From NCBI GenBank assembly GCA_945873955.1, contig CAMCFA010000017.1, positions 1 through 40,822 on the forward strand: a stretch of DNA of 40,822 nucleotides, read 5' to 3'. This stretch comes from an uncultured Clostridia bacterium. Its GTDB lineage: Bacteria; Bacillota; Clostridia; Oscillospirales; Ruminococcaceae. Below, piece after piece: positions 1-40,822 of this stretch. The notes under the pieces are model-generated. The model was not told where the DNA came from. It searched no databases and was given only the letters and a program-made list of their open reading frames with translations. The position numbers and the translations under genes were made by a program. Within the stretch, counting starts at the first letter, position 1. Each line of letters begins with the position of its first letter.

Positions 1-54
1 CGCACTTCGGCGAGAGAGTAACGCGCCGTTTGTGCGCCGTTAAATTACAATTTA
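1..54. repeat. Right-end fragment of a dispersed repeat element
   Basis: Bases 1-54 match 31323-31376 at 50 of 54 positions in the same orientation and end in the same 14-base near-palindrome (taaatt-ac-aattta, 41-54). The fragment is cut by the window edge, so this is probably the right end of a second copy of the 370-bp element at 31007-31376. It stops 4 bp before the stop codon of the minus-strand gene at 59-259, the same position relative to a gene 3' end as the complete copy. Confidence 0.8.
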
Positions 55-58
55 TACC

Positions 59-259
59 TCACCCCTTACTCTTATAATACAGCAAGCAATGACAGTACCC
101 CTCAAAGTCCGGGTCGGCTATCTGGCGGCGGAACTCCTCACACATGCACTTGTTTTCCTCTGTGCGCTCAGTGCGGCAGGGGCAGTAGCCGCCGGTCTTT
201 TGCAGCCCCTCCCGCACCATTTTGACTATTTCTTTGTTCTCGTTCTCAGTTACCTTCAT
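59..259 (-). CDS. Small ferredoxin-thioredoxin reductase catalytic-domain-like protein
   Basis: This 66-aa protein has three Cys-x-Cys pairs, CPC, CMC and CHC, in the order used by the catalytic subunit of ferredoxin-thioredoxin reductase. In that family these cysteines hold a [4Fe-4S] cluster and an adjacent redox disulfide. The spacing (9 and 15 residues between pairs) differs from the plant/cyanobacterial enzyme, and no variable chain is nearby, so the physiological partner is unknown. A longer frame runs upstream, but I chose ATG 259 because GAGG lies about 8 bases before it and because the extension would cross a terminator hairpin. The gene sits 3' of khpA beyond that terminator and abuts the repeat at 1-54. 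The family call is good; a thiol-redox role is inferred. Confidence 0.75.
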   Translation of the reverse strand: MKVTENENKEIVKMVREGLQKTGGYCPCRTERTEENKCMCEEFRRQIADPDFEGYCHCLLYYKSKG

Positions 260-275
260 TATGTACCTCGCATAA

Positions 276-304
276 CAAAAAAACGGAACTGAACAGCTCC
301 GTTT
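276..304 (-). terminator. Rho-independent terminator after khpA
   Basis: On the minus strand a 9-bp stem (aacggagct / agttccgtt, one mismatch, 4-base loop) is followed by a run of seven T. It lies just beyond the khpA stop and ends the ylxM-ffh-rpsP-khpA unit. Only 17 bases separate it from the next start codon, so the downstream gene is expressed by read-through or from a promoter overlapping the hairpin. Confidence 0.8.
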
Positions 305-314
305 CTTTATTTTA

Positions 315-548
315 TCAGTCGATCTCAACGGAGATCTTTTCGTCCGCTCTGACTGCTCCGGCACGCATTACCGTGCGGATAGCCTTCGCGATCCTGCCCT
401 GCTTGCCGATCACTCTGCCCATGTCGTCCGGGGCAACGTGGAGGTGATACACCACAACGCCCTCTGCGTCCGGCTCGTCAACAGTGACCTGCACAGCGCT
501 CTTGTCCTCTACTAATGCGGAAGCAATAGTTATCAGAAGCTCTTTCAT
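315..548 (-). CDS. khpA: KH-domain RNA-binding protein KhpA (YlqC family)
   Basis: This 77-aa protein is essentially one type II KH domain. The nucleic-acid-binding loop is visible as GKQG at residues 48-51, inside a typical GRVIGKQG.RIAKAIR segment. KhpA proteins bind RNA, commonly with KhpB, and affect cell division and small-RNA stability in other Bacillota. The start at 548 is preceded by a strong AGGAGG; the upstream in-frame ATG at 599 has no such site. Its place directly after rpsP is the usual one in this phylum. The usual followers rimM and trmD are not here: a terminator comes next. Confidence 0.93.
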   Translation of the reverse strand: MKELLITIASALVEDKSAVQVTVDEPDAEGVVVYHLHVAPDDMGRVIGKQGRIAKAIRTVMRAGAVRADEKISVEID

Positions 549-689
549 ATATTCGTCCCTCCTGTGGGAATAAACGGGGTACAGAGCTATTGTGCGCATT
601 TTCGCGGGATTTAACCGCAGCGCCGCGAAATCGCCCTACCCCAGTCATTGCCTTAACGGGCAAGCCTGCCCGCGTGCCAGCCTGTAAGA

Positions 690-920
690 TTAGCCCTTGA
701 GCAGTCTCTTAACAGTGTCGGTGGGCTGTGCGCCCTTCTTGATCCACTCGTCAGCCTTAGCGGTGTCGATGTTTACAACAGCCGGCTCCTTGGTGGGATC
801 ATAGTAACCGATCTCCTCGATGAAACGACCATCTCTGGGGTAACGGGAATCAGCTACAACTACACGATAGAACGGAGCCTTCTTAGCGCCCATTCTGCGA
901 AGTCTGATCTTAACTGCCAT
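690..920 (-). CDS. rpsP: 30S ribosomal protein S16
   Basis: At 76 aa this is a near full-length bacterial S16. It begins [22 protein letters not shown] and carries the family-typical [19 protein letters not shown] segment. S16 binds 16S rRNA early in assembly of the small ribosomal subunit. The gene lies between a small membrane-protein gene and khpA on the minus strand, matching the conserved ffh-rpsP-khpA order of Bacillota apart from the inserted membrane protein. A purine-rich Shine-Dalgarno (aaaggag) precedes the ATG. Confidence 0.98.
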
Positions 921-992
921 TTTTGTTTTCTCCTTTCATATCCTTTTTATTTCAGCCGATCATTCGGCGGAATAAACCATTTTTGCTGTATG

Positions 993-1187
993 TCAGTCCA
1001 TAAAGAACTCAGCGGTTGGAAGCCCGAATATCAGACAAACTATGCCGCCCAATAAAAACAGAACTGAAACCACGAACGACACGAATTTTGACTGTCCCCT
1101 GCGTGATTTCCGGACTATCGACGTAAAACCGCCGAACACGCCAAAAACTATCAGCAGGATCGAGAAGAAAATATCAAATCCGCTCAT
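993..1187 (-). CDS. Small two-helix membrane protein of unknown function
   Basis: This 64-aa protein has two hydrophobic segments, roughly residues 4-24 and 36-58, separated by a basic loop (VRKSRRGQSK), so both ends probably face outward. I do not recognise a family. It starts 9 bp after the ffh stop codon and lies upstream of rpsP, a spot usually occupied directly by rpsP, so it is almost certainly co-transcribed with ffh. Co-transcription with SRP and ribosomal genes hints at a membrane-biogenesis role, but that is only inference. It has no cysteine and no catalytic motif. Confidence 0.6.
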   Translation of the reverse strand: MSGFDIFFSILLIVFGVFGGFTSIVRKSRRGQSKFVSFVVSVLFLLGGIVCLIFGLPTAEFFMD

Positions 1188-1196
1188 GTCAACTCC

Positions 1197-2552
1197 TTAA
1201 AATCCCATTTTGCCCATGTTACCCATGTTCATCGGGAATTTCGGCATGCGCTTTTTGCCCTTTCCGGCAAGCCCCATTTGCTTCATCATCTTCTGCATTT
1301 GCTCAAACTGACGCAGAAGCTGGTTCACGTCCTCGACCCTCGTGCCGCTGCCCGCCGCGATACGGCGCTTGCGCTTGGCGTCAATTATTGAGGGCTTCTC
1401 GCGTTCCCGCGGGGTCATTGAGGAAATTATCGCCTTGGTGCGGGGGAGCTTCTTTTCGTCGATGTCCTCCTCCTTGACCTTTCCTGCGACGCCGGGGATC
1501 ATCTTCAGCAGCGAATGTACGCTGCCCATTTTCTCTATCTGCTCGAACTGTGAATACAGATCGTTGAGATCGAATTTGTTCTCCTGCATTTTCTGCATGG
1601 TCTTGGCGGCTGCCTTTTCGTCGATGGAGCTTTTCGCCTTGTCGATAAGTGTCAGCACGTCGCCCATGCCAAGGATTCGGCTCGCCATTCTGTCTGGGTG
1701 GAACGGCTCAAGGTCGTCCAGCTTCTCGCCGATACCGGCGAACTTTATCGGCTTGCCGGTTATCGCGAGGACTGTCAGCGCCGCACCGCCGCGGGTGTCG
1801 CCGTCCAGCTTCGTCAGAATTACACCGGTGATGTCCAGCGTTTCGTTGAAGCTCTGCGCTACGTTTACCGCGTCCTGTCCGGTCATGGAGTCCACAACCA
1901 GCAGTATCTCGTTCGGCTCGGTCTCGCGCTTGATATTTTTCAGCTCGTCCATGAGCGTTTCGTCAATGTGCAGGCGTCCGGCGGTATCCAGCAGGACTAC
2001 GTCAAAACCGTTGTCCTTTGCGTACTTTATACCAGCCTTAGCGATCTTGACAGGATCCTCCTGCCCCATTTCAAACACATGCGCCCCGGCTTTCTCGCCG
2101 ACGATCTTCAACTGATCGATAGCCGCAGGTCTGTAAATATCGCAGGCAACCAGCAGCGGACGGCGGTTCTGCGCGATAAGGTGCTTCGCCAGCTTTGCAC
2201 AGTGGGTGGTCTTACCGGCGCCCTGAAGTCCGCACATCATGATGACGCAGGGGGGCTTCGCCGGGAAATCCAGCTTTGCGGTGGTGTTTCCCATGAGCTC
2301 TATCAGCTCGCGGTGAACGATATCTATTACCTGCTGCGCAGGAGTAAGGCTTTCCATGACCTGTTCGCCGACTGCCTTTTCGCTGACCCTTGCCACAAAG
2401 TCCTTAGCGACCTTGTAGTTTACGTCCGCGTCCAGCAGCGCCATGCGAACCTCACGCATTGCGTCCTTGATGTCCTTTTCGTTCAGCTTGCCGCGATTGC
2501 GCAGCTTGCCGAAAACGTTGTTCAGCTTGCCCGAAAGTCCCTCGAAAGCCAT
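1197..2552 (-). CDS. ffh: Signal recognition particle protein Ffh
   Basis: This 451-aa GTPase subunit of SRP binds signal sequences of nascent membrane proteins and delivers ribosomes to FtsY. The N domain spans about residues 1-90. The G domain shows GLQGAGKTT (108-116), DTAGR (189-193) and TKLDGD (247-252). The C-terminal M domain (about 300-451) is rich in Met, Lys and Gly, as expected for binding signal peptide and 4.5S/scRNA. Length is normal. It lies 25 bp downstream of ylxM and shares its promoter at 2980-3008. No SRP RNA gene was seen in the window. Confidence 0.98.
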   Translation of the reverse strand: MAFEGLSGKLNNVFGKLRNRGKLNEKDIKDAMREVRMALLDADVNYKVAKDFVARVSEKAVGEQVMESLTPAQQVIDIVHRELIELMGNTTAKLDFPAKPPCVIMMCGLQGAGKTTHCAKLAKHLIAQNRRPLLVACDIYRPAAIDQLKIVGEKAGAHVFEMGQEDPVKIAKAGIKYAKDNGFDVVLLDTAGRLHIDETLMDELKNIKRETEPNEILLVVDSMTGQDAVNVAQSFNETLDITGVILTKLDGDTRGGAALTVLAITGKPIKFAGIGEKLDDLEPFHPDRMASRILGMGDVLTLIDKAKSSIDEKAAAKTMQKMQENKFDLNDLYSQFEQIEKMGSVHSLLKMIPGVAGKVKEEDIDEKKLPRTKAIISSMTPREREKPSIIDAKRKRRIAAGSGTRVEDVNQLLRQFEQMQKMMKQMGLAGKGKKRMPKFPMNMGNMGKMGF

Positions 2553-2577
2553 GTACTCACCGCCTTTGTCATAATTC

Positions 2578-2925
2578 TTACAGCCCCTGCTGTACCTCGG
2601 AAAGAATCCCTTCCAGCATGCTCAGCCGCTCGTCGCTGTAATCATCTCTAAGCCCCTTAACAAGCGCCTTGGCTTGTTCCAGCTCCCCGGACAGGGTGCG
2701 GAGCCGCTTTGCGAAGCCCAGTTTTTCTTCAAGCTCGAAAAGCCGCTGCTCGCCTTTCTTTATGGAGTAGACCACGCTCTGCCGGGTGATACCGCCCAAC
2801 TCCTCGGCGATCTCCGCCAGAGAAAGATCGGCGTTATACCGCATATCCAGCGCCTGCCGCTGGGAGTTCGCCAGCAGCTCGCCATAGATATCCAGCAGAA
2901 TAACAATGTCAAGGCTGCGTTCCAT
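2578..2925 (-). CDS. ylxM: YlxM-family helix-turn-helix protein
   Basis: This 115-aa protein belongs to the YlxM/p13 family, which is encoded next to ffh in most Bacillota and has been linked to SRP function. A sigma-70 region-4-like helix-turn-helix is visible at about residues 34-60 (LSLAEIAEELGGITRQSV), followed by a leucine-rich coiled segment with heptad-like spacing. The start at 2925 is preceded by GGAG seven bases upstream; an in-frame ATG nine codons earlier lacks a good site. It is the first gene of the ffh-rpsP-khpA operon and has a perfect consensus promoter. Confidence 0.92.
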   Translation of the reverse strand: MERSLDIVILLDIYGELLANSQRQALDMRYNADLSLAEIAEELGGITRQSVVYSIKKGEQRLFELEEKLGFAKRLRTLSGELEQAKALVKGLRDDYSDERLSMLEGILSEVQQGL

Positions 2926-2979
2926 GGGTTTCTCCGTTCGATACAGTGTCAAGTAAAAATACTTTACAGCAACGTTTAT

Positions 2980-3008
2980 ATTATATCATGCATATACCCA
3001 TTTGTCAA
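2980..3008 (-). promoter_or_regulatory. Consensus sigma-A promoter of the ylxM-ffh-rpsP-khpA operon
   Basis: On the minus strand TTGACA (3003-3008) and TATAAT (2980-2985) are separated by exactly 17 bp. The predicted start near 2973 leaves a leader of about 48 nt before the ylxM ATG at 2925. Confidence 0.85.
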
Positions 3009-3040
3009 GGGGTAAAACGCATTTTTTGCAAAAAAGCTGA

Positions 3041-3520
3041 TCAATCCGTGAGTATCTCCATTTGCGTTTCCTTGACGAACATTCCCATTTTCTCATAGAA
3101 CCTCCGGGCAGAGTCGTTGCCCTCCCAGACGTTCAGCGTGACGTCATAGCAGCCCTGCTGTTTTGCGTACTGCTTCATGAAATTGAACAGCTCGGTGCCG
3201 ACGTGCTGCCCGCGGCAGTTTTCGTCCACGCAAAGGTCGTCAATATATAGCGTGGTGAAGTCGTGCATGTTGGTGCTGAACGGCTGCCGCTTCATCACGC
3301 AGAACGCGTAACCTGCGACCTCCCCTATGTCGTTTATCGCGGTGAAAACCGGGGTGTCCTCATTGCGGAATATATTCTCCAGCTCCTGCGGTGTGTATTT
3401 GGTCGTGCCGGGAATGAATATGTCCGGGCGCAGTTTCGCGTGAAGCTCCAGTACCTGCCCCAGCAGCCGGATAACTCCGGGAATGTCGCGGCTTTCCGCT
3501 CGCCTTATCGTAATTGACAT
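3041..3520 (-). CDS. GNAT family N-acetyltransferase
   Basis: This 159-aa acetyl-CoA-dependent acyltransferase has its cofactor-binding motif A at about residues 96-112: a hydrophobic LYIDDLCV strand, then RGQHVG (103-108) for the pyrophosphate. A following helix and the NDSARRFYEKMGM segment are typical of the fold's C-terminal half. The substrate cannot be read from sequence. The start at 3520 has AGAGG about 8 bases upstream; a 20-codon extension lacks support and would run into the promoter. It is a single gene with its own promoter at 3549-3577, divergent from the lipoprotein gene. Confidence 0.9.
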   Translation of the reverse strand: MSITIRRAESRDIPGVIRLLGQVLELHAKLRPDIFIPGTTKYTPQELENIFRNEDTPVFTAINDIGEVAGYAFCVMKRQPFSTNMHDFTTLYIDDLCVDENCRGQHVGTELFNFMKQYAKQQGCYDVTLNVWEGNDSARRFYEKMGMFVKETQMEILTD

Positions 3521-3548
3521 TGTGACGTACCTCTTTGTTTTTTCTTTC

Positions 3549-3577
3549 AGTATACCACAATATCTCATAATTTTCAA
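3549..3577 (-). promoter_or_regulatory. Sigma-A promoter of the acetyltransferase gene
   Basis: Minus-strand TTGAAA (3572-3577) and TATACT (3549-3554) have a 17-bp spacer. The predicted start lies about 22 bases before the ATG at 3520. Confidence 0.7.
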
Positions 3578-3613
3578 TATCCCGCGCAGCTATTTGGTTA
3601 TCCCCGAAAACAT

Positions 3614-3642
3614 TTGCATTTCTCCCCGAAAAGGTGTATAAT
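3614..3642 (+). promoter_or_regulatory. Sigma-A promoter of the lipoprotein-HAD pair
   Basis: TTGCAT (3614-3619) and TATAAT (3637-3642) have a 17-bp spacer, and the lipoprotein ATG follows at 3679. It is divergent from the acetyltransferase promoter 36 bp away. Confidence 0.75.
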
Positions 3643-3678
3643 AGACCTACAACTTTCAGCAATATATGGAGAAAAACT

Positions 3679-4326
3679 ATGAAAAAACTTATCGCCGCCG
3701 CAGCGGCAGTTATACTTACCGCAGGGCTTTGCGGCTGCTCCGGAAGCTCCGACACTGCCGCCGCAGTCATTTCAGAGCAGGAAAATGATAGCGTTGTCAC
3801 CGCAGCCGGGCTTTCGCTGACGATCCCGCAGGAATGGGAGGTTTACGCCGGTGAGGACGTATACAAGGTACTGTTCGAGAACAGCGGCGCAGGCTTTGAC
3901 TCCGCTGACGACTTGAAAGAAAGCTACAACAGCGCCGGGATATCCTATTTGATGTACGCTGCGAACTCTGACCAGACCGCATTCATGACCTTCACCGCCA
4001 TGAAGATAACCACCGACGAGGCGGGGCAGCGCTCCACTGCGGAGGAATTCGCCCGCAGCAACCACGACACCGGCGTTATTTCATATCAAGCGAACGGCTT
4101 CCCGATAAGCGGCAGCAGCTTCACCGCGGAAACTCTCGGCGGCAAGTCCGGCTGGCTGTCGAAGTACGAGGTGTCCACCGACGAGGACGAGCCGCAGCTC
4201 ATCATGGGACAGGCGGAATTCATCTTTGAGCAGGACGGCTGCTTCTACTCCCTCCAGAGCTACTATCATTCAGAGGAAGCCGGGGAACAGACCTCCGATA
4301 TTCTCGCCGGGATAACCGCAGTATGA
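3679..4326 (+). CDS. Putative exported lipoprotein of unknown function
   Basis: This 215-aa protein starts with a lipoprotein signal: basic MKK, an Ala-rich hydrophobic core, then L-C-G-C with the lipid-bearing cysteine at residue 20. The mature part is soluble-looking and acidic, starting with a Ser/Ala-rich linker. I recognise no enzyme motif; the layout resembles small surface lipoproteins common in clostridia that have a beta-rich domain. ATG 3679 is preceded by GGAG; a 15-codon upstream extension would cover the promoter and break the signal peptide. Its stop overlaps the next start as ATGA, so it is translationally coupled to the HAD phosphatase gene. Confidence 0.8.
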   Translation: MKKLIAAAAAVILTAGLCGCSGSSDTAAAVISEQENDSVVTAAGLSLTIPQEWEVYAGEDVYKVLFENSGAGFDSADDLKESYNSAGISYLMYAANSDQTAFMTFTAMKITTDEAGQRSTAEEFARSNHDTGVISYQANGFPISGSSFTAETLGGKSGWLSKYEVSTDEDEPQLIMGQAEFIFEQDGCFYSLQSYYHSEEAGEQTSDILAGITAV

Positions 4327-4988
4327 ACCAAACAAAAGATATCCGCGACATAAAAGCCGCAATTTTCGACCTAGACGGCACGTTGCTGGACTCCTCTCAG
4401 ATATGGGACGGTCTGGGGGAGCGTTTCCTCTCGCGCCGCGGTATGATCCCGAAGCCGGGGCTGTCCGCTATACTGAACCGCATGTCCCTGCCGGAGGGCT
4501 GTGAATTCCTGCGGGTTGAATACGCCCTGCCGGACTCCGCCTCCGAGATACAAACCGAGGTATGCGGTATCATTGAGGGATTCTACCGCCATGAATGTGG
4601 GCTGAAGCCCGGCGCAGAGAAGCTCCTGCGGGAGCTTCACCGCCGTGGGGTATCGCTTGTTATAGCCACCGCCGGGGACGAAACGCTGTCCCGGGCGGCG
4701 CTGGAACGTTTGGGAGTTTTCGGCATGTTCCGGGGGATTCTCACCAGCGCAGAATACGGCGGCAAGGTCAGCCCGGAGATATTTCTGAAAGCCGCCGAAA
4801 TTGCCGGGTATCCCCCGGAAAGCACCGCCGTTTTTGAGGACGCTCTCCATGCCGTGCTGACCGCGAAAGCCGCGGGATTTCTGACGGCTGCGGTACGGGA
4901 CAGCTCCGAGCGGGAGCAGGAGAAGCTGCGGCTCACCGCCGACTATTACCGGGAATCCCTCGGCGATTATCTGGAATTATTCCGCTGA
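4323..4988 (+). CDS. HAD superfamily phosphatase, beta-phosphoglucomutase-like
   Basis: This 221-aa haloacid-dehalogenase-fold hydrolase has motif I as D16-L-D18-G-T (nucleophile and acid/base). Motif II Thr is in IATAGDE, the motif III Lys is in GGKVSPEIF, and motif IV acidic residues are in VFEDA. An alpha-helical cap between motifs I and II (about residues 28-95) places it in subfamily I with phosphoglycolate phosphatases and beta-phosphoglucomutases; the substrate is not determinable. It is coupled to the upstream lipoprotein gene by a 4-bp overlap. Its last 12 bp overlap the 3' end of convergent spoIIP. Confidence 0.9.
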   Translation: MNQTKDIRDIKAAIFDLDGTLLDSSQIWDGLGERFLSRRGMIPKPGLSAILNRMSLPEGCEFLRVEYALPDSASEIQTEVCGIIEGFYRHECGLKPGAEKLLRELHRRGVSLVIATAGDETLSRAALERLGVFGMFRGILTSAEYGGKVSPEIFLKAAEIAGYPPESTAVFEDALHAVLTAKAAGFLTAAVRDSSEREQEKLRLTADYYRESLGDYLELFR

Positions 4989-6191
4989 ATCGTCCGAATC
5001 GCATATCTGCCCCAGCGCTTCGGCAATGCTGTCGCCTAGCAGCTCCGCGGAATATACCGCCTCGTCAAGGGAGTTGGCGTGGCTGCCGACCTCTATCAGC
5101 AGCGAGCCGGTGGAAATATGCTGATTGTAATTACGGTAATCGAACAGGATAGGGCGCGCAAGACCGGGGTAAAGCTGCTCCGCTGACTGCTGTATAAGGC
5201 AGGCGAGCCGCAGATTTTCAAGGTACTCCGGCATGTTGCCGAAGCGCCCGTCGTCACACCCGGTGATTATCATGAACTGCGCGGCATTTCTGCCGTTTAT
5301 CACCGCTGTGGGGGCAGTCCGGCTGCCGTCCGGGTTGGAGATAGCGTCACGGTGCAGGTCGATTATCACCTTTATTGAGGGGTACTCCTCCAGAGCCGCC
5401 CGAATCGTTGCCTCGCTGCGGTCGTAAGCCCCGGTGTACGCCGGGTAGTCGTGTATCGTGCCGTCGTGCATCACCGAGATACCGTTATCCGCCAGCCGCT
5501 GCGCCAGTACCTCGCCTACCCTCACCATATTGTGACTGGAATCTCTCGTCCGAAACGGAAACTTCATGTCGTAATAATCCCGCTGGTACGGCTCGTAGCT
5601 TTCGGTGGTGTGGGTGTGGACTATCAACACCTGCGGCTCCGGGGAGTTCAGTTCTATATTTAGCTGCGGCTTGTCCTGCACCGCTTCGCGGAGCGTTTCT
5701 GCGCTGTCGGTGGTGCAGTTCCAGATAAGCCCGCCGCCGGGCAGCTCTATGTAGTCGTCCCCGGAATATCCGGTGTAGTGCTTCCGGTAGATAACGCCGC
5801 TTTTTTCTCCCGCGGCGGTGTAGTCAAGTCCGTCGTCGAACTCGGTGATGTTCCGGGAGATGACCTGCGCGGCGGGCTGCGGGGCTTCCTGTTCAAAAGC
5901 CGCCGTTTCATCAGCCGGAGCTTCCTCAGTGACGGGCGCGGGCAGAAGCTCTACGACTTCGCGGGTGCTGGTCTCAAGCGGCGCGGTTACGTCGGGGGAC
6001 TGTTCGTCTGTCGAAGCCTGCTGCATAGCTGTGCTGTCCGGCAGACGTATCCCCGCCGCCATGAAAGCCGTCTGCTGAGCCGCCCCCAGCGCGGCGCTGA
6101 ACACGCTTTGTGAGCTCACGCCGCTCATCACGAAAGCCGTGACCCCCACAGCCGCCGCGGATACCGCCGCGAATATCCTTTTTCTGTCCAT
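4977..6191 (-). CDS. spoIIP: Stage II sporulation protein P (SpoIIP), cell-wall hydrolase
   Basis: This 404-aa protein is a membrane-anchored amidase/endopeptidase of the SpoIID-SpoIIM-SpoIIP complex, which degrades septal peptidoglycan during forespore engulfment. An N-terminal membrane anchor covers residues 6-25, followed by a Pro/Glu/Ala-rich linker (about 60-110). The catalytic domain shows HTHTTESY (192-199) and DLHRDA (278-283), the zinc-ligand motifs of the family, and a conserved LIEVGSHANS near the end. A good ribosome site (aggagg) precedes the ATG. The promoter region has a sigma-E-like signal, fitting mother-cell expression. Length is normal. Confidence 0.95.
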   Translation of the reverse strand: MDRKRIFAAVSAAAVGVTAFVMSGVSSQSVFSAALGAAQQTAFMAAGIRLPDSTAMQQASTDEQSPDVTAPLETSTREVVELLPAPVTEEAPADETAAFEQEAPQPAAQVISRNITEFDDGLDYTAAGEKSGVIYRKHYTGYSGDDYIELPGGGLIWNCTTDSAETLREAVQDKPQLNIELNSPEPQVLIVHTHTTESYEPYQRDYYDMKFPFRTRDSSHNMVRVGEVLAQRLADNGISVMHDGTIHDYPAYTGAYDRSEATIRAALEEYPSIKVIIDLHRDAISNPDGSRTAPTAVINGRNAAQFMIITGCDDGRFGNMPEYLENLRLACLIQQSAEQLYPGLARPILFDYRNYNQHISTGSLLIEVGSHANSLDEAVYSAELLGDSIAEALGQICDSDDSAE

Positions 6192-6235
6192 GCTGTTATC
6201 CTCCTGTCCGGGAACTTGTCCGCTTTATTCATACC

Positions 6236-6265
6236 AGTATATGCGGGAGTTTCAGCGAATATTAC
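6236..6265 (-). promoter_or_regulatory. Sigma-E-like sporulation promoter of spoIIP
   Basis: On the minus strand GTAATATT (6258-6265) and CATATACT (6236-6243) are separated by 14 bp. This resembles the Bacillus sigma-E consensus (kmATATT, 14-15 bp, CATACAnT). spoIIP is a known sigma-E target in Bacillus subtilis. The predicted start lies about 40 bases before the ATG. Confidence 0.6.
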
Positions 6266-6319
6266 AGGATATTTCCGCCGGAATGTGAGGCTTGGACGCA
6301 TTATTCCACAATATTGAAC

Positions 6320-6357
6320 AAAAAAATACGGCTGCTGCAAAAATGCAACAGCCGTGT
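6320..6357 (-). terminator. Terminator after the liv/cytidylate-kinase-like unit
   Basis: On the minus strand acggctgttgca pairs with tgcagcagccgt around a short loop and is followed by a run of seven T. It lies immediately 3' of the gene at 6371-6988 and closes the transcript that probably begins at livJ. Confidence 0.85.
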
Positions 6358-6370
6358 TCATTTATTGTTT

Positions 6371-6988
6371 TCAGCCCAGCTTGGTTTTAATGAAGTCCGT
6401 GATAATATCCACGCACTTGTCAAAGCCGAGATTTCCGCTGTTAAGGCACAGGTCGTAATTGCGGGCGTCTATCCACTCCCTGCCGGTGTGCGCCTTGTAG
6501 TAGCTTGCGCGCTCCTTGTCGGTGGAAGCGATAGTTTTCAGCGCCTCTTTGCGGTCTGTTATGCCGCGCACCTCTGCGACATTGCGCACGCAGTTTTCCT
6601 CGTCGGCATAGATGAATACCCGAACCACCGCCGGGTCGTCACGAAGAACGTAGTCCGCGCAGCGTCCCACGATAACGCAGGAGCCCTCCGCTGCGATCTG
6701 CTTTATCACCATAGCCTGATAGTTGAACAGGTTTTCTTCTGAGATGTAGCCGGACTTTCCGGGGGCTATGACCTCGTCCTTGTAAATTCCGGGCTTATTG
6801 AATACGCCGGACTTTGTTTTCTCGTCGCTTTGACCGAAAAGCGCCTCGTTTATGCCGCTGACATCGGAAGCCATGCGGATAAGATCCTTGTCGTAGAATT
6901 TCACGCCCAGCTTTTCGGAAAGCATTTTGCCGATAGTTCTGCCGCCGCTGCCGAAGCCGCGGGCAATAGTCACTATATACTTATCCAT
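6371..6988 (-). CDS. Cytidylate kinase-like family protein
   Basis: This 205-aa P-loop nucleotide-kinase-fold protein begins IVTIARGFGSGGRTIG, with the modified phosphate-binding loop at residues 11-20. It contains the family-typical KFYDKDLI segment and VIVGRCADYVL. It matches the cytidylate-kinase-like family (Pfam Cytidylate_kin2), distinct from canonical CMP kinase Cmk; the substrate is unproven. The segment RNVAEVRGITDRKEA followed by ERASYYKAHTG is the usual lid-like region. It starts 26 bp after the livF stop, so it is probably the last gene of the liv transcript, although its function has no evident link to amino acid uptake. Confidence 0.88.
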   Translation of the reverse strand: MDKYIVTIARGFGSGGRTIGKMLSEKLGVKFYDKDLIRMASDVSGINEALFGQSDEKTKSGVFNKPGIYKDEVIAPGKSGYISEENLFNYQAMVIKQIAAEGSCVIVGRCADYVLRDDPAVVRVFIYADEENCVRNVAEVRGITDRKEALKTIASTDKERASYYKAHTGREWIDARNYDLCLNSGNLGFDKCVDIITDFIKTKLG

Positions 6989-7014
6989 ATCAACACCCCT
7001 TTACCCTTACAGAA

Positions 7015-7725
7015 TTATTCTCCTAAGTAAGCCTTCTTTACAGAGTCGTTGTTTGCAAGCTCTTTTGCGTCGCCGGAGAGCACTATCTTTCCGGTTTCAA
7101 GGACGTACGCGCGGTTTGCGATAGAAAGCGCCTTCTTAGCGTTCTGTTCAACCAGAAGCACCGTTGTGCCGCTCTTGTTTATCTCTTGAATGATATCGAA
7201 TATCTCGCTTACATACAGCGGCGAAAGTCCCATTGACGGCTCGTCCATAAGGATAATGGACGGTTTGGACATCAGCGCCCTGCCCATTGCCAGCATTTGC
7301 TGCTCACCGCCGGAGAGGGTTCCCGCTGACTGATTGCGGCGCTCTTGAAGTCTGGGGAAGCGCTTGAACACCGTTTCCAGCGATTCGGCGATCTCCGCCT
7401 TGTCCTTGCGGGTGTATGCGCCCAGCATAAGGTTCTCGTACACCGTAAGCTGCGCGAATACGCGTCTGCCCTCCGGGACATGCGCCATACCCATTGATAC
7501 TATTTTGTGCGCCGGAGTCTTGGTAAGCTCCTTGCCGCCGAACTTGATAGAACCATGCTTGGCGGGTACAAGTCCTGTTATGGTATGCAGGATCGTGGTC
7601 TTACCTGCACCGTTCGCGCCGATGAGGGCGATTATCTCCCCCTCCTCAACATCAAAGGAAATGCCCTTGATGGCATGGATAGCGCCGTAATATACCTCTA
7701 AGTTTTCTATTGACAGCATTGCCAT
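7015..7725 (-). CDS. livF: Branched-chain amino acid ABC transporter ATP-binding protein LivF
   Basis: This 236-aa protein is one of two ATPases of the LivHMGF high-affinity branched-chain amino acid importer. It shows Walker A GANGAGKTT (36-44), the signature LSGGEQQM, Walker B IILMDEPSMGLSP, and the switch histidine position replaced by Q (LLVEQNAKKA), as is usual in LivF proteins. It lacks the LivG-type extended C-terminal tail. The start at 7725 has AGGAGG eight bases upstream. It follows livG by 13 bp on the minus strand. Substrate could include other amino acids or urea-like compounds; leucine/isoleucine/valine is the family default. Confidence 0.95.
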   Translation of the reverse strand: MAMLSIENLEVYYGAIHAIKGISFDVEEGEIIALIGANGAGKTTILHTITGLVPAKHGSIKFGGKELTKTPAHKIVSMGMAHVPEGRRVFAQLTVYENLMLGAYTRKDKAEIAESLETVFKRFPRLQERRNQSAGTLSGGEQQMLAMGRALMSKPSIILMDEPSMGLSPLYVSEIFDIIQEINKSGTTVLLVEQNAKKALSIANRAYVLETGKIVLSGDAKELANNDSVKKAYLGE

Positions 7726-7738
7726 GAGCGTTTCCTCC

Positions 7739-8503
7739 TTATTCTCCGAGATATGCGGTGATGACCTTCGGGTCGTTCAGTACCGCAGAGGTCTCGCCCT
7801 GAGCCAGCTCCTGACCGAAGTTCAGCACTGTCAGCTCCTCGCAGATGCCGGACACCAGCTTCATATCATGCTCGATAAGCAGTATCGTCATTTTGAACGA
7901 ATCCCGAACGAAATGGATCGTCTGCATTAGCTCCTCGGTTTCGTTGGGGTTCATGCCGGCAGCCGGTTCGTCCAGAAGCAGCAGCTTCGGGTCGGTGGCA
8001 AGGGCGCGGGCTATTTCCAGCTTTCTCTGCTTGCCGTAGGGGAGGTTCGCCGCAAGCTGCTGCGCCTCGCCGTCCAGCTCGAACACTTTCAGAAGCTCCA
8101 TAGCTTTTTCGGTGGCGCGCTTCTCCTCCTTGAAGTACCGGGGAAGCCGCAGTATGCCCTCAATGGTAGTGTATTTCATGTGGTTGTGAAGCCCCGCCTT
8201 TACGTTGTCCAGAACGCTCATGTTCTTAAACAGACGGATATTCTGGAAGGTCCGGGCGATACCTGCACGGTTTATTGCGATAGAGGGCTTGCCGGTGATG
8301 TTCTCGCCGTCCAGCATTATCTTTCCGGAGGTGGGCTTGTACACGCCGGTGAGCATATTGAACACGGTCGTCTTACCCGCACCGTTAGGACCTATCAGAC
8401 CGTAAAGCTGTCCCTTGCGTATCTTCATGTTAAGCCCGTCGACTGCTCTCAGTCCGCCGAAGGAGATACATAAATTTGTTACCTCAAGCATATTCTCGCT
8501 CAT
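7739..8503 (-). CDS. livG: Branched-chain amino acid ABC transporter ATP-binding protein LivG
   Basis: This 254-aa second ATPase of the importer has Walker A GPNGAGKTT (38-46) and Walker B LLLLDEPAAGMNP, followed by LLIEHDMKLV with the switch histidine. In place of the usual LSGG signature it has LPYGKQRKLEIARAL, normal for LivG. The C-terminal LNFGQELAQGE...VITAYLGE tail is family-typical. Its ATG overlaps the livM stop as ATGA, indicating translational coupling, and an AGGAGG site lies just upstream. Confidence 0.96.
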   Translation of the reverse strand: MSENMLEVTNLCISFGGLRAVDGLNMKIRKGQLYGLIGPNGAGKTTVFNMLTGVYKPTSGKIMLDGENITGKPSIAINRAGIARTFQNIRLFKNMSVLDNVKAGLHNHMKYTTIEGILRLPRYFKEEKRATEKAMELLKVFELDGEAQQLAANLPYGKQRKLEIARALATDPKLLLLDEPAAGMNPNETEELMQTIHFVRDSFKMTILLIEHDMKLVSGICEELTVLNFGQELAQGETSAVLNDPKVITAYLGE

Positions 8504-9582
8504 GTGATGCTTTCCTCCTTATTCAGCTTTCCGAACTTAGCCTTGAGCTTCAGACGAAGCACCTCTCTGTACTCCTGCATTTTCGGGCTCCAGTTGTAGA
8601 GCATAACCAGAATAAGCACGATCGCGTATACCAGCATTCGGTAGTCCTTGAGAAAACGCAGCTTTTCCGGCAGTATATACAGGATTATTGTAGCTATAAT
8701 AGAACCTCTGATATTTCCTATTCCGCCCAGAACGACATAAACCAGTATCATTATCGAGGCGTTGTAGTTGAACTTGTCTCCGGTAGCAGTAAGGGTCGCG
8801 TAGTTGTGTGCGTACAGCGCTCCGGCTGCCCCCGCGAAAGCGGCGGATATAGTGAACACCATCAGCTTGTACTTGGTGACATCAATACCGATAGACTGCG
8901 CCGCTATGCGGTTGTCACGAATGGACATTATAGCACGTCCGGTGCGGGAATTGATGAGGTTCAGAATAACGACAAGTGTTATCATCACCAGTATGACGCC
9001 AACAAGGAATGTGCTGTCCTTAGGTGTTCCGGATATACCCTGCGAACCCTTGATGATTATCTGCCCGTCCTCTGCAAGGTTGAGGTCGGACGCCTTGTCG
9101 AAGGAGATGTGCATGCCTGCGGAATCAACACCGAGGTTGATAACGTTGCAGATATTCTTGATGATCTCGCCGAACGCAAGCGTAACTATCGCGAGATAGT
9201 CGCCCTTTAGACGAAGCACCGGAATACCAATCAGCACGCCGAATACAGCCGCGCAGGCCGCGCCGATAAGTATCGCGATAGTAAACCGCAGCGGAGCAAA
9301 GGTGATGGTATCCACCATGCACTTGGAGAAAACCGCGCTGGTATACGCGCCGATACACATGAAGCCCGCATGACCAAGACTCAGCTCGCCGAGGATACCT
9401 ACAACGAGATTCAGGGATACCGCCATGATGATGTAAATGCACATCGGTACAAGGAAGCCACGCATGGAGCTGGAAAGAACTCCCGCGCCGTCAAGTATCA
9501 TCATCAGCGCAGCAAGAACTATCACCATTCCGTAGGTGATGAAATTGCTTCTGCTAGTTTTTGAGATATTCAGCTTTTTCAT
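8500..9582 (-). CDS. livM: Branched-chain amino acid ABC transporter permease LivM
   Basis: This 360-aa multi-spanning permease contains the LivM hallmark GELSLGHAGFMCIGAY in the first third and the cytoplasmic coupling segment RTGRAIMSIRDNRIAAQSIGID. It forms the transmembrane channel with LivH. About ten hydrophobic segments are evident. Length is slightly above the family average because of an N-terminal basic tail and a polar insertion around residues 165-190 (GQIIIKGSQGISGTPKDST), probably an external loop. It lies between livH (13-bp gap) and livG (4-bp overlap). Confidence 0.95.
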   Translation of the reverse strand: MKKLNISKTSRSNFITYGMVIVLAALMMILDGAGVLSSSMRGFLVPMCIYIIMAVSLNLVVGILGELSLGHAGFMCIGAYTSAVFSKCMVDTITFAPLRFTIAILIGAACAAVFGVLIGIPVLRLKGDYLAIVTLAFGEIIKNICNVINLGVDSAGMHISFDKASDLNLAEDGQIIIKGSQGISGTPKDSTFLVGVILVMITLVVILNLINSRTGRAIMSIRDNRIAAQSIGIDVTKYKLMVFTISAAFAGAAGALYAHNYATLTATGDKFNYNASIMILVYVVLGGIGNIRGSIIATIILYILPEKLRFLKDYRMLVYAIVLILVMLYNWSPKMQEYREVLRLKLKAKFGKLNKEESIT

Positions 9583-9595
9583 TAGGCACTCCTCC

Positions 9596-10480
9596 TTATA
9601 CCTTTTCCTGAATGTTCTTGCCGAGAATGCCGGTAGGCTTCACCAGAAGAACGATTATAAGCACGGCGAACACGATAGCGTCCGCGAGCTGGGAGGATAT
9701 GTACGCTTTTCCGAGGATCTCGATAATGCCGATAAGCAGACCGCCGATCATCGCGCCGGGAATAGAGCCTATACCGCCGAATACCGCCGCAACGAACGCC
9801 TTGATGCCCGGCATCGTTCCGGTGTAGGGTGTGAGGTTCGGGTAGGTGGAGCACATCAGCGCGCCAGCCACCGCAGCCAGCGCGGAGCCTATCGCAAAGG
9901 TCAGGGCTATCGTTCCGTTGACGTTTATACCCATAAGCTGAGCCGCGCCCTTATCCTCAGACACCGCCTGCATAGCCTGACCCGCTTTGGTTTTGTTTAC
10001 GAAGAGGGTAAGTCCCACCATGATGACGATGCAGACCGCGATAGTGACTATCGCCTCGCCGGAAATCGTGAGCTGACCGTCGAACAGCTTTATCGGGTCT
10101 ATCGCCACTACCGAGCTGAAGGTCTTGGTGTTCGCCGAGAACATCAGCAGCGCCGTATTCTGGAGAAGATAGCTTACTCCGATCGCGGTAATAAGCACTG
10201 CCAGCGATGACGAGGCGTTCCTGAGCGGGCGATAAGCGACCCTTTCGATAACAACGCCAAGCACAGTGCATAGTACCATGGAGATCACGATAGAAAGTAT
10301 CGGATCAATACCGAACGAGGTCATGCTGTAATATATGATGTATGCGCCCACCATAATAATATCGCCATGAGCGAAGTTCAGCATTTTGGCGATGCCGTAA
10401 ACCATGGTATACCCCAGCGCTATGATAGCGTAAACGCTGCCAAGGCTGAGTCCGTTGATCAGATAATTTAAAAAGGTCAT
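9596..10480 (-). CDS. livH: Branched-chain amino acid ABC transporter permease LivH
   Basis: This 294-aa permease shows the LivH pattern: an N-terminal NGLSLGSVYAIIALGYTMVYGIAKMLNFAHGD and the later coupling helix TKAGQAMQAVSEDKGAAQLMGIN. It pairs with LivM to form the membrane pore. Seven or eight hydrophobic segments are visible and the length is normal. It lies downstream of livJ across a 269-bp hairpin-rich gap that probably lowers its expression relative to the binding protein, and 13 bp upstream of livM. Confidence 0.95.
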   Translation of the reverse strand: MTFLNYLINGLSLGSVYAIIALGYTMVYGIAKMLNFAHGDIIMVGAYIIYYSMTSFGIDPILSIVISMVLCTVLGVVIERVAYRPLRNASSSLAVLITAIGVSYLLQNTALLMFSANTKTFSSVVAIDPIKLFDGQLTISGEAIVTIAVCIVIMVGLTLFVNKTKAGQAMQAVSEDKGAAQLMGINVNGTIALTFAIGSALAAVAGALMCSTYPNLTPYTGTMPGIKAFVAAVFGGIGSIPGAMIGGLLIGIIEILGKAYISSQLADAIVFAVLIIVLLVKPTGILGKNIQEKV

Positions 10481-10545
10481 ACGCTTTTCCTTCCTTGTTT
10501 TAGTGTTATGGTTGAGCGGCGCTTTTCATTGCTGAATGAATAACC

Positions 10546-10732
10546 ACTGATAAACCGGCGGGAAGCACGTTCCTGCGGGCTTATCAGTAATTACCGCGTT
10601 CTGCGGTGATCAGCAGCATCGCTTTTAAAACGGTCTGCTTCGGCATTTCGGAAACGACCTTAATCAACCACGCAACCGCCGGCACGGGAACGGCATTGAT
10701 CTCGTGTCGGCGGTGTGTTTAATTAGGTTGAT
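10546..10732 (-). promoter_or_regulatory. Three-hairpin intergenic region between livJ and livH
   Basis: The livJ-livH gap (10481-10749) has no gene. It holds three inverted repeats: 10546-10564 with 10570-10588 (19-base arms, three mismatches), a short accgc/gcggt hairpin near 10593-10607, and 10675-10686 with 10703-10714. The last is extended by an outer atcaacc/ggttgat stem (10663-10669 with 10726-10732). None has an immediate T-run on the minus strand, so attenuation or mRNA 3'-end protection of livJ is more likely than full termination. Confidence 0.6.
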
Positions 10733-10749
10733 CTCTGTTCAGACAGAAA

Positions 10750-11976
10750 TTACATTGCAGCGTAAGCGCCGGACTTGGTGCCGTCCTCTGCCTCAGTAAT
10801 AACGATCTTTACAGCCTTCGGCTCCTTGGTAGGCTCGCCGGCAGCGTCCCATGTGATGCCGGAACCGGTAAGACCGTCAACGGTGATCTCGGTCATTGCC
10901 TTGCTGAGAGCAGTACCCATATCGCTAACGGACATATCAGCGGTAATGCCAGCCTTTTCAGCAGCAGCCTTGATGATGTACAGAGCGTCGTAAGCGTCAG
11001 CAGCGAACTGGATAGGTGTTTCGCCGTAAGCATCGGTGTAAGCCTTCACGAAAGAAACGGTAGCGTCGTCGGTAGCGTCAGCAGCGAACGGAGTCAGCAG
11101 CATTACGCCCTCTGCGAGGGAGATATCGAAGTTCTCAACATCGAGCAGACCGTCAAGACCATCGCAGCCGAAGTACTTCGGAGCGTAGCCCAGAGAGTTT
11201 GCCTGCTGGAGGATAAGAGAAGCCTCCTGGAAGTAGATGGGCAGGAATACCAGTTCAGCGCCGGCGTCCTTAGCCTTGGTGATCTGTACGGTGAAGTCGG
11301 ACTTGGAGTCGTCGGTGAACGCTTCAGCGGAAACGATCTCGAACGGCTGGTTCTCAGCCTCCTCAGCGAACTTCTCGTAGATACCGGTGGAATATACGTC
11401 AGAGCTGTTGTAAATTACAGCGACCTTAGAAGCGATGCCGTTCTCGCCGATGTACTTAGCGGAAGCGGAACCCTGGTTCGGGTCGGAGAAACATACTCTG
11501 AATGCGTTGTCGTACTTGATGGACTCAACAGCAGAACCAGAGGGGGTAAGCTGGAACATATTGTCGTTGTGGGTCTCCTCAACAACTGCCTGGCAGGGAG
11601 TGGAGGTAACGGAGCCCATGAGTATCTGCATACCCCAGTCCTTCAGGGAGTTGTATGCATTTACGGACTTCTCGGCGTCGTGAACGTCGTCCTCAAACTT
11701 GAACTCGACCTGCATGCCGTTAATGCCGCCATTTTCGTTGATCTCCTTGACAGCAAGCTCAGCAGCATTCTTAACAGCGATACCATACAGTGCAGCGCCG
11801 CCGGTAACAGGGCCGATACCGCCGATCTTCAGTACGCCGCCCTCAGCAGCAGTACCAGCGTTGTCGCCGGTGGAATTGTCAGCGGTGGAGTTGCCGTTGC
11901 TCTGGCAGCCGGTAAAAGGAACTGCCATTGCCGCAGCTACGCATAAAGCTGCAACCTTTTTCCAAACATTTTTCAT
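10750..11976 (-). CDS. livJ: Branched-chain amino acid ABC transporter substrate-binding lipoprotein
   Basis: This 408-aa extracellular solute-binding lipoprotein of type I periplasmic-binding fold (Leu/Ile/Val-binding family) has a signal peptide ending in F-T-G-C, with the lipidated cysteine at residue 24. A Ser/Asn/Gly/Thr-rich linker follows, then the domain start LKIGGIGPVTGGAALYGIAVKNAAELAV, which is characteristic. It captures the amino acid and delivers it to LivHM. It is the first gene of the liv operon, with a consensus promoter upstream and a hairpin-rich region downstream, so more of it than of the permeases is probably made. Confidence 0.94.
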   Translation of the reverse strand: MKNVWKKVAALCVAAAMAVPFTGCQSNGNSTADNSTGDNAGTAAEGGVLKIGGIGPVTGGAALYGIAVKNAAELAVKEINENGGINGMQVEFKFEDDVHDAEKSVNAYNSLKDWGMQILMGSVTSTPCQAVVEETHNDNMFQLTPSGSAVESIKYDNAFRVCFSDPNQGSASAKYIGENGIASKVAVIYNSSDVYSTGIYEKFAEEAENQPFEIVSAEAFTDDSKSDFTVQITKAKDAGAELVFLPIYFQEASLILQQANSLGYAPKYFGCDGLDGLLDVENFDISLAEGVMLLTPFAADATDDATVSFVKAYTDAYGETPIQFAADAYDALYIIKAAAEKAGITADMSVSDMGTALSKAMTEITVDGLTGSGITWDAAGEPTKEPKAVKIVITEAEDGTKSGAYAAM

Positions 11977-12109
11977 TTTAGTTTTCTTCCTTTCCTCTTG
12001 GCAGATCCGCGTTCCGGTTTTCGAGTTCTGTTAAAACGCGGGAAACTGCCCTTTACCAATGTTTGTTAATTTGCTGAAAAAAACCAAAGGGAATTTTCTT
12101 TGCAATAAT

Positions 12110-12138
12110 ATAATAACCTCTAATTCAAATTCTGTCAA
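12110..12138 (-). promoter_or_regulatory. Sigma-A promoter of the liv operon
   Basis: Minus-strand TTGACA (12133-12138) and TATTAT (12110-12115) have a 17-bp spacer. The leader to the livJ ATG is about 125 nt. The AT-rich 12150-12310 stretch holds no gene. A second possible promoter (TTGATT 12289-12294, TATACT 12266-12271, 17-bp spacer) lies upstream. Confidence 0.75.
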
Positions 12139-12312
12139 TAATTAAAAAGCATTGATTATTGTACGATACCAATAAAATTTTTGTTCATTTTTACCTAAAC
12201 AGAACAAAAAGCGGCATTTTTTGGCTTATTTTGCCTTCGGAATGAGCATTACAATAATTATTAATAGTATATCATAAACAATAATAAAAATCAACCCCGA
12301 AAGGCAGCTTTG

Positions 12313-12350
12313 CAAAAAAATAAGGGCTGTTGCATTCCGCAGCAGCCCTT
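12313..12350 (-). terminator. Terminator after yajC
   Basis: On the minus strand aagggctgctgc pairs with gcaacagccctt (12-base arms, one mismatch) and is followed by a T run. It lies just beyond the yajC stop codon. Confidence 0.88.
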
Positions 12351-12360
12351 GCTGACTTTT

Positions 12361-12762
12361 TTACTTTATCTCAGCCGGCTTGTCGCCCTTTTTCTTTTTC
12401 TTAGGAGCGGGAGCAGCCTCCTCCGGAGCCTCGTGAACGGTGTTGTTCTTTGCGATAGCGGTTTTCAGAACGCGGATCTTTGTGCGGTCGCTGCCGGTCT
12501 CCAGCAGAACGGTGTCCTCCTTGACGGAAAGGACTCTGCCGATAATGCCGCCGTTGGTGATGACCTCGTCAGCAACCTGAATGTTGTTGAGCATGTTCTG
12601 CATTTCCTTGTTGCGCTTCTTCTCCGGGCGGATAATGAAGAAATAAAAGAACACAATGAGCAGCCCCAGCGGAATGATCATGGTGAGCATGCTGCCTACG
12701 GTAGCGCCGGTAGCCGCGGAGCTTGCCGCTGCTTCAGAGATAAGTGCGAGTGTTGAATTCAT
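12361..12762 (-). CDS. yajC: Preprotein translocase subunit YajC
   Basis: This 133-aa single-span accessory subunit of the Sec translocase associates with SecDF. One membrane helix (about residues 26-44, MLTMIIPLGLLIVFFYFFIIRP) is followed by the family motif RPEKKRNKEMQNMLN and the small beta domain VADEVITNGGIIGRVLSV. The C-terminal tail (about 112-133) is unusually Pro/Ala/Lys-rich. The N-terminus precedes the helix by some 25 residues, longer than in E. coli. It is monocistronic: own promoter at 12812-12840 and terminator right after the stop. Confidence 0.95.
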   Translation of the reverse strand: MNSTLALISEAAASSAATGATVGSMLTMIIPLGLLIVFFYFFIIRPEKKRNKEMQNMLNNIQVADEVITNGGIIGRVLSVKEDTVLLETGSDRTKIRVLKTAIAKNNTVHEAPEEAAPAPKKKKKGDKPAEIK

Positions 12763-12811
12763 TTAGTTGTCCTCCACATTATTGCCAAAAGGCTTTTTTC
12801 AATACATTCTT

Positions 12812-12840
12812 ATTATAGCCGAAAGTTAATGATAAATCAA
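12812..12840 (-). promoter_or_regulatory. Sigma-A promoter of yajC
   Basis: Minus-strand TTGATT (12835-12840) and TATAAT (12812-12817) have a 17-bp spacer. It is placed just downstream of the stop codon of the glycosidase-like gene at 12865. Confidence 0.8.
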
Positions 12841-12864
12841 GTGTCTTGGAAAAATTTTCACCGA

Positions 12865-14055
12865 TTATTCAGAATAAACCGTGATCTCGGAGTCGGAGAA
12901 GGCTCTGCGCACCTCCTCAAGAGCGGACCCAGAGAAGCCGGAGGCAGTCAGCCGTACCGAGAAGCTCTGCCCGGAGTACATTGCCGAAAGCCTGCCGATA
13001 AACGCCTTAGTTTCAGCGTAGCCCGCCTTTTCTGCCGGTGTGAAGTCCACCAGCAGGGAAACGGTTTTCAGCTTCTGCTTGTCGCCTGCGGGTTCAGCCG
13101 TAGTCAGCCCCTTTTCGTCGGCGAAGAGGTCTGCGCCGCTCATTTCAAGCAGCACAGCCGTGCCGGAGGGCTTCGCCGCGTCAGCGCAGGCGGAGATCAC
13201 GTTCCACAGCGCTTCCAGACGGGCGGAGCTGTCAGAAATGCTGAGCTGCCGCAGGAAGTTGGTGTAATCCTGCGGATTGAACGCCGGGTATACAGTGTTC
13301 GCGAGGATAACGCTTCCGAAGCCTGCCTCTGAAAGCTCGGCGGTTATCGCGGCGAGGTACTTCGCAGTACCCTCCGCAAACGGGTTCAGCCATGATTTGC
13401 CGCCCCGGTCAACGTAGTAGTCATGCCAGATACCGCCGTCCGCTATCATGTAGCAGATATTCTCCCCGCCGTAGGTCTGGGAGGTGCGGTCGAGCAGGGT
13501 GTTTATCCTTGCGCTGGGTGTAAAGCCCGCTTTGGTGATTATCTCGGCGATCTGCTTTGCGGTGAGCGTTCCGGTAATCTGGGACTCGGCTACGCCCTCT
13601 ACCGCGGTTTTGTAAAGGAACGAGCCGGTCTCGTCCTTTAAGGTCACGGTGACGTCCGTGTAACCGCCGTTCTTTGCGGCGGCGAGTGCGCTGTTAAGGC
13701 TCTCGGAGCTTAGCACCGCGCTTTCCGGCAGTATAAACGCGCTTGCCGATTTCGCCGACTGGGCTTCCGTAGTCGGCTCCGAGGTAGCCGCGCCGGAGGC
13801 TTCCGAAGTGCCGTCGGAGGTCTGCTCATTGGTGGCGGCGGTGGTCGGGGGATTCCATGCGGAGCTTGGCTGTGACTCGGTGTTCCTGCCGCTGAAATAA
13901 TCCACCAGCGGACGTCCCAGACCGTAGCCCAGCACACAAAGTCCGGCTATCAGCACTATCATCAGCACAACGGTGAGTACTTTTCTGCCCTTGCTTTTCT
14001 TGCGCTGATACAGGCTGTATTTCCGGTGTTTGATTTTGATGTTCTTTTTCTTCAT
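12865..14055 (-). CDS. Membrane-anchored putative glycosidase-like protein (DUF4015-like)
   Basis: This 396-aa protein has a very basic N-terminus, one membrane helix (about 25-48), a Ser/Thr/Ala-rich linker (about 55-105) and an extracellular domain. The domain resembles the putative glycosyl hydrolase family DUF4015: a WLNPFAEGTAKYLAAIT segment followed by AGFGSVILANTVYP, where that family normally has WvNPy...AkEAa..GFDEIqFDYvRFP. The usual acidic FDY is replaced by ANT, so catalysis is doubtful. It may bind rather than cleave glycans. It lies 34 bp after rnfA and is probably the last gene of the rpe-rnfDEA transcript. The fold assignment is tentative. Confidence 0.6.
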   Translation of the reverse strand: MKKKNIKIKHRKYSLYQRKKSKGRKVLTVVLMIVLIAGLCVLGYGLGRPLVDYFSGRNTESQPSSAWNPPTTAATNEQTSDGTSEASGAATSEPTTEAQSAKSASAFILPESAVLSSESLNSALAAAKNGGYTDVTVTLKDETGSFLYKTAVEGVAESQITGTLTAKQIAEIITKAGFTPSARINTLLDRTSQTYGGENICYMIADGGIWHDYYVDRGGKSWLNPFAEGTAKYLAAITAELSEAGFGSVILANTVYPAFNPQDYTNFLRQLSISDSSARLEALWNVISACADAAKPSGTAVLLEMSGADLFADEKGLTTAEPAGDKQKLKTVSLLVDFTPAEKAGYAETKAFIGRLSAMYSGQSFSVRLTASGFSGSALEEVRRAFSDSEITVYSE

Positions 14056-14089
14056 GATATCTCCGTATTGTTCTGAGGTGTTGAGTGGA

Positions 14090-14683
14090 TCAGAAATCGA
14101 CGGTGTAGCCCGCCAGCGAATAGAACGCCAGCGAAACCACGCCGATGTATATCAGCATGATAGGATATCCGCGGAAAACCTTTGGTATCTTGTCGCTGTC
14201 CAGCTTTTCCCGCGCGATATTCAGCAGGAAGCAGGCGAGGAAAAACCCAACGCCCGTGCCGAAGCCGTAGCCGAGGTAAGTCCAGATATCGCTGCCGTAG
14301 TTGGAATTAAGAAACAGCGCGCCGATAACGGTGCAGTTGAAGATCGTAAGGTGTACATACTTCTTGACGCGCTTGAACAGCTTCGGGAACACGTTCCAGA
14401 GGAACAGCAGCCCGATAATGTACAGCGCGCTGATGATACCCACATAAATAAGCGGCATGAACAGCCAGCCGTATTCCGTGGGGAGCATTGCCCTGTCCAC
14501 AAAGTAGGAGATCAGGCTTGCTATCGTGGTCATTGCCGTGATACCCAGCGTGAAGCCCACTACCGTGCCGTTCTTGCGGGAGGCGTAGATCGCCACGTTG
14601 CTGCCGAACGCCCGGTCGAAGATCGCATTCTGCACGAACACCGACACCATTGCGGCGGAGATTATCCTTGCGAGGACTTCCAT
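14090..14683 (-). CDS. rnfA: Divergent RnfA/NqrE-family membrane subunit
   Basis: This 197-aa, six-helix protein is homologous to RnfA, which in the intact Rnf complex forms an intramembrane pair with RnfE holding a [2Fe-2S] cluster. Family features include SVFVQNAIFDRAFG near the N-terminus and LTIFNCTVIGALFLN (C117) in the second repeat. The first cluster cysteine expected in G-[IL]-C-P is replaced by N29 (G27-S28-N29-V30); C117 is kept. It overlaps the rnfE stop by 1 bp. The homology is clear, but normal electron transfer is doubtful. Confidence 0.85.
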   Translation of the reverse strand: MEVLARIISAAMVSVFVQNAIFDRAFGSNVAIYASRKNGTVVGFTLGITAMTTIASLISYFVDRAMLPTEYGWLFMPLIYVGIISALYIIGLLFLWNVFPKLFKRVKKYVHLTIFNCTVIGALFLNSNYGSDIWTYLGYGFGTGVGFFLACFLLNIAREKLDSDKIPKVFRGYPIMLIYIGVVSLAFYSLAGYTVDF

Positions 14684-15318
14684 TACTCCGCCCCCTTTCG
14701 GATTAAGTCGGTCTGTTCAGAGCGGTTCCGGCGGCGGGTGGTGATCCCGCGGCAGACAGCCGCCAGAATACCCAGCAGCAGGAATCCGAAGAACGGGGTC
14801 TTAGCCGCCGGCATAAGCGGGTCGCAGACCCTCAGCCCGAACAGCGAGCCGAACGCCAGCAGCTCCCGAATGATACCCACAGCAAACGCCGCGATTGCGT
14901 AGCCGAGGACATAAATAAGCGCGTCCACCGCCATTTCGCCGTAGGGCATGAGGTAAAAGCGGCTCTCTGTCTTTGCCAGGATAAGGGAATTCACCACGAT
15001 TATCTCGATATAAATCGAAACAGTCGCCGCCGTTTCCGGGAACAGCGCTCCAAGCAGCAGCGCCGTCGGAATGTACATCACCGCAGCCACCGCAGCGTAA
15101 AGAATTATGCGCACGGTATAAACTATCCTGCGCGGCACGAACCGGCAGATAAGTATCGTGGAATAGGATATCATCAGAAAGCTGAGAGTCAGCACCAGCG
15201 CACGCTCAAAGGTAGTCGCCGCGACGACTATCGGCGCGGTCACAAGTCCGCTCATCAGCACGATATTCTGGCGAAAAAGCCCGTCAAGGCTGATCTTTCC
15301 GGAGGGTTTATTGTTCAT
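14683..15318 (-). CDS. rnfE: Divergent RnfE/NqrD-family membrane subunit
   Basis: This 211-aa six-helix protein has the RnfE start (SLDGLFRQNIVLMSGL) and order of helices. RnfE normally supplies two cysteines to the [2Fe-2S] cluster shared with RnfA. Here G-L-C-P becomes G24-L25-V26-T27, and V-V-N-C becomes V-V-N-S111, so both ligands are missing. The later GIIRELLAFGSLFG segment and a basic cytoplasmic tail are conserved. It overlaps rnfD by 11 bp and rnfA by 1 bp. rnfG, which normally lies between rnfD and rnfE, is absent. Confidence 0.85.
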   Translation of the reverse strand: MNNKPSGKISLDGLFRQNIVLMSGLVTAPIVVAATTFERALVLTLSFLMISYSTILICRFVPRRIVYTVRIILYAAVAAVMYIPTALLLGALFPETAATVSIYIEIIVVNSLILAKTESRFYLMPYGEMAVDALIYVLGYAIAAFAVGIIRELLAFGSLFGLRVCDPLMPAAKTPFFGFLLLGILAAVCRGITTRRRNRSEQTDLIRKGAE

Positions 15319-16432
15319 TGCCGTCCTCCTTGTCCTGCGGTACTTCCTGCTTTTTGCGCTTCTGGCGCTTTATCTTGCCGTCTATCGGCGGGGTGTTGTA
15401 GCGGTATTTTTCGGGGAGCTGTATCTCCTGCGTGTCGGTCAGCTTTATGCCGCCCTGCTGGGCTTTGCGCTTGCTGCCCTCAAAGGAGCTGATGTAGTTC
15501 CGCTTCCAGTAGAGAACGTTCTCAACGATAGTGTCAAAGCAGCCGGAAAGCGCATTTGTTATCAGCAGTGCGAACACGAAGCAGCCCTCTACCTGCCCGA
15601 AGTACCTCAGCATCATCACAGTATATCCCAGAACCACGCCGTATATCACTCTGGCGGCGCGGCGCTTGGGCAGCAGGTAAGGCTCTGCGGACATAAAGAT
15701 TATCCCGAACAGCAGGTATCCGCTGGAAAGCTCATAGAATACAGACATCAGCGGGGAAACATCTGCCCGCGGGTAAACCGCCGAAATAGCGCACACCGAA
15801 GCCACGCAGGAAATTACCGCGGTGAAGCTGGTGCTGTGCTTTATCAGCATACATATCCCAACAACTAGGATTATCAGTATATTCACCGTGCCGATAGCCC
15901 CGGGGACGTTCCCCATAAGGATATCAAGCGGCTGCTGGGAGGGTATGCTCCCTAATTTAATGGTGTACTCCACCGAGCGGGTGAGAGTGCCCTCATACTC
16001 CGCAAACACCGGGATTACTTCACCGGCTTTGGGGTAGTACAGCATATCGCCGGGGTAGCAAATCACCATGAATGCCGCGGCAAGCGCCGGGGGAGAGAAC
16101 ACAAGGTTGTCGTTCCCGCCGAAGATGTGCTTTCCGATGGCGATACAAAGCACCGCCGCCAGCGCGGTCAGCGGCAGCGGCACAGACGCCGGCATAAGCA
16201 TACCTGCCGACAGTCCCCAGAACAGCACCGCCGGGTCTTTATGATCGTATTTTATTTTCCGGAGCTTACAGCATACCCAGTCGCAGAGCATACAGAAGAC
16301 GACGCACAGCGCGCATACGACCAGCGGTCTTATCCCGCCGCGGAAAACCGCCGGGATAAGCAGCGCCGCCATGAACACGAAGCGCTCCAGATACAGCTTG
16401 CGCGGTTCGCGCATGGTTATGGGAGTCAGCAT
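15308..16432 (-). CDS. rnfD: Divergent RnfD/NqrB-family membrane subunit
   Basis: This 374-aa multi-spanning protein has the RnfD landmarks KHIFGGNDNLVFSPPAL (101-117) and GNVPGAIG (174-181). In RnfD a threonine in an S/T-x-A-T-P segment carries covalent FMN. The corresponding stretch here reads GTLTRSVEY (148-156), with no A-T, so flavinylation is not evident. The Glu-Ser after GN.PG..G is V-N. The last 50 residues are a long charged Lys-rich tail. Its start overlaps the rpe stop by 7 bp. A function close to Rnf/Nqr cannot be assumed. Confidence 0.85.
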   Translation of the reverse strand: MLTPITMREPRKLYLERFVFMAALLIPAVFRGGIRPLVVCALCVVFCMLCDWVCCKLRKIKYDHKDPAVLFWGLSAGMLMPASVPLPLTALAAVLCIAIGKHIFGGNDNLVFSPPALAAAFMVICYPGDMLYYPKAGEVIPVFAEYEGTLTRSVEYTIKLGSIPSQQPLDILMGNVPGAIGTVNILIILVVGICMLIKHSTSFTAVISCVASVCAISAVYPRADVSPLMSVFYELSSGYLLFGIIFMSAEPYLLPKRRAARVIYGVVLGYTVMMLRYFGQVEGCFVFALLITNALSGCFDTIVENVLYWKRNYISSFEGSKRKAQQGGIKLTDTQEIQLPEKYRYNTPPIDGKIKRQKRKKQEVPQDKEDGNEQ

Positions 16433-17094
16433 GTCGCTCCTTTCTGCGGGACCTTAAGCAGCAGGTTCGCCTCTGCCATGTCCGCAGCCTTGAACAGCCC
16501 TGTTCCTGCAACCAGAACGTCCGCGCCGGCTTCCTTAACCAGCGGGGCGGTCTTGGTGTTGATACCGCCGTCCACCTCTATTGAAAGCCCGGAAAGCCCC
16601 ATTCCGTCCGCCTTTTCCCGCAGGGCGCGTATCTTGTCCAGCGTTTCCGGCATGAACGCCTGTCCGCCGTAGCCCGGCTCAACGGTCATCACCAGCACCA
16701 TATCGCACAGCGCGAGATAGGGATATACGCTCTCTATCGGAGTCTTGGGCTTCACCGCCAGAGCGGATTTCACGCCGAGGGCGCGTATCGCTTTCAGGGT
16801 TTCAGCGGCGTCGCTAAGGCTCTCTATGTGGAAGGATATCAGGTCAGCCCCTGCTTCTGCGAAGAATTTCACCTGCTGCGCGGGATTTTCCACCATTAAA
16901 TGCACGTCAAGGAACATGTCCGTGGCGGCTCTCACTGATTTCAGCACCGGGCTGCCGTAGGTTATCTGCTCCACGAAAGCGCCGTCCATTACGTCGAAAT
17001 GTATCCAGTCAACGTTCGCTGCCTTGCAGCGGGAAAGCTCCCCGGAGATATTCGCGAGGTCGCATGCAAGCAGAGAAGCGGAAGTTTTTATCAT
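16426..17094 (-). CDS. rpe: Ribulose-phosphate 3-epimerase
   Basis: This 222-aa TIM-barrel enzyme interconverts ribulose-5-phosphate and xylulose-5-phosphate in the pentose phosphate pathway. It contains ASLLACDLANIS at the start, the metal-ligand HFDVMDG segment, LDVHLMVE with a ligand histidine, MTVEPGYGGQ, and IEVDGGIN with the catalytic aspartate. All key residues are present and length is normal. It is the first gene of a transcript continuing into rnfD with a 7-bp overlap. In many clostridia rpe instead neighbours rsgA and thiN. Confidence 0.96.
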   Translation of the reverse strand: MIKTSASLLACDLANISGELSRCKAANVDWIHFDVMDGAFVEQITYGSPVLKSVRAATDMFLDVHLMVENPAQQVKFFAEAGADLISFHIESLSDAAETLKAIRALGVKSALAVKPKTPIESVYPYLALCDMVLVMTVEPGYGGQAFMPETLDKIRALREKADGMGLSGLSIEVDGGINTKTAPLVKEAGADVLVAGTGLFKAADMAEANLLLKVPQKGATC

Positions 17095-17150
17095 TTTATC
17101 ATTTCCTTATTTTTACGGTTTTCGGGCGGGATATTCGCCCATACATATAT

Positions 17151-17179
17151 ATTCTATAATAAATATCTTTTTTCGTCAA
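17151..17179 (-). promoter_or_regulatory. Sigma-A promoter of the rpe-rnfDEA operon
   Basis: Minus-strand TTGACG (17174-17179) and TAGAAT (17151-17156) have a 17-bp spacer. The leader before the rpe ATG is about 50 nt. Confidence 0.6.
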
Positions 17180-17285
17180 TAAGGTGAGCGTTAATTTTTG
17201 CGTATTTTCGGGGGAAAGCGTGAAAATTTCCGAAATCGGGGCGAATTCCACAGCGATATTTGTATATTTTTCTCCGGGTTTGCGC

Positions 17286-17314
17286 TTGAAAAAAAAGAGG
17301 TTTAGTGGTATAAT
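17286..17314 (+). promoter_or_regulatory. Sigma-A promoter of guaB
   Basis: TTGAAA (17286-17291) and TATAAT (17309-17314) have a 17-bp spacer. The predicted start near 17321 gives a long leader of about 169 nt. Confidence 0.8.
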
Positions 17315-17320
17315 AATAAC

Positions 17321-18962
<1,642 letters not shown>

Positions 18963-18980
18963 TAACAAAAATAATAACAG

Positions 18981-19011
18981 ATCCCGCGGCTGTGTGCTGC
19001 GGGATTTTTTT
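18981..19011 (+). terminator. Terminator after guaB
   Basis: A 10-bp stem, atcccgcggc with gctgcgggat (one G-U), has a 5-base loop and is followed by a run of seven T, 18 bp after the guaB stop. Confidence 0.9.
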
Positions 19012-19035
19012 ATGCGAAATTTATGCAGCATACTC

Positions 19036-19064
19036 TTGATTTTCCACGGAAAAATGTATATAAT
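19036..19064 (+). promoter_or_regulatory. Sigma-A promoter of nadE
   Basis: TTGATT (19036-19041) and TATAAT (19059-19064) have a 17-bp spacer. The leader to the nadE ATG is about 48 nt and ends in a good AAGGAG site. Confidence 0.78.
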
Positions 19065-19118
19065 ATAAAATGGATAACAATATAAATAAGCATAAATCAG
19101 CCAAAAAGGAGATACAAA

Positions 19119-21032
19119 ATGCAGGACGGATTTATAAAAGTTTCAGCCGGCACGCCGGACATTAAGGTCGCCGATTGTGAATATAACCGCGGTGAGATAA
19201 TCTCGCTGATCGACAAGGCTTACGCGCAGGGCGTGCGGGTGCTTGTCCTGCCGGAGCTGTGCATTACCGGCTACACCTGTCAGGATCTGTTCTTTCAGCA
19301 GGAGCTGCTGGACGGCGCGCTGTCTGCGCTGAAGTCTATCGCGGAGCACACCCGCGGAATGGACATGCTGGCTGCGGTGGGCTGTCCGCTGAGGTTCCGC
19401 GGGGAGCTTTACAACTGCGCGGTCATTATCAAGGACGGGAAGATACTGGGCGTTGTGCCGAAGAAGTTCCTGCCGAACTACAACGAATTCTACGAAATGC
19501 GGCACTTCACCGCCGCGCCGGAGGGTGAGTTCGACATAGAGCTGTTAGGGGAGAGCGTCCCGTTCGGGCTGAACCTGCTGTTTGAGTGCAGGAAAATGCC
19601 GGAGCTGGTGTTCGCGGCGGAGGTCTGCGAGGACTTGTGGGCGGCAGAGCCGCCGAGCATTTCCCTTGCCCTCGGCGGGGCGACGATCATCGCGAACCTC
19701 TCTGCCAGCAACGAAACGATAGGGAAGTTCGACTACCGCCGGGAGCTGGTGAACAGCCAGTCCGCAAGGTTGCTGTGCGGGTATGTTTTTTCAAGCGCAG
19801 GTTCGGGGGAGAGCACGCAGGATCTGGTGTTCAGCGGGCATGACATAATCGCGGAGAACGGCAATATCATTGCGGAGAGCAGCCTGTACACCACCGGGCT
19901 TATCATGACCGAAATAGACGTGAAGAAGCTCTCCGGGGAGCGCCGCAAGAACACCAGCTTCACCGGGGGGATCACCCGACCTATGCGCCGTATACCGTTC
20001 GACATGGAGATAAAGCAGACTCAGCTCACCCGCACGGTGCGCAAAACGCCGTTCGTGCCGAATACTACCACCGAAACTGATAAGCGCTGCGAGGATATCC
20101 TTGCAATGCAGGCGCATGGGCTGGAGAAACGAATACGGCATACCAACGCGAAAACGCTGGTGATCGGCATATCCGGCGGTCTGGACTCCACGCTGGCGCT
20201 GCTGGTCTGCGTGGAGGCAATGAAGCTGCTGGGCAGACCTGCTTCGGATATCCTTGCGGTGACAATGCCCTGCTTCGGCACTACCCAGCGCACCCGCAGC
20301 AATGCAGAGAATCTGTGCCTGCTTCTGGGTACGCAGCTAAGGGTGATAGATATCGCGGCGGCGGTGAAGCAGCACTTCAGCGATATCGGTCATGACGAAA
20401 ACGTCCGCAACGTGGTCTACGAGAACGCGCAGGCGCGTGAGCGCACAAAGATACTGATGGATCTCGCCAACGCAGAGAACGGCATGGTAGTCGGAACCGG
20501 CGACCTTTCGGAGCTGGCTCTGGGCTGGGCGACCTACAACGGCGACCACATCTCAATGTACGGCGTGAATGCTTCCGTGCCGAAAACGCTGGTACGGCAT
20601 ATAGTTAAATACTACGCGGGGACGGTGGAGAATCCGGAGCTTCGCGAGGTGCTGATGAGTGTTTACGACACTCCGGTAAGCCCGGAGCTTCTCCCGGCGG
20701 ACGAGAACGGCAATATCGCGCAGATAACAGAGGATCTGGTTGGACCGTATGAGCTGCACGACTTCTTCCTGTACCACGGAATCCGCTGGGGATTCCCGCC
20801 GAAAAAGGTGTTCCGGCTGGCGGAATACGCATTTGACGGCAGTTATGACAGGGATACTATTCTGAAATGGCTGAAAACCTTCTACCGGCGGTTTTTCTCG
20901 CAGCAGTTCAAGCGGAGCTGCCTGCCGGACGGCGTGAAGGTCGGCTCGGTGACGCTCTCGCCCCGGGGCGACTGGCGAATGCCCAGCGACGCGTCCTCGG
21001 CTATGTGGCTGAAAGAGCTGGACGAACTGTGA
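19119..21032 (+). CDS. nadE: Glutamine-dependent NAD+ synthetase
   Basis: This 637-aa two-domain enzyme converts nicotinic acid adenine dinucleotide to NAD+ using glutamine. The N-terminal nitrilase-like glutaminase has the triad E46 (LPELCITGY), K115 (VPKKFLPNY) and C170 (AEVCEDLW). The C-terminal synthetase has the ATP-pyrophosphatase P-loop SGGLDS at 352-357 and GTGDLSELALGW. The architecture matches the long NadE of actinobacteria and many clostridia, so free ammonia is not required. It follows its own promoter and is upstream of two membrane-protein genes. Confidence 0.97.
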   Translation: MQDGFIKVSAGTPDIKVADCEYNRGEIISLIDKAYAQGVRVLVLPELCITGYTCQDLFFQQELLDGALSALKSIAEHTRGMDMLAAVGCPLRFRGELYNCAVIIKDGKILGVVPKKFLPNYNEFYEMRHFTAAPEGEFDIELLGESVPFGLNLLFECRKMPELVFAAEVCEDLWAAEPPSISLALGGATIIANLSASNETIGKFDYRRELVNSQSARLLCGYVFSSAGSGESTQDLVFSGHDIIAENGNIIAESSLYTTGLIMTEIDVKKLSGERRKNTSFTGGITRPMRRIPFDMEIKQTQLTRTVRKTPFVPNTTTETDKRCEDILAMQAHGLEKRIRHTNAKTLVIGISGGLDSTLALLVCVEAMKLLGRPASDILAVTMPCFGTTQRTRSNAENLCLLLGTQLRVIDIAAAVKQHFSDIGHDENVRNVVYENAQARERTKILMDLANAENGMVVGTGDLSELALGWATYNGDHISMYGVNASVPKTLVRHIVKYYAGTVENPELREVLMSVYDTPVSPELLPADENGNIAQITEDLVGPYELHDFFLYHGIRWGFPPKKVFRLAEYAFDGSYDRDTILKWLKTFYRRFFSQQFKRSCLPDGVKVGSVTLSPRGDWRMPSDASSAMWLKELDEL

Positions 21033-21074
21033 TATATGTATGGACTGGTATCAAATTGGTAAAGAAGTGAAAAT

Positions 21075-21743
21075 ATGTTGGACAGAATAAAAAAGCGGCT
21101 TATCCATTTTAAAACCGACGGGGCAAGCGTGGTTTCCGACTTTGTTTCGGCAAGGAAGAGGCGCGCGGGGCTGCTCCGCCGGACGGTGCATGTGTGCTTT
21201 TATATTCAGTGCGCGGCGGCGCTGGCGTGCGTGGTATGCGGCTTCGCAATGGGCGGCGCCGCTGTCGGAGCAGTGCTGGCGGTAGGGGCTGCGGCTTCTG
21301 CCGGGGCGGCGCTTATGGCGGTCTCCGGGGATTTTGTGATCCGCACGATAAGCTATGTGCTGGATCTGGTGTATTCGGTTATATGCTTTGTGATCGGGGG
21401 CGCTTTGTTCACGGTGTGCGGTGTGATCATGCTTATTGCGGCGGCTGCGGCGCTGGTGGGATTTGCGGCGGGGTATTTCCGGGAGTTCCTGCTGGGGTTT
21501 TCTCCGGCTAGGCTTACTCGATCGGACTACACGCTGACCGGAGAGGCTGCGGCTAACACACCGGAGGTTCAGTCCGCGGAGGAACTTCGGGAGGAAACTC
21601 CTGCTCCCGCGCCGGAGCCTAAGTCAGAGCTGCTGCTCGTCGCGGAGCGGGTGTCGCAGATAATGAACACCCCGCGCCCGCAGCCGGAGCAGGCGGACGT
21701 GGCACAAAATGGACGGCGGTTGGGTGAAAACAATGAATTTTAA
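21075..21743 (+). CDS. Hypothetical membrane protein with charged C-terminal tail
   Basis: This 222-aa protein has a basic N-terminus (RKRRAGLLRR), three or four closely packed hydrophobic helices (about 40-140) rich in Gly and Ala, then a Pro/Glu-rich cytoplasmic tail (about 165-222) with no recognised motif. It contains an LRRTVHVCFYIQCAAALACVV helix with several cysteines. I do not recognise a family. It starts 42 bp after nadE with a poor ribosome site (AAAGAAG) and its end overlaps the start of the next gene, so it is probably part of the nadE-polA transcript. Confidence 0.65.
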   Translation: MLDRIKKRLIHFKTDGASVVSDFVSARKRRAGLLRRTVHVCFYIQCAAALACVVCGFAMGGAAVGAVLAVGAAASAGAALMAVSGDFVIRTISYVLDLVYSVICFVIGGALFTVCGVIMLIAAAAALVGFAAGYFREFLLGFSPARLTRSDYTLTGEAAANTPEVQSAEELREETPAPAPEPKSELLLVAERVSQIMNTPRPQPEQADVAQNGRRLGENNEF

Positions 21744-22290
21744 AAGGCTGGCGCTTTGCGCGCTGTTTATATGCATGGCGGCGGTGCTTTCCGCAGCGGA
21801 AAGCTGGCTGCCGGGGATATGCCCGATACTGGGAGTTACCGTCGGGCTGGGGAATATCGTGACGATGTTCCTTCTGTACATAGGTGGGAAGTGGCGCTCG
21901 CTGGACGCGCTGATAATCGTCGTAGTGAGGTGCTTTTTGGCGGCGCTTTTCACCGGGCAGATAATGAATGTGTTCTTCGACGTAGCCGGGGGTATCTGCG
22001 CGCTGGGAGCAATGCTCCTGCTGCGGAAGATACTGCCCTCAAAGAACCGGGAGAATCTGCTGCCCCTTGTCGGGGCCGGGGGAGCGCTGGCGCATATCGC
22101 CGGGCAAATGGTGACGGCGGTCATCATCTTCGGGAATTTTCTGGTGTTTTTCTACACGCCGATACTGCTGACTGCGGGAATAATATGGGGCGCGTTCTCC
22201 GGAGGGTGTACACTGCTTCTGCTAAGGAAATTGCCCGAAAAGCTGCTGAACCAGATAAGAATGAAAGACCTTGAAAAGACGGACTTGTGA
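21733..22290 (+). CDS. Gx transporter family protein (heptaprenyl diphosphate synthase component I-like)
   Basis: This 185-aa protein has five or six hydrophobic segments and the family signature LGVTVGLGNIVTMFLLY near residue 35. The region around VVRCFLAALFTGQIMNVFFDVAGG is typical of Pfam Hpre_diP_synt_I proteins. These small membrane proteins are called Gx transporters by annotation pipelines; older annotations tie them to isoprenoid synthesis, but no enzymatic activity is evident. I chose ATG 21733; a start eight codons earlier is possible. It overlaps the preceding membrane-protein gene by 11 bp and lies 16 bp before polA. Confidence 0.82.
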   Translation: MNFKRLALCALFICMAAVLSAAESWLPGICPILGVTVGLGNIVTMFLLYIGGKWRSLDALIIVVVRCFLAALFTGQIMNVFFDVAGGICALGAMLLLRKILPSKNRENLLPLVGAGGALAHIAGQMVTAVIIFGNFLVFFYTPILLTAGIIWGAFSGGCTLLLLRKLPEKLLNQIRMKDLEKTDL

Positions 22291-22306
22291 TAACATGGAG
22301 GCTGGC

Positions 22307-24838
22307 ATGAAACTTCTTGTGATAGACGGAAACAGCATAATGAACCGCGCGTTCTACGGAATACGGCTGCTCACCAACAAAAAGGGTGCGCCGACCAACG
22401 CGCTGACCGGATTCATGAATATACTGCTGAAGCTGCTGAAGGAGGAAGCCCCCGACCATATCGCGGCGGCTTTCGACCTGCACGCGCCGACCTTCCGGCA
22501 CAAGATGTACAGCGAATACAAGGGCACCCGCCACGCCATGCCGGAGGAGCTGCGCTCACAAATGCCCATAATCAAGCAGCTTTTAAAGGTGCTTGGCATA
22601 GCTGTCGTGGAGAAAGAGGGCTTTGAAGCGGACGACATAATCGGCACGCTGTCCCATGCGGCGGAGGTTTCCGGCGGGGAGTGCGTTATCTCCACCGGCG
22701 ACCGGGACAGCTTCCAGCTAATCACCGACAAGGTGACGGTAAGGCTTGCCGCGAATAAAGAGGACATCATCTACACCCCGTCGAAAATAGGCGAGGTGTA
22801 CGGCGTTACCCCGCGTGAAATGCTGGAGGTAAAGACCCTTATGGGTGACAGCTCCGACAATATCCCCGGCGTTCCCGGAGTGGGCGAAAAGACCGCGCTG
22901 GGGCTTATCCAGAAGTACCATACAGTGGAATACATCTACGGCAATCTTGATGATATAGAGGTCACAAAGGGCGTGCGCACCAAGCTGGAAAACGGCAGGG
23001 AAAGCGCTGAATTGAGCCGAAAGCTGGCAGAGATATCGCTGGACGCGCCGGTGCCGCTGGATATGGGAGAATACGTCCGGGGTGAGGGCGACCCCGCAGA
23101 AGCGGCGGGAATCCTAGCCGAGATGGAGATGTTCGGCGTGATGAAAAAGCTGGGGCTGGACAAGGTTTCCCCGAAGAAGATCACGCTGGATTCAGAAGTT
23201 TCCACGCAGGAGCAGACAGAGCGACCGGAGCAGCAGGACAGAGCCCCTGCCGCTCCGGTCGCAGATATCCCGGCGTTCGACCCGGCGGCTTACGAGGTGC
23301 TGCTTTCAGACGGCGAGGTTCTGGTATTCCTTGACGGAAAGCGGCAGGAGGTAAATACGGAGGAGTTCCTGAAAAGCGGCAGCCCCAAGCGCACCGTTGA
23401 CGCAAAGGCTCTGTACGCTTACTGCCTTGAAAAGGGCTGGGAGCTGAACAACGTCGTATTCGACACCACCCTTGCGGGGTATCTTCTGAACGTAAACTCC
23501 AACGATTACAGCGTTGAGCGGCTGTGCGCCGAATACGGCGCGGCTTACAGCGAGGAGCGTATCGGCGAGTCGCTGTTCCTGCTGAACAGGGCGCTATGGG
23601 AGAAGATACATGAGCTGGGAATGTACAGCGTTCTCACCGAGATAGAGATACCGCTGGCGGAGGTTTTAAGCTCCATGGAGCGGGAGGGCATACGGCTGGA
23701 CACCGAGGCGCTCCACAAGTTCGGGGAGGAGCTTCTGCCGAAGATCGCCGGGCTGGAGCAGGATATTTACAAGGCGGCGGGGCATGAGTTCAAAATCAGT
23801 TCACCAAAACAACTTGGAGTGGTGCTGTTTGATGAACTTGGGCTTCCTCCGGGAAAAAAGACAAAGACAGGATATGCCACCGACGCAGAAACTTTGGAAG
23901 CTCTTAGGGATATGCATGAGATAGTGCCAATGGTTCTGGATTACCGCACGCTCACAAAGCTGTACAACACCTACGTCAAGGGGCTGGAAGCGGCGGTTTC
24001 CCCGGACGGCAGAATGCACACCACCTTCAAGCAGACGGAGACCCGCACCGGGCGCATTTCCTCCGCCGAGCCGAACATACAGAATATCCCGGTGCGCACG
24101 GATATCGGCAGGAATTTCCGGAAATTCTTCACGGCGGGCGAGGGAAAACTGCTGGCGGACGCGGATTACAGCCAGATAGAGCTGCGCGTGCTGGCGCACC
24201 TCTCCGGGGACGAAGCTATGATAAAGACCTTCTGCGAGGGCGGCGATATCCACACGGAAACTGCGGCGAGCGTGCTGGGGCTTCCGCCGGAGTGGATAAC
24301 CCCGGAGCAGCGCCGCAGCGCAAAGGCGGTAAATTTCGGCATTGTGTACGGAATAGGGGCGTTTTCGCTGGCGAAGGATATCGGAGTTTCTGTCGGTGAG
24401 GCGAAGCGGTATATCGACGATTATCTTAACCATTATTCCGGGGTGAAGAACTATATGTCGAAGGTCACCGAGAGCGCTGAAAAGGACGGCTGGGCGGTGA
24501 CGATGTTCGGGCGCAGGCGGTTTATCCCGGAGATACTATCCACCAACAAGACGGTGAAAGCGCTTGGAAAGCGAATTGCAATGAATACCCCGATACAGGG
24601 TACGGCGGCGGACATTATCAAGCTTGCCATGGTGAGGGTGTACCGCAGGCTGAAAGCGGAGCTTCCCGAAGCAAAGCTGATATTGCAGGTACACGACGAG
24701 CTTATCGTGGAAGCGCCCGCGGACAAAGCGGACAAAGCTGCGCAGATACTCACCGAGGAAATGCAGGGCGCGGTGAAGCTGGCAGTGCCTCTCACCGCGG
24801 ACGCAAAGGAGGGCAGGAGCTGGTATGACGCTCACTGA
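22307..24838 (+). CDS. polA: DNA polymerase I
   Basis: This 843-aa family A polymerase is used for Okazaki-fragment processing and repair. The N-terminal 5'-3' nuclease (about 1-290) shows LLVIDGNSIMNRAFYG and the acidic EADDIIGTL. The middle domain (about 325-480) lacks the D-x-E exonuclease motif: the matching site is VVFDTTLAGYLLN, so proofreading is absent, as in other Gram-positive Pol I enzymes. The polymerase domain has motif A DADYSQIELRVLAH, motif B RRSAKAVNFGIVYGIG and motif C QVHDELIVE. GGAG lies six bases before ATG 22307. It overlaps rimI by 14 bp. Confidence 0.98.
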   Translation: MKLLVIDGNSIMNRAFYGIRLLTNKKGAPTNALTGFMNILLKLLKEEAPDHIAAAFDLHAPTFRHKMYSEYKGTRHAMPEELRSQMPIIKQLLKVLGIAVVEKEGFEADDIIGTLSHAAEVSGGECVISTGDRDSFQLITDKVTVRLAANKEDIIYTPSKIGEVYGVTPREMLEVKTLMGDSSDNIPGVPGVGEKTALGLIQKYHTVEYIYGNLDDIEVTKGVRTKLENGRESAELSRKLAEISLDAPVPLDMGEYVRGEGDPAEAAGILAEMEMFGVMKKLGLDKVSPKKITLDSEVSTQEQTERPEQQDRAPAAPVADIPAFDPAAYEVLLSDGEVLVFLDGKRQEVNTEEFLKSGSPKRTVDAKALYAYCLEKGWELNNVVFDTTLAGYLLNVNSNDYSVERLCAEYGAAYSEERIGESLFLLNRALWEKIHELGMYSVLTEIEIPLAEVLSSMEREGIRLDTEALHKFGEELLPKIAGLEQDIYKAAGHEFKISSPKQLGVVLFDELGLPPGKKTKTGYATDAETLEALRDMHEIVPMVLDYRTLTKLYNTYVKGLEAAVSPDGRMHTTFKQTETRTGRISSAEPNIQNIPVRTDIGRNFRKFFTAGEGKLLADADYSQIELRVLAHLSGDEAMIKTFCEGGDIHTETAASVLGLPPEWITPEQRRSAKAVNFGIVYGIGAFSLAKDIGVSVGEAKRYIDDYLNHYSGVKNYMSKVTESAEKDGWAVTMFGRRRFIPEILSTNKTVKALGKRIAMNTPIQGTAADIIKLAMVRVYRRLKAELPEAKLILQVHDELIVEAPADKADKAAQILTEEMQGAVKLAVPLTADAKEGRSWYDAH

Positions 24839-25256
24839 CGAGGAATTCCGGCAGCTTTTCGAGGTGGAGCAGGTCTGCTTCCGCGGGAGCTGGACGAGGG
24901 AAACTCTTGCGGCGGAGGTGAACAACCCGCTGTCGGTTTTCGTAAAGGCACAGCGGGACGGGAAAATCGTCGGCTTCGCGCTTGGTCGAGTGGTGGTTGA
25001 CGAGGGTGAGCTGTATCAGATAGGCGTTCTGCCGGAGTTCCGCAGGCAGGGTATCGCGGAGGAGCTTTTGGAGGAGCTTCACCGGCAGATGAGGGAACGC
25101 GGCGCGGTCTGCTGCTTCCTTGAGGTTAGAAGCAGGAACTCCGGAGCGATAGTGCTTTATGAAAAGTCCGGTTATGAGCAGATTTCGGTGCGCAGGGGGT
25201 ATTATGGCGACGATGACGCGCTGATATTTCAGAAGAAATTTGCAGAAACCTCTTGA
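24825..25256 (+). CDS. rimI: Ribosomal-protein-alanine N-acetyltransferase RimI-like
   Basis: This 143-aa GNAT enzyme of the RimI type has the acetyl-CoA-binding segment YQIGVLPEFRRQGIAEELL, then FLEVRSRNSGAIVLYEKSGYEQ, the RimI-typical (L/F)EVR.SN..A..LY...GF pattern. The protein begins within polA (14-bp overlap) in another frame, so the two are translationally coupled. In many clostridia rimI neighbours tsaB and tsaD; these are absent here. S18 acetylation is the family role; the true substrate is not provable from sequence. Confidence 0.85.
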   Translation: MTLTDEEFRQLFEVEQVCFRGSWTRETLAAEVNNPLSVFVKAQRDGKIVGFALGRVVVDEGELYQIGVLPEFRRQGIAEELLEELHRQMRERGAVCCFLEVRSRNSGAIVLYEKSGYEQISVRRGYYGDDDALIFQKKFAETS

Positions 25257-25283
25257 CTTTGACACGGTGTAATGCTTTATACT
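25253..25283 (+). promoter_or_regulatory. MerR-type promoter-operator with 19-bp spacer
   Basis: TTGACT (25253-25258) and TATACT (25278-25283) are 19 bp apart, the overlong spacing typical of MerR-activated promoters. The spacer holds a partial palindrome (gacac-ggtgt). The -35 overlaps the rimI stop codon, and the regulator start follows at 25306, suggesting autoregulation. Confidence 0.75.
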
Positions 25284-25305
25284 TAGCGAGAAAGGAGATG
25301 TGCCA

Positions 25306-26295
25306 ATGGAAAATCTCACGATAAGTCAGGTATCAAAGCAGTACGACGTGACCCCGCGAATGCTCCGGCACTATGAGAAGCTGGGGCTTATCGAAACGCT
25401 CCACAAGGAGGATTACGCCTACCGAATGTATGACGAGAACGCTGTGCGCAGGCTTCAGCAGATAATCATACTTCGCAAGCTGCGTATACCGCTGAAGCAG
25501 ATAGCTGTTATTTTGCAGGACGGCGAGCAGCTTAAGGCACTCAAGATAATGCAGGAGAATATCGCGGCTCTTGACGAGGAGATAGACTCACTTGACAAGA
25601 TACGCGGCATACTAAAGGCGTTCGCCGGGCGGCTGGAACAGAGTATCCAGTATAAGGTTCGGCTTGACCTGCTGAACGACCCGCGGCTTATCGAAGCGGC
25701 AAAGGCACTATCCCTTCCAAAAACTACATTAAAGGAGAGTGCAAGCATGAGCGAACTGGGCAAGGCGGAGGAAGTCCTCAACAAGAGTCTGAACGTAAGG
25801 ATAGTGCTGCTTCCGCCGCTCACCGTGGCGGCGTTTCACTACATAGGCGAGAACCCGGAGGATCACGTCGGCGGCGAAGCGGACAGGTTCATCAGGGAAA
25901 GCAGGTTGTACGAGATAAAGCCGGATTCACGAATGTTCGGCTTCAACCACCCGAACCCCGGAATGCGGGAGGACGGGCTTTACGGCTACGAGGTGTGGGT
26001 GATGATACCGGAGGACATGGAAGTTCCGGAAAACTGCGTCAAGAAGCAGTTCAGCGGCGGGCTGTTTGCGGCGTACACGATAAAGTTCCCGGAGTTCCAG
26101 TACTGGGGCGAGCTTGAAAACTGGGTGCGCAGCAGCCCCGAATATGATCTGAATTACAGTGAGCAGGGCTTTGAGGTAATGGGCGGCTGCCTTGAGGAAC
26201 ACCTCAACTGGGTTTACTGCATACACACAGGGAGAACGGACAGCGGCTTAGATGGTCAGCTAGACCTGCTTATGCCGGTGAAAAAGCGCACATAA
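25306..26295 (+). CDS. MerR family transcriptional regulator with GyrI-like effector domain
   Basis: This 329-aa regulator has a winged helix-turn-helix at residues 1-70 (LTISQVSKQYDVTPRMLRHYEKLGLI), then a dimerising coiled coil to about 125. A C-terminal domain (about 165-325) resembles the GyrI/AraC-effector (BltR/Rob-like) ligand-binding fold. This arrangement typically senses hydrophobic or cationic drugs. ATG 25306 has AAAGGAG eight bases upstream; the overlapping GTG two codons earlier lacks spacing. No efflux pump or other obvious target follows; the next gene is convergent, so only autoregulation can be inferred here. Confidence 0.9.
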   Translation: MENLTISQVSKQYDVTPRMLRHYEKLGLIETLHKEDYAYRMYDENAVRRLQQIIILRKLRIPLKQIAVILQDGEQLKALKIMQENIAALDEEIDSLDKIRGILKAFAGRLEQSIQYKVRLDLLNDPRLIEAAKALSLPKTTLKESASMSELGKAEEVLNKSLNVRIVLLPPLTVAAFHYIGENPEDHVGGEADRFIRESRLYEIKPDSRMFGFNHPNPGMREDGLYGYEVWVMIPEDMEVPENCVKKQFSGGLFAAYTIKFPEFQYWGELENWVRSSPEYDLNYSEQGFEVMGGCLEEHLNWVYCIHTGRTDSGLDGQLDLLMPVKKRT

Positions 26296-26302
26296 ACAAA
26301 AA

Positions 26303-26326
26303 CTGCCTCCGGGAAACCGGGGGCAG
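26303..26326 (-). terminator. Terminator between the MerR regulator and coaX
   Basis: ctgcctccgg and ccgggggcag pair around a short loop. The minus strand continues with TTTTTGTTT, so it works best for coaX, but it lies between convergent genes and may serve both. Confidence 0.75.
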
Positions 26327-26353
26327 CTTTGTGTATTGTAAGGTTCAAATGTT

Positions 26354-27121
26354 TCAGTGTTTGTTTTTGTTGTAGATGAGTACCAGCCCTTTGAGCATAA
26401 GGTCGTCGTCAACGATTATATCCCGCTTGCAGAGCGGCACGACAACGCTTGAAAGTCCGCCGGTGGCGACAACGGTGCATTTATCGCCGAGTTCCTCTTC
26501 AATTCGCTCAACGATACCGTCGATAGCGCAGGCGTTTGAGTACATCAGACCGCTCTTCATACATTCAACTGTGTTGCTGTTGATGATCTTCTTCGGCTTT
26601 TCAAACGCGATCTTCGGGAGCTGTGCCGTTTTGGCGTTGAGCGCCTCTGCGGAAGCGGCGATACCGGTGGTGATAAGTCCGCCGATAAAGCTGCGGTTTT
26701 TGTCGATAACGGAATAGGTGGTAGCCGTTCCCATGTCGATTATCACCTGCGGCACGGGGTAGTACTGGATACCCGCTACGGCGTCAACAACTAGGTCGCT
26801 GCCGAGCTGCGCCGGATTGTCTATCATTATGCTTAGACCGGTCTTTATCCCCGGGCCGACTATCAGCACCTTTGCGCTGATGAGCTTTTCTGCGGCAGCC
26901 TTTACGGTGTTAGTAACCGACGGCACTACCGAGGAAATTATCGCTCCGGTTATGCTGCCGGTGCTTATCTTGTTGATGTCCAGTGCAGCCTTTATGCGCA
27001 CGGCATATTCCAGCGCGGTTTCGGTCTGGTTGGTGGACAGGCGCTCACGGAAGAGTATTTCATCTCCGTCCGCGCAGCCGAGGACTATATTGGTATTTCC
27101 GATATCTATTGCGAGAATCAT
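26354..27121 (-). CDS. coaX: Type III pantothenate kinase
   Basis: This 255-aa ASKHA-fold kinase catalyses the first step of coenzyme A synthesis, phosphorylating pantothenate. It shows the N-terminal phosphate motif DIGNTNIVLG (residues 5-14), ISSVVPSVTN, GPGIKTGLSIMIDNPAQLGSDLVVDAVA with the PHOSPHATE-2-like aspartates, IDMGTATT and VATGGLS. Type III kinases are not feedback-inhibited by CoA and need a monovalent cation. It lies 41 bp downstream of an ECF transporter S component on the same strand, which probably imports its substrate. Confidence 0.96.
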   Translation of the reverse strand: MILAIDIGNTNIVLGCADGDEILFRERLSTNQTETALEYAVRIKAALDINKISTGSITGAIISSVVPSVTNTVKAAAEKLISAKVLIVGPGIKTGLSIMIDNPAQLGSDLVVDAVAGIQYYPVPQVIIDMGTATTYSVIDKNRSFIGGLITTGIAASAEALNAKTAQLPKIAFEKPKKIINSNTVECMKSGLMYSNACAIDGIVERIEEELGDKCTVVATGGLSSVVVPLCKRDIIVDDDLMLKGLVLIYNKNKH

Positions 27122-27162
27122 TTCTGCTCCTTCTTATCCCGAATGACTGGTGACGGGTGAGT

Positions 27163-27762
27163 TCAGCCCGCCGTCTTAGGTGCGGACGGCTTCTTTACTA
27201 CGTCGAGTATTCTTACTATCGCCGAGCTTAACACAAGGTTCGTACCAAGCTCCACGAGGAAGTTCACGCCGACGAACGCGCTTATCATGTATACCCCGGC
27301 ATTCTCAAAGCCTGCGCCGGCAGCCCATTCGTTGATAGTTCCCATAAAGAACAGCAGGCAGCCGATAAGGAAGATACCGGTGTTGACGATAGGAGCCGCA
27401 GCAGCCGCGCAGATGGTCGCAGCCCAGCGGTTCTTCTTTTCAAGAGCCTTGTAGACAAGCCCGGAAACCGCGCCCGCAGCCGCGCCCTTTACAAGCACGG
27501 TGGCAATAGTTCCGGGGGCATTGATAACGAGGAATGCGTTTCCTCCTCCGGTGAAGAGTACCATTGCACCGAACACCAGACCAAGCCATGTTCCGGCTGA
27601 CCACCCATACAGTGCCGCACCGACTACTATTGGGATAAGCGCAAAGGTGATGTTGAACGGACCTATCGTGAGTCCCATTGTCAGCAGATAGATGACAATG
27701 ACCAGCGCAGTCAGCAGACCAGTGCCGACCAGCTTCTGGATTTTTTCGCTGAGTTTGTTCAT
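27163..27762 (-). CDS. ECF transporter S component, probable pantothenate-specific subunit
   Basis: This 199-aa substrate-binding membrane protein of an energy-coupling-factor importer has six hydrophobic helices. The first contains the Ala-rich LVGTGLLTALVIVIYLLTMG segment that commonly contacts the T subunit. The ligand is inferred as pantothenate from its probable operon with coaX; sequence alone does not prove it. Shared EcfA/EcfT genes must lie elsewhere. ATG 27762 follows AAGGAGGAACTCAAT; a longer frame upstream would cover the promoter and is rejected. An extended -10 promoter precedes it. Confidence 0.85.
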   Translation of the reverse strand: MNKLSEKIQKLVGTGLLTALVIVIYLLTMGLTIGPFNITFALIPIVVGAALYGWSAGTWLGLVFGAMVLFTGGGNAFLVINAPGTIATVLVKGAAAGAVSGLVYKALEKKNRWAATICAAAAAPIVNTGIFLIGCLLFFMGTINEWAAGAGFENAGVYMISAFVGVNFLVELGTNLVLSSAIVRILDVVKKPSAPKTAG

Positions 27763-27834
27763 ATTGAGTTCCTCCTTGTTATTATTCCCTATTCCCGATG
27801 GATCCGGTTTTGGGATACAATACAATACACCTGT

Positions 27835-27843
27835 ATTATAGCA
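27835..27843 (-). promoter_or_regulatory. Extended -10 promoter of the ECF S-coaX pair
   Basis: On the minus strand TGC-TATAAT (TATAAT at 27835-27840) forms an extended -10 element. No good -35 lies 17 bp upstream. The leader is about 65 nt. Confidence 0.5.
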
Positions 27844-27978
27844 TACTTTTTCGGGAAATTCCATACTCTTTTGCTATTTTTGTGATTTTTCGCAGAAAAT
27901 CGATCCGGCGGCGAAAAAAACTGTGCAGCCCGTTATTTTTGAGGCGGTAAGATCGGTGACTTTTTAAAAACAAATCAC

Positions 27979-28007
27979 TTGACTTGAAATTAAAAAAGTG
28001 ATATCAT
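27979..28007 (+). promoter_or_regulatory. Sigma-A promoter of rubrerythrin
   Basis: TTGACT (27979-27984) and TATCAT (28002-28007) have a 17-bp spacer; the ATG follows at 28063. The remaining 27845-27975 stretch between the divergent promoters shows no gene. Confidence 0.65.
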
Positions 28008-28062
28008 ATAATTAACGGCTGAGTCAAGATCAGTCGAAATCGATCAAACGGAGGGAATCACC

Positions 28063-28611
28063 ATGGCAGATAAAACCAACAAATACGCAGGCACACAGAC
28101 CGAGAAGAATCTTCAGGCGGCATTTGAAGGCGAGTCCGGGGCAAGAAACAAGTATACATATTTTGCTTCCGTAGCTAAGAAAGAGGGCTATGAGCAGATC
28201 GCAGCGCTGTTTCTGAAAACCGCGGAGAACGAGAAGGAACACGCAAAAATGTGGTTCAAGGAGCTTAACGGTATCGGTGATACCGAGGCTAATCTTGCGG
28301 CGGCAGCCGACGGCGAGAACTACGAGTGGACAGACATGTACGAGGGCTTTGCCAAGACTGCTGAAGAAGAGGGATTCACCCAGCTTGCGGCGAAGTTCCG
28401 TATGGTAGCGGCTATCGAAAAGCACCACGAGGAGCGTTACCGCGCGCTGCTTAAGAACGTTGAAACTGCTGCGGTATTTGAAAAGAGCGAGGTCAAGGTC
28501 TGGGAGTGCCGTAACTGCGGTCACATCATAGTCGGCACAAAGGCTCCGGAGGTATGCCCGGTATGCGCTCACCCCAAGAGCTATTTTGAGATCAGCGCTG
28601 AGAATTATTGA
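28063..28611 (+). CDS. rbr: Rubrerythrin
   Basis: This 182-aa diiron peroxidase detoxifies hydrogen peroxide in anaerobes. The ferritin-like four-helix bundle holds iron ligands around E22, E55-E57-xx-H60 (ENEKEH) and E119-xx-H122 (EKHHEE). The C-terminal rubredoxin-like domain binds one iron through C149, C152, C165 and C168. All ligands appear present. Electron donors would be rubredoxin or another redox protein not seen here. It is monocistronic, with its own promoter and a bidirectional terminator shared with comFB. Confidence 0.97.
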
Positions 28612-28640
28612 TCAGTGATCGCGTCATAAATATGCAAAAA

Positions 28641-28669
28641 AACCGTTCCCTGTCGAGGGAGCGGTTTTT
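28641..28669. terminator. Bidirectional terminator between rubrerythrin and comFB
   Basis: aaccgttccct and agggagcggtt pair (one mismatch) with a T run of five on the plus strand and seven T on the minus strand. The flanking genes are convergent. Confidence 0.88.
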
Positions 28670-28686
28670 GTTATATCTGTGATAAT

Positions 28687-28950
28687 TTAAGTATGTGAGG
28701 GGTTCTTTGAGATACATTCAATCGCTTCGGCAACGGCGACGTTGATATCCACGCTGTTCTGTCTGACGGTGGAATCCAGCTTTGAAAACAGCTCTCCGTT
28801 GTGGGTGCTGACGTACTTCGCAGGCAGCTTGTTGAGCGCCTTTGCGGTCATGTCCTCAAGGCAACGTTCGCATTTGCAGCATTTTTCGCCTTGTAGCATT
28901 TCCTCCAGCTTTTCCTGTACCAGTTTTTCCATAACGTTTACAAGAGCCAT
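28687..28950 (-). CDS. ComFB family late competence protein
   Basis: This 87-aa protein belongs to the ComFB family, whose member in B. subtilis lies in the comF operon but whose function is unknown. A Cys cluster C24-C25-x-C27-xx-C30 probably binds zinc, and the segment ALNKLPAKYVST is the most conserved family motif. The start at 28950 follows a GGGGG-rich site; the alternative start 12 codons upstream has no clear site. No comFA or comFC is nearby. It is a single gene, convergent with rubrerythrin. Confidence 0.9.
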   Translation of the reverse strand: MALVNVMEKLVQEKLEEMLQGEKCCKCERCLEDMTAKALNKLPAKYVSTHNGELFSKLDSTVRQNSVDINVAVAEAIECISKNPSHT

Positions 28951-29087
28951 AGTGATTACCCCCTCAGCGTTCCCTTTCAGTATCAAATAATATGCCGTTT
29001 CTTTACATTATATTTTACTATAAAATCCCGGTTTTGTCAATAGAATCTCACTGATTTTTACAATTTTCTGCAACGGCGCGCTAAAGC

Positions 29088-29116
29088 GTATTTTTGAGTT
29101 CTGTCGTAAAATAATA
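29088..29116 (+). promoter_or_regulatory. Possible sigma-G-type promoter of the spoVA genes
   Basis: GTATT (29088-29092) and AATAATA (29110-29116), 17 bp apart, loosely match the Bacillus sigma-G consensus (GHATR and CATWMTA). spoVA operons are sigma-G targets in B. subtilis. The match is imperfect. Confidence 0.35.
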
Positions 29117-29144
29117 CTCACAAAAAACCAAAGGAGAGAACTCT

Positions 29145-29588
29145 ATGAATATATCCAACGAGGAATACGGCGAGCTTGCGAAAAAGCGCTCTCCGGGTTC
29201 AAAAATGTACAAAACGCTGCCGATGGCGTTTCTTGTCGGCGGGCTTATCTGCACGCTGGGGGAGGCTCTGCTGAACCTATACGGCATGGCGGGTCTTAAC
29301 AAGGACGACGCCGGGGCGCTGACCTCCATAACGCTGGTGTTTCTTAGTATTCTGTTCACCGGGCTGGAATGGTACGACCGTATCGCGCAGCATGCCGGCG
29401 CGGGTACACTGGTGCCGATAACCGGATTTGCGAACGCAGTGGCTTCGCCGGCGCTGGACTTCAAGAGCGAGGGCTTTGTGCTGGGTCTTGGCGCGAAGAT
29501 GTTCGTTATTGCGGGTCCTGTTATCGTGTATGGTATCAGCGCGTCGGTGATATACGGCATTATCTACTATATTATCGGGCTGTTCTGA
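29145..29588 (+). CDS. spoVAC: Stage V sporulation protein AC
   Basis: This 147-aa membrane protein is part of the SpoVA channel that moves dipicolinic acid into the forespore and releases it at germination. SpoVAC acts as a mechanosensitive channel in B. subtilis. The family segments SPGSKMYKTLPMAFLVGGLICTLGE and AGAGTLVPITGFANAVASPALDFKSEG are obvious, with four hydrophobic segments. It has a strong AAAGGAGAG ribosome site. It is the first of spoVAC-spoVAD-spoVAEb, the minimal clostridial arrangement, with 16 bp to spoVAD. Confidence 0.96.
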   Translation: MNISNEEYGELAKKRSPGSKMYKTLPMAFLVGGLICTLGEALLNLYGMAGLNKDDAGALTSITLVFLSILFTGLEWYDRIAQHAGAGTLVPITGFANAVASPALDFKSEGFVLGLGAKMFVIAGPVIVYGISASVIYGIIYYIIGLF

Positions 29589-29604
29589 GGGGAGGAGCGT
29601 GAAG

Positions 29605-30609
29605 ATGAAGTACTGCGAGGGAAAAACATTTTGTTTTCGTAAGCCGTCGGTGCTGTCCTATGCGGCGGTGGTTGGAAAGGCAGAGAACGAAGGCCCTTAC
29701 GGGGGCGAATTTGACGAGGTAGTAGAGGACAACAAGGGCGGCGAGGACACATGGGAACAGTCTGAATCGCTGTTCCAGAACAAGGCAGTGGGGCATGTGC
29801 TTCGCAAGGCTGACCTTACCCCGGACAAGATAGACCTGCTGGTAGCAGGCGACCTGCTTAATCAGTGCGTGGGCAGCACCTACGGGTTAAAAGAATTCTA
29901 TATCCCCTATCTGGGGATATACGGCGCATGTTCGACATTTGCGGAGGGGCTGCTGCTGTCGGCGGCGCTGGTGAATGCCGGGTATGTTGATACGGCGATA
30001 GCAAGCACCTCGTCGCATTTCAGCACGGCGGAGCGGCAGTTCCGGTTTCCGCTGAACTACGGCGGCGTGAGGACTCCCACGGCGCAATGGACGGCTACCG
30101 CGGCGGGAGCGGCGCTTGTTGGTTCAAGCGGAAAGCCGCCGTTTATCCGGGCGGCGACTGTCGGCAAGATACAGGACATGGGGATAAACGACCTCAACAA
30201 CATGGGCGCGGCAATGGCGGGAGCGGCTTACGATACGCTGTCGAGGCACTTTAAGCACCGTGCCTCACACCCGGAGGACTACGACCTTATAATCACCGGC
30301 GACTTGGGACAGGTGGGCAGCGATCTGCTTTACGACCTGTTCAGCCGGGACGGGGTGGATATTCAGAAATACCACAAGGACTGCGGATTGATGATATACG
30401 ACCGTGACAAGCAGGACGTACACGCGGGCGGTTCGGGCTGCGGGTGCTCGGCTTCAATGATGTGTGGGCATTTCTTCAAGCGGGTGCAGAGCGGTGAGCT
30501 GAAACGTATCCTCTACTGCGCGACCGGGGCGCTGATGTCCCCGACGGTGGTTCAGCAGGGGGGCAGTATTCCGGGGATCGCGCACTGCGTTGAGATCACC
30601 GCGGAGTAG
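29605..30609 (+). CDS. spoVAD: Stage V sporulation protein AD
   Basis: This 334-aa soluble SpoVA subunit binds dipicolinic acid. It has a thiolase/ketoacyl-synthase-like fold, with the family segments GIYGACSTFAEGL, STSSHFSTAERQFRFPLNYGGVRTPTAQWTATAAGA and ITGDLGQVGSDL. The C-terminal HAGGSGCGCSA segment is conserved. I chose ATG 29605, seven bases after GGGGAGGAG; the in-frame GTG two codons earlier is too close to that site. It lies between spoVAC and spoVAEb. Confidence 0.96.
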   Translation: MKYCEGKTFCFRKPSVLSYAAVVGKAENEGPYGGEFDEVVEDNKGGEDTWEQSESLFQNKAVGHVLRKADLTPDKIDLLVAGDLLNQCVGSTYGLKEFYIPYLGIYGACSTFAEGLLLSAALVNAGYVDTAIASTSSHFSTAERQFRFPLNYGGVRTPTAQWTATAAGAALVGSSGKPPFIRAATVGKIQDMGINDLNNMGAAMAGAAYDTLSRHFKHRASHPEDYDLIITGDLGQVGSDLLYDLFSRDGVDIQKYHKDCGLMIYDRDKQDVHAGGSGCGCSASMMCGHFFKRVQSGELKRILYCATGALMSPTVVQQGGSIPGIAHCVEITAE

Positions 30610-30620
30610 GAGGTAAACGT

Positions 30621-30998
30621 ATGGATATGTTTATGGAATATGTGTGGGCTTTTGTGATAGGCGGAGCGTTCTGCGTTGTGGGACAGCTTCTCATTGACCT
30701 TACGAAGCTCACTCCGGCAAGGATACTTGTCAGCTATGTTGTGGCGGGGGTCATTCTTGGCGCTGTGGGAGTTTACGAGCCGCTTATCGAGTTCGCAGGA
30801 GGAGGCGCTACCGTGCCGCTGACGGGATTTGGCAGTCTGCTGGCTAAGGGCGTAAAAGAGGCGGTAGACCAGCACGGGCTTATCGGGGCGTTCATGGGTG
30901 GATTCACGGCTTCTGCGGCGGGTATCTCGGCGGCGATATTCTTTGGGCTGCTGGCGGCATTGTGCTTTAAGAGCGGGTCGAAGATAAATGAAACGTGA
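30621..30998 (+). CDS. spoVAE: Stage V sporulation protein AEb
   Basis: This 125-aa membrane protein of the SpoVA channel corresponds to SpoVAEb. It shows four hydrophobic segments and the family segments GGAFCVVGQLLIDLTKLTPARILV and GGGATVPLTGFGSLLAKGVKEAVDQHGL. It starts 11 bp after spoVAD with an AGGAGG site. Its stop codon lies only 8 bp before the left end of the 370-bp repeat element, so the hairpin in that element is the likely transcription end. Confidence 0.95.
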   Translation: MDMFMEYVWAFVIGGAFCVVGQLLIDLTKLTPARILVSYVVAGVILGAVGVYEPLIEFAGGGATVPLTGFGSLLAKGVKEAVDQHGLIGAFMGGFTASAAGISAAIFFGLLAALCFKSGSKINET

Positions 30999-31031
30999 TA
31001 AGAAGATAAATTGTAATTTATAGGAGTGCCT

Positions 31032-31115
31032 ATGACCCAATGGTACGTTAGATTTAACGTGTGGACGGTTGCTGTTTGGAGCAAACAGATTAAAACTGTT
31101 TTCGCACGGGACTGA
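31032..31115 (+). CDS. Possible 27-codon leader-like ORF inside the repeat element
   Basis: The ATG at 31032 follows AGGAG at 31022-31026 and opens a 27-aa frame with three tryptophans (it starts MTQWYVRFNVW). It ends at TGA 31113-31115, exactly at the base of the long hairpin. No family is recognised. The ribosome site and stop placement are suggestive, but such a short frame in a repeat may be chance. Confidence 0.2.
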   Translation: MTQWYVRFNVWTVAVWSKQIKTVFARD

Positions 31116-31202
31116 GGAGTACACCCTTCGGGGAAAAGGGGGGAGATAGAAAATCCGGCAAAAACCGGGACTCCCCCCTTTTCCCCTACGGGTTTCTCCT
31201 CA
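31113..31202. terminator. Long hairpin within the repeat element, probable bidirectional terminator
   Basis: The arms are tgaggag (31113-31119) with ctcctca (31196-31202) and the perfect 16-bp arms 31130-31145 with 31171-31186; an inner ccgg/ccgg hairpin lies near 31155-31168. The A/G-rich and C/T-rich arms leave T-rich tracts downstream on the plus strand (31213-31240). It lies between the 3' ends of convergent genes. Confidence 0.55.
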
Positions 31203-31373
31203 GACTTCTCTTCCCCTCTCCCTTTTTTCCCCCTCCCCGGTTTTTCACGGATTCAAAGGGAAAGGGGCAAGAAACAAGTAAAAAGGGTTCTGCCGTCGCC
31301 TTAGGTCACTTCACTGATATCACGCACTTCGGCGAGAGAGTGACGTGCCATTTGTGCGCCGCTAAATTACAAT

Positions 31374-31544
31374 TTACTGCTTCCTAGCAATAGCATACTC
31401 GTCGTCCGACGAATAGTATGGGCAGTTATAATTAGTGCCGCTCATGAAACGATACATCTCGTCCTCGTCGAGATTCACAAGGCATACATAGCACTCGCTA
31501 TCCTCGTCGAATACATAATTCACGCAATCATCACAGTTGGTCAT
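31374..31544 (-). CDS. DUF6472-type small cysteine-rich acidic protein
   Basis: This 56-aa protein has cysteines at positions 4, 7, 18, 21 and 41 and is very acidic (LDEDEMYRF, SSDDEY). The pattern CxxCxNYVFDED...CYVC.VNLDEDEMYRF...CPYY...DEY matches, from memory, the DUF6472 family of small clostridial proteins. The cysteines could hold zinc or an Fe-S centre, but no function is known. Its ATG overlaps the radA stop as ATGA, so it is coupled to radA. Its stop codon TAA (31374-31376) lies inside the terminal repeat of the adjacent element, so insertion may have replaced the native 3' end. The last residues are RKQ. Confidence 0.8.
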   Translation of the reverse strand: MTNCDDCVNYVFDEDSECYVCLVNLDEDEMYRFMSGTNYNCPYYSSDDEYAIARKQ

Positions 31545-32926
31545 GTGTTATTCTCCTTTTTGTCGCCGTTTATTGCGCGGAACGCCTGTTCCAGCGTCCT
31601 CACGCCGATTATCTGTATCCCGTAGCTCTCTGACTTGCTGAGAGAGGAAAAGCTCTGCTTCGGGATAATACAGCGCTCAAAGCCCAACCGTGCGCCCTCC
31701 TTGACTCGCTCCCGGACATGGGACACCGCGCGGACTTCTCCGCCAAGTCCCACCTCGCCGAACACCATCAGCTTGTCCGGGATTATCTTGTCGCACAGCC
31801 CGGAGTAAAGCGCCAGCGCCACAGCAAGATCCGCCGCCGGCTCGTCCAGCCGCAGTCCGCCGACAATGTTCACATACACGTCCACGCCGCCGAAGAAGAA
31901 TCCGGTGCGCTTTTCCAGCACCGCCAGCAGCATGTACAGGCGGTTGTAATCAAAGCCAGTCGCCACCCGCCGCGGCGCGGAGAGCGTGGATTTCGTCACC
32001 AGTGCCTGAACCTCTGCCAGAATGGGGCGTGTACCCTCAACAGTGCAGACCACCGCGCTACCGGACACCGGGGCGCTCCTGCCGGAGAGCATCATCTCGG
32101 AGGGGTTCGCCACCTCCTGCAAGCCGTCGTCGTCCATGCGGAAAACGCCTATCTCGTTGGTAGAACCGAAACGGTTTTTTATTGCCCGCAGAATCCGGTA
32201 GGAGAGCTGCTTGTCGCCCTCAAAGTAAAGCACCGTATCGACGATATGCTCCATTATCTTAGGACCTGCAATGCCGCCGTCCTTGTTGACGTGGCTGACT
32301 ATGAATATCGGTATCTCCTCAGATTTCGCAAGGTGCATGAACGCGTTGGTACATTCCCGCACCTGCACCACGCTGCCAGCGGAGGAACTTATCCCGCTGG
32401 AGGTTATGGTTTGTATTGAGTCAATTATAACAATGTCGGGCTTTGCTTTCTTCACGCCTTGAATAATGCTCTCGCAGTTGTTGCCGGACGCCAGCATAAG
32501 CCCGGAATTTGAAACCCCCAGCCTGTCCGCCCGGAGCTTTATCTGTCGCTCCGATTCCTCGCCGGAAACATATAGAATATTGTACTGCCCGCCCATGTGA
32601 CCGCATATCTGCAGCAGCAGGGTGGATTTTCCTATGCCGGGGTCGCCGCCGATAAGCACCAGCGAACCTTTTACCAGTCCGCCCCCCAGCACTCTGTCCA
32701 GCTCGGAAATTCCGGTTGAGTACCGGGTTTCGTCGTCGTAGCTGATGTCGTTTATGGGACTGAATTTCAGCTCCCCCAGCGGTGCCGCCGATTTGCCGCC
32801 TATGACCGGAGCGGGTTCTGCTTCTTCAATGGTGTTCCAGCTTCCGCAGGCGGTGCAGCGTCCGTTCCATTTTGAGTATTCCTGACCACATTCGCTGCAT
32901 ACGAATACGGTTTTTGTTTTTGCCAT
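31541..32926 (-). CDS. radA: DNA repair protein RadA (Sms)
   Basis: This 461-aa RecA-like helicase promotes branch migration during recombinational repair. The N-terminal zinc finger uses C10, C13, C24 and C27. The ATPase has Walker A GGDPGIGKS (93-101), IVIIDSIQTI as Walker B, and the RadA-specific KNRFG motif in AIKNRFGSTNEIG. The Lon-protease-like C-terminal domain (about 275-455) includes RLDEPAADLAVALAL. All domains are complete. It is divergent from cwlD across a 79-bp gap and coupled to the downstream small-protein gene by a 4-bp overlap. Confidence 0.97.
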   Translation of the reverse strand: MAKTKTVFVCSECGQEYSKWNGRCTACGSWNTIEEAEPAPVIGGKSAAPLGELKFSPINDISYDDETRYSTGISELDRVLGGGLVKGSLVLIGGDPGIGKSTLLLQICGHMGGQYNILYVSGEESERQIKLRADRLGVSNSGLMLASGNNCESIIQGVKKAKPDIVIIDSIQTITSSGISSSAGSVVQVRECTNAFMHLAKSEEIPIFIVSHVNKDGGIAGPKIMEHIVDTVLYFEGDKQLSYRILRAIKNRFGSTNEIGVFRMDDDGLQEVANPSEMMLSGRSAPVSGSAVVCTVEGTRPILAEVQALVTKSTLSAPRRVATGFDYNRLYMLLAVLEKRTGFFFGGVDVYVNIVGGLRLDEPAADLAVALALYSGLCDKIIPDKLMVFGEVGLGGEVRAVSHVRERVKEGARLGFERCIIPKQSFSSLSKSESYGIQIIGVRTLEQAFRAINGDKKENNT

Positions 32927-33005
32927 ATTTTCTCCTTTTCAGGTAATATGTCCGGGACAAACTGAATATATTGTTCACAAAGATCATTTGTCCGGAGGTA
33001 GGCTT

Positions 33006-33767
33006 ATGAAGTTCAATAAAAAGACCCTAAGATTTACCGCCTGCATGGCGGGGGTATTCGTTATCCTTGCGGTATGCGCCCGTGTGACCGACAGCGCGCT
33101 TCCTGCTTCCACGGAAGTCACAGACCGCCCGGTGATAGTTCTGGACGCGGGGCACGGCGGGCTTGACAGCGGCGCGGTGGGCAAGAGCGGCGTGCTTGAA
33201 AAGGACGTGAATCTGTCCGTTGTGAAGCACCTCCAGAAGCTGCTGGAGCTTTCCGGCTTCAAGACCGTACTCACCCGCAGCGAGGACGTTTCCATTTACG
33301 ACCCCGGTGTTGAGGGCATACGCAACCAGAAGCTGTCCGATATGGATAACCGTCTGGAGATAATCCAGAGCTACCCCGACAGCGTTTTCCTGTGTATCCA
33401 CCAGAACAACTATACCGACCCGCAGTACTTCGGCGGGCAGATGTTCTACAATAACAACAACCCGGATAACCGCACTCTGGCGCAGATAATGCAGAACCGC
33501 TTTGCCCAGCTCCAGCCCGGCAACGACCGGGAGATAAAGCTGTCCGGTGACGAGCTGTTCCTGCTGAAATCCAACCCCAATCCCTCGCTAATGATAGAAT
33601 GTGGCTTCCTCTCCAACCCGGAGGAGGAGGCGAAGCTAGCCACCGACGAATACCAGCAGAAGCTGGCGTTCACGATTTACAGCGGGCTGCTGGAGTACTT
33701 AGACGCGGTGAACGAATCTCCGGAGGATATGTGGACGGCGGAGGACTCAGCGGTAACATCTGAATAA
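33006..33767 (+). CDS. cwlD: N-acetylmuramoyl-L-alanine amidase CwlD
   Basis: This 253-aa zinc amidase has one N-terminal membrane segment (about 8-25) and an Amidase_3 catalytic domain. Expected ligands are H50 (LDAGHGG), E65 (LEKDVNL) and H132 (CIHQNN), with catalytic E198 (IECGFLSN). CwlD makes muramic-delta-lactam in the spore cortex, a mark for germination-specific hydrolases. The start at 33006 has GGAGG upstream. The CwlD assignment rests on size, anchor and sporulation context; another cell-wall amidase is possible. It is divergent from radA. A sporulation promoter could not be placed with confidence. Confidence 0.88.
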   Translation: MKFNKKTLRFTACMAGVFVILAVCARVTDSALPASTEVTDRPVIVLDAGHGGLDSGAVGKSGVLEKDVNLSVVKHLQKLLELSGFKTVLTRSEDVSIYDPGVEGIRNQKLSDMDNRLEIIQSYPDSVFLCIHQNNYTDPQYFGGQMFYNNNNPDNRTLAQIMQNRFAQLQPGNDREIKLSGDELFLLKSNPNPSLMIECGFLSNPEEEAKLATDEYQQKLAFTIYSGLLEYLDAVNESPEDMWTAEDSAVTSE

Positions 33768-33816
33768 TATTTTATCATGCTATAATAATTCTGTCAAGGG
33801 AATTGCGGCGCAGTGA

Positions 33817-33845
33817 TTGACATTTCCGGCTGTGAATGGTATAAT
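33817..33845 (+). promoter_or_regulatory. Perfect consensus sigma-A promoter of the VWA-PP2C pair
   Basis: TTGACA (33817-33822) and TATAAT (33840-33845) have a 17-bp spacer. The VWA start codon follows at 33888. Confidence 0.88.
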
Positions 33846-33887
33846 GGAATACAGTGGTAATACCGAAAATACAGCAGGAGGTTCATT

Positions 33888-34625
33888 ATGTCAGACACAC
33901 CGTTTAATCCCTTTGACGACGCGGAAGAAATAGCAAAGAAGTCAATGGTGCTTTTCTTCCTTATAGACTGCTCCGGCAGCATGGGCGGCAGCAAGATAGG
34001 CACGGTAAATTCCGTTATGGAGGAGCTTATCCCGGAAATACAGGGCATAGGCGGCGCTGACGCGGACATCAAGCTGGCGGTGCTGAACTTCTCCGGCGGC
34101 TGCGAGTGGATGTACGACGCGCCTATCTCTATTGATGAGTTCGAGTGGAAGCCGCTGGACGCGGAGAACGTCACCGACCTCGGCGCGGCGCTCACCGAGC
34201 TTGCGGCAAAGCTGTCCAGAAACGAGTTCATGAAGTCGCCGAGCCTGTCCTTTGCGCCGGTAATGATACTTATGTCCGACGGATATCCCACCGACAACTA
34301 CGAAAAGGGGCTGGAGGAGCTTTCAAAGAACCGCTGGTACTCTAACGGCATAAAGGCTGCCGTAGCTATCGGCGAGGACGCCGACCTTGACATTCTGGCG
34401 AGATTCACCGGCAACCCGGACAGCGTGGTTACGGCGCACAACGGCGAGGCTCTGGCGAAGCTGATAAAGTTCGTGGCGGTGACTTCCTCGCAGATAGGCA
34501 GCCGCAGCGTCCGTCTTGCGGAGACCGCAGAGGACATGCGCACCAAGCAGGATTCCGCGGCGGAGCAGATACGGGAATTCGCCGAGAGCGACGAAATCAG
34601 CGCTGATATCGAGGCTGGCTGGTAA
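33888..34625 (+). CDS. VWA domain protein, TerY-like
   Basis: This 245-aa soluble protein has a von Willebrand factor A domain. The metal-ion-dependent adhesion site reads D27-C-S29-G-S31, with a later Thr in VTDLGAAL and Asp in LMSDGYPTD. It resembles TerY-type VWA proteins, often encoded beside a PP2C phosphatase and a protein kinase in stress-response modules. The C-terminal 50 residues are a charged helical tail. It has no signal peptide or membrane span, so it is cytoplasmic. The stop overlaps the phosphatase start (TAATG), so the two are coupled. The kinase member is missing here. Confidence 0.88.
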   Translation: MSDTPFNPFDDAEEIAKKSMVLFFLIDCSGSMGGSKIGTVNSVMEELIPEIQGIGGADADIKLAVLNFSGGCEWMYDAPISIDEFEWKPLDAENVTDLGAALTELAAKLSRNEFMKSPSLSFAPVMILMSDGYPTDNYEKGLEELSKNRWYSNGIKAAVAIGEDADLDILARFTGNPDSVVTAHNGEALAKLIKFVAVTSSQIGSRSVRLAETAEDMRTKQDSAAEQIREFAESDEISADIEAGW

Positions 34626-35416
34626 TGCCGTTCAGTGGCTTTGCGGTATCGGTAAAGGGGGCTTCCCATGAGAAGTCCGGGCTGCCCTGCCAGGACAGCG
34701 CACGGGTGTATGTCCGTGACGGACTGGCGGTGGCTGCGGTGTCGGACGGACACGGCAGCGAGAAGCATTTCCGCAGCGCCTCCGGCAGTGAAATGGCGGC
34801 GCGTATCGCTATCCGCTCCATGACGGACTTCTGCGAGAGGAACGGCAGTCTTGCGGCGATATTCGCTGACGACCCCGGTGAGGCGGCGCGGCGTATCGCG
34901 GCGAACATAATCTGCGGCTGGAACGACGAGATAGCCGCGCACCTGCGGTTCTCACCGCTGACGGAGCAGGAACGCGGGCTTTCAGAGCGGCACGGCGGGA
35001 TCGCCCCGGAGGTGATCTACGGCGCAACGCTCATTCTTGCGGCGGCGGACGAAAACGGCGTGTTCGGGCTTCAGATAGGCGACGGCAGCTTCACGCTGGA
35101 ACACGGCGGAACGGCGGTGTTCCCCATGCCGGAGGACGAGCGGCTGCTGGGGAATCTCACCACATCGCTGTGCGACTGCGACGCTATAAACAGCTTCCGC
35201 AGCTTTTACCGTCCGGGCGGCTTCGACAGCATGATGATATCCAGCGACGGGCTGATAAACTCCTTCGTCAGCCGGGAGGATCTTCTGAGTTTTTCAAGGC
35301 GCACGGCGGCGCTCCCGCCGGAGGAGCTTCCCGCTCTGGAGGAGCATTTGAAACAGCGTTCCCGCAGCGGCAGCCGGGACGATATCTCCGTGGCGGTCAT
35401 AAGAACTTCAATTTAG
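34625..35416 (+). CDS. PP2C family serine/threonine phosphatase
   Basis: This 263-aa PPM-type metal-dependent phosphatase has D24 (CQDS), D41-G-H-G, IGDGS (151-155), SSDGL with D208 and RDD (251-253), matching the metal-binding aspartates of the PP2C_2 family. It starts SGFAVSVKGASHEKSGLPCQD, the form typical of PP2Cs found with TerY-like VWA proteins. It is coupled to the VWA gene by a one-base overlap and ends at a terminator. A cognate kinase is not in the window; target proteins are unknown. Confidence 0.92.
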   Translation: MPFSGFAVSVKGASHEKSGLPCQDSARVYVRDGLAVAAVSDGHGSEKHFRSASGSEMAARIAIRSMTDFCERNGSLAAIFADDPGEAARRIAANIICGWNDEIAAHLRFSPLTEQERGLSERHGGIAPEVIYGATLILAAADENGVFGLQIGDGSFTLEHGGTAVFPMPEDERLLGNLTTSLCDCDAINSFRSFYRPGGFDSMMISSDGLINSFVSREDLLSFSRRTAALPPEELPALEEHLKQRSRSGSRDDISVAVIRTSI

Positions 35417-35421
35417 TCAAC

Positions 35422-35447
35422 AACTCCCCTGCTTCGGCGGGGAGTTT
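35422..35447 (+). terminator. Terminator after the VWA-PP2C pair
   Basis: aactcccctgc and gcggggagtt pair around a TTCG loop, followed by TTTTCGTTTTT, directly after the phosphatase stop. It separates the pair from rpoB. Confidence 0.85.
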
Positions 35448-35584
35448 TCGTTTTTATGCGCCTTTTGTGCGCTTTACAACAATTTGCGCAGGAATAACCG
35501 CAAATTTTGTTGGTTTGGGCAAAAAAATCGTCCCTTATAACAAAATAACGCGAAAAATTCGGCTTATTTTTTACCGGATTTCCC

Positions 35585-35613
35585 TTGACTTTTATGTTGA
35601 TTTGTAGTATAAT
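35585..35613 (+). promoter_or_regulatory. Sigma-A promoter of rpoBC
   Basis: TTGACT (35585-35590) and TATAAT (35608-35613) have a 17-bp spacer. The leader to the rpoB ATG is about 115 nt. The rest of 35448-35736 holds no gene. Confidence 0.82.
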
Positions 35614-35736
35614 ATCATAATGTATCATAATGGATATGTGCGCGAAAAGGGCGGTTTTCGGCGGTTTTTCACCGGATTTCTGCCATTGTTTTCCAGCGTA
35701 TCCAAGCCGGATTTTTGTTAAGGAGTGATAAAGCCG

Positions 35737-38700
35737 ATGGTGAATGTAAAGCCCATACAGCTCGGAAAAACCACCCGAATGAGTTTTTCTAAGATCAATG
35801 AGGTCATTGATATGCCGAACCTCATCGGTATTCAGAAGGATTCCTACGAATGGTTCCTGAACGATGGTATCAAAGAGGTTTTCCGGGACGTTTCCCCGAT
35901 AACCGACACAAATGGCAGATATGAACTCTCGTTCATCAGCCACCGTCTTGACGACAAGACCAAGTATACCATTGAGGAATGCAAGGAGCGCGACGCGACT
36001 TACGCTGTTCCCCTCCGTGTTACCGCCCGTCTTCTCAACAAGGAAACCGGCGAGTTCATGGATAATGAGATCTATATGGGCGATCTGCCGCTTATGACCG
36101 ACAGCGGTACCTTCGTCATCAACGGTTCTGAGCGTGTAGTAGTATCTCAGCTTGTGCGTTCGCCGGGCGTATACTACGGCTTTGAGCATGACAAGACCGG
36201 TAAGAAGCTGTTCAAGGCTACCGTTATTCCTAACCGCGGCGCGTGGCTGGAATACGAGATGGACGCCAACGACGTTTTCTATGTACGAATTGATAAGAAC
36301 AGAAAGATCCCGGTAACGACCTTCCTGCGTTCTATCGGTCTTTCCACAAACGCGGAGCTGACCGAGAAGTTCGGCGAGGATCCCCGTATCACCTGCACTA
36401 TCGAGAAGGACAACACCCAGAACAAGGAAGAGGCTCTGCTTGAGGTGTACAAGAAGCTGCACCCCGGCGATATGTCCAGCGTTGAGTCTGCACAGAATCA
36501 GCTCAACATGCTGTTCTTCGACGCAAAGAGATACGATCTGTCCAGATTCGGACGCTATAAATATAATAAGAAGCTGGCTATTTCCGAGCGTATCTACGGC
36601 AAGAGGGCGGCTGAGCCGATCATTGCTCCACTGACCGGTGAGATACTTGCGGACGAGGGCGAGATCATCACCAAGGAGAAGGCTCTTGAGATTGAGAATG
36701 CCGGCGTTATCGACGTTACTATCGTTCACCCCACTAAGGAGGGTGCAACGATCAAGGTTTCCGGCAACGGCATGGTAGATATCAAGGTATATACCGGCGA
36801 CATGGACGTTGAGGCTCTTGGAGTCAACGAGCATGTTCGCTTCGCAGTTCTGCGCGAGATACTTGAAGAGGCTGCCGGCGACACCGAGGTAATGGCAAAG
36901 CTCATCAAGGACCGCGTCGAGGAGCTTATCCCCAAGCACATCACTATTGAAGATATATTTGCGACTGTAAGCTACTTCATCAACCTCTGCGAGGAGGTCG
37001 GCAACGTTGACGATATCGACCACCTCGGCAACAGACGTATCCGCTGCGTGGGCGAGCTGCTTCAGAACCAGTTCCGTATAGGCTTCACCCGTATGGACAG
37101 AACTATCCGCGAGAGAATGGCGCTGAACGGTCAGGATCAGGAGAAGGTTTCCCCTGCTTCGCTGATCAACGCGCGTCAGGTCATCTCGGCTATGAGAGAG
37201 TTCTTCGGTTCTTCGCCGCTGTCCCAGTTCATGGATCAGAACAACCCGCTTGCAGAGCTTACTCATAAGAGAAGACTTTCCTCTCTCGGTCCGGGCGGTC
37301 TGTCCCGTGACAGAGCCGGATTCGAGGTTCGTGACGTACACTATTCCCACTACGGAAGAATGTGCCCTATCGAGACCCCGGAAGGTCCGAACATCGGTCT
37401 GATCTCCTACCTCGCGACATTCGCAAGGATCAACGTTTACGGCTTCATCGAGGCGCCGTACAGACGCGTTGACAAGGAGACCGGCAAGGTGCTGGACGAG
37501 GTCGTTTATATGACCGCCGACGTGGAGGATAACTACGTCGTAGCGCAGGCGAACGAGCCTCTGGACGAGGAAGGCAGATTCGCAAGACCCCGTGTAAATG
37601 CACGCTGCCGCGACTCTATCCTTGAAATCGAGCGCGAAAAGGTCGATTTCATGGACGTATCCCCGAAGATGGTAGTTTCCGTTGCGACGGCTATGATCCC
37701 GTTCCTTGAGAACGACGACGCTAACCGTGCGCTGATGGGTGCGAACATGCAGCGTCAGGCAGTGCCGCTTATGGTGACTGATAATCCTATCGTCGGCACC
37801 GGTATGGAATACAAGGCGGCTGTGGACTCCGGTATCGTGGTTTGTGCGAAGGAGGACGGCGTTGTTTCCGAGGTAGACGCGGACAAGGTTGTCATCACCA
37901 ACGAGCTTGGACAGGATCACATTTACAGGCTTGTCAAGTTCAAGCGCTCCAACCAGGGCAACTGCGTGAACCAGCGCCCGATAGTAAGCAAGGGCGAGAA
38001 GGTCAAGGCGGGCGACGTTATTGCCGACGGTCCTGCTACCAAAAACGGCGAGATCGCGCTGGGCAAGAACGCGCTTATCGGCTTCATGACATGGGAAGGC
38101 TACAACTACGAGGACGCCGTTCTCATCAACGAGAAGCTGGTTTATAATGACGTTTATACCTCAATTCATATAGAAGAATACGAGCTTGAATGCCGTGAAA
38201 CAAAGCTCGGTCCGGAGGAGATCACCAGAGATATCCCGAATCTGTCGGACGACGCTCTGAAGGATCTGGACGAGCGCGGTATCGTGCGTATCGGCGCGGA
38301 GGTACACTCCGGCGATATCCTTGTCGGCAAGGTTTCCCCGAAGGGCGAGACCGAGCTCAACGCCGAGGAAAGACTGCTTCGTGCGATCTTCGGCGAGAAG
38401 GCAAGAGAAGTTCGTGACAACTCTCTGAGAGTTGCCCACGGCGTAAGCGGTATCGTTGTTGACGTAAAGGTGTTCAACCGCGATAACTGCGACGAGCTTT
38501 CACCGGGAGTAAACGAGAAAGTCCGGGTTTATATCGCACAGAAGAGAAAGATCTCTGTCGGCGATAAGATGGCAGGTCGTCACGGTAACAAGGGCGTCGT
38601 TTCCAGAATTCTCCGTCAGGAGGATATGCCGTTCCTGCCGGACGGTACTCCGCTTGATATCGTGCTGAACCCTCTGGGCGTACCTTCCCGTATGAATATC

Positions 38701-39603
38701 GGACAGGTGCTTGAGGTCCACCTCGGCTACGTTGCTAAGGCGCTCGGCTGGAAGATCGCAACGCCGGTATTCGACGGCGCTCACGAGCAGGACATCAGAG
38801 AGCTGTACGACGCTGCAAGAGCTATCAACAGCGGTAAGATCGACGAGCAGACAGAGCGTATCTACAACATGGGCAGGGACGAGAACGACCGCAGAGAGCC
38901 GGAGCTGCTGGGTATGAACTCCGCAGGGCTGGACTTCACAAAGCTGCCGCTTACCTCCGACTGCAAGACGCAGCTCACCGACGGCAGAACCGGCGAGAAG
39001 TTCGACGGACCTGTTACCGTTGGATATATGTATTACCTCAAGCTGCACCACCTCGTTGACGATAAGATCCACGCGCGTTCCACCGGTCCTTACTCTCTGG
39101 TAACGCAGCAGCCTCTGGGCGGTAAGGCTCAGTTCGGCGGTCAGCGTTTCGGTGAGATGGAGGTTTGGGCGCTGGAGGCTTACGGCGCTGCCTATACTCT
39201 GCAAGAGATCCTTACCGTCAAGTCTGACGACCTTATGGGACGTCAGAAGACCTACGAGGCAATCGTAAAGGGCGAGCCTGTTCCGAAGCCCGGTGTTCCG
39301 GAGTCCTTCAAGGTTATGATCAGAGAGCTTCAGGGTCTTGGTCTGGACGTAAGAGTGCTTGACGAGAACGGCGAGGTTGTTGACCTCAGAGATGACAGCG
39401 ACGACGAGGACGAAACAGAATACGCGGCAGAAACCAACATGGATATAGACTACAACACCAACGAGGACGAGCTGACCGACAGAGGCTACGGCATTGTCGA
39501 TGAGGAGGAAATGAACCTCGGTTCAGACTCCGGCGACGACGGCAGCTTTTCAGATGAAGATTTCTCAGAAGGAGAGCCTATTGACTTCGGCGAGGACGAT
39601 TGA
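35737..39603 (+). CDS. rpoB: DNA-directed RNA polymerase subunit beta
   Basis: This 1288-aa beta subunit of RNA polymerase contains the rifampicin-pocket region around residues 490-530 ([26 protein letters not shown]), with the sensitive-type D, H and S residues. It also has [13 protein letters not shown] and [10 protein letters not shown]. The last 80 residues are an acidic tail (DDDSEDEE-type), as in many clostridia. The start ATG 35737 is 11 bases after AGGAG; the in-frame GTG at 35725 overlaps that site. rplJ and rplL, which usually precede rpoB, are absent. rpoC follows after a 91-bp gap. Confidence 0.98.
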
Positions 39604-39640
39604 TCGCGCCGGGCTTTCCCGATAATTACAGCGGTCATGT

Positions 39641-39656
39641 CCCGGCTCACGCCGGG
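39641..39656 (+). other. Short perfect hairpin between rpoB and rpoC
   Basis: cccggc (39641-39646) and gccggg (39651-39656) pair with a 4-base loop. No T run follows, so it is more likely an RNA processing or stability site than a terminator. Confidence 0.4.
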
Positions 39657-39685
39657 GTGTTCCGCGGGCTATGATAGAGAAATGA

Positions 39686-40822
<1,137 letters not shown>

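Follow-up and report, generated by a model that had tools for sequence, protein, structure and literature searches.

An Rnf-derived D-E-A membrane module lacking redox-centre ligands of Rnf is common in a family of Clostridia

A contig of an uncultured Clostridia bacterium (40,822 nucleotides, analysed over its full length and hereafter called the window) carries three adjacent genes for homologues of the Rnf membrane subunits RnfD, RnfE and RnfA, here termed D2, E2 and A2. Judged from the aligned sequences, these three proteins cannot form the redox-centre chain of the membrane core in the way Rnf does. The trio is under purifying selection, with a constraint close to that of rpe, the single housekeeping gene compared. 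It is common in this large Clostridia family, often beside a normal Rnf. We give about even chances to the reading that it is a de-electrified Rnf core, which arose from a duplicated rnf operon and now acts as a carrier or channel.

Table 1 Features of the window, of the canonical rnf cluster in the same genome (contig C4, locus L005) and of the trio in four reduced genomes
Feature	Position	Strand	Remarks
GH, one N-terminal TM, Ser/Thr-rich linker, DUF4015-type domain	12865..14055	-	PF13200; downstream of the trio
A2, RnfA/NqrE-like membrane protein, 197 aa	14090..14683	-	PF02508, 92 bits; 1-nt overlap with E2
E2, RnfE/NqrD-like membrane protein, 211 aa	14683..15318	-	PF02508, 89 bits; 11-nt overlap with D2
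D2, RnfD/NqrB-like membrane protein, 374 aa	15308..16432	-	PF03116, 166 bits
rpe, ribulose-phosphate 3-epimerase	16426..17094	-	PF00834, 224 bits; upstream; 7-nt overlap with D2
Sigma-70-like promoter match, 10 of 12	17151..17179	-	upstream of rpe; consensus only, possible operon promoter
apbE (C4)	6512-7624		adjoins the canonical rnf set
rnfC, canonical (C4)	7766-9115		above NCBIfam cut-off
rnfD, canonical (C4)	9112-10035		above NCBIfam cut-off
G-like (C4)	9996-11237		two FMN_bind repeats; no NCBIfam match at 1e-30
rnfE, canonical (C4)	11239-11934		above NCBIfam cut-off
rnfA, canonical (C4)	11938-12537		above NCBIfam cut-off
B-like (C4)	12550-13374		below cut-offs of its best models
D2, E2 and A2 of the reduced genomes	L139-L142; L158-L161; L175-L178		three separate places

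All three genes start with ATG and are free of internal stop codons. Their products exceed the Pfam cut-offs of PF03116 (D2) and PF02508 (E2 and A2), and the best NCBIfam models are those of RnfD, RnfE/NqrD/RsxE and RnfA, respectively. The scores stay far below the subfamily cut-offs in each case, with 102 vs 207 bits for rnfD, 50 vs 213 bits for rnfE and 85 vs 229 bits for rnfA. Among solved structures, 7zc6 and 9eri (Rnf) were matched. The profile searches built in this analysis yielded no RnfC, RnfG or RnfB in the entire window. An earlier, sequence-only reading of this stretch, which had described three intact and overlapping Rnf-type homologues with rnfC, rnfG and rnfB missing from the locus, is borne out on both points.

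D2, E2 and A2 were aligned with the sequences of 7zc6, 9eri and 7xk3, and the [2Fe-2S] site was numbered as in Acetobacterium woodii (from a passage of PMC11889175). The intramembrane cluster requires four cysteines, two in A and two in E, which A2 and E2 do not supply. In A2, N29 replaces C25 and C117 is retained (= C113), exactly as read by eye. Both cluster cysteines of E2 are gone, as had been claimed, with S111 in place of C108; the residue aligned with C25 is A28 and not V26 as first proposed, and P29 is in register with the proline following the cysteine. In D2, S153 is found at the column of the flavinylated threonine and R152 at that of the preceding alanine. The reported loss of the flavinylation motif holds, as [S/T]-x-A-T is absent from D2 in the alignment, though a serine, conceivably open to modification, occupies the flavinylated position. 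No cysteine pair and no S/T-x-A-T came into register elsewhere in the three proteins. The riboflavin-contact columns of D2 carry S113 for Asn123 and E250 for Asp249, and several Na+-contact columns of Acetobacterium RnfA are replaced in A2, including T73 by Pro and T111 by Phe.

The same genome encodes one canonical rnfCDGEAB set on contig C4 (Table 1), and FMN_bind, RnfB, RnfC and RnfG were seen in that cluster only. This complete second set, adjoined by apbE, makes the trio a paralogous module rather than the sole Rnf of the genome. It also excludes a case that the earlier reading had named as refuting it, in which C, G and B would be present without a second DEA copy. A role of the trio as the membrane part of the genome's only Rnf, with partners encoded elsewhere, is ruled out by the canonical set.

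Of 197 genomes sampled at family level, 186 show an RnfD-like match to D2, and by a hand count, which is an estimate, about 148 of the 197 have a D2-grade best match (E 5e-25 or better). This threshold was spot-checked on fetched loci: G027, with canonical Rnf only, reaches 2.5e-21, whereas the canonical copies of G014 and G163, at 1e-30 and 2e-29, are not the best matches of those genomes. Matches to the D2 profile at 1e-40 or better were obtained for 216 of 245 genomes at order level and for 202 of 398 at phylum level. Among the 30 phylum loci listed, the D2 type is represented by the window and G573 alone; the other 28 are of the canonical type and retain the Thr or Ser that is flavinylated. 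Fetched loci confirmed the D2 type in families f1, f5 and f144, and intermediates were seen in f148 and f152. Within the limits of the sampling, the D2-E2-A2 module is a feature of this order. Its proteins group together as a distinct clade. The survey of relatives proposed earlier found the locus to be widespread, and the family-wide matches rule out that the trio is unique to this genome.

Ligand positions were counted across the clade on roughly deduplicated sequences, among which close relatives remain. Loci were taken as canonical if RnfG (or RnfB and RnfC) was present on the fetched stretch, in addition to 17 hand-listed loci; two intermediate rows, four rows of family f146 (two for RnfA) and three C-D-only rows were set aside from the counts. 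Both cysteines occur in none of the 75 RnfA-like sequences, and the second is present in 40. Canonical RnfA has the first in 26/27 rows and the second in all 11 rows with a residue at this column (16 rows are gapped). RnfE-like sequences never have both cysteines (0/79) and mostly have neither (77/79); canonical RnfE has both in 29/30. The flavinylated column of D2 (n = 79) contains S 49, G 9, T 8, I 5, A 3, L 2, N 2 and R 1, compared to T 37 and S 1 in canonical RnfD, and the preceding alanine is found in 2/79 vs 36/38. The second cysteine in 40 A2 sequences and the serine in 49 D2 sequences, including that of the window, are points against an electron-free reading. The riboflavin pair N123 and D249 is present in all 38 canonical sequences and in 45 of the 79 D2 sequences. 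The RnfE-side residue R67 is retained in 63/79 rows. Among the RnfA-like sequences, the column of T73 is Pro in 58/75 and that of T111 is Phe in 59/75. Given these replacements, Na+ is not a safe guess for a substrate, and the extensive change of the RnfA Na+-contact residues weakens the view that the module is still an ion carrier.

For the D, E and A trees, rows with at least 35% gaps were removed (for A from 106 to 90 rows, with canonical A reduced from 27 to 11). In the RnfD tree, a degenerate set from f146 (L109-L112) falls inside canonical Rnf, with values of 0.95 for the group including L062 and 0.56 for f146 alone. In the E and A trees it neighbours the D2 clade (0.68 and 0.81), in weak conflict with the RnfD tree. 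The RnfD tree suggests that the f146 loss may have been independent of that in the D2 clade, with which the E and A trees disagree. In the f146 genomes G598, G618 and G636 (95-98% complete), the only set is C-D-E-A, and G598 and G618 also have GH next to this set. The set has Asn at the FMN threonine column and has lost both RnfE cysteines, and neither ApbE nor FMN_bind was found in the three genomes. Their RnfC scores 291-295 bits, above the rnfC cut-off, yet its GGxGFP motif is altered.

These genomes bear on whether the trio could serve canonical Rnf as an accessory, be it in structure, assembly or regulation, for instance by swapping for RnfA/E/D to give an inactive or leak form. The window genome, like many others with two RnfD matches, does carry canonical Rnf, as this explanation would expect. 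However, no canonical RnfE/A was found in G598, G618 and G636, which have their separate C-D-E-A set, nor in G102 (94% complete) and the reduced genomes described below, which have the trio, and G027 (99% complete) has canonical Rnf without a D2-grade match. We consider an accessory role improbable.

An RnfC-like gene, C2, lies on the same stretch as D2 for 30 of the 79 D2 sequences, a count in which short stretches may miss some C2. The protein is 348-411 aa long in ten of the first eleven cases and 559 aa in the other. It scores 146-154 bits against TIGR01945 (three tested, cut-off 246) and 117 bits against 7zc6_C. All eight cysteines of the two [4Fe-4S] motifs are retained in 30/30 C2, which argues for a redox task in the C2-bearing relatives. 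The NADH/FMN motif is lost, with GGxGFP changed to DE.DG in 26-27/30 and NGAECEP mostly to D-A-x-D-D-E-P. Glu is found at the RnfE-side column E115 in 41 rows without and 6 rows with C2.

The module could be reduced and still redox-active: electrons from a cytosolic donor would pass through the two [4Fe-4S] clusters of C2 to a non-covalent riboflavin in D2 and then to a membrane acceptor, E2 and A2 would be structural, and the window lineage would have lost C2 or would use another protein as supply. C2 is adjacent to D2 in 22 of 57 fetched D2 loci, and C2-accompanied D2 keeps N123 in 29/30 and D249 in 23/30 sequences, with the pair in 22/30 vs 23/49 for D2 without C2. The altered NADH/FMN motifs of C2 speak against this route, as does the lack of both a [2Fe-2S] site and an RnfG for the transmembrane passage. 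In the window, C2 and both riboflavin contacts are missing, and its close group (window/L010, L008, L009, L011 and L012) keeps the pair in 0/5; the explanation cannot hold there in the same form. Overall, we regard it as unlikely, though less so than the other alternatives. The earlier description of a trio without redox cofactors is best supported for this close group, and it does not extend evenly to the relatives, given their RnfC-like genes and riboflavin pairs.

Comparison of the window with L008/L009 by the NG86 method resulted in dN/dS values of 0.09/0.15 for D2, 0.07/0.10 for E2 and 0.08/0.13 for A2. The values are 0.12/0.15 for rpe and 0.18/0.19 for GH. The dS in these comparisons is 0.8-1.3; L040 and L041 are near or beyond saturation. 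The test for purifying selection that had been suggested is therefore positive for all three genes. A slow decay of a redundant duplicate, with pseudogenes in the making, would account for the progressive loss of G, B, the ligands and, in some lineages, C2, and for the loss of the trio in five genomes (G135, G028, G139, G003 and G125). It is opposed by dN/dS at the level of rpe, by the conservation of non-ligand residues across the clade and by the retention of the genes in genomes of 0.7-0.9 Mb. We judge decay to be a very remote explanation in general, and for the window lineage it is refuted by the selection result. Ligand loss with intact frames, purifying selection and conservation in relatives fit the earlier proposal of selection for a new role rather than decay; the ion or small-molecule transport suggested there as an example would be one candidate for it.

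The reduced genomes G068, G160, G087 and G174 (97, 94, 97 and 88% complete) retain D2, E2 and A2 at dispersed positions (Table 1). An initial view that they have D2 only was wrong, since E2 and A2 are present at other loci. Neither ApbE, FMN_bind nor GH was found in these genomes, and the search for RnfC gave nothing beyond a 17-bit match in G087. Their A2 proteins were recognised by the A2 profile of this analysis alone (43-84 bits), and L175, the one tested, has no Pfam match at 0.01; the frame ends resemble the conserved C-terminal stretch of the family. The survival of three dispersed proteins in reduced genomes argues for a joint function without covalent flavin. As the riboflavin-contact pair of D2 is kept in all four, a non-covalent flavin is possible there.

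In the window, rpe and GH are the immediate neighbours of the trio, and an apparent rpe-D-E-A-GH operon is formed. In the region 12200-17500, nine sigma-70-like sites were found vs a mean of 3.5 in shuffles, which is no evidence of function. Neighbour frequencies were taken from 57 fetched D2 loci, mostly picked as good D2 matches, and are biased to that extent. A distance rule places D2, E2 and A2 side by side on the same strand at 51 of these loci; the six exceptions are the four reduced genomes, L133 (in order, yet too far apart for the rule) and L138, whose A2 lies on a different contig. A same-strand rpe is near D2 in 50/57, GH is downstream in 43/57, and a MecA-like gene (Pfam) is on the stretch in 25/57. 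Part of the clade has the gene order rpe-C2-D2-E2-A2-GH; the other members, the window among them, have rpe-D2-E2-A2-GH. No G or B gene was detected by profiles at D2 loci, save for a 50-bit B-like match at L122. An aspartate of GH, considered as a conserved residue lost in the window, was rejected because it is present in some members only.

The frequent position of GH downstream of the trio is compatible with an obligate pairing of the two, for example as an exporter or flippase for a cell-envelope glycan. DUF4015 is also described, in a passage of PMC12700454, as fused to a YkyA domain, and YkyA elsewhere to polysaccharide deacetylases. GH was, however, not found in the trio-bearing genomes G068, G160, G087, G174 and G102, and of 12 genomes without a D2-grade match six have a clear GH match and two more a marginal one. 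Five of these six are the genomes that have lost the trio; in them, rpe is followed on its own strand directly by GH (in two with a MecA-like gene on the opposite strand in between), and no D, E or A gene was found between rpe and GH. The trio is thus losable and not essential across the family, and GH is independent of it. At L126 and L136, GH comes after canonical rnf. We reject an obligate pairing of the trio with GH as quite improbable, each being kept without the other.

Taken together, we return to a de-electrified Rnf core as the preferred reading. A duplicated rnf operon would have given rise to a D2-E2-A2 membrane core stripped of the electron pathway, whose subunits probably assemble as in Rnf. 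Without the cluster, the E2/A2 pair together with D2 may carry a small solute or ion, with the electron gating gone. The C2-bearing relatives might represent an intermediate, in which the carrier is gated or fed according to the redox state of the cytosol, and the window lineage would have lost C2 as well. A broader proposal, to which we give slightly less than even chances, is that of an electron-independent transporter class derived from Rnf, without metal cluster or covalent flavin and consisting of the three proteins alone in the 0.7-0.9 Mb genomes. It would have originated stepwise by loss of G and B, then of the FMN and [2Fe-2S] sites and finally of RnfC, possibly more than once.

With the Rnf complex (RnfABCDGE; 9eri of A. 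woodii and 7zc6 of Clostridium tetanomorphum), the trio shares the homologues of RnfD, RnfE and RnfA. It differs from Rnf by the absence of RnfB, RnfG and, in the window, RnfC, by the loss of the [2Fe-2S] ligands and the covalent-FMN motif and by changes in several RnfA Na+-contact residues. RnfA/E moves Na+ by alternating access, with the [2Fe-2S] cluster as the gate (PMC11889175), and NqrB has likewise been suggested to provide an ion path (PMC12174285). A selected core without an electron path is a natural separation-of-function mutant for asking how Rnf/Nqr couples ion movement to electron flow and whether the core alone moves anything. The below-cut-off matches to Rnf models could also mislead reconstructions that count Rnf genes as a working Rnf complex. 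D2 has the RnfD fold, and its best solved matches after RnfD/NqrB are Amt/Rh and urea channels at 6-12% identity, a likeness of fold that does not by itself indicate function; a comparison of the trio with the Amt/Rh and urea-transporter families yielded no Pfam match at E 1e-3 or better.

Na+-NQR (NqrABCDEF) has the homologues NqrB, NqrD and NqrE in common with the trio and has been proposed as an earlier instance in which a duplicated rnf lost one subunit and took on a different role (PMC4014512). NQR keeps the [2Fe-2S] cluster, the FMNs and riboflavin and has gained NqrF (see also PMC12174285), whereas the trio has lost the centres and no gained enzyme was seen. The NQR/RNF-like systems of Meheust et al. 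2021 (PMC8238504) are likewise partial Rnf/Nqr sets built on NqrB/RnfD. In the part of that paper on these systems, NqrB/RnfD is fused to a PF00175 NAD-binding domain and located in flavinylation gene clusters, mainly in Actinobacteria and CPR. D2 has no PF00175 fusion, PF03116 being its sole match above cut-off, and the FMN_bind domains of the genome are confined to the canonical C4 cluster. No description of an electron-free D-E-A module was found in the literature searched (open-licence PMC papers). As far as described in the passages concerned, the earlier NQR and NQR/RNF-like derivatives are electron-transfer systems (PMC4014512, PMC8238504), in contrast to the electron-free reading of the trio. 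For a duplicated rnf put to another use, NQR is thus a proposed precedent; what may be new here is the function of this Rnf-derived variant.

A third reduced form of Rnf is the rnfC-rnfD pair, found at one locus each in three genomes (see table). None of these genomes gave a match to the Rnf-Nqr (A/E) family. A gene for an HTH-type regulator lies near the pair; neighbours were assigned by Pfam at L166 only. The pair at L166 is adjoined by apbE and retains the flavinylation motif VTGATPL; this motif is absent from the pairs at L164 and L165.

Coordinates of the rnfC-rnfD pairs and of two further genes discussed in the text
Feature	Locus	Position	Genome
rnfC-rnfD pair	L164	5733-7960	G188
rnfC-rnfD pair	L165	6739-8978	G158
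rnfC-rnfD pair	L166	6574-8795	G192
canonical RnfG-like protein	L005	9996-11237	window genome
DUF4015-type gene	window	12865-14055 (-)	window genome

In the reduced C-D-E-A sets of family f146 (L109-L111; genomes G598, G618 and G636), the open frame holding RnfE comprises 510-521 aa, which is longer than normal RnfE and possibly reflects a fusion or an extension. The RnfG-like protein of the window genome's canonical cluster carries two FMN_bind repeats in a single chain of 413 aa and has no NCBIfam match at 1e-30.

Among the four genomes of 0.7-0.9 Mb, the RnfD-like gene of the ligand-depleted trio adjoins a glycosyltransferase-like gene in three (L140-L142), and the RnfE-like gene a nucleotide-sugar dehydratase-like gene, likewise in three (E2 loci L158-L161). 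A putative exported protein is encoded beside the RnfA-like gene in all four (L175-L178). These neighbours were named by eye.

The DUF4015-type protein encoded downstream of the trio reads LANTVYP in the window, whereas several members have LDSVxFP. Since only about one third of 21 aligned proteins carry the Asp of this stretch, the residue is variable and not specifically lost in the window. Homologues of the gene were also observed near two of ten canonical rnf loci (L126 and L136, both family f146), so the occurrence of this neighbour does not depend on the redox centres having been lost.
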